This document shows positions 1 through 64,000 of a stretch of DNA of 64,000 bases, in pieces. The stretch spans positions 1-64,000 of the forward strand of contig JAJZNW010000093.1 of the NCBI GenBank assembly GCA_021811615.1, in the 5' to 3' direction. Position numbers and translations under genes: made by a program. The DNA is from Bacteroidota bacterium. Lineage in GTDB: Bacteria > Bacteroidota > Ignavibacteria > Kryptoniales > JAKASW01. The notes under the pieces are model-generated. The model searched no databases and was not told where the DNA came from. It worked only from the letters and a program-made list of their open reading frames with translations. Each line of letters begins with the position of its first letter. Position 1 is the stretch's first letter.

Positions 1-167
1 TGCTCGACGGTATCGCGCAATATAACGGTACGGACGTACAATATATCTTTACACGTCCTAACCTGAACATTTCTGCCATGATCGCTTTTCCCAATAGCAT
101 TTTTGCCATCGGCTATAGCTATACCACTCATCTGAATTATGTCTATCGCGGTTATTTACCAAAGTAG
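1..167 (+). CDS. C-terminal end of an unidentified protein (5' truncated)
   Basis: An open frame enters from the left edge (first full codon at base 3) and ends at TAG 165-167, giving the last 54 residues. The tail is rich in Asn, Tyr, Ile and Phe, as in a beta-rich secreted or surface protein (it contains IAFPNSIFAIGYSYTT and ends YRGYLPK). I do not recognise the family. It lacks the type IX sorting signature that the next gene carries. A purine-rich AGAGGAGG follows the stop, but no start lies at the right distance. Confidence 0.55.
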   Translation, partial: LDGIAQYNGTDVQYIFTRPNLNISAMIAFPNSIFAIGYSYTTHLNYVYRGYLPK

Positions 168-206
168 AGGAGGAAAGAAAACCAAGGAACTACACAGTTA
201 ATTAAC

Positions 207-236
207 GAGGCGGGGTGTCGTGAGCACCGCCGCCTC
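207..236 (+). terminator. GC-rich hairpin between genes, possible terminator
   Basis: GAGGCGG (207-213) pairs with CCGCCTC (230-236) and GGTG (214-217) pairs with CACC (225-228), leaving one bulged base and a 7-base loop. It sits 40 bases after the upstream stop codon and about 100 bases before the next start. Only a weak T stretch follows, so it may be a Rho-independent terminator of poor quality or a 5' leader structure. An in-frame GTG at 220 lies inside the hairpin, which is one reason not to use it as a start. Confidence 0.4.
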
Positions 237-333
237 TTGCGGCAGGCCCAAAGGTCGGTACCCTTGTTTCATCTTTTCGGATGAAGCGGCCTGTCCATTT
301 TTTCTAAACCATTATACGAAAAGGAGATTCACG

Positions 334-3300
334 ATGAAACGTCTAACGTTCATCAGCGCGTTTATGCTCGCGTTCTCAAGCCTCTGTTTCGGCCAGGCGT
401 TCTATACGAGAACCACTCTGCAAGCGACTGGTTATGTGACCGATGTAAATGCATCAGTAAGTGGCGGCGTTCTTTACATTAATGACGGCTCTGAACCGCC
501 GCCCCAGGGAAAGATCGGTTATGTCTCCCATACGCAAGACTTTGACAACTATTATTCCATTTTCCTGTTCAACCTCAGCGGTATACCATCGAATGCGAAG
601 ATAGTCGGTGCGACGCTTAACTCCTGGGTTACTTCCTATGACCAGTCAGAGAGTTCGGACTCAGTCAACCTCAATTACGCTTCGCCTTCGTATCGATACA
701 CGTGCTCCGATACGAATAGCAGCGAAATCGCTCAGGCCCGCCTTAACAGTCCCGACGGGTTTATTACCTACCAGGCTTATGCAGATACATTACACGAGTC
801 GGTAGTCGATTCCGTCCAGGCTAACCTCGCATCCGGGTATATATTACTCTTTGCATGGAACGACCAGGGGACCGAGATAGGCAATACGCTCGCGCAGGTT
901 AATCTCACTCTCGATCTTACTTATTATATTCCCCAGGCATTTTCCGTCACGTTTCAGAACAACTTTACCGGCGGGGTAATGGGAATCGTAGGCCCGGGCG
1001 TGAGCAACTCCTCGCAGAGCGTGCCGTACACAGACGCCAATACCGAGCTCGGAAGCTCATACACGCTGACTGCTGTTGCTCAGCAGGATAACTCAGGCAT
1101 AAACCGTGTATGGAATAATTACGCACCGAATGACATTAGCAGCTGGCAGAAACAACCGAGCAGCGGACAGCAGTTTGACGTAAGCTCTGCACAGACTTAC
1201 AGCTTCAACGCCGACACATCCGATGTGAATGCTACTTACACGGCAAACCTGAGGCAGAATTTCGAGATTTCCCGGAACGACGAGACGGAGTTCGATGGGA
1301 CGATACTGAGAAACAACGTCACACAGATCTTGGAGCAGAACAGCGGCGCTGTCCCCGCGCCGGCGACGCAGACGATCAACGGGCATTCCTATAACTTCGC
1401 AGGCTGGGAGAACGGCGGCAATGGAGATATATCGAATCCAACTTCCAACATGACTTATCCGGATGCCGCGATCTACAAGACAATACATTACTCCAACGAC
1501 CCGCTGGCCTTCAGCAATAATGGCCAGAGAAGATTAATCGAAACATCATCGGGTGGAGAAGCGTGGCTGACCCAGGTTTATGCGAGCATGGGCCATGTCT
1601 GGATCGAGCATTCAAGCGACGGTGGAAACACATGGGCAATTGGTAACAATGGGAAACCTCTTGATACTGGTGGCGGAAAAGATCCTTCCATCGCCTTCAC
1701 TTCTAATTCTCAATACAACTACATCGGTGTTGTCTGGGAGCAGCCGTCAGGCTCAACTTATGCTATAATGGGAAAGATATTTAACCAATATATGGGATCA
1801 CCGGATATTCCACACCCTGTACTTCCCGTAACGACGTTATTTACTGAGCCTTCGGGTGGCGATGGATACAGTGTCAATGCAGATCCTAATCTCACATTAG
1901 CGGGGGGCCAGGCCGGAACGTATTTGCTAACTTTCGAACAGAAGAGTGCAAGCGTAGGTTATCAACCGGGAGTGAACTGGTCCCTCGGCAATATACAAGA
2001 CGGCCTCACCGGCTGGGACGGACCGTTCGAGATACCGCCATCCAACGGGATAACAAGTGGGATTGTTAGTGGAACGGACGCGAACTCGACTGACTTTCAA
2101 ATGTCCCCCTTTTCAGGTTACAATGGTTCAACCGATATTTCCGTAAATTACATTTATCGGGAAGGCTCACCGGCAGGAACGATATACAGCGGTTATCTGG
2201 TGTTTTACACTGAGCAAGGCAACTGGTATAACACTGGAAGCAGTTATGGGATGGTATCCTACAACGCCGATATTAACCTCAGCCCGTCAATCGTATCTCT
2301 TGCAAATGGTGATTTCGATGCTGCGTGCTGGCTGGAATACAACACACTGGTGTTCTGGAATCAGGCTCAGAGTGTCCGCTACTACTACGGTACCAATGAT
2401 GCTCAGTCATGTTCAATAAACATCGGAGGCACCGACACGAGCAGCAGCGGCTTTGTCGCCTGGAGCACAGATGTCAACGGAGGATGGGCGAACAATTCTA
2501 TGCGGTTCGTAGACGGTTCCCCAAACAGCAGTACCATGCAGACACTAAACACGGCCGGCGAATATGTGGAAGTCGGGAACGGCGCAAACGCAAGCTCTGA
2601 TCTTTCCGATATGTATGTCTCGTCGTTCTACCCTTTCACTTCTCCGTACACGTTCGAGACTTCAGGAACGCTCGCTCCACTATCCAAGGCGAGTCCTCAG
2701 CTTGTCAAAGGGCCGACATTTACTACAGCAAGCGGAGGAGGAAGCGCTCAACTCGCCGAAGGGAGAGGGTTCATGATAAAGAAAGGAAACGTATCTTTCA
2801 CTTACCGGTTCGGGGACCTGAACGTTGGCGGGCAGAACATCGGCTTTGTGGCTGCCCCTGACACAGCGAACTACGGAAATCTCAATACATTAAACAGCGC
2901 TCTTGAAACACAACCGTTTCAGGTGAACACTGGGTCACAAGTCGTTTTCACCGAGCGTTCCGGATTTGCAGACTCAACTGCCGCCGTGAATGCGCTCGGC
3001 AAACATGATTACATCGGCTACAGGGTGGAAGTGGTAGACAACACGACAGGCGACGTGCTTGGAATGATCGCGAAAAACTCCATAACATCCTCGAGCGTTC
3101 ATCCGTTCAAAACAAGTTCGTACCAGCTCAACACAGCCGGACTTACAGGGAAAACCCTGAGAGTAAAGATCGTTGTTTCGACAAACCTGCCTGCGTCTTC
3201 TGTGGCAACGAGTCTGAACGCCAGCGATTCTTTGCCGGCCCCAATAGCAGCCGAAATCGCTCGTAGTAATGTGCCACATTCCAACATCTTTTTGGTCAAG

Positions 3301-3639
3301 AGTTTCGCGAGGCACAACCAGGCGCTTGCAGCGGTTGCCTCAAACGACCTGTCGATGCTGAATCTCCAGGTTCCGACTACCTATAGTCTTTCACAGAATT
3401 ATCCGAACCCCTTCAACCCTACGACGGTAATAGACTACGCCATCCCGAAAGATTCTCACGTCACACTCAGGATTTATGACGTGCTCGGCCAGGAAGTCGA
3501 GACGCTTGTAAACGAAGAGCAGAACGTGGGCAGGTACCAGGTTCAGTTCAACGGCTCACGGCTGGCAAGCGGAGTTTATTTCTACCGCCTCGTCGCTGGA
3601 AACCATATCATAACGAAGAAGATGTTGATGTTGAAATAA
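334..3639 (+). CDS. Large secreted protein with type IX secretion sorting domain
   Basis: 1101 residues from ATG 334, which has AAGGAG eight bases upstream; the frame is open to GTG 220 but that start has no ribosome site. Residues 1-21 are a signal peptide (MKRLTFISAFMLAFSSLCFG). The body is beta-rich and Asn/Ser/Thr-rich. It includes an Asp-box-like SSDGGNTW at about residue 427, typical of sialidase or BNR propeller repeats. Residues from about 1016 to the end form a Por-secretion type A sorting domain: SLSQNYPNPFNPTT, then YDVLGQEVETL, then SGVYFYRLVAG and a KKMLMLK tail. By family knowledge such proteins cross the inner membrane by Sec and the outer membrane by T9SS, with the tail removed or anchored. 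Substrate or adhesion role is unknown; no catalytic motif was found. Confidence 0.85.
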   Translation: MKRLTFISAFMLAFSSLCFGQAFYTRTTLQATGYVTDVNASVSGGVLYINDGSEPPPQGKIGYVSHTQDFDNYYSIFLFNLSGIPSNAKIVGATLNSWVTSYDQSESSDSVNLNYASPSYRYTCSDTNSSEIAQARLNSPDGFITYQAYADTLHESVVDSVQANLASGYILLFAWNDQGTEIGNTLAQVNLTLDLTYYIPQAFSVTFQNNFTGGVMGIVGPGVSNSSQSVPYTDANTELGSSYTLTAVAQQDNSGINRVWNNYAPNDISSWQKQPSSGQQFDVSSAQTYSFNADTSDVNATYTANLRQNFEISRNDETEFDGTILRNNVTQILEQNSGAVPAPATQTINGHSYNFAGWENGGNGDISNPTSNMTYPDAAIYKTIHYSNDPLAFSNNGQRRLIETSSGGEAWLTQVYASMGHVWIEHSSDGGNTWAIGNNGKPLDTGGGKDPSIAFTSNSQYNYIGVVWEQPSGSTYAIMGKIFNQYMGSPDIPHPVLPVTTLFTEPSGGDGYSVNADPNLTLAGGQAGTYLLTFEQKSASVGYQPGVNWSLGNIQDGLTGWDGPFEIPPSNGITSGIVSGTDANSTDFQMSPFSGYNGSTDISVNYIYREGSPAGTIYSGYLVFYTEQGNWYNTGSSYGMVSYNADINLSPSIVSLANGDFDAACWLEYNTLVFWNQAQSVRYYYGTNDAQSCSINIGGTDTSSSGFVAWSTDVNGGWANNSMRFVDGSPNSSTMQTLNTAGEYVEVGNGANASSDLSDMYVSSFYPFTSPYTFETSGTLAPLSKASPQLVKGPTFTTASGGGSAQLAEGRGFMIKKGNVSFTYRFGDLNVGGQNIGFVAAPDTANYGNLNTLNSALETQPFQVNTGSQVVFTERSGFADSTAAVNALGKHDYIGYRVEVVDNTTGDVLGMIAKNSITSSSVHPFKTSSYQLNTAGLTGKTLRVKIVVSTNLPASSVATSLNASDSLPAPIAAEIARSNVPHSNIFLVKSFARHNQALAAVASNDLSMLNLQVPTTYSLSQNYPNPFNPTTVIDYAIPKDSHVTLRIYDVLGQEVETLVNEEQNVGRYQVQFNGSRLASGVYFYRLVAGNHIITKKMLMLK

Positions 3640-3663
3640 CGAAGTAGTATAAAGGCGGCAGAA

Positions 3664-3712
3664 GGTGACCGTCACCAGCGCGGTGAAACGCTCAGGGTGG
3701 GTGACGGTCACC
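3664..3712. repeat. Palindromic repeat element, copy 1
   Basis: A perfect 13-bp inverted repeat, GGTGACCGTCACC (3664-3676) against GGTGACGGTCACC (3700-3712). The arms are nearly palindromic themselves, and an inner AGCG/CGCT stem lies inside the loop. The loop motif GCGGTGAAACG recurs in copy 2 at 5255-5301. It lies between the stop codons of two convergent genes, so it could work as a bidirectional terminator, but both copies bracket the same accessory patch. It resembles a REP-type dispersed repeat. Confidence 0.7.
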
Positions 3713-3725
3713 CGCTACACACTTT

Positions 3726-4406
3726 CTACTTCGCCGGCGGATTCTTCCCGTCGCCGGGCTGCGACGGCTTCCGCCCGGGAGGAGGAAGCGGTATCTTCTC
3801 AAACTCGATCAATGTCAACGGCTGGTTCTTGAATACTATCTTCGCATCGCGTCTTATCCGCCTCATCGCCTTCGCGAGCCGCTTCAATGCCAGGTCCCTC
3901 GCCTTCGTAGCTATCTTCTGCGCACTTTTCGCTCCTTCCTGATCGGTGTCTGCCTTCTCAAGTTCGCCGCTAAACGCCGTCAGGTTTGCAAAGTCTGCGT
4001 CCGTCAGTCCGTGCTTCTTGAACACGTCCATCTTGTCCGCCGAGACGTTGGCGAGGTACTTCAGCTCCGCCATTATTGAGCTCACCGACTTCGGCATCAG
4101 GGAACCTACGTGAAACTTGTTCTTCATCGCCCGGTCGCCTTCATATTCGCTCCCCGCCGCATTCCGGAAATTCCCGATCAGACTCGCGCATTTCGCGGCG
4201 ATTTCATCTTGATTCGCGGTACAGGTCTGCTCGAACTTTATCGCGACCTGCTGGACGGTATTCTTGTCCGCGGCGTCGGCGAGGCCTGCCCTTAATTCCT
4301 CGTTCGCTTCGGGTTTTATGCCGGGGGTGGTGTCGGTCGCTTCACGTTTTTCGGATGTACTCAAAAGCTTGGTTCCATCCTGATACGTATAATTGAACTC
4401 TTCCAT
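3726..4406 (-). CDS. Hypothetical helical protein with Pro-rich tail
   Basis: 226 residues. The ATG is preceded by AGGAGG at good spacing, which supports a real gene. No signal peptide or membrane segment is seen, so it is probably cytoplasmic. The middle is alpha-helical and rich in Ala, Lys, Glu and Asp, with a KHGLTDADFANLTAF stretch. Residues 170-200 are strongly basic (KRLAKAMRRIRRDAKIVF). The last 25 residues are Pro-rich and end PGDGKNPPAK. I do not recognise the family; a structural or nucleic-acid-associated role is possible but unproved. It is convergent with the T9SS cargo gene and flanked by the two palindromic repeats, so it may be an accessory gene. Confidence 0.65.
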   Translation of the reverse strand: MEEFNYTYQDGTKLLSTSEKREATDTTPGIKPEANEELRAGLADAADKNTVQQVAIKFEQTCTANQDEIAAKCASLIGNFRNAAGSEYEGDRAMKNKFHVGSLMPKSVSSIMAELKYLANVSADKMDVFKKHGLTDADFANLTAFSGELEKADTDQEGAKSAQKIATKARDLALKRLAKAMRRIRRDAKIVFKNQPLTLIEFEKIPLPPPGRKPSQPGDGKNPPAK

Positions 4407-4601
4407 TTGATTAACCTCCTGACTTGTTTTTTATTCTCGGTGTTTTTGCTCCTGGAACGCCGCTCATGCCCCGCAAATGGGTAACCGGCGTCGAATAGTG
4501 TAGCAATTCCTGCATTTATCTCAATTTTGAGATCGCTAATGCTCATGAACAGAAACACATCCCCTCCAAACGAATAAAAAGTGGCATTACTCGACTCCCG
4601 C

Positions 4602-4892
4602 GAGCGCTTCCCTGGCCTGTCCGAGCCTTTCCCCGGCACCCGCCAGCCTTCGCCGGGTCTATCCGAGCCTTCCCCCGGTCTCCGCCAGCCTTCGCCGGCT
4701 CTATCCGAGCCTTCCCCCGGTCTCCGCCAGCCTTCGCCGGCTCTATCCGAGCCTTCCCCCGGTACCCGCCAGCCTTCGCCGGCTCTATCCGAGCCTTCCC
4801 CCGGTCTCCGCCAGCCTTCGCCGGCTCTATCCGAGCCTTCCCCCGGTCTCCGCCAGCCTTCGCCGGCTCTATCCGAGCCTTCCCCCGGTACA
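4602..4892. repeat. 42-bp tandem repeat (6.5 units, 21-bp half-units)
   Basis: Six 42-bp units run from 4620 to 4871, with a further half unit to 4892 and a degenerate half unit before 4620. Each unit is two related 21-bp halves. Because 42 and 21 are multiples of three and the units lack stops, repeats stay open in more than one frame. The plus frame reads SEPSPGLRQPSPAL repeated; the minus frames read GEGSDRAGEGWRRP or GKARIEPAKAGGDR repeated. No frame has a strong ribosome site (the plus frame would start at GTG 4581), so coding is unproved. Units differ at a few fixed positions (L/T and A/G in the plus reading), which points to duplication rather than an assembly loop. Confidence 0.85.
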
Positions 4893-5254
4893 AATGAACC
4901 ATTGCCCAAACTCCATGGACCATTTTCTGAGCAGTCTGGGCGGTTCCCGGACCTATCGGCCACGTCATTCTCACTTCCGGACTTTCAACTTTCCATTTCA
5001 CTCAATTTGATCGGCAAATTTGCTTAACCGCGGCGGTCACCTGACACTGTTTTCCCGATAGCCCGTAATCCGCCCGATCATCGCATTGAAGTTACACAAC
5101 AGAACAGCGGGCAGCATAGCAATTTTGTATCATTCTCTAGCACAAATGTTACATTTCGACCCGGAACGGTCGATGGGAGGGAATTCTCGCAAGGATGACG
5201 CTGAAAGGAAGTAACTGGACGGATGGAACTAGCTGAAGGTCGCCTTATTGAATA

Positions 5255-5301
5255 TGACCGTCATCCGCGCGGTGAAACGTTCAGGGTGGATGACGATCAC
5301 C
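5255..5301. repeat. Palindromic repeat element, copy 2
   Basis: TGACCGTCATCC (5255-5266) pairs with GGATGACGATCA (5288-5299) with one mismatch. The loop carries GCGCGGTGAAACG followed by TTCAGGGTGG, almost identical to copy 1 at 3664-3712. The changes between copies fall in both arms in a way that mostly keeps pairing (ACC to TCC with GGT to GGA), suggesting the structure is maintained. Confidence 0.7.
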
Positions 5302-5401
5302 TGCCACCGTCCGGTCATTTGCGTCCGGTTTTGGGTTTGATTAGCTTCATCTTGTCAGAGAAACGAATCGGCTATTCCGCCGCAAAACATTCGGAGGACA
5401 A

Positions 5402-5842
5402 ATGAAGAGCGAGGTCAAAGAGTTCATCAAGTCAAAACGGTTCGCAGTCGTAGGCGTGTCGCGCGACCCGAAGAAGTTCGGCAACACTATCTACCGGGAG
5501 ATGAAGAGCCGAGGCTACGAAGTTTACGGTGTGCATCCTTCGGCAGACGAGATCGCAGGAGAGATATACTACGCGTCGCTCCCGGCATTGAGAGGACGCG
5601 TCGACGCGGCGATACTCTGTACGAAGCCGGAGAAGGTTGAACCGTTGCTGAAAGACGCGGCCGGTGCAGGTATTCACAACGTATGGTTGCAGCAGGGAGC
5701 CGAAAGTAAAGGGGCTATCGAGGCGGGAAAGAACCTCGGACTAAACCTCATTGCGGGAAAATGCATACTGATGTATGCTGAACCGGTGAAGTCGTTCCAT
5801 GCATTCCACAGGTCTTTCGTAAAACTCTTCGGCAGGTATTGA
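5402..5842 (+). CDS. CoA-binding domain protein (YccU-like)
   Basis: 146 residues, ATG with GGAGG eight bases upstream. The whole protein is one Rossmann-type CoA_binding domain. VVGVSRDPKKFGNTIYREM near the N terminus is the nucleotide-binding loop, followed by GYEVYGVHP, DAAILCTKPEKVEPLL, NVWLQQGAES and a late AGKCILMYAEPV. Length matches the stand-alone YccU/YneT family of about 140 residues. These proteins resemble the CoA-binding lobe of succinyl-CoA synthetase alpha, but their physiological role is not established. The gene stands alone and converges on the chemotaxis receptor. Confidence 0.85.
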   Translation: MKSEVKEFIKSKRFAVVGVSRDPKKFGNTIYREMKSRGYEVYGVHPSADEIAGEIYYASLPALRGRVDAAILCTKPEKVEPLLKDAAGAGIHNVWLQQGAESKGAIEAGKNLGLNLIAGKCILMYAEPVKSFHAFHRSFVKLFGRY

Positions 5843-5976
5843 AAGATTGTTTAGAACGAGGGCATAAGGAAACGGAATCAATTCCATGCGCTCATTGCGG
5901 ACTCCTTTGGCTTCTCCGTGGTTAGAAGCATCACCTGCGCCGGCTTGTGAGGCCGCGAGCGGAGAGGGTCGTGGAG

Positions 5977-8520
5977 TCAGTTCCTGCTTATTCCTTCGGT
6001 TTCGATCTTGAACTGAGCGGTTGAAGCCTGGATCTCGTCAGCAAGTCCGGCGAGCCCTTCGGCGATGTTGCCGACATCTTCCGCCTCCTGGGTCGCCTTG
6101 ACGGTGTTCCCGGAAATTTCGTTTATCGTGTCGGCATTCATCTTACTGATCGCGGCGACGTTGTTGATCATCTCCACCGTATGCTTCACGCTGGTGCTCA
6201 GCTCTTCGGTAGCGCTCATGTTCTGGTCGACGACAGCGGATATTTTTTCGATGGACTTAAGGAGACCGGACATCGTTTTGACTACCGCACTGTTGGCGGT
6301 AGCCATAATGTCGACCTGCTTGCTCATGTTTTCGGACGATGAAAGGAGTTTGTTTATGGCATCGCCCGATTCGGTTGCCAGCCTGCTCCCTTCTTTCACT
6401 TTCTCAACGATCGTCTTGACGGACTTACTTGCGTCCTCGATGTCTTCCTCGACTTTATTGATGAGAGTGGAGGTCTCCTTTGTGGCGGCGGCGGAACGTT
6501 CCGCGAGGTTTCGGACCTCATCAGCGACGACGGCGAAGCCTCTTCCATGCTCTCCCGCCCTTGCTGCCTCGATAGCGGCGTTCAGGGCGAGAAGGTTCGT
6601 CTGTTCCGCTATCTGTTCTATATTCTCGATGATCCCCTCGATTTGCTCCGATTGTTTGGCCATCCCCTCTATCTTAGAGGCGAATGCAGCGACCGTCTCC
6701 TCTATTTTCTTCATTTGATCGAGGTTTTCCATGACGGCGCTCGCGCCAGCCTTGGATACGCCGATGGCTTCGGAAGAGGCGGAGACGACGGTCCGTGCGC
6801 TCGCGTTTGCCGAGTCTATCGCACGCGATATCTCGGCCGCAGATGACGACACGGTCTCGACCGCGATCCTCTGGTCGTGCGAGTCCTTCGCGATCGTGTC
6901 GATGGCAGCGGCGATCTGTTCCATGTTAGCGTTCGCGTTGCTTATGGAGAGGGCCTCTTCATTAAGGCTCCTCGCCATTTCCTGGATCGTATTGGAGTTG
7001 TAGCTCGAGACCTCGACGGACTGTTTGGCAGTCCCTGCAAGATCATGACTCAGGCTGAGGAGCTTCTTCGACCTTCCCACGAGCGCTCCGAATATCCCTC
7101 GCAGGCTCAGCGGTTCGCTGTTGAACGTCGAAACTACTATTCCTCTTTCGACCGCCTTGTTGATAATGGGCACAAGGTTCTTGTCGAATATGCCGATGCT
7201 AATCGCGTCGTACCTGTTCTTTATGCATTCTTCGATTGCCGGAGCGTAAATCTCGGCGCTCACATTGATGATACCGTTAACGAACTGGCCTTTGGGGACT
7301 ATCCAATCGACCACTCCGTTGAGCTGCCTCAATTCTCTCGTGGCGGCATCGACACCCGACCTGAACACTTCCCAGAATTTGTCACCGTCTCTGCCGAGAA
7401 CGGCTATGCGGACGGTCCTTTCGCTCCTTCTCATCGGCTTGGGGCGCCTCGCGGCCATTGCCTCCGTCTCGATGATGCCTTTCCCGGGCTGCCAGAACTG
7501 TGAATAGTTCTGAGGAGTTACGACATCCATCCTCGTCAGCATTCTCGATTGCTGGGGCTGCCAGTTGGCAGTGAGCCTGTTGAACAGGTGTATCACGGGA
7601 TCATGTCCCTGCGCGTAGACGTCCTGTGAAAGCGTCGCAGTAACGACACCCTGCCTGACATAATCCATCGTATTGTCGGCAAGATCGTGGCACACGACTT
7701 TGACAAGCCCTGTCTTCCCCGTTTCGGCAACCGCCTTCGCTGCGCCGGCCCCTCCGTACGTCACGTACACACCTGAAAGGTCGTGATATCTCTTCAGGAA
7801 AGTCTTTGTCTGCTCATACGTCAGCTCGAAATTCAAATTCGTTTCCGCAATATCCAAAACTGAAATCGATGGATATTTTTCCCGCAGGACATTCTGGAAA
7901 CCTTTTCGCCTGAGATCGTGTCCGATGATGTTGAACTTCTCGAGTAGGATCACGACCTTCCCTTTTCCGTTCATCGCCTTGCCCATAGCTTCGCCGCAGG
8001 CCTGGCCTTCGAGATATGAATCGGCGCCGACATATACGAGTCTCTGACACGGCCTGTCGGTCGCGGAGTTGAATTCCTTCGTAGCGTCGTTAAGATGCCC
8101 GATTATCGAGTTCAAACCTCGCACCATCTCGCCGACACTTCCGTTGACGGACGAGCTTATCGCGTTGGACTCCATCTTGATTCCGGCTGTGAGGTTGCCG
8201 TGTGCCATCTCGGTCATGGCAGTAGAAAGCGAAACGAAATCCTTGTCGGCCATCTCCTTCACTTTGCCGGACACGAATTTTAGAGGACCGTACATAGTAG
8301 AGTTGATATAGACGGCGAGCAACACGGCGACGATGAGGCTTCCAAGTATACCGGTGGTCATCAGGAATCTCGCTACGGATGTCGACTGCGCCCCCATCGA
8401 TGCCAGTACGTCCATAATTTGGAAGTACCCCGCCACTTCGAAGGCGAAGAAGAGGAGGATCAGCATTATTCCGATGTGGAGAGAGTAGCCCTTCAGAAAT
8501 TTCTTGATTCGGTTCAGCAT
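5977..8520 (-). CDS. Methyl-accepting chemotaxis protein with internal, lobe-swapped sugar-binding fold
   Basis: 847 residues. Two membrane segments (about 13-33 and 52-72) flank a periplasmic loop of only about 20 residues, too small for a ligand domain. A HAMP-like region follows (about 73-125). Residues 158-345 match the second lobe of a RbsB-type binding protein ([18 protein letters not shown], then [31 protein letters not shown]). Residues 368-470 match the first lobe ([20 protein letters not shown], then [28 protein letters not shown]). The lobes are thus in reverse order and, by topology, cytoplasmic. Residues 500-847 are the signalling coiled coil, with the tip [21 protein letters not shown] at about 639-659. 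The start has TAGGTAGG just upstream. The domain order is seen in the sequence; ligand and function are inference. Confidence 0.88.
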
Positions 8521-8786
8521 AACCTACCTAAGATTGGTAATTTTGTGTTTCACCTCCGGAACGTCTCTTGCGGCTCGAAGCCGGTCCGTTCCTGTGCGCC
8601 GAAAAATTCTTTCGCTTATATATGAAAGCAGGCCCATAAACCTCTCATTTCTCATATCGGTACTTTAAGACTGGACTTAAGTAAGCTCAATTACGCCCCA
8701 ATTACGATGATTTTCGTCACACGGTATGGAATTTTTAGTATCCTGAGTGTGGTCTATTCTGTCATTCCGCTATCAAGTATTCGGGG
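8521..8786. other. Intergenic region upstream of the chemotaxis receptor
   Basis: This 266-base gap lies between two leftward genes and should hold the promoter of the receptor gene. AT-rich stretches are present (for example TTATATATGAAAG near 8615) but no clear -35/-10 pair or terminator hairpin was found. Confidence 0.4.
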
Positions 8787-9893
8787 TCACTTGAACCGAC
8801 TGCAGTCGTATTCAATTTCTCTAAGGCTGGCCTTTTCATATTTGAACTCGCCGGCCGGGGTGTGCCAAATCGCATCAGTCCGCTTCGCTACTAGCTTTCC
8901 ATCGAACTTGCCGTAATCGCTGAACGACATGGACCATGGACAGTGAACGAATGACTTCCCATCCGGCGAGAAGCTCCTGTCTTTGGACAAGAAGTTGACG
9001 AGCTCTCCCTTTCTGTTGAAGTGAAGGACAGCCGATACCGTTTCTCCCCGGCAAGAAAATTCCGCTTTCGCTGTCAGGGAGTCGATTCCCTCCCATTTCA
9101 CAGATGAGTCAATGAGCATAGACGGTGCCATCGAGCAAATATCTGTGAACATGATCAAAGCTTCATCCTTCCAGACGTCGCTGCCACGTCCGTCGGCAAT
9201 GCTCACAATGTTGGCGATTTTCACATCACTGCCGACTCCCTCGCGGGAATATCGGATGAAGCCGTAGACCGGCACTCCGAGAACAGACGATCGCGAATAG
9301 ACAAATCGCGCCGGTTCATCCAGGAAATCATACTGACTGGACGAAGTTTCGATCCAATTGCCGTTTCTCTCCTTCCTCACGACTCCATCGAAAACCGCTC
9401 TGAAGTTCGTCACGGCCGGCTTGCCGATCACGCCCACATAAGCCAAGTATCTGCGGACAGGAAGAGGAAGACGAGAGACACTCTCAGGACCGACCACCTC
9501 CGCTTGCGGGAGCGGCGAGAGCTTTTCCATCACCTCTGCCCTGTACCTGCCGTTAGGACTCGAAGGAAGAGTGCCGATAACCGCGAGGACCAAAGGGATA
9601 AGCAGGGCCGCATTTGCAACGGTGCCGAACTTGACTTCGGACCATCTCACCGCGATAAGCAGCTGCGATACGATGATTGCAGCCGGAAGAGGTATCCACC
9701 AGATCCGGCTGTTGAACAGCAGAAGGCCGGAGGAGACCATGAAAAGCACGGCTGTTAGGAGCCAAAAGGAGCCTGCCGTTTTCGAAATGTCGAACGGCAA
9801 CTTCCGGACATCTGCCAGCTTGAAAGCTTTCATAAACCCAGTCAAGTGGACGATACCGTGAATGAAAATAAGCGCAGATAATAACGCCTTCAT
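8787..9893 (-). CDS. Membrane protein with DUF6544-like soluble domain
   Basis: 368 residues from ATG 9893; a GTG at 9911 would add six residues but the ATG fits the hydrophobic N terminus better. The first 110 residues hold four predicted membrane helices (ALLSALIFIHGIVHLTGFM, then FWLLTAVLFMVSSGLLLF, WIPLPAAIIVSQLLIAV, VANAALLIPLVLAVIG). The rest is a soluble domain with LPLPVRRYLAYVGVIG, RMP-like core segments and YSREGVGSDVKIANIVSIAD. The arrangement resembles DUF6544 family proteins, whose function is unknown. It is divergent from the metal transporter, sharing an upstream region with a GATAAT-rich inverted repeat. Confidence 0.65.
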   Translation of the reverse strand: MKALLSALIFIHGIVHLTGFMKAFKLADVRKLPFDISKTAGSFWLLTAVLFMVSSGLLLFNSRIWWIPLPAAIIVSQLLIAVRWSEVKFGTVANAALLIPLVLAVIGTLPSSPNGRYRAEVMEKLSPLPQAEVVGPESVSRLPLPVRRYLAYVGVIGKPAVTNFRAVFDGVVRKERNGNWIETSSSQYDFLDEPARFVYSRSSVLGVPVYGFIRYSREGVGSDVKIANIVSIADGRGSDVWKDEALIMFTDICSMAPSMLIDSSVKWEGIDSLTAKAEFSCRGETVSAVLHFNRKGELVNFLSKDRSFSPDGKSFVHCPWSMSFSDYGKFDGKLVAKRTDAIWHTPAGEFKYEKASLREIEYDCSRFK

Positions 9894-9920
9894 TTCCCTG
9901 ACCTTCCACACAACTTATGT

Positions 9921-9942
9921 ATTATCCTTGGATAAAGATAAT
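9921..9942. promoter_or_regulatory. GATAAT-type operator candidate between divergent genes
   Basis: ATTATC (9921-9926), GATAAA (9931-9936) and GATAAT (9937-9942) stand in 22 bases, and TTATCC-TT-GGATAA (9922-9935) is an inverted repeat. GATAAT hexamers are the building blocks of Fur boxes, and one divergent gene is a probable iron or manganese exporter. The hexamer orientation is not the canonical Fur order, so the regulator is uncertain; it may also overlap a -10 element. Confidence 0.35.
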
Positions 9943-10052
9943 GAAACACACGGAAATTCATAGTGCCTGCTGTGTCGAAGGCCACACCCCGGAAAGGCGG
10001 GGTACGGCGCGAATGTTGGATTAACGGCGGAAAACTCATAATATATGGCATC

Positions 10053-11000
10053 ATGGAACAGGAACTTGGAAGTCAACTCGTTCTCGACGAGTTGTTCGAC
10101 CTGACCCTTTACAAGAGGATCAGGGGGATCGTATCCGAAGATCTCAAACCCTTATTCGACGAGCTCATCCCGACTGAGACGAAGCATCTCAGATTCTGGC
10201 AGGAGTTCTTCTCCATCGACACAAACGAGCTCGATTTCAGGCGAAGGGTAAAGCTGTCGCTTCTGGTAACGGTGGCTCGTCTCTTCGGCAATCTCGGTAC
10301 TCACCTTGTGCTTGAAGCGATAGAAGTTTACGGCGTCAGGAAGTACGTTACCGTGTGGAACAGGTATAAGGGTACGCCCACGGGGGACGCGGTGCACAAG
10401 ATACTCGAAGATGAATTCCAGCATGAGGATGAGATCGTCTCGTCGGCGAGCAAAAGGCTGATCCACCCGGAGCGGGTACGCGATATTTTTCTCGGACTGA
10501 ACGACGGCCTGGTCGAGATACTCGGCGCGGTTTCGGGTTTCTTTGCGGCCTTATCGAGCGTGCCGGCTGTCATGGCGGCAAGTGTCGCGGTGGCGGTTGC
10601 GGGCTCGATCTCCATGGCAGCTGGTGCGTTCGGCGCCATCAACTCGGAAAAGGAAGTCGAGCGGGTCGAGGCTGCGAAGAAAGAATTCATCGAGGGGAAG
10701 CAGGAAGCGGGTTCGGCCTTCTCTTCTAGCGCTGCCGAGTCTGCTCTGGTAGTGGGTTTATCGTACTTCTTCGGAGCACTGGTGCCGGTGCTGCCGGTAC
10801 TGCTGGGAGCGGCGAATATCTGGTGGTCGCTCGGCTTCGCGGCAGTCGTTATGTTTTTCATTTCCACGGTTATCGCATTCCTGTCCGGAATGAGGATGCG
10901 TAGAAGAATTGTAACGAATCTCATAATTCTCCTCATTGCCGTGGCAGTCACTTACGGAGTCGGGCTTCTCGCCAGATCGGCTTTCGGTATCAGCATCTAA
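10053..11000 (+). CDS. Ferritin-like domain fused to VIT1/CCC1-type metal transporter (MbfA-like)
   Basis: 315 residues from ATG 10053 (MEQELGSQLVLDELFDLT). A GTG at 9963 would add 30 residues without resemblance to the family, and neither start has a strong ribosome site. Residues 10-140 form a rubrerythrin/ferritin-like helical domain with metal-ligand motifs ETKHLRFW and EDEFQHED. Residues 155-315 form the VIT1/CCC1 membrane domain: RVRDIFLGLNDGLVEILGAV, then AGSISMAAGAFGA and three further hydrophobic helices at the end. In the MbfA family the ferritin domain senses or delivers iron and the membrane part exports Fe or Mn from the cytoplasm. Metal specificity cannot be read from the sequence. 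It stands alone, divergent from the DUF6544-like gene. Confidence 0.82.
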   Translation: MEQELGSQLVLDELFDLTLYKRIRGIVSEDLKPLFDELIPTETKHLRFWQEFFSIDTNELDFRRRVKLSLLVTVARLFGNLGTHLVLEAIEVYGVRKYVTVWNRYKGTPTGDAVHKILEDEFQHEDEIVSSASKRLIHPERVRDIFLGLNDGLVEILGAVSGFFAALSSVPAVMAASVAVAVAGSISMAAGAFGAINSEKEVERVEAAKKEFIEGKQEAGSAFSSSAAESALVVGLSYFFGALVPVLPVLLGAANIWWSLGFAAVVMFFISTVIAFLSGMRMRRRIVTNLIILLIAVAVTYGVGLLARSAFGISI

Positions 11001-11382
11001 TACGGACGTGATAAGTATTGTTACGCCAAGGTTCATTATGTTGGCTTCTAATTGTTCGGGAAAGTTTTCATTTCTACAATAATAAAACTCCTTCGGGGTT
11101 AACCGCTTTCGATTTATTTGTTAATTTCAGGGTCATGGGCAACTCTTTCATATAACATCAAAGCCAAGAAAATAGACAATCGTGTAACATCCCTTGATGC
11201 GTTTATATTAGTGCCCCTCCAACTATCATCTCCTAATTCCGCCGAAAGGAGATCTGGCAATCGTGGTAAATGAGGAGCGCAGTTCCGCGGCCCACAGTTT
11301 CACGGCAAATCGGGGGACACGAACCCTACTCGAGACAAAGGCATGAAGCTCCGTAGGGGCGACACAGGCTATCCGCCCGCAC
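11001..11382. other. Convergent intergenic region, nothing identified
   Basis: 382 bases between the ends of two convergent genes. I see no gene, no strong hairpin with a T run and no repeat. Confidence 0.4.
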
Positions 11383-12504
11383 TCACCTGACAGAGACGTA
11401 GCCTCCCAGCATCCCCTTCTTCGAAAGCACAAGCTGCCAAAGCTGATTGATCCGGGCCCTGAACGCACCCGCACTTGACAGCAGGAAATATTCCCACATC
11501 CTGTAGAAGACATCGTCGTACTTGTCTCTAAGCGAATCCCAGCTGCGTTTGAAATTTTCGTACCAGGCCATAAGCGTCTTGTCGTAGTCGGCGCCGAAGT
11601 TGTGCCAGTCCTCCATCACAAAGAGACCTTCTATCGCCTTTCCCAGTTGCGCGACGGACGGCAGCATCCCGTTCGGGAAGATGTATTTGTGCGTCCAGGG
11701 ATCCGTGCTTGTCGTAGAAACCGGATTGCCGATACTGTGGAGCAGGAAAAGGCCGTCATCCTCGAGGCATCTTTCAGCCACGCGGAAATAGTCCCTGTAA
11801 TTCTTGTAGCCTACATGTTCGATCATACCGACCGAGACGATTCTATCGAACTTCTCGTTCATCTCCCGGTAGTCCAGCAACCTGAATTCAACAGGCAAAC
11901 CTTTGCACAGCTGGGTCCCCAGAGCGACCTGTTCCTTCGAGACCGTAATTCCTGTTACCTCCACGCCATACTTCTCGGCGGCGTATTTCCCGAAAGCGCC
12001 CCACCCGCAGCCAATGTCGAGAACTCTCATCCCGGGTTTAAGATAGAGCTTCTCGCAGATGAGCCTCAGCTTGTTCTCCTGTGCCTCGTCGAGATTCCGT
12101 GCATCCTTCCAGTAGCCGCAGCTGTAGTTCATCCGCTTGTCGAGCATCTTCAGGAAGAGTTCGTTCCCGAGGTCGTAATGGCGCTGACCGACGACATAAG
12201 CACGTTTCCTCGACTGCATATTCAACAACCGGAAACCGGCCAACTGCATCAGGATTCTGAGATTGCGGCTGACTTTGTCCTGCAAATCGGCACGCAGTAT
12301 TTTAAAGATGGACTCATCCACTCTCGCTGCATCCCACCATCCCGCCATGTAAGACTCTCCGAGGCCAAGCTCCGCCTCAGTAACCGCCCGCTTGTACATC
12401 CTATCATCGTGGACGTGGATATCCCACTGCTGTTCTCCATCCAGGCTGATTCCCGCAAAGTCAAGCAACTCCCTTACGATTGCCTTGTACTTGCTTTCCT
12501 TCAT
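11383..12504 (-). CDS. cfa: Cyclopropane-fatty-acyl-phospholipid synthase
   Basis: 373 residues; ATG preceded by GGAGGAG. The enzyme adds a methylene group from S-adenosylmethionine across the cis double bond of membrane phospholipid acyl chains. Features: an N-terminal lipid-binding region with LGESYMAGWWD, the family motif HYDLGNELFLKMLDKRMNYSC at about 128-148, the SAM-binding loop VLDIGCGWGAFGKYAAEKYG at about 180, VSVGMIEHVGYKNYRDYF and the late IFPNGMLPS. Length is close to E. coli Cfa (382). No signal peptide is present; the enzyme acts at the inner face of the cytoplasmic membrane. It is monocistronic and could contribute to acid or stationary-phase resistance, as known for the family. 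Confidence 0.93.
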   Translation of the reverse strand: MKESKYKAIVRELLDFAGISLDGEQQWDIHVHDDRMYKRAVTEAELGLGESYMAGWWDAARVDESIFKILRADLQDKVSRNLRILMQLAGFRLLNMQSRKRAYVVGQRHYDLGNELFLKMLDKRMNYSCGYWKDARNLDEAQENKLRLICEKLYLKPGMRVLDIGCGWGAFGKYAAEKYGVEVTGITVSKEQVALGTQLCKGLPVEFRLLDYREMNEKFDRIVSVGMIEHVGYKNYRDYFRVAERCLEDDGLFLLHSIGNPVSTTSTDPWTHKYIFPNGMLPSVAQLGKAIEGLFVMEDWHNFGADYDKTLMAWYENFKRSWDSLRDKYDDVFYRMWEYFLLSSAGAFRARINQLWQLVLSKKGMLGGYVSVR

Positions 12505-12926
12505 TTCTCCTCCTACCGTCTGTTAACCGTCGAATACCGTCTTCAACCGTTACCCATACCAACTTATGGACTTGTCGATATTGAAGCAACCTTGAAGCGA
12601 ACGGCTGAAGGTTATTCGTAATTCAGCGAAGATACCACGCATTCTATACCCTATGAATATTACCGACTATTTCAAGAGCTGCGTAACCAGCTGTCGCATT
12701 TGCAAAAGAGACATGGGATTCGTACAATAGTCCGTCAGGTGTTTCGCCGGGTTGCAATGAGAGATTCTATACTCCTTATTTATCACCTTCCTTATTGCCT
12801 TCTCAAAGCACTACTAAATGCACGAATAATTCTGCACGGCGCCATCCTTGCAAGGGGACGCCGCCCCGGTTTCGGTTGAATTCTGGAGACAGGATTAACA
12901 ACTAAAATCTTTGGAGGAAAAAGCAA
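12505..12926. other. Divergent intergenic region, nothing identified
   Basis: 422 bases between two divergent genes, cfa and the oxidoreductase. It should hold both promoters. AT-rich segments occur around 12640-12680 but I could not assign -35/-10 pairs with confidence, and no riboswitch or repeat was recognised. Confidence 0.4.
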
Positions 12927-14561
12927 ATGGGCAAGAAAGGGATCGACAGACGTGATTTTCTGAAGTATGTCATGGGAAGTGCCGGACTTCTCGCACTCGA
13001 TTGGAACTCGCTTCCGAGAAGAGTCGAAGCGCTGACGAATGCTGACGAGTACGATGCCGTGATAGTGGGCTCCGGGCTCGGCGGGCTGAGTTGTGCGGCA
13101 GCATTCGCGAGGCAGGGATTCAAGGCGCTGGTGCTGGAGCAGCACGACAAGCCGGGCGGTTATGCAACGGCATTCCAGAGACCCGGCGGATTCAATTTCG
13201 ATGTCTCGCTTCACTCGACGGTAATAGACGAGCGAAACGGTCTGCACAATCTGATTCCGGGCTTTCCCGAAATTACCGAGGTAGAGTTTGTTCCGCACCC
13301 GAGCCTTTACAGGGTAATTTACCCTGACTATGACATAACCGTACCCCAGAGAGATCCTAAAGCTTATATCGCCAAACTTGTATCGCTCTTTCCGGAAGAG
13401 AAGGACGGGATAGAAGGAATCATGGGCGACATGCAGGGACTGCTCGATGAAGTCCAGAAGATGTCACGGGCAAACGGACAGATCGATATGGAACATTTCG
13501 CCGTCGATTATCCCCTGATGTCAAGGCTCTACAACAGGACATGGAAGGACATGCTCGACGCACGATTGAAGAATGAAAAACTCCGGGCGATAGTCTCCGC
13601 GCAGTGGGCCTACTACGGGCTTCCGCCATCGTCTCTGGTAAGCTTCTACTACGCGATTCCCGCCATAGGGTACCTGACAGGCGGTGGCTATTATCCGATC
13701 GGCAGGTCGCAGAAGATCAGCGACGCGCTGACGAGATACATCGAGCTGAACGGCGGCAGAGTCATGCTCGATACCCGCGTCGGAAAGATTCTGACGAAGG
13801 ATCACACCGCATACGGTGTACGGACAAGCGAAGGAGAGAATTTCAAATCACGGGTGGTCGTCTCCAACGCGAATCCGTTCGATACGTTCCGAAAGCTGAC
13901 GGATGAGGAGCAATACCTGTCGGCCTACCTGGATCAGCTGGACCACTACAGCGTAAGCCTCTCTTCGTTCCAGATATTTCTCGGCTTGAGAGACGACATC
14001 GTCGGCAAGAGCGGCATTAAGGATTCGGAGATATTCTATGAGACCGGATACGACCTGGAAGAATCGTATCTTGCCGCCAGGAGAGGAGATATTGGAAACG
14101 GCGGTTACGCGCTCACTTTGTACGATAATATTCACAATGGCTATTCTCCCGCGGGAAAGAATACCGTCAACATCACCACTTTCACCGGCTACGATTACTG
14201 GAAGAAGTTCGAGCAAGACTATTTCGCTGGTAATAAAGACGGGTACCGGAAAGAGAAGGAGCGGTTGGCCGAGGCGCTGATAGACAAGGTCGAGAAGACT
14301 ATGCTCCCCGGGCTCTCGGGTGCGATCGAAGTCAAAGAGATCGGCACGCCGCTGACGAACGTCAGGTACACGAGCAACTACCGCGGGGCCATATACGGTC
14401 TGGATCAGACGGTGGACAACTCCGGCCCGAGCAGGCTCGGACACGATACGCCGATCGAGAATCTGTATCTTGCCGGGGCATGGACGAAGCCGGGGCACGG
14501 CTACGGAAGCGTGCTCTCGAGCGGCGTCGAGTGTTTCGGAGAGATAATGCAGAAGTGGTGA
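12927..14561 (+). CDS. Tat-exported FAD-dependent oxidoreductase of the CrtI/carotenoid isomerase-retinol saturase family
   Basis: 544 residues; ATG preceded by TTGGAGGAA. The N terminus carries a twin-arginine motif (DRRDFLKYVMGSAGLLAL at 7-24), so the protein is probably exported folded with FAD. The dinucleotide-binding motif is VIVGSGLGGLSCAAAFARQG at about 45-64, followed by VLEQHDKPGGYATAF, the usual second half of the CrtI-type FAD site. The C-terminal flavin motif is LYLAGAWTKPGHGYGSVLSSG. Family members desaturate, saturate or isomerise polyenes such as carotenoids and retinol; the substrate here is unknown. A Tat signal is unusual for this mainly cytoplasmic or membrane family. It stands alone, divergent from cfa. 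Confidence 0.82.
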   Translation: MGKKGIDRRDFLKYVMGSAGLLALDWNSLPRRVEALTNADEYDAVIVGSGLGGLSCAAAFARQGFKALVLEQHDKPGGYATAFQRPGGFNFDVSLHSTVIDERNGLHNLIPGFPEITEVEFVPHPSLYRVIYPDYDITVPQRDPKAYIAKLVSLFPEEKDGIEGIMGDMQGLLDEVQKMSRANGQIDMEHFAVDYPLMSRLYNRTWKDMLDARLKNEKLRAIVSAQWAYYGLPPSSLVSFYYAIPAIGYLTGGGYYPIGRSQKISDALTRYIELNGGRVMLDTRVGKILTKDHTAYGVRTSEGENFKSRVVVSNANPFDTFRKLTDEEQYLSAYLDQLDHYSVSLSSFQIFLGLRDDIVGKSGIKDSEIFYETGYDLEESYLAARRGDIGNGGYALTLYDNIHNGYSPAGKNTVNITTFTGYDYWKKFEQDYFAGNKDGYRKEKERLAEALIDKVEKTMLPGLSGAIEVKEIGTPLTNVRYTSNYRGAIYGLDQTVDNSGPSRLGHDTPIENLYLAGAWTKPGHGYGSVLSSGVECFGEIMQKW

Positions 14562-14627
14562 CACATCGCAGCACGATGGCGGGATCGCTTCAGCAGGACA
14601 CTAGATCCGCGGTGCTGTTCGGCACTT

Positions 14628-14664
14628 CCCTCCGCCGCCCAGGGTAAGCCGGTCCGGCGGAGGG
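14628..14664 (+). terminator. Strong GC hairpin after the oxidoreductase gene
   Basis: CCCTCCGCCG (14628-14637) pairs perfectly with CGGCGGAGGG (14655-14664) across a 17-base loop, 67 bases after the stop codon. It lacks a clean T run, so it may be a weak terminator or an mRNA 3' stabiliser. Confidence 0.4.
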
Positions 14665-15031
14665 AGGGGTCCCCTTCCTTCCATTGAAACACCTAAAACG
14701 CCCGTCAAGCGCAATGCATGATTGATGTTGTGAGGACGGAACTTGCAATTTTCATCCACTTTCTCCATTATTAAAAAATTTCAAGGTAAGCACTGAGACA
14801 CGGATTTTCCCCGGGGACACCGATATTACGGTTCACGGCAGGAGATTCGTGCGGAACGAAATAGAAATCACCGGTTGGTTAGTCCATACCGGCCGGTGGG
14901 TACACGCATAGGAATCATTTTTTTCACGCTGGCCATCCCCGAAAGACGGTCAGCTGCAAATTGGCGCCGGTGACGCCTGATAACTCTGCGCGTCCCTTTG
15001 GCACACAGTCCACAACATACCAGGAGGCGAG
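14665..15031. other. Intergenic leader region before the DUF3857 gene
   Basis: No gene is seen in these 367 bases. A hairpin CACCGG/CCGGTG (14869-14898) is followed by a T7 run at 14917-14923 that is not contiguous with the stem. A GAGACACGGA segment near 14793 resembles the scattered CACAAAG-type intergenic motif noted at 22049-22134. No known riboswitch pattern was recognised. Confidence 0.35.
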
Positions 15032-17026
15032 ATGAATCGCGTGCTGTTGAAATTATCCTTCCTGTTTCTGTCTGTCCTTTTCATTTCCTGTGCGCCGGGA
15101 CCATTCATGGATCTCGCCGCACTAAAGCAGCAACTCAACATCAAATCGTTTCCCGATCAGAAGGACTATCCCGAATCTGACGGAGTGGTATTGTACGAAC
15201 TGCACGATGTCCAGCTCCGGGTGAACGAAGAGTATGGCCTCGAAACTGTCGACAACGTGACAAGGGTAATCAAGATTTTCAAGAACCTCGACAGGTTCTC
15301 CACCGTGACGATCGATATACCGTGGTCTGATAAACTGACCTACATTTCTGCCCGGACTATCAAACCGGACGGGACAATAATCAAGCTGAAAAAGGAGGAC
15401 TTCCACAAGATAACCGGGACGGGTGGAAACGGAGTCCAGTATTCAGACACGAAGTCTGTGAAGTTCGCTTTTCCTGCGATCGAAAAGAACTCCATCATCG
15501 AATACCATTATTCACTCTACTCGCCGCACCCTTTCCTGCAGGCCGGGTGGATGATACAAGGTTCTCTGCCGGAACTCGAAAACATATATCGGTTGACCGC
15601 ATCAATTCTCGTGCTGCTCCCGGATGCGAAGGGCGGCCTCGGATGGAACTGGAGATACCAGTGGCACAATTGCGACCTGGGAAAACCGGAATTCATTAAG
15701 AACCTCACGCCATCCACACTCACGAGAGACCAGACCGTTACGTACCAATGGGTGCAGACAAATGTTCCGCCCTTCGAGAGTGAACCGATGATGCCGCCGG
15801 AATCCAATTACCTTGCGTACGTAGAGTTCGCCCCGTCGGAATGGAAAACATGGAACGACGTTTCCGGGTGGTACAACAAGTATTACTTCGCCCCTCAACT
15901 TGTGATCACGGACAAAATAAAAGACAAAGCGGCCGTGCTGACGGCCGGGTGCACAACAGAAATGCAAAAGATCCGAAATTTATACTCATTTGTGGAAGGT
16001 CTGCGCTACGTGGCGATCGAGCTGGGAGACGGCGGGTACAGGCCGAACTTCCCGCAAACCGTCCTCGATAACGGTTTCGGCGACTGCAAGGACAAGTCGA
16101 TACTACTGATAAGTCTCCTCAGGAGCCTCGGCATCGATGCGAAGCCGGTGCTGCTTCTCACGACCGACGAAGGGAAGATTCATACGGACTTCCCTTCATG
16201 GGATTTCAATCATATGATAGTATGGGTAGAAACAAGAGACGGACATGTGTTTTGGCTCGACCCGACCGTCAACTATTGCAGTCTGGGAGAAATCCCGTAC
16301 GCCGACCAGGGGGCGAGAGCACTCGTGCTGAACGGCGACAATACTTCAACGATCGAGGCCATACCGGCAAGCACGTACATGGATAACGTGGAATCGATCG
16401 GCATGGACGTAGATTTGACGAATGCGACAGATGCGGCATTTCACATATGGATCAGCTACAAAGGCGAGTACAACTTCGAGCACAGGGACATGTTCAGTCA
16501 GAAGAGCGCCGACCAGATGCTCAAATACTGCAAGTCGCTCATCGCCGACGAATACCTGAATGCGGAGGTGACGAAGTACTCATTCAGCGATCTCGACTCG
16601 GTGGATTCCGCGCTCACGCTCACCTTCGACGTGAAAGTCCCCAACGCGATTACCCGTCAGGGAGACCTCGTGTTTCTTCATATCGATCCGTTCAAGCTTT
16701 CCGATGACTGGGATTGGCTCGGAAGATCGTCGAGAAGATACAACATAGAGTTCAATTTCCCGGCGACCATCGAGAAGACCATAAATGTGACTTACCCGGT
16801 GAACCGCTATGAAATCAGGGACCTCCCCAACAACAGCATTCTTCAGACCGATGGGCTTTATTACGAGAAAGATTACACGGACGACGCCCCGGGTAAGATT
16901 ACAGCCGCCGAAAAGCTGGAAATCAGGTCAAAGGTGCTCAAAGTCCAGAATCTTGACCAGATAAAAAGTTTCGTCCAAAGCATGCAAAGCAGAATAAGAG
17001 AACAGATTATCCTGAAGGCAAAATGA
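15032..17026 (+). CDS. Lipoprotein with DUF3857 and transglutaminase-like domains
   Basis: 664 residues; ATG preceded by CAGGAGGCGAG. A signal peptide ends in the lipobox FISC, so Cys17 should be lipidated. Residues 40-240 are DUF3857-like (LELHDVQLRVNEEYGLETVD-type segment, EKNSIIEYHYSL). Residues 270-450 are a transglutaminase-like domain: IRNLYSFVEGLRYVAIELG, then GDCKDKSILLISLLRSLGID with the nucleophile Cys, DFNHMIVWVE with the His, and FWLDPT with the Asp. The catalytic triad is therefore present. The C-terminal third is DUF3858-like beta structure. The two-domain form is common in Bacteroidota; its substrate is not known. A strong terminator follows at 17071. Confidence 0.85.
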   Translation: MNRVLLKLSFLFLSVLFISCAPGPFMDLAALKQQLNIKSFPDQKDYPESDGVVLYELHDVQLRVNEEYGLETVDNVTRVIKIFKNLDRFSTVTIDIPWSDKLTYISARTIKPDGTIIKLKKEDFHKITGTGGNGVQYSDTKSVKFAFPAIEKNSIIEYHYSLYSPHPFLQAGWMIQGSLPELENIYRLTASILVLLPDAKGGLGWNWRYQWHNCDLGKPEFIKNLTPSTLTRDQTVTYQWVQTNVPPFESEPMMPPESNYLAYVEFAPSEWKTWNDVSGWYNKYYFAPQLVITDKIKDKAAVLTAGCTTEMQKIRNLYSFVEGLRYVAIELGDGGYRPNFPQTVLDNGFGDCKDKSILLISLLRSLGIDAKPVLLLTTDEGKIHTDFPSWDFNHMIVWVETRDGHVFWLDPTVNYCSLGEIPYADQGARALVLNGDNTSTIEAIPASTYMDNVESIGMDVDLTNATDAAFHIWISYKGEYNFEHRDMFSQKSADQMLKYCKSLIADEYLNAEVTKYSFSDLDSVDSALTLTFDVKVPNAITRQGDLVFLHIDPFKLSDDWDWLGRSSRRYNIEFNFPATIEKTINVTYPVNRYEIRDLPNNSILQTDGLYYEKDYTDDAPGKITAAEKLEIRSKVLKVQNLDQIKSFVQSMQSRIREQIILKAK

Positions 17027-17070
17027 GAGGCGGATAAAGTCCTTTCAATCGCAATAATAAGTTAGATAGA

Positions 17071-17104
17071 AAGGCTGCGGCTTATCTGCCGCAGCCTTTT
17101 TCAT
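17071..17104 (+). terminator. Rho-independent terminator
   Basis: GGCTGCGGC (17073-17081) pairs perfectly with GCCGCAGCC (17088-17096) over a TTATCT loop, followed directly by a T run. It closes the DUF3857 lipoprotein gene. The A-rich flank on the other side is short, so action on the convergent protease gene is less certain. Confidence 0.92.
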
Positions 17105-17132
17105 TTTGTTCCAATAGGTCAACTATCCGGTC

Positions 17133-20100
17133 TCATCTCTTCTCGTACGGCGGCTGCTCCGGAGCAACCGGCGGGTGTTCCGTGAGCAGTTGCATCACTA
17201 CTTCGATTCCCTTCTCCAATTGCTGGTCGACGCCCGAAGCCAGCTCAGCCGGGTTCTCCACCACATTGAAGTCGGGAGCCACGCCGATTCCTTCGGGGAA
17301 CCACTTGCCGTCAGGCGTGTACATCCTGAAAGTAGGAACCGTGACGGCACCGCCATCGATCAGCTGCGGCGCTCCGGTAATTCCGATGAGTCCGCCCCAG
17401 GTGCGCTCGCCGATTAGCGGGCCGATCCCTGCTTCGCGGAAGTAAAACGGGAAAGCATCGCCGCCTGAACCGCTCCAGCCATTTATCAGCATGACCTTCG
17501 GGCCGAAGTTCGCGACAGGGGGCCACTGCCAGTTCTTCCCGTCGCGGACAGCCCAGAAGGCGAGGGGCTTCCGGTCGAGCATTTCGATGAACCTGTCAGG
17601 TATCTGACCGCCGCTATTGAACCTCTCATCGATGACGAGTCCTTGCTTATCGAATTGAGCGGCGAACTGCCTCTCGAGGTCGTTCTGGCCGGGTATGCTG
17701 GTGTCCTGGACATAGATGTAACCGACCTTCCCGCCTGTCGCCTTATCTACCTTCACCCTGTTGGCTTCTATCCAGGCAAGAAGCCGCAGTCTCGCTTCAT
17801 CGGCCATGGTCTCGACGGTCACTTTCCTCGCGCCGTCCATGGAAGGCTTGTCGTTGACGGTTAGCTCGATCGTTTTCTGTGCCAACCCCTGGAAGGCGGC
17901 ATAAGGGTCTTTTGTCGCGTCGATGGGTATGCCGTTCACGGCAAGTATGTAGTCACCCTCCCGGACATTCATGCCGGGCTGATCGAGCGGGGACCTGTCT
18001 TCATTGTCCCACGTAGCGCCTTTTATGATCTTCTGTATCCTGTATGCGCCGTTCGCAAGCTCCCAGTCGATTCCAAGGTAGCCGACAGCACGTTCCTTCG
18101 GCTCTTCGACGTCTCCGCCGAACCTGTAGGTATGTGACGAGCTTATCTCGGCTATCAGCTCGCCGAGGATATAATTCAGATCCGAACGTGTCATAGCGTT
18201 ATCGACAAGTCTGCCGTACTGTGTGCGCATTGCGCTCCAGTCGACGCCGTGCATATTCGGATCGTAAAAGTAGTCACGCTGGAACCGCCAGACGTCGTTG
18301 AATATCTGGTGCCACTCCTCGCGCGGTACGACCTTCATGGACATTTGTTCGACGGGCATTCTCTTGTCGAGTTTCTGATCCGGGCCGATGTTCGTGACAT
18401 AGAACGATTTCTGCTTCGATAACATGATCTTCTTGCCGTCCGCGGATATCATGAAATTGGATATCCCGCCCGCGACTGTCTTCTCTTCGCGTTCGGCAAT
18501 GTCATAATACTTCACCGAATTTTCTTTCTCCCCGGAACCGCTGTTCGGGACTCTAAGGTAGACCACCTTTCCGGATACTGCCTGAAGGTTCCGGTAGTTC
18601 CCCGCTTCAGGCGGGAGGATGACCGCGCGTTCCGCGATGTCATGGAAATCGATCCTGACCTCCTTCAACTTTTCCTGCGGTTTCTTATCTTCCTTCCTGC
18701 TTTCGTCTGACTTCTTCTCATCGGATCCCTTCACCGCGGCGGTATCGTTCTTCGGCGAAAGAGGCGAAGCCAGGGTATCCTGGAGAGTGATGAGTCCAAT
18801 CCTGGTTGAATTTGGATAGATGAAAGTATTTTCCATATCGCTGTAGACCGGCGTGAAGGTATTGTTTGTCAGGAAATACAGGTATTTACCGTCAGGATCG
18901 AAGGATGGATTGCTGTCGCTGTAATAACCGCCTGTGACCTGGTGAACCTTGTTGTCCTTCGTGTCGTAGACGCAGATCCCGCTATGCTGGTTGTCCATTT
19001 CCTTAGCGTACGCGAGCCAGCGGCTGTCCGAAGACCACGATACCGAGAAGTTTCTCAGCTCGCCTTCGTAGAAGTACTTTTCCTTGTCGACTTTCGTCGT
19101 CTTGCCGGAATCCATATCGTAGATGCGGATGTCCATCGCCTTATCGATGAAGGCAAGCTTCTTGCTGTCAGGCGACCAGAAAACTCTGTACCTGAAGCCG
19201 GGGCCGTAGGAAGTCAGCTTCTTCCCGGTGGTGGAGTTCTCGAGGTCTTTAAGAGTCAGTTCGTATTCACCGGACCGGTCGCTCCAGTATGCCACGTACT
19301 TACCGTTCGGAGACCAGGACGGGAATCTCTCGGCGACGCCCGAAGAATTCGTGAGGTCTACGACGTTGCCGTTCTCTGCGGGCACCGAGAAGAGCTCACC
19401 GCGTGCTTCGAATATGGCACGCTTGCCGTCGGGTGAAAGCGAATAGCCTCTTATCATATCCTCGACGTTCTCCGAGCGCGGCATGACGGTGACTTCGTCG
19501 GTGACGACCTCGATTTTCACCTCACGGTATTTCTCATCGGCAAGGTTGAGGAGATATAGTTTGCCTCCCGCCTCGAAGACGATGTCGTCCGGGCCAACCG
19601 AAGGGAAATGGATATCGAAGTCCTTGAAATCGGTAACCTCCCTTGTCTGTTTAGTGCCAATGTCATAGGCCCATATGTTCGCCCGTTCATCCGCTCCACG
19701 GTCGGACAGGAAATAAATCGTCTTGTTGTGCCACATTGGAAATTCATCGTTGGCAGGGTTATCGGTTATGTTAACGGCGGTTTTGTTGTTGAAATCATAC
19801 AACCATATATCGGCGGCCATTCCGCCCCGGTATCTCTTCCATGTTCTGTACGCTCTCGATATCGGAGTGAAAGCTATCATATTTCCATCGGGAGAGATTG
19901 CGCCGAACTCGCCGTAAGGGAGTGGAAGTTTGTCGGCTATACCGCCCGATGCAGCCACCCTGTAAAATTGGTCGAACCTCTGTCTTCCGCTTTCCATGGC
20001 AGAGGCAAATAGGATGCTTTTTCCGTCCGGGTACCAGCCGAGCATCCTGTCAGTGTAGCCATGATGCGTGATCCTGAGAGGCATCCCGCCTTTTGAAGGG

Positions 20101-20381
20101 ATGATGTAGACATCGGTATTGCCCTGGTAATTTCCGCTGAATGCGATCTTCGAGCCATCGGGCGAAAATCTTGGAAGGACCTCTTCGCCGGGCGGCGTGG
20201 TAAGACGGTTTGCGACTCCGCCTTGTTTGGGGGCCACCCATAGGTCGCCGGCATATTCAAAAACGATCTGGGTACTTGAAACGGCGGGATACTGCATCAG
20301 CCTCGCGTCGATTTGCGCCGCAGCCTCCCGAACCATTCCAGCGCAAACGAGGAAAACGAACACTACGGATACTCTCTTCAT
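17133..20381 (-). CDS. Tricorn-protease-like exported S41 peptidase
   Basis: 1082 residues. Signal peptide MKRVSVVFVFLVCAGMVREA, so the protein is exported, unlike archaeal tricorn. Residues 30-320 form a first beta-propeller of TolB/WD40-like blades (FSPDGSKIAFSG, SPDGNMIAF) and 320-560 a second set (WSPNGKYVAYWSDRSG). A charged low-complexity linker lies at about 560-595 (KGSDEKKSDESRKEDKKPQE). A C1 helper region follows (WRFQRDYFYDPNMHGVDW) with the catalytic His in ISSSHTYRFGGD, then a PDZ domain (YLGIDWELANGAYRIQKI, EGDYILAVNG), then the S41 core with ERFNSGGQIPDRF and the nucleophile Ser in NGWSGSGGDAFPF, and GERTWGGLIGITG. Family role: degradation of peptides to short products. Start has AAGGAAAGGG upstream. 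Confidence 0.92.
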   Translation of the reverse strand: MKRVSVVFVFLVCAGMVREAAAQIDARLMQYPAVSSTQIVFEYAGDLWVAPKQGGVANRLTTPPGEEVLPRFSPDGSKIAFSGNYQGNTDVYIIPSKGGMPLRITHHGYTDRMLGWYPDGKSILFASAMESGRQRFDQFYRVAASGGIADKLPLPYGEFGAISPDGNMIAFTPISRAYRTWKRYRGGMAADIWLYDFNNKTAVNITDNPANDEFPMWHNKTIYFLSDRGADERANIWAYDIGTKQTREVTDFKDFDIHFPSVGPDDIVFEAGGKLYLLNLADEKYREVKIEVVTDEVTVMPRSENVEDMIRGYSLSPDGKRAIFEARGELFSVPAENGNVVDLTNSSGVAERFPSWSPNGKYVAYWSDRSGEYELTLKDLENSTTGKKLTSYGPGFRYRVFWSPDSKKLAFIDKAMDIRIYDMDSGKTTKVDKEKYFYEGELRNFSVSWSSDSRWLAYAKEMDNQHSGICVYDTKDNKVHQVTGGYYSDSNPSFDPDGKYLYFLTNNTFTPVYSDMENTFIYPNSTRIGLITLQDTLASPLSPKNDTAAVKGSDEKKSDESRKEDKKPQEKLKEVRIDFHDIAERAVILPPEAGNYRNLQAVSGKVVYLRVPNSGSGEKENSVKYYDIAEREEKTVAGGISNFMISADGKKIMLSKQKSFYVTNIGPDQKLDKRMPVEQMSMKVVPREEWHQIFNDVWRFQRDYFYDPNMHGVDWSAMRTQYGRLVDNAMTRSDLNYILGELIAEISSSHTYRFGGDVEEPKERAVGYLGIDWELANGAYRIQKIIKGATWDNEDRSPLDQPGMNVREGDYILAVNGIPIDATKDPYAAFQGLAQKTIELTVNDKPSMDGARKVTVETMADEARLRLLAWIEANRVKVDKATGGKVGYIYVQDTSIPGQNDLERQFAAQFDKQGLVIDERFNSGGQIPDRFIEMLDRKPLAFWAVRDGKNWQWPPVANFGPKVMLINGWSGSGGDAFPFYFREAGIGPLIGERTWGGLIGITGAPQLIDGGAVTVPTFRMYTPDGKWFPEGIGVAPDFNVVENPAELASGVDQQLEKGIEVVMQLLTEHPPVAPEQPPYEKR

Positions 20382-20488
20382 ACCCGAGCCCTTTCCTTAT
20401 TGAGTCTTCGTTAGGTTATAAAACGCCGAACTCGCACGACCGAGTTCTCATGCGGCGCAGGATAGGCACCGCACGCCTGACTACTCAA

Positions 20489-20513
20489 CGGCGGGTAAAA
20501 TGTTCCCCCGCCG
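20489..20513 (-). terminator. Hairpin after the crcB-DUF190 genes, possible terminator
   Basis: CGGCGGG (20489-20495) pairs with CCCGCCG (20507-20513), 77 bases beyond the DUF190 stop codon. On the leftward strand the T run after it is poor; on the other strand it is followed by AGATTTT. It may end the leftward transcript. Confidence 0.35.
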
Positions 20514-20589
20514 AGATTTTAAGTAAGCCTCCCTGACGGCTTCTAAGAATCAAAGTTAAGCAGGTTCCGCTTAAAGAGCACCTGGTTCA

Positions 20590-20943
20590 TCACGGGTTTT
20601 TCCCGTGGGTATAGTGGATCACGTTTACTTTTTCCTCGGTGATCATTCCGCCGCATCCCGCCTTCTCGAACAGTTCTTCAACGATCGGCAGAAATGCGTC
20701 GATCTTTTCCTCAGTATCCACGAACTCAATTACCATCGGCAGGTCTTCGCTTAGCTCAAGAAGCTTTGCCGTGTGGATCATGCTTCCGGCTCCAAAACTT
20801 TCCACGCCTCTCACGACCGTGGCGCCGGCCATTCCGATCTCGCGCGCCTTTTCCACGAAGACATTGTATAGAGGCTTCTTGTTAAGGTGGTCGTCCTCAC
20901 CGATGAAAATCCTTAAAAGCTTTCCCGTTCCTTCCAATTTCAT
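20590..20943 (-). CDS. DUF190 family protein, partner of CrcB
   Basis: 117 residues, beginning MKLEGTGKLLRIFIGEDD. The family pattern is clear: LRIFIGEDDHLNKKPLYNVFVEKAREIGMAGATVVRGVESFG, read here in two parts (LRIFIGEDDHLNKKPLYNVF and GMAGATVVRGVESFG), then LPMVIEFVDTEEKIDAFLPI. These small proteins adopt a PII-like fold. They often sit beside crcB, and a role in regulating or assisting fluoride export is inferred from that linkage only. It follows crcB by 9 bases and is surely co-transcribed under the fluoride riboswitch. Confidence 0.88.
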   Translation of the reverse strand: MKLEGTGKLLRIFIGEDDHLNKKPLYNVFVEKAREIGMAGATVVRGVESFGAGSMIHTAKLLELSEDLPMVIEFVDTEEKIDAFLPIVEELFEKAGCGGMITEEKVNVIHYTHGKNP

Positions 20944-20952
20944 ATTCCTCTC

Positions 20953-21330
20953 CTATATTACCAGTTTTCCTAAAAGTGTCCCGAGCCATGCGGCAAGGAG
21001 CGCCACCGTGATCGACAACACGATATTGGTCGCGCCTATGAAGAACGAGCCGTCTCTGAGCAAGCCGAGCGTCTCGTAGGTGAACGTCGAAAAGGTTGTG
21101 AAACCGCCGATGATTCCGATCGCGACAAATGCCCTGAGGTCAGGACTCACGAGAAACCGGTCCTCGGCAATTGTCAGGAAGAAGCCTATGATCAGGCTTC
21201 CGATTATATTCACCGCGAATGTCCCGAAGGGAAAATCGGGACCGAGAAGTACGTACATCCAGCCGGAAACGAGATAACGCAATACCGAGCCGATACCGCC
21301 GCCGACAAAAATGACCAAAGTCTTTATCAC
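20953..21330 (-). CDS. crcB: CrcB/Fluc fluoride ion channel
   Basis: 125 residues from GTG 21330 (protein starts MIKTLVIFVGGG), which has CAGGTG just upstream; a TTG at 21348 is also in frame but would lie on the ribosome site. Four membrane helices are visible. The family motifs are GGGIGSVLRYL near the N terminus, PFGTFAVNIIGSLIIGFF with the conserved Asn, and GFTTFSTFTYET with the Phe-box and central Na+ site segment. Dual-topology dimers export fluoride from the cytoplasm. The gene is preceded by a fluoride riboswitch and terminator and followed by a DUF190 gene, so it is probably switched on by fluoride. Confidence 0.93.
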   Translation of the reverse strand: MIKTLVIFVGGGIGSVLRYLVSGWMYVLLGPDFPFGTFAVNIIGSLIIGFFLTIAEDRFLVSPDLRAFVAIGIIGGFTTFSTFTYETLGLLRDGSFFIGATNIVLSITVALLAAWLGTLLGKLVI

Positions 21331-21370
21331 TATTACACCTGTTTGCAATTATGATGGTAGATAAGGGCAC

Positions 21371-21416
21371 AAAAAAAAAACTCCCACCGTGTAAAAACTT
21401 TTCACGACAGGAGTCA
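21371..21416 (-). terminator. Riboswitch-controlled terminator upstream of crcB
   Basis: On the minus strand ACTCC-TGTCGTG pairs with CACGGTG-GGAGT (wobble pairs in the middle), followed by ten T residues (A run at 21371-21380). The 5' arm is the ACTCC that ends the aptamer, so aptamer folding with fluoride should compete with the terminator. This is the standard ON-switch layout. Confidence 0.88.
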
Positions 21417-21467
21417 TTATTCTTGTATGCAAGAAACTTGTTTAGCCTGGCGAACTCCATCGCCAGT
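21404..21467 (-). promoter_or_regulatory. Fluoride riboswitch (crcB motif)
   Basis: Read on the minus strand the segment contains GGCGATGGAGTTCGCC, then CTAAAC, a small TTCTTGCATACAAGAA hairpin and finally ATGACTCCTGTC. These are the hallmark elements of the crcB RNA: the GATGG...TTCGCC stem, the AAAC pseudoknot partner and the conserved ATGACTCCT end. It lies 75 bases before the crcB start and overlaps a terminator. Identification is from pattern recognition, not a covariance search. Confidence 0.92.
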
Positions 21468-21526
21468 ATGGGATAAACTAATAACTAAAAGACTGACGAA
21501 CAAGATATGACAAGGGGCGACAAGTG

Positions 21527-21934
21527 TCAGTTGTTCTTCGCGCCCTGGTTGATCCAGGTTCTTATGGTGGCGATCTCTGCCGAGTCGAGCGGATTATGAT
21601 TGAGCGGCATTCGAGTGCCGGCCTGTCCGGTAATCTTCAGATAGAGGTAACTGCTGTCGGCGTCGTAAGGTTTGACGATCAGGTAAGGCGGCTGCTCAAT
21701 ACTCGGGGCGTTAACTATGTCCTTGTAAGCGAATCCTGCCTGAAGACTCATCGGAGCGATGCCGCCCGTAACATGGCATCCCGGGATCGCACAGCTGTTC
21801 GTGAAGATCGGCTGGATCTGACTCGAGAAGCTGATGGTTGTATCGGAGGGTGATGGCCCGGTCGGACTGAGTGCAGCCGTTTTAGAGCATGCAGCTAAGC
21901 CGATCGCCATTAGTAGTACAACCGCGGTCTTCAT
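21527..21934 (-). CDS. Small lipoprotein with CX4CH haem-type motif
   Basis: 135 residues from ATG 21934, which has AAGGA at correct spacing. Signal peptide MKTAVVLLMAIGLAAC with the lipobox LAAC. The mature part begins with a Ser/Pro/Thr linker, then ISFSSQIQPIFTNSCAIPGCH, then YLYLKITGQAGTRMPLNH, and ends EIATIRTWINQGAKN. The order SxxIQPIF-C-X4-CH, a late Met-Pro and a terminal IxxWIxxGA helix matches small c-type cytochrome-like proteins of Bacteroidota and Planctomycetes. The spacing in the haem motif is CX4CH rather than CX2CH, so haem binding is likely but unproved. A paralogue lies at 22423-22866. Confidence 0.75.
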   Translation of the reverse strand: MKTAVVLLMAIGLAACSKTAALSPTGPSPSDTTISFSSQIQPIFTNSCAIPGCHVTGGIAPMSLQAGFAYKDIVNAPSIEQPPYLIVKPYDADSSYLYLKITGQAGTRMPLNHNPLDSAEIATIRTWINQGAKNN

Positions 21935-22048
21935 AGAGATCCTTTTCGAGCTACAACAAAACATGGCATCTTAAGAGTTTCAGGATCGGGTTGAAATTAT
22001 GGACCGGGCGGCGCGGGTACTAGAAGCGCGGCCGAAAACCGCCTATGT

Positions 22049-22134
22049 AAACACAAAGTCTCTAAGGCACAAAGAAAAATTGTCGGTTCTGCATCAATTG
22101 AGCTGACTTGGTGTCTTGGTGACTTCGTGGTTAG
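22049..22134. repeat. Imperfect inverted repeat of the CACAAAG/CTTGGTG type
   Basis: The left arm AACACAAAGTCTCTAAGGCA (continuing to 22074) and the right arm CTTGGTGTCTTGGTGACTTC (22107 to 22134) are imperfect reverse complements, matching at about 20 of 25 positions. Single-arm relatives occur at 5905-5925 and near 44270. Similar sequences are scattered in intergenic DNA of many environmental genomes. The rest of the 21935-22422 gap shows nothing else. Confidence 0.55.
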
Positions 22135-22422
22135 ACTTTTCGGCCAGCATCCTAGCGGGAGAGAATTGCCCTGCAGGTTGAATTACGACGCAGGGTCAGT
22201 CGGAGACACGGATGCGCGAGAGGTTGGAGCAGCGACGGCGCGGGAGGTCAAGGCGCCTTCTCGGCATTACGTAAACGATTGCAGGCGGGTCTACAGGCCT
22301 GGGGTCTATGTTCGAGATCGCCATGTAGAAACTGAAGGCGAAAAAGAATACCACTGTTTTCACGGGATCAATCTAAACAATCTATAAGTTCTTTTAAAGC
22401 ACCGCCGGGAAGACACAAATTG

Positions 22423-22866
22423 ATGGCATTGATTAAGGATGACCGACTGTTAAATTGGTCCGTGAAAAAATTAACCCTGATATTTCTATTCGCGATGATC
22501 GCCCTATCGCTGGAAGTCTCCTCGTGCAAAAATGTGCTCGGTCCGACATCCGGTCAATCGACGATCGTCTTCCCGGACTCCAACGTGAGTTTCTACAGGC
22601 AGGTTCTACCACTCTTCGAACAATCATGCGACTACTCCGGCTGCCACGATAATGGTACACAGGCCGGCGGACTCAGCCTGACGACTTATGCTGGTCTTTT
22701 CAGCGTCGCCGGCGTACTCACCCCCAAAGACACAGTCCACAGCATACTCGTTCAGCGGATCCAGGGGATAGGCCCAATAATGCCCCCTCCTCCACTGTCT
22801 GCGCTCAACAGCAACCAGATTAAAGGAATAAAAACATGGGTAATGGAAGGGGCTCCGGCGAACTGA
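22423..22866 (+). CDS. Small lipoprotein with CX4CH haem-type motif, paralogue
   Basis: 147 residues from ATG 22423; ribosome site weak. The N terminus is longer and charged before a hydrophobic stretch (LTLIFLFAMIALSLEVSSC) whose Cys could be lipidated. The mature part repeats the pattern of its neighbour: NVSFYRQVLPLFEQSCDYSGCH, seen in two halves, then TYAGLFSV, IMPPPPLSALN and IKGIKTWVMEGAPAN. CDYSGCH is again CX4CH and the late MPPPP segment could supply a Met ligand. It is divergent from the first copy, the two separated by an inverted repeat. Role inferred: periplasmic or outer-membrane electron transfer. Confidence 0.72.
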   Translation: MALIKDDRLLNWSVKKLTLIFLFAMIALSLEVSSCKNVLGPTSGQSTIVFPDSNVSFYRQVLPLFEQSCDYSGCHDNGTQAGGLSLTTYAGLFSVAGVLTPKDTVHSILVQRIQGIGPIMPPPPLSALNSNQIKGIKTWVMEGAPAN

Positions 22867-22891
22867 TAAGTTATCCCGTTCGCGTCTGTCT

Positions 22892-23271
22892 TTATTTCCT
22901 TCTTTCGAGGAGTACAGGTTCGGCTTTTAGAGCACTCACGCTATCGAAGGAAGCAACTTCCTGATCGTATCTCCCTGCCTGTAGCAGCCTCCTCTTCGAT
23001 GTGAACACGCTCGTAAATACAATCTCACGCCGCTTCTCGTTCCGGTAGGAGGACGAATACTCAAAATCGGAATCGCGGAAGTCAGCATCCCCGGCAAATG
23101 CCCAACCACGATTGAGTCGTCTTCAAGAATCAGGATCACCTTCTCGATGAGCACGTATGGATATTCAAATTCGACAGGGTATTCTCTGAAACGGGTAGTC
23201 AGCCATTCGGGATTTTCAAACGCCGGGAACGGGTCGGCGTATGCGGATGCCCGACTCTCCCGCGAAAGCAA
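22892..23271 (-). pseudogene. Frameshifted small gene
   Basis: The upstream half, from about 23271, reads a protein-like sequence (PFPAFENPEWLTTRFREYPV, then YVLIEKVILILEDDSIVVGH). Near 23100 the protein-like character moves to another frame, which is open from 23122 to a TAA at 22892-22894 and reads GDADFRDSDFEYSSSYRNEK, then VFTSVFTSKRRLLQAG, ending LLERRK. The first frame continues to 22936 but becomes Arg/Gly/Cys-rich and unlikely. A single indel would join the two halves into about 125 residues. It could be a pseudogene or a sequencing error. The family is not recognised. It lies directly downstream of the ferritin-like gene on the same strand. Confidence 0.4.
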
Positions 23272-23302
23272 GCCGGCGCCTCAGGTACGGGACGGACCTT
23301 TG

Positions 23303-23551
23303 TCAGGTGAACATCTGGTTCATCTCGCCCACTATGGTCATCTGAGCCCGAAGTTCCTCGAGCTGTGCGGTGAGTTGTTCCTTATGCTCCCGTTCCATCT
23401 TAGCGAGTGAGATAAAAAAATCCCTTACTCTAGTGTCGCACGCCAGTCCGGCGGCGTGCCTGTATTTCTCTTCCGACTCGATCTCGCTTTTGATAGCCTC
23501 TTCAAGAATCGATATTATCGTCTCTCTTACTTCAGGTTCATCCTTAGTCAT
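23303..23551 (-). CDS. Small ferritin-like (rubrerythrin-type) protein
   Basis: 82 residues; ATG with GAGGAAAAG upstream. Two long helices carry metal-ligand-like spacing: EAIKSEIESEEKYRHAA and FFISLAKMEREHKEQL. This matches half of a rubrerythrin-type four-helix bundle, which would be completed by dimerisation. It has no rubredoxin domain. It follows the KOR genes by 10 bases and is probably in the same operon, suggesting a role in protecting oxygen-sensitive iron-sulfur enzymes or storing iron; that role is inference. Confidence 0.78.
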   Translation of the reverse strand: MTKDEPEVRETIISILEEAIKSEIESEEKYRHAAGLACDTRVRDFFISLAKMEREHKEQLTAQLEELRAQMTIVGEMNQMFT

Positions 23552-23561
23552 CTGCTTTTCC

Positions 23562-24908
23562 TCAAATTTCTCCCATTACATGCTCCAGGATTGAAAGGAG
23601 CTCTTCAGATCTTTTCTGAGTCACAGCCACATCCTGGAACGCGAGTGCGGGTAAGATGCCTGTGATTTTCACGGCGGTGAGAATCCCTGCGAACGCTGCT
23701 CCGGACGGGAGATACCTTCGCCTGAGCGGCAGCCTGATCACGCGCCCGCGGCAGCCGGGCAGCTCAAGAGTCTCATCGGCGACTATCAGCGTCTCGTCAT
23801 TCGTCGCTCCGAACACTCCTTTTGCGGCTAGGTCTTTGACGCCGTCCTCGGACACGACTATGACGACATCCGGAACGTCGATGCCAGTATAGAGGATCTT
23901 GTCGCGAGAGAGCACGACCTCCGAGGTAGAGAAGCCGGTGCCCTGAGTTATCGGGTTATCGTTTTTCTGTGTAGCGTTCGCACCCGAAAGCACGGCGGCC
24001 TGTACCAGGATATATGCGGCGGACTGAACGCGTTCGCCTGCAGTCCCCGCGATCACGAAGCCGGTTTTCTTCTCGAGTGCGTTTTCATAACGCGGCTCAA
24101 TTCCGCCGCCTTTGTTCTCTTCTTTTCGGCCCTCCAATTTCTCCTTATAGATCACGCCAAGCTCCTTTCTGTCATGCCTTTGCACGATGATTCCGAGATC
24201 CGCCGCCTCGCCCGCACCGAGTTCCGCGAGTTTGTTGCCCCGTATCGCATTGCCCCGTAGGGCGTACTCGGTACAGAGTTCCAGAACCTCGACGAGTGCG
24301 AAGCCGGGATACGAGATCGCGGCTGCAATAGTCTCGGCAAGGTCGGCGTCGGTTGCCGTCTTCCGTGCGAGAAAGCCGGCATTTGCTCCTTTCAAGATCT
24401 CTATGATATCCACCGGCGGGACTATGTTTCCCCCCGGCGTAGTAGCAGTGACAAATCCAAGCGGCGAGAAGCAGGAGTTCTGACCTCCCGTCATCCCGAA
24501 CAGAAAGTTGTTATAGAGTATGACGGTTATGTCGGCATTCAGCTGCGCCGCATTGACGAGGTGGAGAAGACCGATCATCGCTCCGCCGTCCCCGATAACG
24601 ACGATGGTTTTAAGCTTCGAGTCTGCAAGTATGGAATCGGCAATCTCGACTCCCGTCGCGAATGCCGTCGATCTTCCGTGAGTGGTGTGAAGCGAGTGCA
24701 CATTTTCGAAAAGAGTGTCCACGAGACCGACACATCCTATGTCGCTTGTAATGTTGACGTTGTGAGGCTCAATCTCGAGGCGGACAAGGGCGGCATCTAT
24801 CGCGTTCGTAACGCGCTGATGACCGCACCCCTTGCAGAAAGGGAATCTCTGCATAACCTTAAGGTAAGACTTTCTGTCAGTCGATCTCGGAGTCGTAACT
24901 TCGGTCAT
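23562..24908 (-). CDS. 2-oxoacid:ferredoxin oxidoreductase, fused beta (TPP) and gamma-like subunits
   Basis: 448 residues. Residues 1-230 are the thiamine-diphosphate beta subunit: PFCKGCGHQRVTNAIDAAL, then SDIGCVGLVD, HTTHGRSTAFATG, VVIGDGGAMIGLLHLVNAAQ and NNFLFGMTGGQNS, the GDG...NN motif for Mg-TPP. After a charged linker (EGRKEENKGGG), residues 265-448 are a gamma-type domain (TGFVIAGTAGERVQSAAYIL, PDVVIVVSEDGVKDL). The usual GxGGQG loop is altered to GTAGERV, so this domain looks degenerate. Together with the alpha subunit encoded just upstream it should oxidise a 2-oxoacid to acyl-CoA with ferredoxin reduction, or run in reverse; 2-oxoglutarate is likely but not certain. Confidence 0.85.
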   Translation of the reverse strand: MTEVTTPRSTDRKSYLKVMQRFPFCKGCGHQRVTNAIDAALVRLEIEPHNVNITSDIGCVGLVDTLFENVHSLHTTHGRSTAFATGVEIADSILADSKLKTIVVIGDGGAMIGLLHLVNAAQLNADITVILYNNFLFGMTGGQNSCFSPLGFVTATTPGGNIVPPVDIIEILKGANAGFLARKTATDADLAETIAAAISYPGFALVEVLELCTEYALRGNAIRGNKLAELGAGEAADLGIIVQRHDRKELGVIYKEKLEGRKEENKGGGIEPRYENALEKKTGFVIAGTAGERVQSAAYILVQAAVLSGANATQKNDNPITQGTGFSTSEVVLSRDKILYTGIDVPDVVIVVSEDGVKDLAAKGVFGATNDETLIVADETLELPGCRGRVIRLPLRRRYLPSGAAFAGILTAVKITGILPALAFQDVAVTQKRSEELLSILEHVMGEI

Positions 24909-24918
24909 TTATGCTCCA

Positions 24919-26052
24919 TTAGTTTAGCGACAGGACCGCCCTTTCGATTTCGCCAGGCGCAACCATTCTTCCGACGGAATTTACTCCAAGGATTTTCTTA
25001 TCCGGAAAAAAGCGTTCGATCTGTGTTCTGTAGAGTCCCATGATATTCTCTTCGACGACTACGACTTTATTTGCTTTCCCTGCCGCCTCTTTGATTTCCT
25101 TTTCAGGGATCGGGAAAAGCGTCTGTAAGTTGCCGAAGGAAACACGTTCGCCTTTTTCGCGGAGCTGAGCGACAGCTTCCATCGAAGTGCGGGCACTGAC
25201 ACCGTAACTGAAGATAATCGTATCCGCCCCGTCAACAACGTCGATGTCGAGCCGGGCGATCTCTTCCGATTTGGAAATCACCTTTTCCTGAAGGTGTCTG
25301 AGAACTTCGATGGTCTCTGGGGAATTCTTCTGTAGCCGCCCGCTCTTGTCGTGAGCCGAGCCGGTGACGGTCACTTTTTCTTTCCCGCCAATGGGGGCAA
25401 ACTCGGGTATCTCGCCGGGAAGTGAGAAGCGATAGTTGCCGAACGACTCGCCATTTCTCCGAAGAAACGTCTTCCGAACGACCGTACCCGGTTGTGGAAG
25501 CGCGGAATAGTCGATATTCTCGGATGTCATCGCTACTTCTTTGTCTGTCAGTAAGATCACGGGGGTGCGCAGTTGCTCGGCTACGTTGAAGGAGTGGATT
25601 GTAAGCGCGAAGGCTTCCAGGGGCGTGGACGGGGAGAAAACAGGGATTGTATATCCGCCGCCTATGGCGTTCCCCGCAAGAAGTACGTCTCCCTGCCCGC
25701 CCTGGGTAGCTCCACCTGTGGACGGGCCGAGCCGCTGGACGAGTGCGATTACCACCGGCGTTTCGGTCATCACCGCGTACTGGAGCGTTTCTATCATGAG
25801 TGAAAAACCGGGGCCGGAAGTTGCAGTCATCGCCTTGAAGCCGCGCTGAGACGCACCCACGCAGAAGGCTAACGCCGAAATCTCATCGGGGGCACCAATC
25901 GCCACGTCGCCGCGCTTAGGGAGTTCGTCTATCATGGACTTGTAAATGCCGGACGCGGGAGTGATGGGATAGCCTGCGAAGAACCTGCAGCCGGCAGCGA
26001 TTGCCCCCTCTGCGATCATCTGGTTTCCATTCTTTATCCTGAACTGCGGCAC
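24919..26052 (-). CDS. korA: 2-oxoacid:ferredoxin oxidoreductase subunit alpha (KorA-like)
   Basis: 377 residues starting at GTG 26052 with GGAGGAAAC upstream. The pyrimidine-binding domain has GNQMIAEGAIAAGCRFFAGY followed by PITPAS, then IGAPDEISALAFCVGASQRG and ATSGPGFSLMIETLQYAVM. RLGPSTGGATQGGQGDV matches the KorA signature of 2-oxoglutarate or related oxidoreductases. The C-terminal transketolase-like domain has FSYGVSARTSMEAVAQLREK and GRMVAPGEI. It lies 10 bases upstream of the beta-gamma fusion gene, so the complex probably has two polypeptides. Exact substrate is not determined by sequence. Confidence 0.87.
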   Translation of the reverse strand: MPQFRIKNGNQMIAEGAIAAGCRFFAGYPITPASGIYKSMIDELPKRGDVAIGAPDEISALAFCVGASQRGFKAMTATSGPGFSLMIETLQYAVMTETPVVIALVQRLGPSTGGATQGGQGDVLLAGNAIGGGYTIPVFSPSTPLEAFALTIHSFNVAEQLRTPVILLTDKEVAMTSENIDYSALPQPGTVVRKTFLRRNGESFGNYRFSLPGEIPEFAPIGGKEKVTVTGSAHDKSGRLQKNSPETIEVLRHLQEKVISKSEEIARLDIDVVDGADTIIFSYGVSARTSMEAVAQLREKGERVSFGNLQTLFPIPEKEIKEAAGKANKVVVVEENIMGLYRTQIERFFPDKKILGVNSVGRMVAPGEIERAVLSLN

Positions 26053-26101
26053 GTTTCCTCCGGCTGATTCAACTAAGATCTAATCTATTACACGGTACAA
26101 A

Positions 26102-27103
26102 TCACCTTCGCGCGCTTTGCTCTTTCTTCTTTGCGCTCCCGGTGCCACGGGCTCCTCGCGCGCGAGAAGATTTTCTTCCGCCCTTCATTTCGTCTCTCGC
26201 TGCATGACTGACTTGCATAGCCGGGACGATTTTGGAACATAATCTTGCCCACTCCTCGTCGACGTTTTTCTGAATGAGTCCTATCTTTTCATCGTCGAGA
26301 TGACGGAACCTTCCCTGCATTTTAATATAGTCGTGGACCGGGATTCCTTCCGGCTCTTTCGACAGGCGGTAGTCTGTTCCGTCGAATATCTCGATGAGCG
26401 GGAAGACTTTGCTTTCGATCGCCATGCGGGAGATCTTTATCGAATCTTCAGGTTCGAATTTCCATCCCGGAGGACATGGCGAGAATACATGTATGAATTT
26501 GAATCCGCGGATGTCTTTCGCCTTCCGGATTTTCGATATCATGTCGTCAGGATACGCCACGCTTGCGGTGGCGATGTAAGGTACCCTGTGAGCGGCAAGA
26601 ATTTCCACGATGTTCTTTTTCTTCTCCGCTTTCGGAGACTCGGTGGGAGTTGTAGTCGTCCAGGCACCGAATGGGGTTGCCGAACTTCTCTGGATACCGG
26701 TGTTCATGTACGCTTCATTGTCGTAGCATATGTAAACGATGTCCTCGTTCCTTTCCGCGGCACCCGACAGCGCCTGCAGGCCGATATCGAACGTGCCTCC
26801 GTCGCCGGCGAAGGCGAGGACCGTCGTTTCGTGGTCACCCTGCGCATCGAGGCCCGCCTTGACTCCGCAGGCAGTCGACGCTGCAGTTTCGAACGCCGTG
26901 TGGAAGACCGGGACTCCGGCTGCCGAATACGGCACCGGCCCGTCGATTACGGACCAGCAGCATGCCGGTATTACCGCCACCGTTTTCCTCCCGAGCGCTT
27001 TCAGGGCATACCTCATTGTCAGAGTTGCACCGCAACCCGGACACGCGAAGTGACCGGGAGCCAGTACCTCCTCCGGAGGCAGTTGGTATTTTATTTGTCC
27101 CAT
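26102..27103 (-). CDS. porB: Pyruvate (or 2-oxoisovalerate):ferredoxin oxidoreductase subunit beta
   Basis: 333 residues. FACPGCGATLTMRYALKALG supplies the first iron-sulfur Cys pair and TPP-domain start, followed by PACCWSVIDGP, FAGDGGTFDIGLQALSGAAE and YDNEAYMNTGIQRSS, the Mg-TPP motif. FIHVFSPCPPGWKF adds the later conserved Cys. The last 35 residues are an Arg/Lys/Ser/Gly-rich tail (RGARGTGSAKKKEQSARR) beyond the normal family end. It follows porA by 3 bases. Role: decarboxylation of pyruvate on TPP with electrons passed to ferredoxin. Confidence 0.9.
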   Translation of the reverse strand: MGQIKYQLPPEEVLAPGHFACPGCGATLTMRYALKALGRKTVAVIPACCWSVIDGPVPYSAAGVPVFHTAFETAASTACGVKAGLDAQGDHETTVLAFAGDGGTFDIGLQALSGAAERNEDIVYICYDNEAYMNTGIQRSSATPFGAWTTTTPTESPKAEKKKNIVEILAAHRVPYIATASVAYPDDMISKIRKAKDIRGFKFIHVFSPCPPGWKFEPEDSIKISRMAIESKVFPLIEIFDGTDYRLSKEPEGIPVHDYIKMQGRFRHLDDEKIGLIQKNVDEEWARLCSKIVPAMQVSHAARDEMKGGRKSSRARGARGTGSAKKKEQSARR

Positions 27104-27106
27104 CTC

Positions 27107-28393
27107 TTAGACTCCCTCCGAACTTTTCATTGCGGCACTGTTTTCAGGAAATGGCGGCTCGGGGCGATCGGCAGCGGCAGTTTTCAAACCGACCCAGACG
27201 GCCTCGCTCACCGGCTCCTCGCGGTTCAGCAGATATGAAAAGATTTCTTTTATTGTTTCGGGTGTTATGTCACGTCCGCCGAGTCCGGCGATGAATCCGA
27301 ACACCGCCGGCCTGTCCGGTGCGTTATACAGAACAGCCTTAGTTTCCTGGTAAATTATCCCTGTAGCGCCGAACGATACGCTGCGGTCCATGACGCCTAT
27401 TTTCCTTACACGTTTCGCAAGCTCCCTTATCTCGTCGACAGGGAACGGTCTGAACGCCCGGATCTTCATGAGTCCGACGGGGAATCCCATACTTCTCAAC
27501 TCGTCCACCGCGATCCTTGCGGTACTGACAGCCGTGGCCGAGGTGATCAGTACCGTCTCGGCATCTTCAGTCATATACTCTTCGACCAAACCACCGTAGG
27601 ATCGGCCGAACTTCGCGGCGAAGTCGCGGTCCACTTCCCTTATTACTCTTCTCGCATCCTCCATGGCCTGGTACAGCTTATAGCGCATCTCCATATACGC
27701 CTCCGGACCGATCAGTGCGCCGAACGCTCTCGGATCAGAGGCGTCGACCTTGAAGGGCGCTTTCCTTGGGGGAAGGAACTCATCCACAAGCTCCTGCTTA
27801 GGGAGTGCGACCGGTTCTGACGTATGGCTCAATACGAAAGCGTCAAGGTTGATCATTACCGGGAGAGACACCGTCTCGGCAATCCTGTACGCCTGAAGGA
27901 CCGTGTCGGTAACCTCCTGGTTGCTTTCCGCATAGAACTGGAGCCAGCCGGTGTCGCGCTGCGAGAGGCTGTCGTTGTGGTCGACGTAGATCGACCACGG
28001 AGGAGCCATCGCGCGGTTGACATTCACCATGACAATCGGCAGCCTGCTTCCGGCAGCCCAGTGAAGAAGTTCGTGCATGAGCGCGAGTCCCTGGGAGGAT
28101 GTGGCCGTAAAAGCGCGCGCGCCGCTGATGGAGGAGCCGATACAGCACGCCATTGCAGAATGTTCGGACTCGACCTTGATGAACTTCGCGTCGAGTTCGC
28201 CGTCGCTTACAATCTCGGAAAGTTTCTCCACCACGCTTGTCTGAGGCGTGATGGGATAGGCGGCAATCACCTGTACACGCGCGAGCTTCACCGCGTAGGA
28301 GGCCGCGTGAGTTCCTTCGATAACCACGACTTTTTCAATCGATGGATGCAGCAGGCCGGCGTTTCTCATACTCATTCCGTTCCTTCCCTTCAT
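27107..28393 (-). CDS. porA: Pyruvate (or 2-oxoisovalerate):ferredoxin oxidoreductase subunit alpha
   Basis: 428 residues from ATG 28393. This start has GGAGGAGGTG eight bases upstream and overlaps the previous stop as ATGA; a longer in-frame reading from 28462 is Gly/Arg-rich and part of the upstream gene. Motifs: VIAAYPITPQTSVVEKLSEI, VESEHSAMACCIGSSISGAR, TATSSQGLALMHELLHWAAG, VNVNRAMAPPWSIYVDHND and DTGWLQFYAESNQE, characteristic of the alpha subunit of the four-subunit POR/VOR type. The C-terminal domain II includes SATAVSTARIAVDELRSMG and VMDRSVSFGATG. It is in an operon ordered gamma, delta-like fusion, alpha, beta. Confidence 0.9.
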   Translation of the reverse strand: MKGRNGMSMRNAGLLHPSIEKVVVIEGTHAASYAVKLARVQVIAAYPITPQTSVVEKLSEIVSDGELDAKFIKVESEHSAMACCIGSSISGARAFTATSSQGLALMHELLHWAAGSRLPIVMVNVNRAMAPPWSIYVDHNDSLSQRDTGWLQFYAESNQEVTDTVLQAYRIAETVSLPVMINLDAFVLSHTSEPVALPKQELVDEFLPPRKAPFKVDASDPRAFGALIGPEAYMEMRYKLYQAMEDARRVIREVDRDFAAKFGRSYGGLVEEYMTEDAETVLITSATAVSTARIAVDELRSMGFPVGLMKIRAFRPFPVDEIRELAKRVRKIGVMDRSVSFGATGIIYQETKAVLYNAPDRPAVFGFIAGLGGRDITPETIKEIFSYLLNREEPVSEAVWVGLKTAAADRPEPPFPENSAAMKSSEGV

Positions 28394-30093
28394 GCCGTTT
28401 TCACCTCCTCCGCCGTTTCCCTCGCCCCTTCCGGAACGAGTTCCATCGCTCCTCGCGGGCACTCTTCCACACAGATCCCGCAGCCTTTACAGTGATCGTA
28501 GTCGATCACGTATTCGCCCGACTCATCCTTGCTGATCGCGACATCGGGACAGAAAGTCATGCAGACATCGCAGTGGAGGCAGGTACCGCAAGTGAAACAT
28601 CTTTCCGCCTCGGTAAGCGCCTGCTCTTCCGTAAGCGTTTTGTTGACTTCGGAAAACGTCGACTTACTTTTCTGAACGGTTTGCCTCGGGACTTCAACGC
28701 GATTCTCGTGCGGGAAATAGAAAGTATTGACTTCTTCCGGCGCGACAACATCGTGTGAAGCGCCGTTCGAACGTGAACGCCATCCTAGGAATTCATGTAT
28801 CGAGATGGCCGCTTCTTTGCCTGCCATGATTGCGTTTACCACGGTTCCGTTGGGGTTTGTGGCAGCGTCTCCGCCCGCGAATATCCCGGGGACTCCGGTC
28901 GTATAATCGTCGTCGACGAAAAGCCGTATCCCCTTCTTGAGGAACGAGTACGGAAGGAACGCCAGGTCAGGTTCTTCCCCGATGGCCGATATTATCGTAT
29001 CCGCCTTCAGTGAGAAGTTCGAACCTTTGACCGGGACGGGTCTTTTTCTGCCGCTTTCATCCGGCTCGCCGAGTTTCATCTTAACAAGTTCAATCCCCGA
29101 GACTTTACCTTTATTGCCCGATATTCCGACCGGAGCGACAAGGAATTGGAAGAGCACGCCTTCCTTTTCGGCCTCTTCGATTTCCTCCGGCACCGCGGGC
29201 ATTTCGGCCCGGGTCCGCCGATAAAGCACAGTCACACGCTTGCCGAGCCGCATGGCACTTCTTGCCGCATCTATGGCCGTATTGCCTCCCCCGACCACCA
29301 GGACATTTCGTCCGATCTTCGGCACCTTGCCCGTGTTCAGCTCCCGCAAGAAATCTATTCCGGAATAGACCCCCTTCAGCTCTTCGCCAGGAGTCTCCAT
29401 CTTTTTGCTGCGGGCAGCACCTACCGCGACGAACACTGCATCGTATCTCTCGAGCTCGCTCCAGGCCACGTTGCCGCCGATTCTCGAGTCGACCATTATT
29501 TCGACACCGAGGGTCTCAATATCTTTGATTTCCTTGTCGAGGATTTTCTTGGGAAGCCGATAATCAGGTATCCCATACCTTAACATGCCGCCCGGCTCAT
29601 GGTCCGACTCATAGATGACTGCACGGTAACCCATCCTCGAAAGCTGGTAAGCACATGAGAGGCCTGCCGGTCCCGAACCGATTACCGCCACCTTCTCGCT
29701 CTTCGGAGATTCGACCGCAGCGGGAAGTTTCTTGTTTTGCAGATTTCTGTCCGCCACGAACCGCTCGATATTGTGAATAGCGACGGCGCCGTCATACCCC
29801 GCGCGGTTGCATTGTCCCTCACAAGGATGGTAGCATACTCGCCCGGTGACGCCAGGGAGAGGATTGTCTTCGAGTATCTTGTACCATGCTTCCTCATACT
29901 TTTTCTGCCTGACGAGCTCGAAGTATGCAGGTATCTTTTCGCCGGCAGGGCATGTGACATGGCATGGAGAATTCTTGTCCCTGTAAACCGGTCTGACGTG
30001 GCGCCAGCTACCGGTTGGGATCATGCGAGTCGATTCGAGGGAGAAGGCCAGTGGTGGCATCTCTTCGACAGTTGCATAATTGTATTTGGTCAT
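28390..30093 (-). CDS. GltD-like FAD/NAD(P) oxidoreductase fused to a 2[4Fe-4S] ferredoxin domain (POR delta-position protein)
   Basis: 567 residues. Residues 30-120 carry a Cys-rich region (CHVTCPAGEKIPAYF, VCYHPCEGQCNRAGYDG) as in glutamate synthase small subunits. FAD site VIGSGPAGLSCAYQLSRMGY at about 134; NAD(P) site VVGGGNTAIDAARSAMRLGK at about 265, then VLYRRTRAEMPA and GIFAGGDAATNPNGTVVNAI. The C terminus holds a Cys group (CFTCGTCLHCDVCMTFCP) and CKGCGICVEECPRGA for iron-sulfur clusters. It occupies the place of the small PorD ferredoxin subunit, between gamma and alpha, so it probably passes electrons between POR and NAD(P)H or ferredoxin. The coupling is inference; the fusion is plain in the sequence. 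Confidence 0.88.
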   Translation of the reverse strand: MTKYNYATVEEMPPLAFSLESTRMIPTGSWRHVRPVYRDKNSPCHVTCPAGEKIPAYFELVRQKKYEEAWYKILEDNPLPGVTGRVCYHPCEGQCNRAGYDGAVAIHNIERFVADRNLQNKKLPAAVESPKSEKVAVIGSGPAGLSCAYQLSRMGYRAVIYESDHEPGGMLRYGIPDYRLPKKILDKEIKDIETLGVEIMVDSRIGGNVAWSELERYDAVFVAVGAARSKKMETPGEELKGVYSGIDFLRELNTGKVPKIGRNVLVVGGGNTAIDAARSAMRLGKRVTVLYRRTRAEMPAVPEEIEEAEKEGVLFQFLVAPVGISGNKGKVSGIELVKMKLGEPDESGRKRPVPVKGSNFSLKADTIISAIGEEPDLAFLPYSFLKKGIRLFVDDDYTTGVPGIFAGGDAATNPNGTVVNAIMAGKEAAISIHEFLGWRSRSNGASHDVVAPEEVNTFYFPHENRVEVPRQTVQKSKSTFSEVNKTLTEEQALTEAERCFTCGTCLHCDVCMTFCPDVAISKDESGEYVIDYDHCKGCGICVEECPRGAMELVPEGARETAEEVKTA

Positions 30094-30104
30094 AACAGCC
30101 GCCC

Positions 30105-30716
30105 TTATTTTACGGTTATAGTCCCACTCTCCTCCGCAGAAAATCGCCCGTGGTCCGAAAGATCGGCCGCAGGTTCCACGACTTCATAAGCCTCAAGGGC
30201 CGCAGCCGCATTCTCATTCTGCTTCATCGGGACTCCTTCTCTTATTGCCTCCAATATCGACTCTATGCCCACGAGTCCGGAGAATTTAGCGAAGGCTCCG
30301 AGGATAGCGGTGTTCACGATCGGAATGCTCCTGGTGCCGAGTCCGTGTCTGACTGCTATGCCCGCAGCATCCACCGAAGCAGACGGATAGTCGGCTGGAA
30401 ATGCGAAGGACTCGACACGACTCGAAGAATTCACGAGTATTGTCCCGCCCCTTTTGAGGCCCGAAAACACATTCGTGGATTTGATCAGAGTCGCATCGAG
30501 AACGATGAGATGGTCGGGCTCATAAATTGCGGTTCTCAACCGGATCGGCTTGTCGTCGGCCCGGGTGAACGCCAGAACCGGCGCGCCTCTTCTCTCGACT
30601 CCGAACGACGGAAAAGACTGGGCGAACTTCCCCTCTTTGAAAATTGCCGATGCAAGAATCTTCGCGGCTATAACCCCGCCCTGACCGCCTCTGCCATGCA
30701 TCCTGATTTCGATCAT
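30105..30716 (-). CDS. porG: Pyruvate:ferredoxin oxidoreductase subunit gamma
   Basis: 203 residues; ATG preceded by GGGAGGAGAACAAGG. The family signature is intact: IRMHGRGGQGGVIAAKILAS, then FAQSFPSFGVERRGAPVLAF, RADDKPIRLRT and DHLIVLDATL. NTAILGAFAKFSGLV is the usual late segment. It is the first gene of the leftward POR/KOR operon, so the promoter must lie in 30717-31186. Unlike the degenerate gamma domain fused in the KOR protein, the glycine loop here is complete. Confidence 0.92.
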   Translation of the reverse strand: MIEIRMHGRGGQGGVIAAKILASAIFKEGKFAQSFPSFGVERRGAPVLAFTRADDKPIRLRTAIYEPDHLIVLDATLIKSTNVFSGLKRGGTILVNSSSRVESFAFPADYPSASVDAAGIAVRHGLGTRSIPIVNTAILGAFAKFSGLVGIESILEAIREGVPMKQNENAAAALEAYEVVEPAADLSDHGRFSAEESGTITVK

Positions 30717-31186
30717 CCTTGTTCTCCTCCCGCATTGTGTGCCAAAGGCAAGTTTGTCCGCCGGTTTTGTCCGAAGGATCTCTTCGTGGGCCCGCCAGAC
30801 TTGTTTCGAACCGAAGGATTCACAAAGAAGTGCGTCAAATGCCGTGCCCGCAATTAACCGGCATTCCGCTCTGTTTCCGCGAATACGGTCGGAATTTTAC
30901 TCGTGCCATTGTGACAACTTGCCACACAATCTCCGGGATGTGGACATGCGGTTAGAACGAAGCATCCACAAAGGGAGCATTTTTTTTCAGATGACCTGCC
31001 GCGAAGCCCATGAATTTTTGCGGGGTTTTGACGAAATTGTTTACCAGGTGACCGTGGTCCGGCTTCACCACGATTAGAGTTTCCGAAGTTCGAGCCGGCG
31101 CGGCAATTCACTCTTGGCAGGATCGAAATTCCTTTGTCTTATATTCGAAGACCATATTTAATTCCATTAATGGATATCTCGCAGAA
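30717..31186. other. Divergent intergenic region before the POR operon
   Basis: 470 bases with no firm gene. A 40-codon frame with four Cys (TTG 30735 to TAA 30857) is discussed as a finding. A T8 run stands near 30981. No hairpin of terminator quality and no known riboswitch were seen. Promoters for porG (left) and the TatD fusion (right) should lie here. Confidence 0.35.
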
Positions 31187-32596
31187 ATGACTTACTTAGT
31201 CGACACACACGCTCACCTCAACCATGATAAGTTTGCGGACGTAGAAGCTGTTCTCAAAAGATCGTCGGATGCGGGGGTAGAATTCATTATCGTTCCCGGT
31301 TGGGACCTCGCCTCTAGTGAACGGGCAATCGGGCTTGCGGAAAGATTTGAGAGAGTCTATGCCGCCGTCGGGTTCCATCCTCATGATGCCTCCGCAGCCG
31401 ACGAAGCATCGCTCACCAGGATTGCAGATATGTCATCGCACCCGAAGGTGGTGGCGATAGGAGAAATAGGACTCGACTATCATTACAACCTTTCGCCGCC
31501 GGAGGTTCAGAAGAGAGTCTTCGAGATGCAGATCGAGATCGCAAAATCGGTTAGACTCCCCGTCTCGATACACAACCGCGAATCGGACGCCGACCTGATC
31601 GCAATACTCAGGCGGCAGGTGGAAGCGGGATGGATCCTCCCGAGAAGATTCGACTACCAGATCAACTTACAGCCAAGGGGAGTGCTTCACAGCTTCAACT
31701 CGACTTACGAGATCGCCTGCAAGGCAATAAAGCTCGGCTTCTACCTGGGGCTGAGCGGAATGGTGACTTTCGGGAAATCCGGTGAATCCGAGCTGCAGCG
31801 TGTAGTTCGGACGGTTGAGCCGGAACATTTTCTGGCGGAGACGGATTCGCCTTATCTCGCTCCCGCACCGCATCGCGGGAAGACAAACGAGCCTTCATTT
31901 GTCCCGAACATAATAGAGAAAGTTGCCGCTCTCCAGCAATTGTCGGCCGAAGACATCCGGCGTATCACTTCGTATAACGCGTACAAACTCTTCGGTGTCG
32001 GGGAGAAACCGCGTCCCAAGATAGCGTACCAGATAAGGAATTCCCTCTATCTCAACCTCACGCTGAGATGCGATGCCGACTGTATATTCTGCGACAGGAA
32101 AGGCGAGGCCATGGTGAAGGGACACAATCTTCACATCGACAGGGAGCCGGCGGCTGAGGAGCTGACCGCGGAAATCGGCGACCCGACGCGATTCAAGGAA
32201 ATAGTATTCTGCGGATACGGTGAACCGACGATCCGGCTCGACATCGTAAAGGAAGTCGCGCAGTATGTAAAGTCGAACGGCGGGACGACACGTCTCGACA
32301 CCGACGGTCATGGCAACGTGATAAATCATCGCGACATCCTGCCGGAGCTGGAGGGACTCATAGACTCGGTATCGATAAGTCTCAACTCTACCGATCCCGA
32401 CGAGTACAGGAAGCTCATGGGAACCCCGAACGGGAAGCAATGGGAATCGATGCTCGAGTTTGCGCGCGAAGCGAAGAATTTCGTTCCTAGAGTCTTCATG
32501 AGCGTCGTAGGTGTGGACGGTCTGGATGCCGACCTGGCGAAAGAATTCGTCGAACAGAAGTTCGGTGCCGAGTTCAGGTTCAGACCTCTCTTCTGA
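31187..32596 (+). CDS. TatD-family metal-dependent hydrolase fused to a radical SAM domain
   Basis: 469 residues. Residues 1-275 are TatD: DTHAHLNHDKF gives the HxH metal pair, then GFHPHDAS, VAIGEIGLDYHYNLSPPEVQ with the Glu, LPVSIHNRES and GVLHSFN with His ligands, and FLAETDSPYLAP with the Asp. An insertion relative to short TatD proteins lies at about 145-165. Residues 285-469 are a radical SAM domain with LTLRCDADCIFCDRKG (CX3CX2C for the 4Fe-4S cluster), EIVFCGYGEPTIR and LDTDGHGNVINH, ending at EFRFRPLF. TatD-associated radical SAM proteins are usually separate genes; here they are one chain. TatD members act as nucleases or deacylases; the joint reaction is unknown. menA follows after 6 bases. 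Confidence 0.9.
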   Translation: MTYLVDTHAHLNHDKFADVEAVLKRSSDAGVEFIIVPGWDLASSERAIGLAERFERVYAAVGFHPHDASAADEASLTRIADMSSHPKVVAIGEIGLDYHYNLSPPEVQKRVFEMQIEIAKSVRLPVSIHNRESDADLIAILRRQVEAGWILPRRFDYQINLQPRGVLHSFNSTYEIACKAIKLGFYLGLSGMVTFGKSGESELQRVVRTVEPEHFLAETDSPYLAPAPHRGKTNEPSFVPNIIEKVAALQQLSAEDIRRITSYNAYKLFGVGEKPRPKIAYQIRNSLYLNLTLRCDADCIFCDRKGEAMVKGHNLHIDREPAAEELTAEIGDPTRFKEIVFCGYGEPTIRLDIVKEVAQYVKSNGGTTRLDTDGHGNVINHRDILPELEGLIDSVSISLNSTDPDEYRKLMGTPNGKQWESMLEFAREAKNFVPRVFMSVVGVDGLDADLAKEFVEQKFGAEFRFRPLF

Positions 32597-32602
32597 TCGG
32601 TT

Positions 32603-33523
32603 ATGGTTATAGACAAGACTTCCGCTTCGAGCTGGCGAACCTGGTGGCGCCTGATGAGGCCACACACACTTACTGCGGCCATCATGCCGGTGCTGATAGG
32701 TACGGTCATGGCGTGGGCAGAGAGGTCGTTCCATTTCCTGCTCTTCCTTACAATGTTGCTCGCTTCGGTGTTGATCCAGGCGGCTGTCAACATGTTCAAC
32801 GAGTACTACGACTACAAACGAGGCCTCGATTCTGCCGACTCGGTCGGGATAGGCGGCGTTATCGTTCACAACGAAATGGAAGAGAATACCGTGCTCCGGA
32901 CGGCTGTCGCTTTCTTCGTTCTGTCGGTTATCCTCGGCGCTTACATTTGCTGGATGACGACATGGTGGATCGCGGTAATCGGCTCGATCGGGATGGGAGT
33001 AGGCTACTTCTATTCGGGCGGTAAATCGCCACTGGCTTATACTCCGTTCGGTGAGGTGGCGGCCGGAATATTCATGGGCCCGGTAATAGTGCTGATTGCG
33101 TACTTCATACAAAGGGATGCGTTAAACATATCCGCCGTTTTGCTTTCCATTCCAATATCGATACTCGTCGCGTCGATACTCCTGGCAAACAACATCAGGG
33201 ACTCCGAGGGCGATTTGCGAAAAGGGAGAAGAACGCTTGCCATCCTCTACGGGCACGAGAAAGCGATAACCTTGCTTGCCGTGATGTTCGCGGTGACCCT
33301 GGCATGGACGTTGGCGCTGGTGACGCTCGGAATTGTTACTCCATGGGTTTTAATTGTCGCTCTCACAATTCCGAAGGCTGTCAGCGCCATCAGGATGTTC
33401 AGGAAAGGTCTTAATGCCCGTGAGATGCTCCCCGCGATGAAGGCGGCGTCGGTACTTCACACACAATTCGGGCTTCTATTCTCAATCGGGATGATTCTCG
33501 GGAAAGTGCTTTCCGTCAGGTAA
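32603..33523 (+). CDS. menA: 1,4-dihydroxy-2-naphthoate polyprenyltransferase
   Basis: 306 residues, UbiA superfamily. It attaches the polyprenyl chain to dihydroxynaphthoate to form demethylmenaquinone in the cytoplasmic membrane. MRPHTLTAAIMPVLIGTVMA begins the first helix. The first Asp-rich motif is NMFNEYYDYKRGLDSADSVG (NxxxDxxxG type), and the second is NNIRDSEGDLRKGRRTLAI with NxxRDxxxD. About eight membrane helices are predicted. No other men genes are in the window. It is 6 bases after the TatD/radical SAM gene, so the two are probably co-transcribed. Confidence 0.9.
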   Translation: MVIDKTSASSWRTWWRLMRPHTLTAAIMPVLIGTVMAWAERSFHFLLFLTMLLASVLIQAAVNMFNEYYDYKRGLDSADSVGIGGVIVHNEMEENTVLRTAVAFFVLSVILGAYICWMTTWWIAVIGSIGMGVGYFYSGGKSPLAYTPFGEVAAGIFMGPVIVLIAYFIQRDALNISAVLLSIPISILVASILLANNIRDSEGDLRKGRRTLAILYGHEKAITLLAVMFAVTLAWTLALVTLGIVTPWVLIVALTIPKAVSAIRMFRKGLNAREMLPAMKAASVLHTQFGLLFSIGMILGKVLSVR

Positions 33524-33542
33524 CGGATCGCTCCGTCCTTTT
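33523..33542 (+). terminator. Short hairpin after menA
   Basis: ACGGA (33523-33527) pairs with TCCGT (33532-33536) over a TCGC loop, followed by CCTTTT. The stem is only 5 bp, so it is a weak candidate terminator. Confidence 0.35.
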
Positions 33543-33624
33543 ATCCTTCAAAGTTGAACACTAAGTTGTATTTTCAGGAGGATGGGGATAAATTCGAGAC
33601 AATCCTCAACGTGATGCAGATTAG

Positions 33625-36600
33625 ATGAAAAGACCACCGGCTCAAACTGATTCTCCAAAGATACATGCACTGACTTCGCGCGTCGCCGATATCATTGAGT
33701 CGTCGCCATCCATGAGCCTTTACGGAACGAAGACTGTCAGGGTAGTATCAGAACTCGCTGACGAATTGCGTCGCTCGACGGCCGCGGTGTCCATATCAGT
33801 CATCTTACCACCCGACAGTGGAACAGATGCCGGTATGATTTCGAATTCCGGAAAAATCTCCTTTCTCACTGGGACTCAACTGCGCGCTATGCTTGATTTG
33901 GCCGGCTCTTCGAGGAAATCGAAGCGGAGTTTCATCCTTAAGATGGGGTCGAAGGTCTTTTCGGCCATGAAGGAAATGTTCTTTCCGGATGCGGGAATCG
34001 ATTCGATAAGCCTTCATCCGCTCAGATACGGCACGATGCCGCTGGGGTACTTAGTTGCGGGTTTTCGGAATGCCGACGGCAGGGCCGACAGCGGATCGGC
34101 CGCCGCTCGGATACTTGAAGCGGCAGCAACACAGCTCTCCATCTTATTTCATTCGCTGAAGGTGAGCTCCGAGCGCTCCCTTTTGAGTCAGAAATACGAA
34201 GGCCTTCTCGGCCAGCTTTCCACCGTCGTCTTCGTATTCAAAGTCCCTTCCGGACAGCTCACGGAAGCCAACGAGGCATTCTTCAAGTCGTTCGGCTACG
34301 AACGGCGGGATATCAATCACCTTTCCCTTTTCGATCTCGTCTTCGACAATAGAGAAGATGTTGAAGAGGAAATGAGGTCCGGGCTGCGGAGTGGGAGCGT
34401 CCATTTGCCATCAAAGACATTCAAGCATAAGAACGGTTCGGCCATCGAGATGGAATTAAGAGGAACCGGCATAAAGCACGATGGTGCGACGTACGCTGTC
34501 GTGACCGCCATGGATCTCACTGACAGGAGAAGAGCGGAGATCGAGGCAGAGATGCAGCGGAGGCGTTACGAGAATTTTATCCGGAACAGCGCCGAGGGGA
34601 TCTGGCGAATCGAGTTTCCCGACCCGATCGACATAACGGGGGACAAGGCCGGCATCGCTAACGAGATTGCCGAAAAGGGAATAATAGCGGAGGGTAACCG
34701 GGCATTCGCCAGGATGTACGGTTACGACGACCCCGGGCAGCTTATCGGAAGACGGGCGCTAGATTTCATAGCGGACCTCGACGGATACCAGGAGTCCAAA
34801 CTGAAATTTACCGAACGGAATTTTTCAATAACGAATATAGAAACCGTTGAACGGGACCGGTTCGGAAACCTGCACCATTTCGAAAACTCGTACATAGGCG
34901 AGACCAAGGGCAAAGTACTTCTGAGAATGTGGGGTATTCAACGCGACATTACCGAGAAGCTGAAGCTGCAGGATCAGTTGCGTGCATCTGAAGACAGATA
35001 CCGCAATCTTGTCGAGCAGGCGAACGATATGGTGCTGCTGTTCAACCACGATGGAGAGTTCATCTTCGCCAACAAACGTTTCTTCGAGCAAACCGGTTAC
35101 AGGGTGGACGAGATTTGGGGGAAACCGGTGTCCGTCATCGCTCATGTGGACGATGGTGAAGAGATCACGAAGAAGATACGCGAACAATTTACGTTTCCTG
35201 AAAACCGCATCCGGCACACCTTCAGGCTCATCACAAAACTGCACGAAGAGAAGATTGTCGAGTTAAGTATGACGACGCTTCGTTCTGCTGAGCGTGCGAA
35301 CGGTATCCTGGCAATCGCGAGGGATGTGACGGTTGAACAGTCGGTCAAGAATGCCCTTCACGAGTCGGAGGAGAAATACCGGAGTCTTGTCGAGCATTCC
35401 CTTCTGGGCGTGCTTGTTGTCCAGGACGATCTCATTGTCTATGCCAACCCGACTTCCACCGATTTGTTTGAGACCGAGATGTCGCTTCTCGTTAGGACGC
35501 CGCTCAGCGCCTTCGTCCATCCGAACGATTACATACAGGTGTTCGAGAAATTCGAGCAAGCCGCCCTCGCCCCCAATAAGGATATCCAGTTTTCGGTCAG
35601 GGTGATAACCGCAACCGGGAAAATGAGATCGATCGACGGATGGGCTGCAGGCATAACTTACATGGGAAAGCCAGCGGTTCAGGTCGCATTAGTCGACGTG
35701 ACCGATACGAAAAAGCTTCAGGAGCAGCTCTTCCAATCGCAGAAGATGGAGAGCATCGGGCAGCTGGCGAGCGGAGTGGCTCACGATTTCAACAATCTCC
35801 TCGGCTCCATCTACGGCGCGATCACAGTGCTCAGGACCAGATTTGCGCCGAACGAAGCTGACATGGCTAAATACTTGGACATACTGGATTCCTCGGCTAA
35901 AAGGGCGGCCGAACTCACATCCCAGCTTCTGACTTTTTCGAGGCAGCGGGAAAGCGACGTCAAGCCAGTCCGGCTGAACGATTCCGTCAACGACGCGATG
36001 AAGATTATCGTACGGAGCATAGGCAAGAATATCAGGGTCGAATACTCACTCGCCCCTGACCTGTACAATATAGAGGCCGACCCGAGCCAGATGGAAGGAA
36101 TCATCATAAATCTATGCATCAACTCACGCGATGCAATGCCCGACGGAGGTATCTTACGGATTGAGACCACAAACGAAGAGTTCGACAGATCGATAACCAA
36201 ACAGATTGCCGACGCAAGGCCGGGACGGTATGCCTGCCTTTCCGTAACGGACAACGGCCTTGGGATGGATGAGAAGACCAGGCAGAAAATATTTGAGCCT
36301 TTCTTCACGACAAAGCCGATCGGAAAAGGTACGGGCCTCGGGCTTTCGATCGTCTACGGCATCGTGAAGGCACACAAGGGCTTCATAAACGTCTACAGCG
36401 AGCCGGGCCAAGGCACAACGATCAAAATTTATATCCCATCGACAGACAAGTCACCCGCCGGCGACGTCCCGCCGGCACTGAGGGACCTCCCTCGCGGCAG
36501 CGAGACGATACTCCTTATCGACGATGAGGCCACACTGCTGGATCTTACAAGAGAACTCCTCGAGGGGCTCGGTTACACCGTGATCGCTGCGGAGGGCGCA

Positions 36601-36873
36601 TTGGAAGGCATTCGTGCATTCAAGGAAAGGCATGAAAAAGTCGACCTCGTAATCCTCGATATGCTTATGCCGGAGATGACTGGCAACGAAGTCTACCCAG
36701 TTCTCAAGAACATCGACGACAATGTCGCGGTCCTCCTTGCGACAGGGCTGAGTGTCGGCGAGACGGTCGATGAGATGATATCAAAAGGGGTGAACGATAT
36801 CGTCGCAAAGCCTTACTCCGTAAATGATCTCGCGACGCACGTCAGAAAGGTGATCGACTCGAAAAAACAATAG
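33625..36873 (+). CDS. Soluble multi-PAS hybrid sensor histidine kinase with receiver domain
   Basis: 1082 residues, no membrane segment. The first 185 residues resemble a GAF-like sensor region but lack a clear motif. Four PAS domains follow at about 200-310, 315-450, 455-575 and 580-705 (SEDRYRNLVEQANDMVLLFN, SEEKYRSLVEHSLLGVLVVQ are typical starts; DITEKLKLQDQLRASEDRYR is a PAC end). The HisKA motif is ASGVAHDFNNLLGSIYGA with phospho-His720. ATPase boxes: INLCINSRDAMPDGG, DNGLGMDE, KPIGKGTGLGLSIVYGIVKA. The receiver at about 960-1082 has LLIDDEATLLDL, the acceptor Asp1012 in VILDMLMPEM and Lys in IVAKPYS. No partner regulator is adjacent; the signal is unknown. Confidence 0.9.
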   Translation: MKRPPAQTDSPKIHALTSRVADIIESSPSMSLYGTKTVRVVSELADELRRSTAAVSISVILPPDSGTDAGMISNSGKISFLTGTQLRAMLDLAGSSRKSKRSFILKMGSKVFSAMKEMFFPDAGIDSISLHPLRYGTMPLGYLVAGFRNADGRADSGSAAARILEAAATQLSILFHSLKVSSERSLLSQKYEGLLGQLSTVVFVFKVPSGQLTEANEAFFKSFGYERRDINHLSLFDLVFDNREDVEEEMRSGLRSGSVHLPSKTFKHKNGSAIEMELRGTGIKHDGATYAVVTAMDLTDRRRAEIEAEMQRRRYENFIRNSAEGIWRIEFPDPIDITGDKAGIANEIAEKGIIAEGNRAFARMYGYDDPGQLIGRRALDFIADLDGYQESKLKFTERNFSITNIETVERDRFGNLHHFENSYIGETKGKVLLRMWGIQRDITEKLKLQDQLRASEDRYRNLVEQANDMVLLFNHDGEFIFANKRFFEQTGYRVDEIWGKPVSVIAHVDDGEEITKKIREQFTFPENRIRHTFRLITKLHEEKIVELSMTTLRSAERANGILAIARDVTVEQSVKNALHESEEKYRSLVEHSLLGVLVVQDDLIVYANPTSTDLFETEMSLLVRTPLSAFVHPNDYIQVFEKFEQAALAPNKDIQFSVRVITATGKMRSIDGWAAGITYMGKPAVQVALVDVTDTKKLQEQLFQSQKMESIGQLASGVAHDFNNLLGSIYGAITVLRTRFAPNEADMAKYLDILDSSAKRAAELTSQLLTFSRQRESDVKPVRLNDSVNDAMKIIVRSIGKNIRVEYSLAPDLYNIEADPSQMEGIIINLCINSRDAMPDGGILRIETTNEEFDRSITKQIADARPGRYACLSVTDNGLGMDEKTRQKIFEPFFTTKPIGKGTGLGLSIVYGIVKAHKGFINVYSEPGQGTTIKIYIPSTDKSPAGDVPPALRDLPRGSETILLIDDEATLLDLTRELLEGLGYTVIAAEGALEGIRAFKERHEKVDLVILDMLMPEMTGNEVYPVLKNIDDNVAVLLATGLSVGETVDEMISKGVNDIVAKPYSVNDLATHVRKVIDSKKQ

Positions 36874-36910
36874 TGCCGGGCCGGCCCAGCGGCGCGTAAG
36901 CACTCGACGT

Positions 36911-38893
36911 TCAATTGAGGAACTGCCAGTTGATCCCGATGCAGAAGCTGTTATCAAGAGCGGGATAGATGGGGGCAAGCACGTAATTCTCTCCCGTTAT
37001 GTTGAAAATCGTAAGGTAAACAATCGCATCGCCTATATGACCGCGAACGAAAAAGTCGGTGCTACCGGACGGTCCGAACTCGTCCAGCTCCGAAGGATAA
37101 TAGACTACAGCCTGCGGATAGAAGCTGTCTCCCATGAAGGTGGTCACGAATATTCCCCGCAACCCGACCTTCAAATCGAGATGTCCGTCGAACAGGATAT
37201 TCCGGTAATACAATCTGCCGGAAGCGTAAACCTTCGGGAGCGTGAACACCTCCTGCCCGTCGTCCTTCTCGTAAATGTAATTGAGATTTCCGTCGAGCGT
37301 GAATTTCCATAAGGTCAACCGCGCACTTCCGTCCACGCCATATATGTCCCTCTTATTCAGGTTCACGACCGATATCGCCGGGTATGTCGGCTGATTGGTG
37401 TAGTCGGTTTTGTAGAATATGGGATCATTTATCATTCGGGCGTAGGGCTTCACGAAAAGTGAAAAGCTCCTGCCAAGATTCAGAGTAGCCTTGACCTGTA
37501 CGATCTTGTCGTTCTCCGCAATCAGGCCGGGATTGCCGGTGAAATCCTGCGTGACAAAATACTTCTGGGACATACTGGGAAGATGCCACGAGACATTTCC
37601 TCCTGCCTCAACCCAGAGGACGTCGTTTCCGAGCCCGAAGGAAGCACCGAGTGCAGGGTAAAATCTGTGGTTGACGAGATCGCCGCGTCCGAACACACCT
37701 GCCCTGACGAAATGGAACAGAGAAAATTCTTCGTCACCGTAGACCGAAAGACGGTCCTGAGAAGGGATACCCGCGTAGGTATTGTAGTAGGACTCGTCCC
37801 TGACGGCATCCGCTCCGTAATTCAAAGTCGTGCCGACGAAGTCCTCCGATCCCCGGATACTCAATCCGTACCGCCTGCTGAGATTCGTCAGGAAGTACGA
37901 GAGGTGACTGTCACCGAACTGGAAATTGTAGTAATCGAAAAAAGCGGTCGCGGTAAAAACATTCGTAGAGTCTTTCGGGTCGCATTGCGAATACGCCACC
38001 TGCAGATGGTGCTGAAGGTACGTAAGGTTCGCAGACTGGCTCCTTGCAAGATTTGCGAACGCCGGATTAAAAATATCCTGTGTCACATTATAGGGAAGCA
38101 TCCCCCCTGTCATACCTCCTTTGGTCCGGTAGTAGACCTCCGTCGCCGTGATCTGCCGGGTGGAGTCGATGCTGTATCGGACCTTGCCGCGTATGTTGAC
38201 GCCGTCGTATCGGGAATCGACAAACCTGCCGTCCGTCGTCTGGTGTTCGAAGCCGAGGTCGATGTTCGTGTTGTAGCCGATGTTCTGGGAAAAGACTCCG
38301 TCGGTAATGAGATAATTGTACGGCTCTTCGAGGTGTCTGACTTTCGAATATGGTACGGGCTCGCTGTAAAGATGCGTTTGGAAATTCACGAGACCGCCGG
38401 TTGCATTGAAGGAATAAATCGGGGCCCTGACGGCGTCTATGTACTGAACGTCCCTGACGAACTCCAGCGGAATATGGTAAAGGTTCATCGTAGAAGTCGT
38501 AGGCTCGTTCATTTCGACTCCGTCCATCAGGTACTTCGTGTAACCGCTTCCCAGGCCGTCGAAATAGAGCTCGGAAGGAGCCCCCGGCTGATACATGTTC
38601 GCCAGGAAGGAGCCGGGGATTTTCTGGAGCAACTCGCCGGCGTAAGTGTAATCGCTCCACATTATCGTCGAGTCCGGTATCGAATAGGAAGGCTCAGTAG
38701 TGAGCGTGCCGGAGTACTCGACGGGCCTGACCAGATACCTCAACGGGATACCCGACGTGTCGGATTTCGCAGTCTTCAGGGTATCCGTTTGGGAATAAGC
38801 GGCAGAGGCCGTGATGACGACTACGATCCCGACGCTAAGAAAACGGCGGAAATATAGGAACCGAGCGCGCGCTGTCATCAAGCCCCGTGACAT
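36911..38893 (-). CDS. TonB-dependent-receptor-like outer membrane protein
   Basis: 660 residues; ATG preceded by GGGAGGG. Signal sequence with a charged start and FLSVGIVVVITASAAYSQ. Residues 70-190 look like a plug domain: GELLQKIPGSFLANMYQPGA, then YLMDGVEMNEPTTSTMNLYH, PLEFVRDVQYIDA and NATGGLVNFQT. The remaining 450 residues have alternating strands of a beta-barrel and the chain ends GINWQFLN with the barrel-type aromatic. It is shorter than many TonB receptors and I saw no SusC-like N-terminal extension. The ligand is unknown. It is the last gene of a leftward run, 31 bases after the namZ-like gene, which suggests uptake of peptidoglycan-derived or other glycans as inference. Confidence 0.78.
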   Translation of the reverse strand: MSRGLMTARARFLYFRRFLSVGIVVVITASAAYSQTDTLKTAKSDTSGIPLRYLVRPVEYSGTLTTEPSYSIPDSTIMWSDYTYAGELLQKIPGSFLANMYQPGAPSELYFDGLGSGYTKYLMDGVEMNEPTTSTMNLYHIPLEFVRDVQYIDAVRAPIYSFNATGGLVNFQTHLYSEPVPYSKVRHLEEPYNYLITDGVFSQNIGYNTNIDLGFEHQTTDGRFVDSRYDGVNIRGKVRYSIDSTRQITATEVYYRTKGGMTGGMLPYNVTQDIFNPAFANLARSQSANLTYLQHHLQVAYSQCDPKDSTNVFTATAFFDYYNFQFGDSHLSYFLTNLSRRYGLSIRGSEDFVGTTLNYGADAVRDESYYNTYAGIPSQDRLSVYGDEEFSLFHFVRAGVFGRGDLVNHRFYPALGASFGLGNDVLWVEAGGNVSWHLPSMSQKYFVTQDFTGNPGLIAENDKIVQVKATLNLGRSFSLFVKPYARMINDPIFYKTDYTNQPTYPAISVVNLNKRDIYGVDGSARLTLWKFTLDGNLNYIYEKDDGQEVFTLPKVYASGRLYYRNILFDGHLDLKVGLRGIFVTTFMGDSFYPQAVVYYPSELDEFGPSGSTDFFVRGHIGDAIVYLTIFNITGENYVLAPIYPALDNSFCIGINWQFLN

Positions 38894-38924
38894 GATATGC
38901 CCTCCCGCGAAGAACCATTAAGTT

Positions 38925-40160
38925 TCATCGGTAAAGCAAATACTTTTCCCTCAATTTTTCAAACCCTTCCAGGCCCGCTTTCCATGAAGCGGAAACTTCG
39001 GACGGTGTCTTTCCTTCCTCGAGCATAGTCCTCACCTCGGTCGTGCCCGCAAGGAGATCGAAATATGAAGGGATGAATTTAAACCTACCGGGATAGAGTT
39101 TGCGAATCGCCCAGACAATCGTTACTCCCATCTCGACAGGTTTCAGAACGTTCCTCTCAGTCACAGTGATTCTAATGCCATGGCAGACTTCGCCCTGGTA
39201 CTTCGGTTTAAGAGCCCAGGGATAGGGACGAGGCGTGAACGTAGCCGGTCTAAAAGCAACGCCGGCGATGTGCTGTTCGTTCAGCAATGAGATGAGCTTG
39301 CTTGAATTTATATAAGGGGCGCCGATGACCTCGAAAGGGTGCTTCGTGCCTCGTCCTTCAGATACGTTAGTCGCCTCGATCAGCACGTTTCCGGGATAGA
39401 CCTCGACGGCGTTCATGTCCGGAAGGTTCGGGGACGGGGTAATCCATTTCAGGCCCGTCTGGTCGTACCACATGCTTCGCCGGTAGTGTTCCATTTTAAC
39501 GACTTTGAGATCGGCCTTCACGCCGTCCTTCAGCATGCCTGCATCGTTTATCATCGTTGCGAATTCGCCCGGCGTCATCCCGTATACGCTGGGTATCGGC
39601 TGGATACCGATGAAAGACCTGAGCGAGTCGACGAGCATCGGGCCGTCGATGAGGTTCGACCTCAACATATCGGGCCTGTCGAGGACGATGAACTCTATAT
39701 GGTGCTCGGCGGCCGCCTGCAGACAATAATCGAGCGTGCTTATGAACGTGTAAAACCTTGTACCGACATCCTGTATGTCGTACAACAGGACGTCGATTCC
39801 TTTCAGCATCCTGGCTGTCGGCTTCTTTGACTTCCCGTACAGAGAGTAGATTGGCAGCCCGGTTTTCCTGTCGACACTTCCAGACACTCCCTCCCCCGCC
39901 GACGCCTTCCCTCGTATGCCGTGCTCCGGAGAGAAAAGAGCGACGACTTTAACACCGGGTTCCTTTACGAGCACGTCAATTATGCTTTTCCCGTTTTGCA
40001 GTCTTCCGCTCTGGTTGGTTATTATGCCGACGGTCTTTCCTTTAATGAGGTTGAGATATTTATCGACGAGGACCTCGTCTCCGGTTTTCACACGTTCACG
40101 GGCAAAACTCAAGGAAGTTATTGCGAGCAAGGTGAACATTACCACGATCGTGTATTTCAT
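38925..40160 (-). CDS. NamZ-like exo-beta-N-acetylmuramidase (DUF1343)
   Basis: 411 residues with a signal peptide MKYTIVVMFTLLAITSLSFA, so it is exported. The DUF1343 pattern is complete: GKTVGIITNQSGRLQNGKS, LFSPEHGIRGKASAGEGV, GLPIYSLYGKSKKPT, LLYDIQDVGTRFYTFISTL, IEFIVLDRPDMLRSNLIDGP, EGRGTKHPFEVIGAPYI and RPATFTPRPYPWALKPKYQGEV, read here as separate pieces. In characterised members the enzyme removes N-acetylmuramic acid from the non-reducing end of peptidoglycan fragments. Its start overlaps the NUDIX gene stop by ATGA. The TonB-dependent receptor gene follows. Confidence 0.88.
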   Translation of the reverse strand: MKYTIVVMFTLLAITSLSFARERVKTGDEVLVDKYLNLIKGKTVGIITNQSGRLQNGKSIIDVLVKEPGVKVVALFSPEHGIRGKASAGEGVSGSVDRKTGLPIYSLYGKSKKPTARMLKGIDVLLYDIQDVGTRFYTFISTLDYCLQAAAEHHIEFIVLDRPDMLRSNLIDGPMLVDSLRSFIGIQPIPSVYGMTPGEFATMINDAGMLKDGVKADLKVVKMEHYRRSMWYDQTGLKWITPSPNLPDMNAVEVYPGNVLIEATNVSEGRGTKHPFEVIGAPYINSSKLISLLNEQHIAGVAFRPATFTPRPYPWALKPKYQGEVCHGIRITVTERNVLKPVEMGVTIVWAIRKLYPGRFKFIPSYFDLLAGTTEVRTMLEEGKTPSEVSASWKAGLEGFEKLREKYLLYR

Positions 40161-40714
40161 GGGCGGTCCGTATTCAGATAATTCAGTACCGATTTTCTGG
40201 ACAGAATCCAGGCGGCGAGTGTCATACCGTCCCAGATCCCGCCGCGATCGACAAATTCCTCGAACTCGCCTAAGCTGATCCTGATTATCTCAAATTCCTC
40301 GGACGCATCGCGGGCACGAGACGTGGCGGACAGGCCGGTGGCAAGATAAACCTTGCACACTTCATCCGTGGCGCCATTGAAAGGGTTGAACTCTGCCACC
40401 TGTGCCCAGCCTGAGGCCGCGAGATGCGCCTCTTCGGCAAGTTCATTTTGCGCCGATCCGAGATAGTCTTCGTTTTTCACGCCGCCGCAGCTGAACTCGA
40501 TGCTTTCCTTCTTCCAGAGATATCTGAACTGCTTCACGAGGACAAGAGAGCCGTCCGGGTAGACAGGTATAACGAGGGCCGCACCGTGGGAATGCACATA
40601 ATGATACTCCCCGGCGGTTCCGTCGGGGAGTGTGTAATCGTCCAACCTGTATTCCCAATAGGGGTTTTTGAAAAGTGTCCTGGAGGCGAGTGTTTCTAGC
40701 TTCTTGAGAGACAA
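40157..40714 (-). CDS. NUDIX hydrolase (ADP-ribose pyrophosphatase type)
   Basis: 185 residues with a TTG start at 40714 three bases after the ndk stop; no strong ribosome site, so translation may be coupled. The Nudix box reads GGVKNEDYLGSAQNELAEEA followed by HLAASGW, fitting Gx5Ex7REUxEExGU only loosely because the R is replaced (NELAEEA). Preceding PVYPDGSLVLVKQFRYLWKK and the later ATGLSATSRARDASEEFEII match the ADP-sugar pyrophosphatase (NudF/NUDT5-like) branch. Substrate may be ADP-ribose. It overlaps the namZ-like gene. Confidence 0.82.
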   Translation of the reverse strand: MSLKKLETLASRTLFKNPYWEYRLDDYTLPDGTAGEYHYVHSHGAALVIPVYPDGSLVLVKQFRYLWKKESIEFSCGGVKNEDYLGSAQNELAEEAHLAASGWAQVAEFNPFNGATDEVCKVYLATGLSATSRARDASEEFEIIRISLGEFEEFVDRGGIWDGMTLAAWILSRKSVLNYLNTDRP

Positions 40715-40716
40715 GC

Positions 40717-41139
40717 TTATTTCAATTCAACGAGCTCTCGTTCGGAGAAAAAGAAACCTATCTCCCTCTCCGCATTTTCAGGAGAATCCGAACCGTGGAC
40801 TATATTTTCTCCCTTGCTTTCGGCAAAGTCGCGCCGTATGGTTCCCGCTGCGGCTTCCTTTGGGTCGGTCGCGCCTATCAGCTTCCTAAATTCCTCAAAG
40901 GCGTTTTCCTTCTCCAGCACCATCGGCATACAAGGTCCTGAAGTCATGAACTCCACCAACCCGGCAAAGAAGGGACGTTCCTTGTGGACGGCATAGAACT
41001 CACCGGCAGTTTCCTTCGTCAGCCGGACCATCTTGAGGCCGACGATTCTGAAGTCGGCCTTCTGAATTCGTGCGATCACTTCTCCGGCAACATTCCTTTT
41101 TACACAATCGGGTTTCAGTATTGCAAGCGTTCGGCTCAT
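40717..41139 (-). CDS. ndk: Nucleoside diphosphate kinase
   Basis: 140 residues, the usual length. It transfers the terminal phosphate between nucleoside tri- and diphosphates by a phospho-His intermediate. [19 protein letters not shown] starts the chain, then [20 protein letters not shown] with [21 protein letters not shown], and the active site [16 protein letters not shown] with the catalytic His. It lies between sucD and the NUDIX gene in a leftward run. Ndk next to succinyl-CoA ligase is common and metabolically sensible, as the ligase makes NTP. Confidence 0.95.
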
Positions 41140-41224
41140 ACAGGATCTACAATTCCTTTCAGATTTTTATTTTCTAGAATCGGAAGACACAGTCAGTCAA
41201 CCGGCAGGTCGCCATCCCGTGTTA

Positions 41225-42184
41225 CTATTTCTTTTTCGTCTTCGGGCGGCTCTTAGAGGTCCTGGATTTCGTCGCCGGTTTCTTCACTGCGACGGTTGTC
41301 TTCTTCCTTGACTTCGAGCCGAGGACTTTTGCGATCGCCTGGCCGATTAAAGCCGGGCTCTCCACGACGACGATTCCCGCTTTCTTCATCGCACTCATCT
41401 TTTCATCCGCGGTACCGTGCCCGCCGGAGATGATTGCACCCGCGTGTCCCATTCTCCTCCCGGGAGGTGCGGTGCGTCCGGCGATGAAACCGACGACCGG
41501 CTTGTCGAAATACTTCTTTATGTAGGCGGCAGCTTCCTCCTCTGCGGTCCCTCCGATCTCTCCGATCATCACTACAGCCTCGGTCTGCTCGTCATCTTTG
41601 AATAGCTGAAGTGCGTCAATGAACTTCGTTCCAATAATGGGATCTCCGCCGATCCCAACGCAGGTGGACTGTCCGTATCCCTGCGCCGTGACCTGAGCAA
41701 CCGCTTCATAAGTCAGAGTTCCACTTCTCGAAATGAGCCCGACGCTCCCTTTCCGGTGGATGAAACCCGGCATTATTCCGACCTTGGCTTTTCCCGGAGA
41801 TATTACTCCCGGGCAGTTCGGTCCTACCATCCTCACATTTTTCTTTTTAAGGTAATCGTAGACGCCGACCATGTCCTTTACGGGGATGCCCTCTGTGATG
41901 CAGACGACGAGTTTGATGCCTGCATCCGCGGCCTCAACCACTGCATCAGGCGCGAACGCGGCGGGTACGAAAATGACTGAAGTATTGGCCCCTTCTTTTT
42001 CAACAGCTTCGGCAACGGTGTTGAAGACGGGGACGTTCAGATGCTTAGTGCCGCCTTTGCCCGGCGTCACTCCGCCGACGACTTTCGTGCCGTACTCGAT
42101 CATCTGTTCGGTATGGAAGGAACCCTCGCCTCCCGTTATGCCCTGCACCACAAGGCGGGTCGATTTGTCAATCAGGATACTCAT
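41225..42184 (-). CDS. sucD: Succinyl-CoA ligase subunit alpha with basic C-terminal tail
   Basis: 319 residues. CoA-binding domain: [52 protein letters not shown]. Ligase part: [45 protein letters not shown] and [20 protein letters not shown], whose His is the phosphorylated residue. The normal family ends near residue 290; here about 28 more residues follow, rich in Lys, Arg, Ser and Thr ([20 protein letters not shown] and a KKK end). The tail is an oddity of unknown role. sucC is not in the window. Reaction: succinyl-CoA + NDP + Pi to succinate + NTP + CoA. Confidence 0.93.
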
Positions 42185-42196
42185 TCTGGCTCTCTT

Positions 42197-43618
42197 TCAG
42201 CTCTTCAAAGATTGTTCGATATGGTTTGCTAAAGTCAAGATCGTCTCCTCTTCGAACTGTCTTCCGAGCAGCTGGAGGCCGATCGGCAATGAAGACGAGT
42301 CTCTCCCAACCGGTATGGACACACCCGGTATGCCGGCGAGGTTTGCGGAGACGGTGAATATATCGGAAAGGTACATTTTGACAGGATCGGATGTTTTTTC
42401 GCCAATCTTGAAAGCGGTAGTCGGGGCAGTCGGCATGACGATGGCATCGACATCCCGGAAAGCGTCGTCGAAATCTTTTTTGATGATGCGGCGGACACGC
42501 TGTGCTTTCTTGTAATAAGCATCGTAATATCCGGCCGACAGGACGAAGGTTCCGAGCATTATTCTGCGCTTCACTTCCGGCCCAAATCCCTCGCTTCTCG
42601 ACTCGACATACATTTCTTCGAGCTCGTCGACTCCCTGTCTCCTATGGCCGTAACGTGCGCCGTCGTATCTCTCAAGGTTGGACGAAGCTTCCGCTGTAGC
42701 GAGTATGTAATAGGCCGGGATCGTGTAATCGAGATGGGGAAGGGACACTTCCTTGATTTTCACGCCCGCTCCCCTGAGATCGTCGATTTGTTTCTCGACG
42801 GTCTGCCTGACATCGTCGGCAATTCCCGAGCTCAACGCTTCCTTTGCGACGCCGACGGTGAAGCCGCCGGCTTCGCGAACGAGGAGCGAAGTATATGATG
42901 GAACAGGTCTCTCGGCCGAAGTAGAATCCCGCTCATCGTGTCCGGCCATAACCTCCATTATGAGTGCCGAGTCGTATACGGAGTTCGAGATCGGTCCGAT
43001 AACGTCGAACGAAGAGGCGAAAGCCACGAGCCCATATCTCGATACGCGGCCGTAGGTCGGCTTCAACCCGACGACGCCGCAAAACGAAGCCGGCTGCCTG
43101 ATGGATCCTCCAGTGTCTGTCCCGAGCGCAACATGGCACAGCCCGGCTGCAACGGCCGAGGCGCTTCCGCCGCTCGAGCCGCCGGGGACCCTCTCCGTGT
43201 CCACCGGGTTCAGAACAGGACCGAACGCACTGAACTCGGTTGAAGACCCCATGGCGAATTCATCCATGTTGGTCTTCCCGATAATAATCGCGTCCTCAGC
43301 CTCGAGACGTTCTATGACCGTGGCATCGTACACCGAGCTGAAATCTTCGAGTATCCTGGAACCGCAGGTAAGTCGTTTGCCTCTTACTGCGATTATGTCC
43401 TTGACACCGAGTACCAGGCCGGCGAGTTTACCGGGATTCCCCGCTTTTACCTTCGCATCGACCCTCTCGGCAGCTTCTATCGACTCATCGAAGAGCTGTA
43501 GAAATGCATTAAGGTTCGATTTAGACCTTGCGCGCCCGAGGTAATTCTCGACAACACCCCTGCACGAGGCTTCTCCGTTGAGAAGTCTTTTTCTGAAATT
43601 CTGATATGTATCTGTCAA
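42197..43618 (-). CDS. gatA: Asp-tRNA(Asn)/Glu-tRNA(Gln) amidotransferase subunit A
   Basis: 473 residues from a TTG start at 43618, with AGCAGG upstream and no ATG near. Amidase signature: GLVLGVKDIIAVRG with the catalytic Lys, GKTNMDEFAMGSSTEFSAFG, RVPGGSSGGSASAVAAGLCH with the cis-Ser, and LGTDTGGSIRQPASFCGVVG with the nucleophile Ser. KPTYGRVSRYGLVAFASSFD is GatA-specific. It liberates ammonia from glutamine for transamidation of mischarged tRNA. gatB and gatC are not in the window. It follows tatA copy 1 by 9 bases. Confidence 0.95.
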   Translation of the reverse strand: MTDTYQNFRKRLLNGEASCRGVVENYLGRARSKSNLNAFLQLFDESIEAAERVDAKVKAGNPGKLAGLVLGVKDIIAVRGKRLTCGSRILEDFSSVYDATVIERLEAEDAIIIGKTNMDEFAMGSSTEFSAFGPVLNPVDTERVPGGSSGGSASAVAAGLCHVALGTDTGGSIRQPASFCGVVGLKPTYGRVSRYGLVAFASSFDVIGPISNSVYDSALIMEVMAGHDERDSTSAERPVPSYTSLLVREAGGFTVGVAKEALSSGIADDVRQTVEKQIDDLRGAGVKIKEVSLPHLDYTIPAYYILATAEASSNLERYDGARYGHRRQGVDELEEMYVESRSEGFGPEVKRRIMLGTFVLSAGYYDAYYKKAQRVRRIIKKDFDDAFRDVDAIVMPTAPTTAFKIGEKTSDPVKMYLSDIFTVSANLAGIPGVSIPVGRDSSSLPIGLQLLGRQFEEETILTLANHIEQSLKS

Positions 43619-43627
43619 AACCTGCTG

Positions 43628-43888
43628 TTACTTAAGTTCGGAATTTGATTTGGATTCGGCATTGGAATTTCGCTGCGACGGAGAATCGACGGCTTTCGAA
43701 GACGAGGACCTTTCATCCTCGTTGACAGGCTTCTTTATCTCCTCAGAAACGTCATTCATAGCCTTCTTAAATTCCCTGATTCCCTTACCGATAGACTGTG
43801 CAATATCGGGTATCTTTTTCGGCCCGAAGAAAATAAGGACCAGAACGAGAATGAGAAGGATTTTGCCAATACTAAAATCATCCAACAT
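43628..43888 (-). CDS. tatA: TatA/E-like twin-arginine translocase subunit, copy 1
   Basis: 86 residues. Short N terminus, membrane helix IGKILLILVLVLIFF, the FGPKKIPDIAQSIGKGIREF hinge and amphipathic helix, then a charged Ser-rich tail ending SNSELK. This is the TatA pattern: membrane helix, FGP hinge, amphipathic helix. It forms the pore-like element for export of folded proteins. Two paralogues lie upstream at 44365 and 44659, with no tatC in the window. It is 9 bases before gatA. Confidence 0.9.
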   Translation of the reverse strand: MLDDFSIGKILLILVLVLIFFGPKKIPDIAQSIGKGIREFKKAMNDVSEEIKKPVNEDERSSSSKAVDSPSQRNSNAESKSNSELK

Positions 43889-44364
43889 CTGATTGTACTC
43901 CGGAGCTGCTCGTGGCGTACTCCATTTGAGTTAAGTTCATCTGAAACACTAGAGAACGTCAGTACGTCTTCAGAACCTGACGCACTGTAACATGATTAAT
44001 TTAAAATTATCGCGGCTATCTTCAAAGCCATAGGCCCGTAGTGACTACTTGAATCCCATCTAAAAGGCCGCAAAGAGGAAAAGACTTCAGGCTTCCTTCC
44101 GAATTTCAAGCCGGGTAGGTTGGGAAAACCGGCCGGAAGTCATGATCGTAACGCCGGTCGCAGGCCCGGGACCGCTTTCAACGCTTCGCCGTGGGAACGG
44201 CCCGCCGGCCGCTTGACAGGCAGGGGCCCTTCAATTACAGGGAGAGACAGAAAGAAGAACCAATTCTCTGTGGAACTCTGTGAAATGTTAAAAGCCAGGC
44301 AGCGTCTACCTGTCCGGAAGGGGACGGCACTGCCATCAGCAGTTGCAGGGATGGACCCGGTGGA
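43889..44364. other. Gap between tatA copies 1 and 2
   Basis: 476 bases interrupt the otherwise tight leftward run. No gene is supported. An AT-rich patch at 43985-44015 has TTGAAG and TAAATT about 17 bases apart on the minus strand, a weak promoter candidate for tatA copy 1-gatA-sucD. CTCTGTGGAACTCTGTG near 44270 resembles one arm of the scattered intergenic repeat. Confidence 0.35.
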
Positions 44365-44637
44365 TCAGGACTTAAGTTCCGCTTTCTCTTTTTCTTCGGG
44401 CGCCAATTTCAGCGAAGGAGCCGGCTGTTCGAGTTTCTTCTGATCTTTCTGTGGTTCCTTCGGTTTCTCGTTAATCGCAGTTGAGACTTCATCCTGAACG
44501 TCTTTCATCGCGCGCTTAAACTCCCTGATGCCTTTTCCGATCGACTGCGCGATATCCGGTATGCGCTTGGGACCGAAGAACACGACAACCACGATGATTA
44601 TCAGAAGGATCTCACCAAACCCAAGATTCTCAAACAT
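44365..44637 (-). CDS. tatA: TatA/E-like twin-arginine translocase subunit, copy 2
   Basis: 90 residues; AAAGGG upstream of ATG. Helix FGEILLIIIVVVVFF, hinge FGPKRIPDIAQSIGKGIREF, then FKRAMKDVQDEVST-type amphipathic continuation and an acidic/Lys/Pro tail ending EKEKAELKS. It is close to copy 1 in the helix and hinge (both have GPK[KR]IPDIAQSIGKGIREF), indicating a duplication. It follows copy 3 by 21 bases. Confidence 0.9.
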   Translation of the reverse strand: MFENLGFGEILLIIIVVVVFFGPKRIPDIAQSIGKGIREFKRAMKDVQDEVSTAINEKPKEPQKDQKKLEQPAPSLKLAPEEKEKAELKS

Positions 44638-44658
44638 CTATTTGCCCTTTCCCCCTGT

Positions 44659-44835
44659 TTAGTCTTTCTTCTCTTCCTTCTTTCCCTCTTCTTCGTCGGG
44701 TTCTTTCACAGCCTTCTTGAATTCCTTTATCCCTTTACCGATGCCCTGCGCAAGTTCCGGCAGCTTCTTACCGCCAAATAGCAGAAGGAGCGCAACGATG
44801 ATGAGGATAATCTCAGTTGGGCCAAAATCAAACAT
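44659..44835 (-). CDS. tatA: TatA/E-like twin-arginine translocase subunit, copy 3 (58 residues)
   Basis: 58 residues, very short. ATG 44835 has AGGAGG at ideal spacing. The sequence [20 protein letters not shown] is followed by the hinge [20 protein letters not shown] and an acidic-basic tail ending [11 protein letters not shown]. The GG-KKLPELA hinge is the most typical TatA form, while copies 1 and 2 have FGPK. This suggests it is the older or functionally distinct copy. It follows purQ by 18 bases. Confidence 0.9.
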
Positions 44836-44853
44836 GGCAGCCTCCTATTTCCC

Positions 44854-45549
44854 TCAATTTAGACTCTGGACGACCGACTTCAAAACCGCCTTCCCCTGTG
44901 CGCTACCAAGTATCTGTTCGCTGGCGCGTTCGGGGTGCGGCATCATTCCCAGGACATTTCGTCTTGAATTCACAATTCCGGCTATGTTGTAGATCGACCC
45001 GTTAGGATTGGCATCGCGAGTGATTTCACCGTCAGCGGTCGAGTATCTGAACACGATTTGATCGCCGTCCTCAAGGCTTTTCAGGGCTGACTCATCGGCG
45101 TAGAAATTTCCGTCGCCGTGAGCAATCGGCACTTTGAGCACCTGCCCCTTTTCGAGACCCGAAGTAAAAGGGGTCGCAGCCGTCTCGGTTCTCAAATATA
45201 CCTGCCGGCAAACGAATTTCAGGCTGGCGTTTCTAAGGAGCGCACCGGGAAGTAGCCCAGCCTCCACCAGCACCTGGAAGCCATTGCAAATGCCCATGAC
45301 CAGGCCGCCTTTCGACGCGAACTTCACTACCTCGTTCATGATGGGGGAGAAGCGCGCTATGGCACCCGATCGGAGATAATCACCGTAAGAGAAACCTCCG
45401 GGGAGCACAACTATGTCTACACCGTTCAAGCTTGTTTCCTTGTGCCAGAGGAGTTCGACCTTCTGATCAAGGACACTCCCGAAAGCGTTGTACGCATCCA
45501 TGTCGCAATTCGACCCAGGGAACACTACCACACCGACTTTACCCGTCAT
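44854..45549 (-). CDS. purQ: Phosphoribosylformylglycinamidine synthase subunit PurQ
   Basis: 231 residues, a class I glutamine amidotransferase that supplies ammonia for FGAM synthesis in the PurSQL complex. [20 protein letters not shown], then [40 protein letters not shown] with the nucleophile Cys, and the late His-Glu pair [15 protein letters not shown]. It overlaps purS by 4 bases. purL is not in the window. Confidence 0.95.
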
Positions 45550-45860
45550 GATTTCACCTTCGCATCAGAACGCGCGGAGTTTGGGCTCGAGAACTTCGCC
45601 ACGGACTTGCCGGAAGCATCGAAGAGCTCGCCCTCGTACTCCTCCGTCACCGGGTTCGCGAGCAGTTTCGTGCAGGCCGATGTCGCCAGCTCCACTGCTT
45701 TGTCCACCTCGGTTTCATCGACAACTATGTCGATGTTCTTCCCTGTCCTCACTTTACTAAGCCTCGTGAAGCCGAGGTTCCTCAGACTGCTTTCTATTGC
45801 CTTTCCCTGTGGATCAAGGATTTTGCTTTTCAGGGTAACTTCTATTCTTGCTTTAAACAA
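45546..45860 (-). CDS. purS: Phosphoribosylformylglycinamidine synthase subunit PurS
   Basis: 104 residues from TTG 45860, which has GAGGAGG five bases upstream. The family core is [20 protein letters not shown] then [21 protein letters not shown] and [20 protein letters not shown]-type residues. PurS bridges PurQ and PurL. The tail extends about 20 residues past the usual end (80-85) with a Ser/Lys-rich segment. Confidence 0.93.
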
Positions 45861-45870
45861 CTATACCTCC

Positions 45871-46665
45871 TCAGATATCAAAACTGCTCAACTCAACATC
45901 CTCTTCCTCCTCGTTGGGCTTCCGGGGAGATACAAGCGCCTTGATGTGTTCGGCCAGCCAGCGGACGAGTCCACCGGCGATATACAGGAGGAAGAGCCAG
46001 AACAGCGCTTTGCCCATGGTGGCGATCGCGATTATGACGCCGACGCTGAAAATCGTGAACTTCAACGGGTGTGCCCGTACTGCCCTTTTACTAAACTTCG
46101 GAAGTGTATCGTACCTCACCGTGCTGACCATGAGGAGCGACAGGGCCACAGCCAATACCGGGAGAAACGGCGCCGCATCGGGATTCAGCCAACCGATGCT
46201 CCGTTCGTAAAAGAGGAGGACGAAAGAACTGATGGTGATCGCGCTCGAAGGAATCGGAAGGCCTTTGAAATAACTCTTGTCAAAACCGACCAGCTGGACA
46301 TTGAACCGTGCGAGCCGTAATCCGCCGAATACCATTACCATGGCGCTTGCCAGGGTTCCTATAGGTCCGAGACTATGTAGTCCGATCTGGTAAATCATAA
46401 AGGAAGGGGCGACGCCGAACGACACAAGGTCGGATAAGGAGTCGAGCTCCACACCGAACTCACTGGAGCTTTTTGTCAGACGCGCCATGACGCCATCCAG
46501 GCTGTCGAAAATTGCCGCGAGTACTATCAACCAGGAGGCAGACACGAAGTCGTGGTTCGAGGAAGAGAGGATGGACATGAAACCCGAGAACATATTCAGG
46601 ATTGTAAAGAAGCTAGGAATTACGGCCCGGGAAATATGGATGTTGTACTTTCGTTTTCTACTCAT
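45871..46665 (-). CDS. pssA: CDP-diacylglycerol--serine O-phosphatidyltransferase
   Basis: 264 residues. Integral membrane enzyme forming phosphatidylserine. PSFFTILNMFSGFMSIL begins the first helices; the CDP-alcohol phosphatidyltransferase motif DSLDGVMARLTKSSSEFGVE followed by LDSLSD matches DGx2ARx8Gx3Dx3D. Several hydrophobic helices follow. The C terminus is acidic (PNEEEEDVELSSFDI). It overlaps psd by 8 bases; the two genes give phosphatidylethanolamine. Confidence 0.94.
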   Translation of the reverse strand: MSRKRKYNIHISRAVIPSFFTILNMFSGFMSILSSSNHDFVSASWLIVLAAIFDSLDGVMARLTKSSSEFGVELDSLSDLVSFGVAPSFMIYQIGLHSLGPIGTLASAMVMVFGGLRLARFNVQLVGFDKSYFKGLPIPSSAITISSFVLLFYERSIGWLNPDAAPFLPVLAVALSLLMVSTVRYDTLPKFSKRAVRAHPLKFTIFSVGVIIAIATMGKALFWLFLLYIAGGLVRWLAEHIKALVSPRKPNEEEEDVELSSFDI

Positions 46666-47323
46666 TTTGCAGAACTCCCAAGATTGTGCTGCCGCCAGAA
46701 GTTTTGTCGCCCAGTTTTATCTTAACTTCGCAATTGAGGGGAAGCATCACGTCGACTCGCGAACCGAACTTAATCATCCCAAACCTGTCGCCCGCATTGA
46801 CCTTCTGCCCCTCTTCCAATTCACACACGATCCTTCTCGCTATAAAGCCCGCGATCTGCTTGAAGAGCAGCCGCTGTCCCCCGTTTTCCAGACCGATCAG
46901 CATCCGTTCGTTTCTCTCGCTCGATTTCTCGTCGAATGCTACGATGTATTCTCCCTTCACATATTTCAGGAACTTCACCTCGCCGCTCATCGGTATCCTG
47001 TTGACGTGCACGTTTGCGGGCGACATGAATATGCTGACCAATCTGGCTTTTGACTTCAGGAATTCCTTCTCTTCAGTCTCGCCGATAAAAACGACTTTGC
47101 CGTCGGCGGGGGCGAGTATCACCTCGTTGCCCGCTCCCTGGGGAACACGATCCGGGTCGCGAAAGAAATAGAGCGTGAACCCTGCCGCCAGAAGGGCCGC
47201 CAAGTCCAAAGCTATCTTGACCGGTTGGATTGGAACCAGGAAGGAAATGAAGACCAGTAACACGCACGCAACGAGGATAACCGCGATCACATCGGATCCG
47301 TAACGTGCCAACTTAGGGAACAT
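46658..47323 (-). CDS. psd: Phosphatidylserine decarboxylase (short archaeal/Bacteroidota type)
   Basis: 221 residues. Two N-terminal membrane helices (VIAVILVACVLLVFISFLV, IALDLAALLAAGFTLYFF). Then FFRDPDRVPQGAGNEVILAP and ADGKVVFIGE, FMSPANVHVNRIPMSGEV and RFGMIKFGSRVDVMLP. The Gly-Ser in FGSR is the predicted autocleavage site that creates the pyruvoyl group. Length fits the short proenzyme class (about 215). It decarboxylates phosphatidylserine to phosphatidylethanolamine. Confidence 0.94.
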   Translation of the reverse strand: MFPKLARYGSDVIAVILVACVLLVFISFLVPIQPVKIALDLAALLAAGFTLYFFRDPDRVPQGAGNEVILAPADGKVVFIGETEEKEFLKSKARLVSIFMSPANVHVNRIPMSGEVKFLKYVKGEYIVAFDEKSSERNERMLIGLENGGQRLLFKQIAGFIARRIVCELEEGQKVNAGDRFGMIKFGSRVDVMLPLNCEVKIKLGDKTSGGSTILGVLQNE

Positions 47324-47328
47324 TTCTG

Positions 47329-48072
47329 TCAGGCCTTGCGCTTAGACGCCGCAGCGCCACGCGGTGCAGAAGGGAGAATTCGGGTGTAAACCAGTTGATA
47401 ATATCTTGAGGCCTCTCGCGAATCGTGAGAAGCGGTAACTGAAATTTCCTCGCCGGTGGTATTGTCTATGACAGTCATATTCTCAGGTGAAATCTCATCA
47501 CCCAGCATTATCACACCCTTATACTTCCCAAATTTCATCGTGATATCGACCAGGGTAAAACCCCGTCTTTCCATAAAACTCTTCATGACAGCGTCGATTT
47601 TACTCGCGAGTCTGTTCATCGTCCGGAATTCATCAGGAGTCACATATTGCAGGGCGTACAGATGAGAATCGTTTACAAAATGTTCACCACTTTCATCCTG
47701 CAAAAGATACTCGAAAACCGGAAAGTCAAGTTGCTGCTTTGTCTTGAAATGTTTGAACCGTTTCGCAAAAGACTGTGAAGCGATATTCCTTACCGTAACT
47801 TCGACCGGGATAACACTCAGTCTCTTGATAAGAAGTTCGCTGCCATTTTGACTGAAGAAGTGTGTGGGGATTTGGTAAGTCTCGAGGTATGCGAAAATAA
47901 ACGCCTGCAGTTCTGCAGCTATCTTCGGCCTGTCCTTGATCTTGAAAATCTTTTTCCCGTCAACCCCAAGCTCCGATCGAAATTCAGCCAAAAGAATATC
48001 ATCCTGAGGAAGCGAGTAGAGTATCTTCGACCTCCCTCTGGATAGAATCAGTCTTTTTTCCTTTTTCGCCAA
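47329..48072 (-). CDS. purC: Phosphoribosylaminoimidazole-succinocarboxamide synthase
   Basis: 247 residues from TTG 48072, with GGAGG seven bases upstream. SAICAR synthetase features: RGRSKILYSLPQDDILLAEF at the N terminus, FAYLETYQIPTHFFSQNGSE, LSVIPVEVTVRNIASQSFAK, and the C-terminal FTLVDITMKFGKYKGVIMLG followed by DEISPENM. It joins aspartate to CAIR using ATP. First gene of the leftward run that also includes purS and purQ, with phospholipid genes between them. Confidence 0.93.
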   Translation of the reverse strand: MAKKEKRLILSRGRSKILYSLPQDDILLAEFRSELGVDGKKIFKIKDRPKIAAELQAFIFAYLETYQIPTHFFSQNGSELLIKRLSVIPVEVTVRNIASQSFAKRFKHFKTKQQLDFPVFEYLLQDESGEHFVNDSHLYALQYVTPDEFRTMNRLASKIDAVMKSFMERRGFTLVDITMKFGKYKGVIMLGDEISPENMTVIDNTTGEEISVTASHDSREASRYYQLVYTRILPSAPRGAAASKRKA

Positions 48073-48304
48073 TAAACCTCCGCTGAAATTCTAAAAATAA
48101 TAACAAAAAGCTTCGGAAAAGTCAAGATGCTAACTTATTGATTCAGCGAAACTTATAAAATTTCAGAGGGGCACACGATTACACTAAAAATTTGGTGGGC
48201 TTTTCTTACAAAACAGGCGCAAAAATGAATGAAAAGGAAGCTCGGCTTGCCCCATTAGAACAGCGTTTGGTGTGCATCCTGTCACACCTCGAGCATATCG
48301 GGAA

Positions 48305-49027
48305 TTACACCGGAAAGGCAGACGAGTCAACCCAAAAGACAAGTCTCCCCTTTACCGGTTCAATTCCTCTTGCCGGAATGACGTGGTAATCGGTCCCCAT
48401 CTCCGCCACTTCATGCAAGGCGGGACGTTTGTCGCTCCCCGTAATTAAGAAATAGATCGAAGCGGACCTATTGAGGATTGGATAAGTGAGCGTGATTCTC
48501 CTTGGCGGGGTTGCGGGAACATCGACTGGCGTCACCCACTTACGGCATTCGTCAAGCGCTTTCGAATGCGGAAAGAGCGACGCAGTATGTCCCTCCTTCC
48601 CCATTCCGAGCAATAACAGATCGAATGTCTCGCCCACATCCTGAAAGAAATCCCTGAGCACTCTCTCGTACGCCGCCGCGGCCTTATCCGTTCCTGACAA
48701 TTCTGTAGGGATCGGATGAATATTTCCCTGCGGAATCGGAACGAGGTCAAGCAGTGTTTGTTTTGCCATCAGGAAATTGCTGTTCGCATCGGAGTGCGGT
48801 ACGTACCGCTCGTCTCCGAAAAAGATCGAGACTGAATCCCACGGGACCTCGTCGCGGTACCGGGTGGCGAGGAGGTGATGGAGCGTTCTCGGTGTGTTTC
48901 CACCGGAAAGGGCGACAGAGCAGGTCCCTTTTCGTCCGACGGTTTCAGAGATTAGGCTGCTCACATCTGCTGCGGCAGCCTCGCTCAATGTGTCCAGGTT
49001 CTCGAATCTTTTCAGTTCACCTCTCAT
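48305..49027 (-). CDS. pgl: 6-phosphogluconolactonase
   Basis: 240 residues from ATG 49027, which overlaps the zwf stop as ATGA; the reading frame stays open further upstream but inside zwf. Family pieces: CSVALSGGNTPRTLHHLLA, VSIFFGDERYVPHSDANSNF, LLLGMGKEGHTASLFPHSKA, RRITLTYPILNRSASIYFLI and the late VKGRLVFWVDSSA. It hydrolyses 6-phosphogluconolactone and is last in an operon with glucoamylase, gnd and zwf. Confidence 0.94.
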   Translation of the reverse strand: MRGELKRFENLDTLSEAAAADVSSLISETVGRKGTCSVALSGGNTPRTLHHLLATRYRDEVPWDSVSIFFGDERYVPHSDANSNFLMAKQTLLDLVPIPQGNIHPIPTELSGTDKAAAAYERVLRDFFQDVGETFDLLLLGMGKEGHTASLFPHSKALDECRKWVTPVDVPATPPRRITLTYPILNRSASIYFLITGSDKRPALHEVAEMGTDYHVIPARGIEPVKGRLVFWVDSSAFPV

Positions 49028-50466
49028 AGGGTAGACCACTTCTCGCCTTCCAGCAGTCTTTCCGCTTCTACAGGTCCCCATGTGCCCGACGCGTACTTAT
49101 GCACATCGAACTTCTGGGACAGCAGAGGAGTGTAAAGCTCCCAGGAAGATTCGACCTCATCCGCACGGACAAAGAGCGTCTGGTCCCCCCTCAGGACATC
49201 CAGGAGCAGAGTCTCGTAGGCATCCGGTATCCTGCCGAACACTTCACCGTACTGGAAGTGGAGTCTCTGAGTGGAAAGTCTATAAGCGTCGCCGGGCTCC
49301 TTTACCTTGAAGGAAAGATCGAAGCCTTCGTTTGGCTGGAGAGTCATGATCAATTTGTTCGGCTGAATGTCCTTTATAGAGAACTGACCGAAGATCGATA
49401 CAGGAGGACGCCTGAAAGTAATTGCGACTTCGGTTATGCCTTTGAACATCCGCTTTCCGGTCCGCAGGATGAAGGGAACGCCCTGCCATCGCCAGTTTGA
49501 GATGTTGAGTTTGAGCGCGACGTACGTCTCGGTCCTGGAATCGGGGCTGACTCTCTCTTCTTCGAGATACCCCTCCACTTCTTTTCCCTGTACTGCGCCC
49601 CGCATATACTGGCCGAACACGACATCGTCGGGGGAGATCGGAGAAATAGCTTTCAGCACTTTCACCTTCTCGTGGCGGACGGCATCGGCTTCGAGAGCTG
49701 TCGGGACTTCCATCGCAGTGAGTGTAGTAATCTGGGTGAGATGGTTTTGAATCATATCGCGGAGGGCGCCGACCCTGTCATAGTATCCGCCTCTGTGTTC
49801 CGCGCCGACGGTCTCCGCCACGGTGATTTCGACGCGTTCAATCCTATCCCTGTTCCACAACGACTCGAACATCGCGTTGCTGAAACGGAAAGCGATAAGG
49901 TTCTGGACGGTCTCCTTGCCGAGGTAATGGTCGATCCTGTAGATCTGGGACTCGTTGAAGTAATTGTGCACGAGCGCATTCAGGTCGCGCGCCGATTGGA
50001 GATCCTGACCGAACGGTTTTTCGACAACGAGCTTGACATCGCCCTTACTCTTGTTGAGCCCTACTTCGCCGATATTCTTTATAGCGTTCGGGAAAACAGA
50101 GGGAGGGACCGCGAGATAAAAGATCCTGTTGCCTGTTAGATTAGATTTCTTCTCGAGTTCAAGTATGCGGTCGGATAGCGACTTGTACTCCTCCAGCGAG
50201 CCGCCACCTACGGAGTGGTAGTATACCCAGTCAAACGATTCGGTCCTTACGTCGCTGTCGATCCCCTCCTCTTCGACCGAGCGTGCAACGAAATCGCGGT
50301 AGGTGTCGTCATTATGTTTCTTTCCGGTTCCCGCGCCGATAAGCAGGAACTCCGAGAGGTGTCTTTCACGAAGCCTGCAGATGGCAGGGAGAAGTTTCCT
50401 CCTTGCGAGATCGCCCGTACCGCCGACGATCACGAGCAGATATGGAGGTATCCTCTTTCCATTCAT
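49024..50466 (-). CDS. zwf: Glucose-6-phosphate 1-dehydrogenase
   Basis: 480 residues; ATG with GGAGGGAAAG upstream. The coenzyme site is LLVIVGGTGDLARRKLLPAI. The substrate motif is IYRIDHYLGKETVQNLIAF with the catalytic His region, and EKPFGQDLQSARDLNALV precedes it. FQYGEVFGRIPDAYETLLLD is a conserved late segment. The enzyme feeds the oxidative pentose phosphate pathway, making NADPH. It is 1 base downstream of gnd and overlaps pgl. Confidence 0.96.
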   Translation of the reverse strand: MNGKRIPPYLLVIVGGTGDLARRKLLPAICRLRERHLSEFLLIGAGTGKKHNDDTYRDFVARSVEEEGIDSDVRTESFDWVYYHSVGGGSLEEYKSLSDRILELEKKSNLTGNRIFYLAVPPSVFPNAIKNIGEVGLNKSKGDVKLVVEKPFGQDLQSARDLNALVHNYFNESQIYRIDHYLGKETVQNLIAFRFSNAMFESLWNRDRIERVEITVAETVGAEHRGGYYDRVGALRDMIQNHLTQITTLTAMEVPTALEADAVRHEKVKVLKAISPISPDDVVFGQYMRGAVQGKEVEGYLEEERVSPDSRTETYVALKLNISNWRWQGVPFILRTGKRMFKGITEVAITFRRPPVSIFGQFSIKDIQPNKLIMTLQPNEGFDLSFKVKEPGDAYRLSTQRLHFQYGEVFGRIPDAYETLLLDVLRGDQTLFVRADEVESSWELYTPLLSQKFDVHKYASGTWGPVEAERLLEGEKWSTL

Positions 50467-50467
50467 A

Positions 50468-51376
50468 TTACTTTCCCTCCTTTACGGCATGGCCGCCGAA
50501 CTCATGCCTCATCATGGCGAGGAGCCTGCCGCCGAATTCTTCGGCGTCCTGGCTCGAGAATCTCTCATAAAGTGACTGAGTTATGACCGGAAGCGACACA
50601 CCGAGCTCGATGGCTTCAAGTGCAGTCCACCGTCCTTCTCCCGAATCGGCGACAAACGGAGCGATCCCTTTCAGATCCTGATCCTTTTTCAGGGCGTCAG
50701 CCGTCAAATCGAGCAGCCAGCTTCTTACGACACTCCCGAATCTCCAGATCTCCGCTATCTGGTGGAGGTCAAGGTCAAATTCGCTTTTTTTCTTGAGGAG
50801 TTCGAAGCCTTCGGCGTAAGCTTCCATTAGGCCGTATTCGATTCCATTGTGGACCATCTTGACGAAATGGCCGGAGCCGCTGGGACCGACATGTCCCCAT
50901 CCCTTTTCTTTTCCAGGAGCGAGTGTCTCGAAGACCGGTTTCATGAGGTTGACCGCCTTGGAGTCTCCTCCAACCATCATACTATAGCCTTCCTTCAGCC
51001 CCCAGATACCTCCGCTGACTCCGGCGTCAATCATGCTGATGCCGTGGTCTGCCAGTTTTTTCGCCCGACGGACTGAATCCCTGTAATACGAATTCCCCCC
51101 ATCGATAAGAATGTCTCCCGGCTTGAGCTTCGGGATAAGCATGTCAATTGTATCGTCGACCGGTTTTCCAGCCGGGACCATTATCCACACGATCTTCGGC
51201 GAGGGAAGCTTCGAGATCAGATCATCTATGGAATTCGCGCCTTCGTTTCCGTCGTCGACTATCCTCTTTACCGCCTGCGGGTCCCTGTCGAAACCTACTA
51301 CTTTATGTCCCCCCTCGAGGAGCCTTTTTGCCATATTGGCCCCCATTTTTCCTAATCCTATTAAACCTATTTTCAT
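50468..51376 (-). CDS. gnd: 6-phosphogluconate dehydrogenase, short (decarboxylating, YqeC/GndA-like) type
   Basis: 302 residues; AGGAGATAAC upstream of ATG. The chain is the short form of about 300 residues, not the 470-residue form. N-terminal coenzyme site MKIGLIGLGKMGANMAKRLL then GFDRDPQAV; Asp after the second strand suggests NAD+ preference, which is inference. DGGNSYYRDSVRRAKKLADH, then DAGVSGGIWGLKEGYSMMVG and VGPSGSGHFVKMVHNGIEYG with the catalytic Lys. Together with zwf and pgl it makes a complete oxidative pentose phosphate branch. Confidence 0.94.
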   Translation of the reverse strand: MKIGLIGLGKMGANMAKRLLEGGHKVVGFDRDPQAVKRIVDDGNEGANSIDDLISKLPSPKIVWIMVPAGKPVDDTIDMLIPKLKPGDILIDGGNSYYRDSVRRAKKLADHGISMIDAGVSGGIWGLKEGYSMMVGGDSKAVNLMKPVFETLAPGKEKGWGHVGPSGSGHFVKMVHNGIEYGLMEAYAEGFELLKKKSEFDLDLHQIAEIWRFGSVVRSWLLDLTADALKKDQDLKGIAPFVADSGEGRWTALEAIELGVSLPVITQSLYERFSSQDAEEFGGRLLAMMRHEFGGHAVKEGK

Positions 51377-51388
51377 TTTGTTATCTCC

Positions 51389-53776
51389 TTATTCAATTGA
51401 AACCGAAAAGTCTGTTCCTTCCCAGTTATTGGACTCTCTCCAATAGAAAGTAAACAAAATATTTCCTTCTTCGTTCACTTCAGAAACGTCGATGTCGGCG
51501 ACGTGAAGCCCGAGTTGAGTGTCGACAGTTTGTGTATCGTGGACATTTCTCCAGCCATCGGAAGACCAATGAACGGTCGCAGGGGCCAGGACTTCTATTC
51601 TCAGTTTCAATCCCTTTCCAATCGATCTTATTTTGTGATTGAATCTCCAGGATACGTGCGCGGAAGGATGTTTTTCCATGATGTATCTCTGGACAGTTTG
51701 CGGCGGAGTGTCGAAGACCGCACCCTCTTCCAGCGACCTTACTAGCTTGATATACTCGGCATGCGCCCAGACAAGCGGCATGGCCGAACCCGAAGGGCGT
51801 CCAAAGAATAGTTCTCTCCGGGCAATATCCGGCGAGTCCCAGATCTGTTCCGGGAGAAGTCCACCCTCGCCGGCGAAGGATTCCATGGCCTTCATCAGTT
51901 TCCTGGCGCCGTCCTTGTTTCCATTCGCGAGTTCGTAGTGCGCTCTTTCTCCGGTAAGAAGGGGCCATGCCCTCCCCACGCCGGTGCCGTCGAAGGGTGT
52001 ACCATCCTCGTGTTCGCCATAACCGTCATCGTTGTACCTGTGCCACGACGAACCTGTTGGCGTCTCGACGCGAAGCAACTTGTCGATCGCTTTCACGGTG
52101 TTGACAATCCTGGGGTCGGAGGCGGCTCGGAGACCAAGCCTGACAAGCGCGAGGGCGTCCGGGCTGACGATGTGAGTCGCTTTCATATTTGTATCTGCTG
52201 GCGGCCGGTTTTTTATCGGCACGTAGCCATCCTTGGGTGAACCGGATTCGGCGACATCGATGGGAGAAATGCGGACGTAGTAGCCTTCCACGCCGAGTTC
52301 ACGCGCGAGTTTCGTGTCGCTTACGTAGATCCATCTTTCGATGCTCGAGTTCCAGGCGTCTGCCGTCTCGAGAAGGTAGTCGGCCAGTTTGTCATTTTCA
52401 AATCGTCTCGCGTATTCAGCGGCAACGACGAGTCCTGCAATTTCGGCAGCGAGCGTGAAAGGAGTGTAACCGGGATCTTCTTCCCAGCGGTCCTGCTGGC
52501 TGATGGGACCGTTTCTAACGATGAAGCCGGCCGCCCCTCGCACCATCGGCCAGAACCGTTCGAGCTCTTCAGCGCTCAGAGCTCCTTCCCTGAAGGCATG
52601 ATCTACAAGGAGTATCGGAAGGGCGGATTCGTCCATCTGTATGCCGCCCCAGTAGGCTCTCCCGTCCATCCACATGTTCTGCGGCCAATGGCCGTCTATC
52701 TCCTGCGTCGCCTCGAGATACGTCAGCGCCTGTCTGACCTCGTCGTTTGCTCCGAAAGCAAGAAAAGCACCGCCGGCCTCTACCATGTCGCGCGGCCAGA
52801 CAAGATGATATCCGCCGAGGTCGTCGTCACCTTTGGAGAATCCCCAGGGTATCGAAAGGCTGGCTATTATGCCGCCGGGCATATATACTCCGAGGTGAGC
52901 CTTGAGAACAACTTTGCTGATGCCGTAGAGCTGCGACTTCTCCTTGAACCTGGTCTTATCCTTGTTCCAGTCTTGCCAGAACGCGATATATCTTTTATAA
53001 GAGCTGTCGAATCCATCGAAAAGAGATGCGAGCGCGTGATGTGCAGCTTCATCGGAAGTCCGGCCGAAGCCGAGTGCAAGTACAAATTCTCCGCCCGTCG
53101 AGACGGCATCCAGTTCAGCCGTGAGTGCAATATTCCCGTTCTCCGCCCGGTCGTAAAGCCCGGTTAGCTGCTTGTTGGCCTTAAGATCCTGCCATCCATC
53201 CGAGCTTCCGACGAATCCCGCCGAAGCTTTCTTTAACGGTGCGGACGCGATCATCACAAGCGCAAAACCATCTCTCGAAGCGGCAAGGGCCTGCCTCCCT
53301 TTGAACTCACCGATCCAACCGGTATTCCCCGCGCCCCGGTTGGCAATATGGGGTGACAATATCACGTGGACCCTGTAGTCCGGCAGATTACCTGTAAGGG
53401 GAGTGAACTTCACTCTCTGCAGGACGACGGGGCGTCTCGGGTCCGTAATTACATTTTTCTCCACGAGGTAACGGCCATGTTGACACTTATTTGTAAGAAG
53501 ATAGGCAGGCACGTCGGGCTCCATGAAAGTCACTGAATGGTCGGTATCTCTTTTTTCCTCAGAAAAAAAGTCGTCGCCACTCGTTATGATGAGCTCCGCA
53601 TCGCGGATCATCGCCTGATCCATGCGCGGATAATAGACTTCGTTGAGTATGCCATGGGACAGTGTGAACCAGACCGGACTCACTCCGGCGTAGGCGACGC
53701 CGATTCCTTCTTTTGCGCTGGAAGTCCATCTTGCGGGTATGCCCGGCCATCCGGGCGCCATATTTGAAGTTGACAT
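51389..53776 (-). CDS. Glucoamylase-type glucan 1,4-alpha-glucosidase (GH15)
   Basis: 795 residues, no signal peptide seen, so probably cytoplasmic. Residues 1-270 form the N-terminal beta-sandwich of prokaryotic glucoamylases (PGIPARWTSSAKEGIGVAYA, LSHGILNEVYYPRMDQAMIR). The (alpha/alpha)6 catalytic domain spans about 280-690: DDLGGYHLVWPRDMVEAGGA, HWPQNMWMDGRAYWGGIQMD followed by ESALPI, and WHRYNDDGYGEHEDGTPFDG followed by TGVGRAWPLLTGERAHYE. Glu residues in the QMDES and GERAHYE segments are the likely acid and base. A C-terminal beta domain follows. It releases glucose from maltodextrin or glycogen. It heads the operon whose next genes are gnd, zwf and pgl. Confidence 0.93.
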   Translation of the reverse strand: MSTSNMAPGWPGIPARWTSSAKEGIGVAYAGVSPVWFTLSHGILNEVYYPRMDQAMIRDAELIITSGDDFFSEEKRDTDHSVTFMEPDVPAYLLTNKCQHGRYLVEKNVITDPRRPVVLQRVKFTPLTGNLPDYRVHVILSPHIANRGAGNTGWIGEFKGRQALAASRDGFALVMIASAPLKKASAGFVGSSDGWQDLKANKQLTGLYDRAENGNIALTAELDAVSTGGEFVLALGFGRTSDEAAHHALASLFDGFDSSYKRYIAFWQDWNKDKTRFKEKSQLYGISKVVLKAHLGVYMPGGIIASLSIPWGFSKGDDDLGGYHLVWPRDMVEAGGAFLAFGANDEVRQALTYLEATQEIDGHWPQNMWMDGRAYWGGIQMDESALPILLVDHAFREGALSAEELERFWPMVRGAAGFIVRNGPISQQDRWEEDPGYTPFTLAAEIAGLVVAAEYARRFENDKLADYLLETADAWNSSIERWIYVSDTKLARELGVEGYYVRISPIDVAESGSPKDGYVPIKNRPPADTNMKATHIVSPDALALVRLGLRAASDPRIVNTVKAIDKLLRVETPTGSSWHRYNDDGYGEHEDGTPFDGTGVGRAWPLLTGERAHYELANGNKDGARKLMKAMESFAGEGGLLPEQIWDSPDIARRELFFGRPSGSAMPLVWAHAEYIKLVRSLEEGAVFDTPPQTVQRYIMEKHPSAHVSWRFNHKIRSIGKGLKLRIEVLAPATVHWSSDGWRNVHDTQTVDTQLGLHVADIDVSEVNEEGNILFTFYWRESNNWEGTDFSVSIE

Positions 53777-53943
53777 AAGGTAGTTCCTCTCTTTCCGTCA
53801 TCACATTTTAAAGCACCTCGCATTTTATGGCAAGGAAGAGAAGGTTAAAAGGAGATTAAAGTCTTTTCATTGACATGGACGAGCGAATAATGTCGGGAGC
53901 TGTGCCGATTGAGTTGAGGTGAGACGCCCCGTCGCAGACCAGG

Positions 53944-56900
53944 TTAGCGGGAGCGGCGATCCAGTATTTTTCTTACCGTGTCCGAGAATTCAAATGCGGT
54001 AAACGGTTTCTGAAGGAAATCCATCTTATCGTCCAATACAAAACCGCGATGAACCGTACTGTCGGTATACCCGCTTATGAATAGGAATTTCCTGCCGGGG
54101 TATTTTTTTTCCAGAGAATCCCTCAATTCCCTGCCGTTCATTCTCGGCATAACGACGTCAGATATCACGAGCGCAATTTCGTTTGAATGGGTGTCGAACA
54201 CCGCAATACCTTCCTCTCCTTCAGAGGCGGTAAGGACTGAGTATCCGCTTTCCGTCAGCAGCATCCTCATGAATTCTCTGAGTTCCTCGTTATCCTCGAC
54301 CACCAGGATGGTCTCGGATCCTTTCTTTAACGATTTCATGTCGTGATGTTTTTCGGGTACTTTTTCGGCAGTCTTGTCGACGGCGGGGAAAAACACTTTG
54401 AAAGTTGTTCCCCGGCCGACTTCGCTGTACGCATTGATGGCACCACCGTGCTGCCTGATTATTCCGTGAACGACGGACAGACCGAGTCCGGTTCCCTTAC
54501 CGATTTCCTTGGTCGTATAGAACGGCTCGAAAATTCTCTCGATGACCTCCGGGGCGATCCCCGTCCCCGTGTCGCTTACGCTTAGCTGGACATATTCTCC
54601 CGGCTTCACATCGACGTGTGTGCGGCAATAGAACTCGTCCAGTGTGACGTTATTAGTATCAATTGCGAGCAGCCCCCCGGATTGCATGGCGTCTCCGGCG
54701 TTGACTGCAAGATTGAGGATCACCTGCTCGATCTGGGACGGATCGGCCAGAATTGTTTTGAGGCTCTCGCCCGGAGTGAACTCTATTTGGATCTGCTCGC
54801 CGAGCAGCCGCTTCAGGAGCTCAAGGATATCGCTTATCAGCTGATTGAGATCCAACACTTTCGGCATCAATATCTGGCGCCGGGCGAAAGCAAGGAGCTG
54901 TTTCGTTATCTTTGAGGCCCTGTCTGCCAGACCGTAGATTCGCATCAAGTAATTGTGAACAGTATGTGTCTTCTCGATTTTGCCGAGCGCAAGTTCTGTG
55001 AATCCTATGATACCGCCCAGAACATTATTGAAGTCGTGGGCTATCCCGCTGGTAAGTTGGCCCAGGCTTTCGAGTTTCTGGGACTGGAGAAGCTGCTCCT
55101 CCAGCTTCTTCTTGTCTGTCACGTCTTTCAATATTCCCCGATACGCGGCTATTCTTCCCGCAGCGTCCCGCAGCACCGTCGAAGAGTCCTGGACTATGAG
55201 CCGCGTCCCGTCTCTTCTTTTCATCGAGACCTGATTATCCCTAATGAGGCCATCGGCTTCGAGGATTGCCAGAGCTTTCTGCCTGTCAGCAGGATCTTCA
55301 TAAAGTCCGATCACGCTTTCGAGTTCAAGCATTTGATCTCTCGAATCGAATCCGAACATTCTGACGCCGGCCGGGTTGATATCGAGTATTTTTCCTGAGG
55401 GTGTCGTCAGGTAGATCGTATCGAGGGACTCCTCAAAAAGATTCCTGTACCTCTCTTCCGAACGCCGCAGCATTTCCTCAGAGAGTTTCCTTTCGGTTAT
55501 GTCTTCGGCGGTGCCGATAACCGCCGGTCGGCCATGATACGTGGTAATAGAGCCGATCATTTCCACACGCGTCGTCTTGCCCGACTTCTTCAATGCACCG
55601 AAGTCATACTTCAACGATTCCGTTATACCCGCGATCAGCTTCCTGAAGTTTCCGGCAATCGATTCCCTGTCGTCCGGTGCAACCGTCTCGATAAACGAAG
55701 GAAGCGCTACGAGCTCCTCATCCGAACGTTCGAATATCCTCTGCATGGCCGGGTTCACGTATGCGAAGCGGCCGTCCTGTATGATGTAGACTCCAACGAG
55801 GGACGCTTCGACAAGCGTCCGGAACTTCTCCTCGCTCTCTCTGATCGTCGCTTCGGCCCTGGTCATGTCGGTAAGGAGCCTTGCGTTCTCCAAAGCGACT
55901 GCCGCGCTCGCGGCGAGTCCCTCCAGCATCTCGACATCGCTTTCGCTGAACCGTTTTCCGTCCCTGCTGTTGTGTATCGCAAAAGCACCGAGGACTTCTC
56001 CTTTCCGGTTCACGATCGGCACATCGATGAGGTTGTATATACCGAACTTGTCATGCAACTCCTTGATAGCAAGAGGGTCGTGTTTCGAGTCGTTGCTGAT
56101 CCTGGACCGCTTGCTGGTGACGACGAAACCGGGAGTTCCCTGCCCCGGGGCGAATCTGACATCGATCGGTACGAAATCGCCGGCTTTGTAGTATTCTTTG
56201 AAGAGGAGCACGCCGTTTTCGATCAGGCCGACGGTTCCGGCAGATGCTCCGACCAGTTCGATACCGGTTGTCACCAGCGTCCGGAGAATCTCGCTGACGT
56301 TCAATACGGCATTTATCTTCACGACCGCGCTGGAAAGGATTGTGAGTTGTCTGCTCCTTTGTGCGATGGCTTCTTCGGCTTTCTTCCGCTCAGTCAAGTC
56401 CCGCGCGGACGAGAGGAGCACCTTCCTACCTTCGAAGACGACTGCCTTGCTTCTAACCTCGACGGGAATTCGAGTGCCGTCTTTCCTCACGTGTACCGAT
56501 TCAAATGTAACCTCGACGTCGTCGAACACCCGTTTCATGCGATCTTGCGTTCTGGCAGAAATGTCCGGTGCGAGAATCTTCACCACATTCTGACCGATGA
56601 TCTCATCGCGGGCATAACCGAGCCTTTCGCACCCGGCTTCGTTCACCTGAAGGAACGTCCCATTTTCATCCAGCATGAAGAACTCATCTGCCGAGTTCTC
56701 GAGGAGAAACCGGTATCTGTTTTCGCTGGCGACCAAAGCTTCATTCGCGGCCTCGAGCTCAGTCAGATCCACAAGAATCCCTCTTAGTCCGACCACACGG
56801 GAGTCGTGAACTATAGGGCTGGCCGAAATCAGCACAGGGAAACCGCTTCCGCTCTTGTCAGTCGCTGTGTAGCGGCCCTGCTCTATCACGAATCCATTGA

Positions 56901-58302
56901 ACACCCTTTCGATATCGTCAGCGACCTTCTTTCGGTCACCGGGCATCATGAAGTCGAGTGGACTCCTTCCCTTCTCAAACTCGTCTTGTGAAATTCCGAA
57001 GACTTCGAGGCAGGCGAGATTGGCGAAACTGATTCTGCGGGATTGATCAATTTCAAAAACCGGCTGCGGTAGGAAATCGGCCAGTTCCTTGAACCTCGCC
57101 TCACTCCTTCGTATCTCATCGTCGATCTTCATCCGGTCGGTCATATCCTGAGCTGCGCCGTAAACTTTCGCGACCCTGTTTGCTACAGGATCCCATGAGG
57201 GCTTTGCTGAATCCCTAAGCCACCGAAGCTCTCCCGATCGGGTCACGAGCCTGTACTCGGCTACATCGAACTTCCCTTCCCTCACTTTTCTGAAATGCTC
57301 TCTCAAAACCGGGAGATCAGGCTCATAGACCGCACTCTGCCATCCGCCCCTGTCCACAATCTCCGCGCGGCTGTATCCGAATATTCTTTCAAACGTTTCC
57401 GAAAGCCACTCGCTGGTGAAGGAGCCGTCATCTCGCACATCAAGGACGTACGCATAGTCGGAGATCAATTCAGTAAGCGTGCGGTACCTTTCTTCGCTTT
57501 GCCGGAGAGCTGACTGTTCCCGCAAAAGTCGTGTCTTCTGAAAAGCGCTCTCGAGAATCCCCGGTAATTTCAAGTGATAGGAATCGCCCTTCACTACGTA
57601 ATCATCGGCACCGAGTCTCAACGCGATCGCCGCAGTCTCCTGGTTCCCTTCGTCTGCGATTATCACGATCGGCCTGTCGTTTCCAATCCCCGATCTGAAT
57701 TCCTTGATGAAACCGAGCAAGTCCAATCCCGGAAGGGAGTCGTCGATCAGGAGGACATCAAACGGGGACTTCTTTCCGCCTGCCGAAGTTTTCAGGCCGG
57801 CTAAATTTCCCACTGTCTCCAGCCTTATGTGCGAGGCATTTTGCCTGAAATGGTCGGTCAAGAGACGCTCCGTCGTTTCATCATGGCTCGCAATCAACAC
57901 ACGGAATCCGCCGTTTCCTTTGGACGATCCGACCCTGTGGTCTTTAAGACTCCTTCTGAGTATAGAGGGGAGTTCACGATAATGGGTTCCCGATTTGACT
58001 ACATAGTCGTCCGCTCCCCCTTTCAAAGCGGATACGGCCTTGTGCTCATCGCCGAACCCGGTAACCACAACGATGGAAAGAGGAAGGCCGAGTTCCCTGA
58101 TCTCGTTTACCAACGACATGCCGTCTCCATCAGGCAGTCGCAGATCGACCAAAGCCGCGTCGTAGCCGGCACCCAGCGCAAGTTTCGACCTGGCTTCACT
58201 ACAGGAAGTCGCCACATCGAGTTCGAACCCGGTGCCGGCATTCAGCTCGTGCTTCACAAGCTTGATATCGACTTGATCGTCTTCTACGTAGAGTACTTTC
58301 AT
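53944..58302 (-). CDS. Large soluble hybrid histidine kinase: two receivers, PAS x3, GAF, PAS x2, kinase, receiver
   Basis: 1452 residues from ATG 58302 (a TTG immediately before it is in frame). Order: receiver 1 (about 1-120, VLYVEDDQVDIKLVKHEL, ALVDLRLPDGDG); receiver 2 (about 132-250, VLLIDDSLPGLDL, DDYVVKGDS); PAS at about 270-390, 400-520 and 525-645; GAF at about 655-815 (GASAGTVGLIENGVLLFKEY, PIVNRKGEVLGAFAIHNSRD); PAS at about 830-945 and 955-1070. HisKA: TSGIAHDFNNVLGGIIGFTE with His1089. ATPase: LNLAVNAGDAMQSGG, DTGTGIAPEVIERIFEPFYT, GKGTGLGLSVVHGII. Receiver 3: VVEDNEELREFMRMLL, VISDVVMPRMNG, LQKPFTAFEF. No membrane segment. The N-terminal receivers suggest it takes input from other kinases. 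Confidence 0.92.
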   Translation of the reverse strand: MKVLYVEDDQVDIKLVKHELNAGTGFELDVATSCSEARSKLALGAGYDAALVDLRLPDGDGMSLVNEIRELGLPLSIVVVTGFGDEHKAVSALKGGADDYVVKSGTHYRELPSILRRSLKDHRVGSSKGNGGFRVLIASHDETTERLLTDHFRQNASHIRLETVGNLAGLKTSAGGKKSPFDVLLIDDSLPGLDLLGFIKEFRSGIGNDRPIVIIADEGNQETAAIALRLGADDYVVKGDSYHLKLPGILESAFQKTRLLREQSALRQSEERYRTLTELISDYAYVLDVRDDGSFTSEWLSETFERIFGYSRAEIVDRGGWQSAVYEPDLPVLREHFRKVREGKFDVAEYRLVTRSGELRWLRDSAKPSWDPVANRVAKVYGAAQDMTDRMKIDDEIRRSEARFKELADFLPQPVFEIDQSRRISFANLACLEVFGISQDEFEKGRSPLDFMMPGDRKKVADDIERVFNGFVIEQGRYTATDKSGSGFPVLISASPIVHDSRVVGLRGILVDLTELEAANEALVASENRYRFLLENSADEFFMLDENGTFLQVNEAGCERLGYARDEIIGQNVVKILAPDISARTQDRMKRVFDDVEVTFESVHVRKDGTRIPVEVRSKAVVFEGRKVLLSSARDLTERKKAEEAIAQRSRQLTILSSAVVKINAVLNVSEILRTLVTTGIELVGASAGTVGLIENGVLLFKEYYKAGDFVPIDVRFAPGQGTPGFVVTSKRSRISNDSKHDPLAIKELHDKFGIYNLIDVPIVNRKGEVLGAFAIHNSRDGKRFSESDVEMLEGLAASAAVALENARLLTDMTRAEATIRESEEKFRTLVEASLVGVYIIQDGRFAYVNPAMQRIFERSDEELVALPSFIETVAPDDRESIAGNFRKLIAGITESLKYDFGALKKSGKTTRVEMIGSITTYHGRPAVIGTAEDITERKLSEEMLRRSEERYRNLFEESLDTIYLTTPSGKILDINPAGVRMFGFDSRDQMLELESVIGLYEDPADRQKALAILEADGLIRDNQVSMKRRDGTRLIVQDSSTVLRDAAGRIAAYRGILKDVTDKKKLEEQLLQSQKLESLGQLTSGIAHDFNNVLGGIIGFTELALGKIEKTHTVHNYLMRIYGLADRASKITKQLLAFARRQILMPKVLDLNQLISDILELLKRLLGEQIQIEFTPGESLKTILADPSQIEQVILNLAVNAGDAMQSGGLLAIDTNNVTLDEFYCRTHVDVKPGEYVQLSVSDTGTGIAPEVIERIFEPFYTTKEIGKGTGLGLSVVHGIIRQHGGAINAYSEVGRGTTFKVFFPAVDKTAEKVPEKHHDMKSLKKGSETILVVEDNEELREFMRMLLTESGYSVLTASEGEEGIAVFDTHSNEIALVISDVVMPRMNGRELRDSLEKKYPGRKFLFISGYTDSTVHRGFVLDDKMDFLQKPFTAFEFSDTVRKILDRRSR

Positions 58303-58581
58303 CAAATTCGATCCGCTGTTTCCATCACAGACATCGAAGCTTCGCAGGAATTTCCGCTGAGTTCCGGAAGGAACGATACAGGGAGTGCGCGAGAAAATCC
58401 ATGGACTGACTCGGCAGAGTAATGGGAATTAAGTTGGGGATAGCGACGGCAAGAAAGGGAAGTCTGGTGCGACACCTTGAGATGCATGACAGTTTGAATC
58501 CGGCTCCTCCTCGTTTGCTACTTGAATGGCCCTGCACTAAATCAATAATGTGGTTAATTTTAGACAAATCTCCGATGATTT
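58303..58581. other. Intergenic region before the large kinase, nothing identified
   Basis: 279 bases between two leftward genes; the kinase promoter should be here. I saw no hairpin, repeat or clear promoter. Confidence 0.35.
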
Positions 58582-59256
58582 TCAAATCGCGTAACGCCTT
58601 CGTTTGAAGAGGGGTACCATAAGTATTCCAGCGATGAATCCGCCGACATGCGCCCACCAGGCGATCCCTCCGGACATCGAGTGGCCTACAGACTGCACGC
58701 CGCTAAAGAACTGTATCATAAACCAAAAGCCGATGAAAAGAAGCGCCGACACGTCGATTATGTCGAAAATTATGAAGATCGGGATAAGCGTGACTATCCT
58801 CGCCCGCGGAAACATTACGAGGTAAGCCCCGAGCACACCGGAGATGGCACCGCTTGCGCCGATCGTCGGTATCGAAGAATTAGCAGAGAGGTAGGTCTGC
58901 AGGAACCCGGCGGCCAGACCGCTCAGCAAATAGAACACAAGGTAGTTCCGGTGCCCCAGTTTGTATTCGACATTATCGCCGAATATAAAGAGAAACCACA
59001 TGTTGCCGATAATGTGAAGCCAGCCTCCGTGAATAAACATGGAGGTGAAGAATGGGACGTACCGGGAAATAAGATGTGAATGGTGCGCCACCATATTGAA
59101 ATACCTGCTCGGCACGAGGCCGTACTCGATGAAGAAGGAATCCAGCCTGGGGCCGAGCGAGAGCTCGTAGAAAAAAACGGCTGCATTTGCACCGATCAGC
59201 AGATAGTTCACAATCGGGAATCCGTGGGAAGGATTCTTATCCTTCAATGGGATCAT
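58582..59256 (-). CDS. Rhomboid-family intramembrane serine protease
   Basis: 224 residues, about six membrane helices. FTSMFIHGGWLHIIGNMWFL holds the conserved His-Asn region of helix 2. The nucleophile is Ser135 in TIGASGAISGVLGAYLVMFP (GxSG), and the base is His203 in IAWWAHVGGFIAGILM (AHxGG). The catalytic dyad is therefore intact. PRARIVTLIPIFIIF is the usual loop after helix 4. It cleaves membrane-spanning substrates; targets unknown. It follows glcF by 3 bases, apparently in one operon. Confidence 0.92.
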   Translation of the reverse strand: MIPLKDKNPSHGFPIVNYLLIGANAAVFFYELSLGPRLDSFFIEYGLVPSRYFNMVAHHSHLISRYVPFFTSMFIHGGWLHIIGNMWFLFIFGDNVEYKLGHRNYLVFYLLSGLAAGFLQTYLSANSSIPTIGASGAISGVLGAYLVMFPRARIVTLIPIFIIFDIIDVSALLFIGFWFMIQFFSGVQSVGHSMSGGIAWWAHVGGFIAGILMVPLFKRRRYAI

Positions 59257-59259
59257 CTT

Positions 59260-60594
59260 CTACTTCTCCGATTTGTAGAGCCTGTTGAGCGCGGTCGCAA
59301 GGTGGATGACTTCCACGTCCATTTTTCCATTCTTCGCGCCTGCCGCGATCTGTGCAAGGCAGCCCGGATTCCCTGCGATCACTGTGTGGGCACCGCACCT
59401 TTTTATGTTTTCGAGTTTCCTATCAAGAAGCTGCGCAGCTTCGTCATAGTGTACCATGTTGTATATGCCCGCGCTCCCGCAGCACCACGTAGCCTCGTCC
59501 AATTCACGGTAGCTGTCACCCGAAATCTCTTTCACTATCTCACGCGGCTGGGTGCTTATCCTTTGCGTGTGAACGAGATGACACGCCTCGTGGTAAGTAA
59601 CCGTGGATTCTGTTTTCGATTTCGGTTTACGGTAGCCTGTCTCGTAAATGAATTCGGAGAACTCCCTGACGCGGCCGGAGAACCTCTTCGCTCGATCTGA
59701 GTAGTGCGGATTCTCCGCGAGCAATTTGCCATACTCCTTCAAGAACGCGGAGCAGCCCGCCGAATTTACGATGTAATATTCGGCTCCTGTCTCTTCAAAC
59801 GCCTCTATGTTTTTTATGGCCAGAGCGCGCGCGGTTTCATTGTCACCGGCGTGACCGTTGACCGATCCACAGCACACCTGCGCGTGAGGGACCGCGACGC
59901 GCCATCCGTTTTCACGGAGCACATCGACGGTATCCACATTGGCGTCGGCATACATGGCATCCATCACACAGCCGGTAAGAACGGCGAGGGTTCCGCGCGC
60001 CGGGCTCTTCGGTTCCAGGAATTCAGGAAGAATGTCTATGGCAAATTTATCCGAAAGCTTCGGAAGGAGCCTGGCACGCTTGAGAATTCCTATAGGGATG
60101 ACGCCGGCTAAGATAAGGACGACCTTCTCAAAACCTGTCTTCTGGTAGACGCGCAGCAGCGCTGAGACTACACGCAATCCGCTCCTCCCCATGAAGAACT
60201 TCCTCAACAGAACTCGCTTGAGCCCAATTCCCTTCTTGTTCGTCTGGATGAACTCCCTGGCCGACTCGACGAGTTCACCGTATCTCACCCCGGCCGGACA
60301 TGCTGTCTGACACGCCTGGCAATCGAGGCAGAAGTTCATTTCATACTCGAAAGTGCCGGTAACGGGAATCATTCCATCCATCACGCTCTTCATCAGACGG
60401 ATCCGTCCGCGCGGCGAGCTTCTCTCGAGTCCCGTGAGCGCATACGTCGGACACACCGAAAGACAAAGTCCGCAGTGCATGCATTGAGCAAGCAGATCCT
60501 CTGAGATTTCCGGATGGAATTCCCCGGACCGTGCTCCCGATTGGATCCCTCCCGTCTTTGGACCCGGATGCCGGCCCGAATACCGGCGGCTCAT
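59260..60594 (-). CDS. glcF: Glycolate oxidase iron-sulfur subunit (GlcF-like)
   Basis: 444 residues. Two ferredoxin-type motifs near the N terminus: AQCMHCGLCLSVCPTYALTG and NFCLDCQACQTACPAGVRYG. Two CCG domains follow: VLTGCVMDAMYADAN with QVCCGSVNGHAG, and VTYHEACHLVHTQRIS with ATWCCGSAGIYNM. This matches GlcF and related (S)-2-hydroxyacid dehydrogenase subunits that carry electrons from the flavoprotein to quinone. Its ATG overlaps the glcD stop by one base (TGATG), so translation is coupled. glcE is absent, so the substrate may be glycolate, D-lactate or a similar hydroxyacid. Confidence 0.92.
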   Translation of the reverse strand: MSRRYSGRHPGPKTGGIQSGARSGEFHPEISEDLLAQCMHCGLCLSVCPTYALTGLERSSPRGRIRLMKSVMDGMIPVTGTFEYEMNFCLDCQACQTACPAGVRYGELVESAREFIQTNKKGIGLKRVLLRKFFMGRSGLRVVSALLRVYQKTGFEKVVLILAGVIPIGILKRARLLPKLSDKFAIDILPEFLEPKSPARGTLAVLTGCVMDAMYADANVDTVDVLRENGWRVAVPHAQVCCGSVNGHAGDNETARALAIKNIEAFEETGAEYYIVNSAGCSAFLKEYGKLLAENPHYSDRAKRFSGRVREFSEFIYETGYRKPKSKTESTVTYHEACHLVHTQRISTQPREIVKEISGDSYRELDEATWCCGSAGIYNMVHYDEAAQLLDRKLENIKRCGAHTVIAGNPGCLAQIAAGAKNGKMDVEVIHLATALNRLYKSEK

Positions 60595-62066
60595 CAGAAG
60601 TAAGCCTCCGATGGGTTTCCCATTTTCGCCGTCAATCTCTCTATCTGCTCGCGGCTTTTCGGCAGCGCCCCTTCGCAGCGCGGACTTACAGAAATTATCT
60701 TTCCAGGATTCAGGACGCAGTTCGGATCGAGCATCTCTTTTGTCTGCCTCATCAACTTTATGAATGGGGTATCGTAAAGCGATTCCATGAACTTCTTCTT
60801 AGCCAGGCCGACGCCGTGTTCGCCCGTTATGGTGCCTCCGAGGTCGACGGCTTTCCTGAATATCTCGTCGAAAGCCGATTCGACCCGGGCGATCTCGGCA
60901 CGATCGCGCTCATCGGTGAGCCCGGTCGGGTGAAGGTTGCCGTCGCCCGCGTGGCCGAAGGTTCCGATCTCGATGTCGTGTTTCTTCGCAGTTATGTTAA
61001 TGAAATCTACCATGGTTGCGAGCTCACTCCTCGGAACCGTGGCATCTTCGAGAATAGTGGTCGGCCGGATCCTCGCGAGGGCGGAGAACGCTGATTTCCT
61101 CGCAGTTTTAAGTTTCATTCCCTCCGCCTCGTCCTTCGCGAGGCGGACACTCTTCGCTCCCGATCTCATGCAAATCTTCTCTATGGCGGCGGCATCCTCC
61201 TCAACCGCCGAACGAGGCCCGTCAACTTCAACCAGGAGAATAGCCCCCGTATCCTTGTCCAGGCCGAGGTGGGCAAAATCCTCGACCGCACGTATCGTCG
61301 GGTTGTCGAGAAACTCGAGCATCGCGGGCATAATCCTCGCCGCTGTTATCGCGGAGACAGTTTCGGCTGCGCCGGCGATCGAATCATAAAAGCCGAGGAG
61401 GGTTCTTCCGGTTTGAGGAAGAGGAATGAGTTTGAGAAGTATCTTCGTGAAAATTCCGAGCGTCCCTTCGGAGCCGATAAGAACGTCCTTCAAATTGTAC
61501 CCCGCAACGTCCTTCATGTTCTTCCCGCCGATATGCATCACTTCCCCGGTGGGGAGCACCACTTCGAATCCGAGAACGTAGTTCTTCGTCACACCATACT
61601 TGAGTCCCCGAAGACCTCCCGCGTTCTCGGCGACGTTTCCGCCGAGAGTGCAAATCTGCGAACTCCCGGGGTCGGGAGGATAGAACAGGCCATGAGATTC
61701 GACGAGCGTTTGGAATTTGCCCGTGATCAAACCGGGCTCAACCCAGGCAGTAAGATTGTTCTTGTCGAGTTCAAGAACCTTATCCCAGCGGCTCATCAGC
61801 AGAACCACGGAATTTTCGGACGGTATCGAACCGCCGCTGAGTCCGCTTCCTGAGCCGCGCGGAATGACTGCGAACTTCTCTTCGTTCGCCAGTCTCATCA
61901 GCCGACTTATTTGGTCCACCGAAGAAGGGACTACTATCGCATCCGGTAGCGACGAAAGGAGCGCGGTGCCGTCGTATGAATACGCGATCCTGTCTTCCAT
62001 GGAATCGAGACAATTCGTTTTCCCGAACAGCTCTCTCAGTCTCTTCTTTGTTCCGTCAGTTATCAT
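60594..62066 (-). CDS. glcD: FAD-linked 2-hydroxyacid oxidase (GlcD-like)
   Basis: 490 residues from ATG 62066, with AGGGAG seven bases upstream; a TTG at 62105 would add 13 residues. FAD-binding domain: PDAIVVPSSVDQISRLMRLA, PRGSGSGLSGGSIPSENSVV, YPPDPGSSQICTLGGNVAEN and GLRGLKYGVTKNYVLGFEVV, and LIGSEGTLGIFTKILLKLIP. C-terminal domain: GTFGHAGDGNLHP (FAD/metal His) and TITGEHGVGLAKKKFM. The family oxidises glycolate, D-lactate or similar acids. The operon is glcD-glcF-rhomboid. Confidence 0.93.
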   Translation of the reverse strand: MITDGTKKRLRELFGKTNCLDSMEDRIAYSYDGTALLSSLPDAIVVPSSVDQISRLMRLANEEKFAVIPRGSGSGLSGGSIPSENSVVLLMSRWDKVLELDKNNLTAWVEPGLITGKFQTLVESHGLFYPPDPGSSQICTLGGNVAENAGGLRGLKYGVTKNYVLGFEVVLPTGEVMHIGGKNMKDVAGYNLKDVLIGSEGTLGIFTKILLKLIPLPQTGRTLLGFYDSIAGAAETVSAITAARIMPAMLEFLDNPTIRAVEDFAHLGLDKDTGAILLVEVDGPRSAVEEDAAAIEKICMRSGAKSVRLAKDEAEGMKLKTARKSAFSALARIRPTTILEDATVPRSELATMVDFINITAKKHDIEIGTFGHAGDGNLHPTGLTDERDRAEIARVESAFDEIFRKAVDLGGTITGEHGVGLAKKKFMESLYDTPFIKLMRQTKEMLDPNCVLNPGKIISVSPRCEGALPKSREQIERLTAKMGNPSEAYF

Positions 62067-62274
62067 CGAACACTCCCTGATCAAATCTAAACATTCGCGA
62101 AACAACTCAATATAGCCAAAGGCAAGTCAAACACGAATTGATTATTTGAAGCAGGCTTCATCACGAATGAAGGAAAGTATTCAGGTCCCGCACAGGACTC
62201 CTTGACACACGGCGCGGATACAGTTACAATCTACCATCGGAATCAACAGAACTGTTACTCAGGCCGAGGTCGGT

Positions 62275-62625
62275 ATGGCAAGTCGTCAAAGGGAAGCTGG
62301 GATCGCATCAGGCATAGCTATGATGGTGTTCATCTCGATGTTCGCCGGCTGCAGTTCATCTCCGGTTGAACCACGGTCATCGGCAAATGTCCGTATCAAC
62401 TATTATGTAGCCTCTCAATCTCATGTGACATTGAAAATAGTGAATAGCTATAATACGACGCAGGCCGTGCTGGTGGACTCAGTGCAATCTCCGGGGACTT
62501 ACTCCATAAGCTGGAGCGCGGCAAGCTACCCGGTGGGTGTCTACTTCTATTATTTAGTAGTTACCCCGACAAGCGGCGGTCCCCCGCAGGAATTCGTCAG
62601 CAGATTTGTCCTGGGCAGGCAATGA
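62275..62625 (+). CDS. Small lipoprotein with FlgD-Ig-like beta domain
   Basis: 116 residues. Signal peptide with lipobox FAGC (IAMMVFISMFAGC). The mature part is one beta-sandwich: VRINYYVASQSHVTLKIVN, QSPGTYSISWSAASYPVGVY and FYYLVVTP, ending SRFVLGRQ. The order (HVTLKI ... GTYSISW ... PVGVYFY) copies that of the Ig-like fold in FlgD and in type IX sorting domains, but the C-terminal KK/MLxx tail is changed. Function unknown. It overlaps the next gene by ATGA. Confidence 0.75.
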   Translation: MASRQREAGIASGIAMMVFISMFAGCSSSPVEPRSSANVRINYYVASQSHVTLKIVNSYNTTQAVLVDSVQSPGTYSISWSAASYPVGVYFYYLVVTPTSGGPPQEFVSRFVLGRQ

Positions 62626-63278
62626 ACCCGAGGAGCTTGGTCGTATTCGGACTGGCACTCTACCTCGCGATGCCCGCCACGGCACACTCTCAAGCCCGCT
62701 ATCAGATAGCGGTCCAGGCCGTCGGAGGCCTTTACATTTATAACTCCGAGAATAGCCTGCCTCTCCTGCGGAACGGCAAGTTCATAGGCGGATATGGAAT
62801 CGACGCGTCCGTCATCCGTTCTACAGACGGGCCTTACGGGCTAGCGCTGGATGTTCAATATTTCAGGAGCAACGCCAAGAGCCCATTGACTTTCACCCAG
62901 ACAGGGGAATTCGGCATCACGTTCCACGGCAGGGTCGCACTGGATCAATTCTCAGCGGACGTGGGGGTGAGACGTTCATTGGCAGGCTGGCTTCAAGTCG
63001 GATTGGGACCTTCTATTGCAGTGGAAAGCCGGACGGTCGAGATACCGAACGCGGGCATAGCGGACAGACTGGACTCCTACTGCCTCGGACTAAATGCGGT
63101 CGCAGCCGCGACGATGCCGTTCCATGAAACGAGTAACCGGGGATTCTTCTGGTACTACACTGTCAAGCTCCGCTATCTTCATTCGATATTCTTCGATGCA
63201 CGCGGGCGGGATCTCTCAGACTACAGCCAGTCTTTCCTTACCGCGTCGCTCGGCGCCGGGATAGGGTACGCGTTTTAA
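62622..63278 (+). CDS. Outer-membrane beta-barrel-like protein
   Basis: 218 residues. Signal peptide MNPRSLVVFGLALYLAMPAT ending at AHSQA. The mature chain shows amphipathic strands (YQIAVQAVGGLYIYNSENSL, YGLALDVQYFRS, EFGITFHGRVALDQFSADVG, WYYTVKLRYLHSIFF) and ends LGAGIGYAF with a C-terminal Phe, the usual end of barrel strands. No family was recognised. It is translationally coupled with the lipoprotein gene, so the two likely act together at the outer membrane. Confidence 0.7.
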   Translation: MNPRSLVVFGLALYLAMPATAHSQARYQIAVQAVGGLYIYNSENSLPLLRNGKFIGGYGIDASVIRSTDGPYGLALDVQYFRSNAKSPLTFTQTGEFGITFHGRVALDQFSADVGVRRSLAGWLQVGLGPSIAVESRTVEIPNAGIADRLDSYCLGLNAVAAATMPFHETSNRGFFWYYTVKLRYLHSIFFDARGRDLSDYSQSFLTASLGAGIGYAF

Positions 63279-63387
63279 CTTACTCCGGAACGTCGTCTCA
63301 AAAGGCGGGCCATATGATTCGGTGTTCATGGTTTTACGCCCGATCAGGGACCGCGCGCGCTTAACACAAAACTAACACTCTCCCCTC

Positions 63388-63416
63388 TTGACAACGCCGG
63401 GGCGCTCTGTTATATT
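63388..63416 (+). promoter_or_regulatory. Consensus sigma70-type promoter of the CarH-like gene
   Basis: TTGACA (63388-63393) and TATATT (63411-63416) are separated by exactly 17 bases. The start of transcription is expected near 63423, inside the tandem repeat at 63418-63435. Confidence 0.75.
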
Positions 63417-63417
63417 A

Positions 63418-63435
63418 ATCGTGCAAATCGTGCAA
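63418..63435 (+). repeat. Perfect 9-bp tandem direct repeat, putative operator
   Basis: ATCGTGCAA occurs twice in immediate succession, at 63418-63426 and 63427-63435, with AA following. It starts two bases after the -10 element and ends 19 bases before the ATG of a MerR-type regulator. This position suits autorepression. CarH and related proteins bind tandem direct-repeat operators, but the motif itself is not one I know. Confidence 0.6.
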
Positions 63436-63454
63436 AACAGGAATAACGACCAAC

Positions 63455-64000
63455 ATGAAAAACAGTTACTCTACGCGGGAATTAGCAGAGCTCCTCTCGG
63501 TCAACGAGTCCACGGTGAAAAGGTGGGCGGACAGCGGTTTCATCGAATGCATCAAAACCAAGGGAGGACACAGGAAATTCCCGATCAGAAGCGTTTTAAG
63601 ATTCATCCATGAGAACCAGATGAATGTTCCCGCTCTGTCACTCGCCGAATTCGACAAGAAGGACGTGCAGGCCCATCTCAGCGCCGGGTTTGTCGACGTG
63701 CTTGTTCCGGCATTGAAGGAGGCGGCCCTGCAGGGAGACTCGTTTGAAGTTCAAAGGCTCCTTCGGACAGGTCTCATATCGCAGCCGGACATTATCATGC
63801 TCTATACCCAGCTGTTATTCCCGGCCCTTGTGGACATCGGAACCGGTTGGCAAAACGGCACCCTGCGGGTGGACGAGGAACACCTTGCAACACAGGCGAT
63901 CAAGTCGGCACTCTTCCGCTTTCAGTCCGAAATACATATCAAAGAACCCAATAGCCTGTCGGCAGTAGTAAGCTGTTTCGAAGGCGAGACCCACGATATC
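63455..64000 (+). CDS. CarH/LitR-like B12-binding MerR-family regulator (3' truncated)
   Basis: 182 residues visible, running off the right edge. The N-terminal helix-turn-helix reads YSTRELAELLSVNESTVKRW then TKGGHRKFPIRSVLRFI, the MerR/BldC-type binding helix with GGHRKF. Residues 75-180 form a four-helix cap: FVDVLVPALKEAALQGDSFE, LLRTGLISQPDII, LLFPALVDIGTGWQNGTLRV, DEEHLATQAIKSAL. This holds W-x9-EH, the motif that in CarH and methionine synthase covers adenosylcobalamin. The following VVSCFEGETHDI begins the Rossmann B12-binding domain. CarH-type proteins are light-sensing repressors of carotenoid genes, but this may use B12 without light. Target genes are unknown. Confidence 0.88.
   Translation, partial: MKNSYSTRELAELLSVNESTVKRWADSGFIECIKTKGGHRKFPIRSVLRFIHENQMNVPALSLAEFDKKDVQAHLSAGFVDVLVPALKEAALQGDSFEVQRLLRTGLISQPDIIMLYTQLLFPALVDIGTGWQNGTLRVDEEHLATQAIKSALFRFQSEIHIKEPNSLSAVVSCFEGETHDI

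Follow-up and report, generated by a model that had tools for sequence, protein, structure and literature searches.

Domain Order of the Receptor Gene

What could a chemoreceptor sense with a sugar-binding-protein fold that lies between its membrane anchor and its signaling hairpin and has its two halves in reverse order? This question is raised by a gene at 5977..8520 on the minus strand of the window (the whole stretch of 64,000 nucleotides analyzed here, from contig JAJZNW010000093.1 of a Bacteroidota bacterium). The first-pass annotation had read this stretch as a single receptor gene, and the analysis confirmed an exact open reading frame for a chemoreceptor of 847 amino acids, with homologs that are full length. 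As judged from sequence, the product is a membrane-anchored chemoreceptor, and the following order of parts holds from the N to the C terminus: two membrane helices, a HAMP-like segment, a reversed Peripla_BP_4 domain, and a signaling hairpin. All feature coordinates given below are on the minus strand.

The Pfam scan placed an MCPsignal match at residues 604–763 (6232..6711; PF00015, 140 bits). MCPsignal and Peripla_BP_4 were both matched in all 13 members of the family, and the conserved hairpin of methyl-accepting chemotaxis proteins (PF00015) was thus present in 13/13. By heptad count, a methylation-type motif, and alignment, the methylation and signaling hairpin was assigned to residues ~474–838 (6007..7101), with its tip near E657. 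Approximately 26 heptads lead from residue 474 to the tip and an equal number from the tip to residue 838, and these matching arms indicate that the hairpin starts directly after the binding domain. The motif SATEELSTS at residue 769, which fits the methylation-type pattern, was found in 10 of the 13 members and was absent from L023, L025, and L026.

A HAMP domain after the membrane helix is common, but not universal, in methyl-accepting chemotaxis proteins, and a HAMP-like region had been proposed for this receptor. Pfam HAMP gave no match in the receptor up to E 10, on the fragment, or, at 0.01, in any of the 13 members. When profiles were compared with each other (hhalign), using 14 HAMP domains from this genome, however, residues 87–148 (8077..8262) were matched at 89.8% probability with a score of 33.9 and a seven-residue insertion, whereas the maximum score of 30 column-shuffle controls was 13.1. 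A plain HMM of the same 14 domains matched the segment weakly. The results suggest that residues 87–148 are a diverged HAMP-like segment, a label less firmly supported than those of the other parts. Elsewhere in the genome, a 1303-residue chemoreceptor frame (G000:C96:26149-28059; L007, L077) carries five weak HAMP matches in a row and is perhaps a poly-HAMP receptor.

Distribution of the Family

The searches covered a sample of the window's phylum, plasmids, virus contigs, and one scan of genome contigs for close relatives. In 395 genomes of the phylum, the protein search gave three matching genomes at 1e-20, the receptor's own included, and the profile search gave seven at 1e-20, three of them over the whole domain. 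When 294 genomes of the class were searched with the profile, matches at 1e-8 were found in 31, and in 12 of these the match spanned the whole permuted domain; the 12 comprise 8 of the 13 listed from the window's genus (own included) and four in two other families. In the remaining 19, the match was confined to the region around the query's first piece. Of 72,556 plasmid records, 77 matched and one did so over most of the query, namely Leptolinea sp. HRD-7 (Chloroflexota). Its protein, annotated as "hypothetical protein," shows 34.9% identity over 99%, has Peripla_BP_4 preceding MCPsignal, and has the same membrane layout as the receptor.

The scan of genome contigs with a close-sequence pattern gave three loci, whose proteins were identical to those of three class genomes; the 13 alignment rows therefore stand for 12 genomes and one plasmid. 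In the virus contigs, 12 stretches matched a pattern, and no relative was among them. In a tree of the signaling domain (midpoint-rooted, seven outside rows, subject to a long-branch warning), the Leptolinea protein grouped with the family; the tree held 12 of the 13 family rows, L010 having been missed by the tip pattern and left out. The entire receptor might have a single origin in the class and in Chloroflexota.

Circular Permutation of the Binding Domain

The first-pass annotation had described the second lobe (residues 158–345) as lying before the first (residues 368–470). In a scan of the whole receptor, Peripla_BP_4 was matched in two stretches, the better being residues 156–306 against profile positions 91–244. 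When residues 144–346 were scanned alone, profile positions 93–244 were matched at residues 158–306 (98 bits), and when residues 347–490 were scanned alone, positions 6–89 were matched at residues 376–469 (32.8 bits, E 7.1e-08), a score below the Peripla_BP_4 whole-protein cut-off of 35.1. Rejoined in natural order, the two pieces gave a single unbroken match to profile positions 7–244 of 258 with 140.6 bits.

A natural-order model was then used, both singly and doubled in tandem. It consisted of 27 proteins and 306 columns, 25 of the proteins coming from the fetched loci that match only the query's first piece (25 of 27 matching proteins were kept; L035 and L058, with short matches, were left out) and the other two being E. 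coli RbsB and MglB. Against the single model, each of the 13 receptors was split, with columns ~118–301 first and columns ~16–113 second. Against the tandem model, each of the 13 gave a single domain alignment that began at column 118 (110 in L022), crossed the junction of the two copies, and ended at columns 419–421 after running through one copy, whereas none of the 27 natural-order proteins crossed the junction and each was confined to one copy; as rows of the model itself, the latter are a control for order and not for detection. Outside the receptor gene, the window's genome has seven Peripla_BP_4 matches, each of them continuous and in natural order.

Accordingly placed on the gene, the natural second part of the domain comes first, at residues 158–345 (7486..8049; Pfam profile 93–244, model columns 118–301), and the natural first part comes second, at residues 368–470 (7111..7419; Pfam profile 6–89, model columns 16–113). 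The natural order of parts is kept in none of the 13 members, and the Peripla_BP_4 domain is complete once re-ordered, save for ~4 model columns that are missing at the cut (columns ~113/118) in most of them. By its order and completeness at the sequence level, the domain is a clean circular permutation; the reverse order, common to all 13 homologs and borne out by the tandem model, is not due to chance. The lobe order first described was thus upheld, and the same order was found in the other genomes. Two origins had been offered for it, a circular permutation or the remnant of a tandem pair of binding domains. Permutations usually arise when a tandem duplication is trimmed at its two ends, and the permutation is supported by the tandem model (13/13 versus 0/27), although both routes yield the same product. 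Since the pieces complement each other almost exactly and hardly overlap, the domain has the look of a finished permutation.

The two pieces are joined by a circle-closing linker at residues 346–367 (7420..7485), which is of the same length in 12 of the 13 members, has an extra residue in the plasmid protein, and carries a conserved R-x-K-P motif in 13/13. N91 of MglB aligns with N467, in the second piece of the receptor, which suggests that four strands have been moved and that the cut is where the chain first crosses between the lobes. A cut at this position would connect the HAMP side to one lobe and the output helix to its partner. The chain ends are ~4 model columns apart in the natural fold and should therefore be near each other.

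Membrane Topology

The hydropathy profile of the receptor showed two peaks, at residues 18–36 and 52–70, the first being broad from residue ~12; the highest later peak was 1.05. The first membrane helix was accordingly set at residues ~13–33 (8422..8484) and the second at residues ~52–74 (8299..8367), and hydropathy and alignment placed a weakly conserved short periplasmic loop at residues ~34–51 (8368..8421). The segments are separated by ~15–20 residues, in agreement with the two helices and 20-residue loop noted earlier. Two N-terminal membrane segments, 13–27 residues apart, were predicted by hydropathy in all 13 members, and the N-terminal tail was net positive in each (+1 to +5), as in the inside-positive arrangement. 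The only later segment above threshold was at residues 743–761 of L022, inside the signaling hairpin (score 1.36 versus 1.3).

Between the binding and signaling domains, hydropathy predicted no membrane segment in any of the 13 members. Because the signaling domain must be inside, the binding domain is then predicted to be inside as well; a periplasmic location was rejected. The cytoplasmic placement that had been proposed is thus well supported, with hydropathy as its one basis. By the same measure, the membrane anchor and cytoplasmic signaling part of methyl-accepting chemotaxis proteins were present in 13/13.

Candidate Ligand Site and Selection

Ten glucose contacts of EcMglB, as given in Table 2 of PMC4990184, were mapped onto the receptor by alignment. 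F16, N91, R158, D236, and N256 of MglB correspond to F382, N467, R204, D279, and Q299, which are invariant in 13/13, and D14 corresponds to D380, which is D in 10 of the 13 members. H152, D154, W183, and N211 are replaced by I198, G200, L229, and Y255. Invariant residues thus make up five of the ten mapped contacts as compared with 48 of 291 positions overall (P = 0.013, depending on one alignment), a modest enrichment that is supportive but not strong. The results suggest that the domain likely binds a ligand. The earlier proposal of ligand binding is therefore plausible from the conserved contacts, but the four replaced contacts weigh against carrying the MglB ligand over, and glucose or galactose as the ligand is unsupported.

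The nearest solved chains among the matches listed were the sugar-binding proteins 2qvc and 2h3h. A Pfam scan of the neighboring open reading frames of the window found no sugar gene beside the receptor, and no part of an ABC importer was found by Pfam in the nine nearby frames scanned. The features of an exported solute-binding protein of an ABC importer are absent, in that the domain is cytoplasmic by hydropathy and no importer gene is among those nine frames.

In the comparison of the window with L009, dN/dS was 0.20 for the membrane/loop part, 0.044 for the HAMP-like segment, 0.030 for the first piece, 0.043 for the linker, 0.041 for the second piece, and 0.030 for the signaling part. In the comparison with L011, in which dS was valid in three of six regions, the values were 0.51 for the membrane/loop part, 0.088 for the HAMP-like segment, and 0.090 for the second piece. 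Both pieces of the binding domain are under strong purifying selection, and the membrane/loop part is less so. Conservation marks the inner domain as the sensor, and not the loop.

Comparison With Known Systems

In PMC4990184, TpMglB-2 (Tp0684) is described as the founding member of a proposed "Type Ic / Cluster Bc" of permuted binding proteins and as a lipoprotein of the periplasm that works with an ABC importer. Three strands of its N-lobe have been moved, a fourth crossover arises, and N91 of MglB becomes N19 near the N terminus (PMC4990184). TpMglB-2 is the closest precedent for the receptor, with which it shares a circularly permuted type I fold, a natural chain start moved to the end, and a linker that closes the circle. 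The cut point differs, however, because the counterpart of MglB N91 is N467 in the second piece of the receptor, and the receptor appears to have moved four strands, with the cut at the first crossover, as compared with three in TpMglB-2. The receptor domain is also predicted to be cytoplasmic and lies within a chemoreceptor, unlike the periplasmic protein with its importer. The TpMglB-2 chain was not named among the 60 of 69 matching solved sequences listed, a comparison made by name.

The Peripla_BP_4 sugar-binding proteins (2qvc, 2h3h, and 3c6q, the best among the matches listed, and E. coli RbsB and MglB) have the same domain, which the receptor matches at nearly full length after re-ordering, but they are exported, in natural order, partnered with ABC importers, and without a signaling hairpin. 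In four class genomes (L027, L028, L029, and L030), a single frame was seen by eye to combine an ABC permease-like part with a following natural-order binding protein. Chemoreceptors with cytoplasmic sensor domains such as PAS exist, and they share with the receptor the cytoplasmic side of the sensor and the conserved signaling hairpin; the sensor of the receptor differs from theirs in being a permuted binding-protein domain after a HAMP-like segment. A Peripla_BP_4-type domain in a signaling protein is also found in the sensor kinase chain 2x7x ("SENSOR PROTEIN"). In kinases of this type, unlike in the receptor, the binding domain is periplasmic and in natural order, and the output is a kinase. 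Among the matches listed from openly licensed papers in PubMed Central, there was no chemoreceptor with a permuted binding-protein domain.

Proposed Mechanism and Alternatives

We propose that this chemoreceptor senses through its permuted cytoplasmic Peripla_BP_4 domain and acts in metabolite taxis rather than in the sensing of periplasmic sugars, a reading to which we give a probability of roughly 0.6. The permuted type I domain would sit within the helical stalk, with the HAMP-like segment before it and the methylation helices after it, and its two pieces would come together as one two-lobed site. The lobes would be closed by a small cytoplasmic ligand, which may be a sugar, a polyol, or a nucleoside-like metabolite and is perhaps imported. 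The chain would enter through the C-lobe from the HAMP-like segment and leave through the N-lobe into the methylation helix, both at the hinge, so that closure would displace the helix that leaves the domain relative to the HAMP helix that enters it and thereby alter CheA activity and swimming. The permutation may be what allows a binding domain to sit within a helical stalk. The same genome holds two CheA-type dimerization domains, four CheR, seven CheW-domain, one flagellin, and ten MCPsignal matches.

Alternatively, the folded domain might bind no ligand and serve as a spacer or dimer-packing element in a receptor that senses membrane state, redox, or array neighbors. Only five of the ten mapped contacts are invariant, four are replaced, and no sugar gene adjoins the receptor, all of which would fit a spacer; the strong purifying selection on both pieces and the presence of contact-type residues (R204, D279, and Q299) among the invariant positions make it unlikely. 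The pieces might also be what is left of a decayed tandem pair of binding domains, and not one working domain, which would agree with duplication and terminal loss as the usual route. This is highly improbable, however, given that in 13/13 the pieces are near-exact complements that add up to one model copy minus ~4 columns and that neither is decaying by dN/dS.

The window's genome is a 150-contig assembly that is 84% complete, in which an assembly or annotation artefact might have joined unrelated genes; this was rejected, since the same full-length gene occurs in 12 class genomes and in a complete Chloroflexota plasmid record. The pieces might also pair across the receptor dimer by domain swapping, with sites between subunits, an arrangement that we regard as improbable, if less so than the decay of tandem domains. 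Chemoreceptors are dimers, and a linker of ~22–25 residues might permit either pairing, but the pieces are consecutive and the linker is of near-constant length. The permuted TpMglB-2, with such a linker, closes within one chain according to PMC4990184.

For metabolite sensing by a permuted cytoplasmic domain, a wider interpretation can be put forward tentatively, at somewhat below even odds. The family would be one of chemoreceptors with a hinge-permuted binding fold spliced into the coiled coil, in which the lobes form the ends of a helical joint that reports a cytoplasmic metabolite to the array. The type I fold would then have been permuted a second time in nature, separately from the first, and the family would be nature's equivalent of the permuted binding proteins built for biosensors. 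In chemotaxis, binding proteins are best known as periplasmic proteins that hand ligands to receptors; here, the binding protein is built into the receptor itself, on the opposite side of the membrane, after the HAMP-like segment. This suggests that what the cell steers by may be something sensed in its own cytoplasm. If so, the receptor would show how a two-lobed clamp drives a helical stalk, would explain the use of the permutation, which brings both chain ends to the hinge, and would offer a way to study taxis that depends on metabolism in bacteria known largely through metagenomes.

Gene Surroundings

The neighbors of the receptor in the window include CoA_binding_2, DUF6544, VIT1, and CMAS proteins by Pfam and, as far as Pfam tells, are unrelated to sugars. 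Beside some relatives, different frames were seen by eye, which gives the impression of a non-conserved neighborhood. At G000:C71:5965-6534, a CheR match lies within a 987-residue open frame, perhaps a fusion of CheR to other domains. An intergenic repeat at positions 4598–4889 of the window consists of seven tandem copies of a 42-base unit (93% matches), through which frames are open on both strands.
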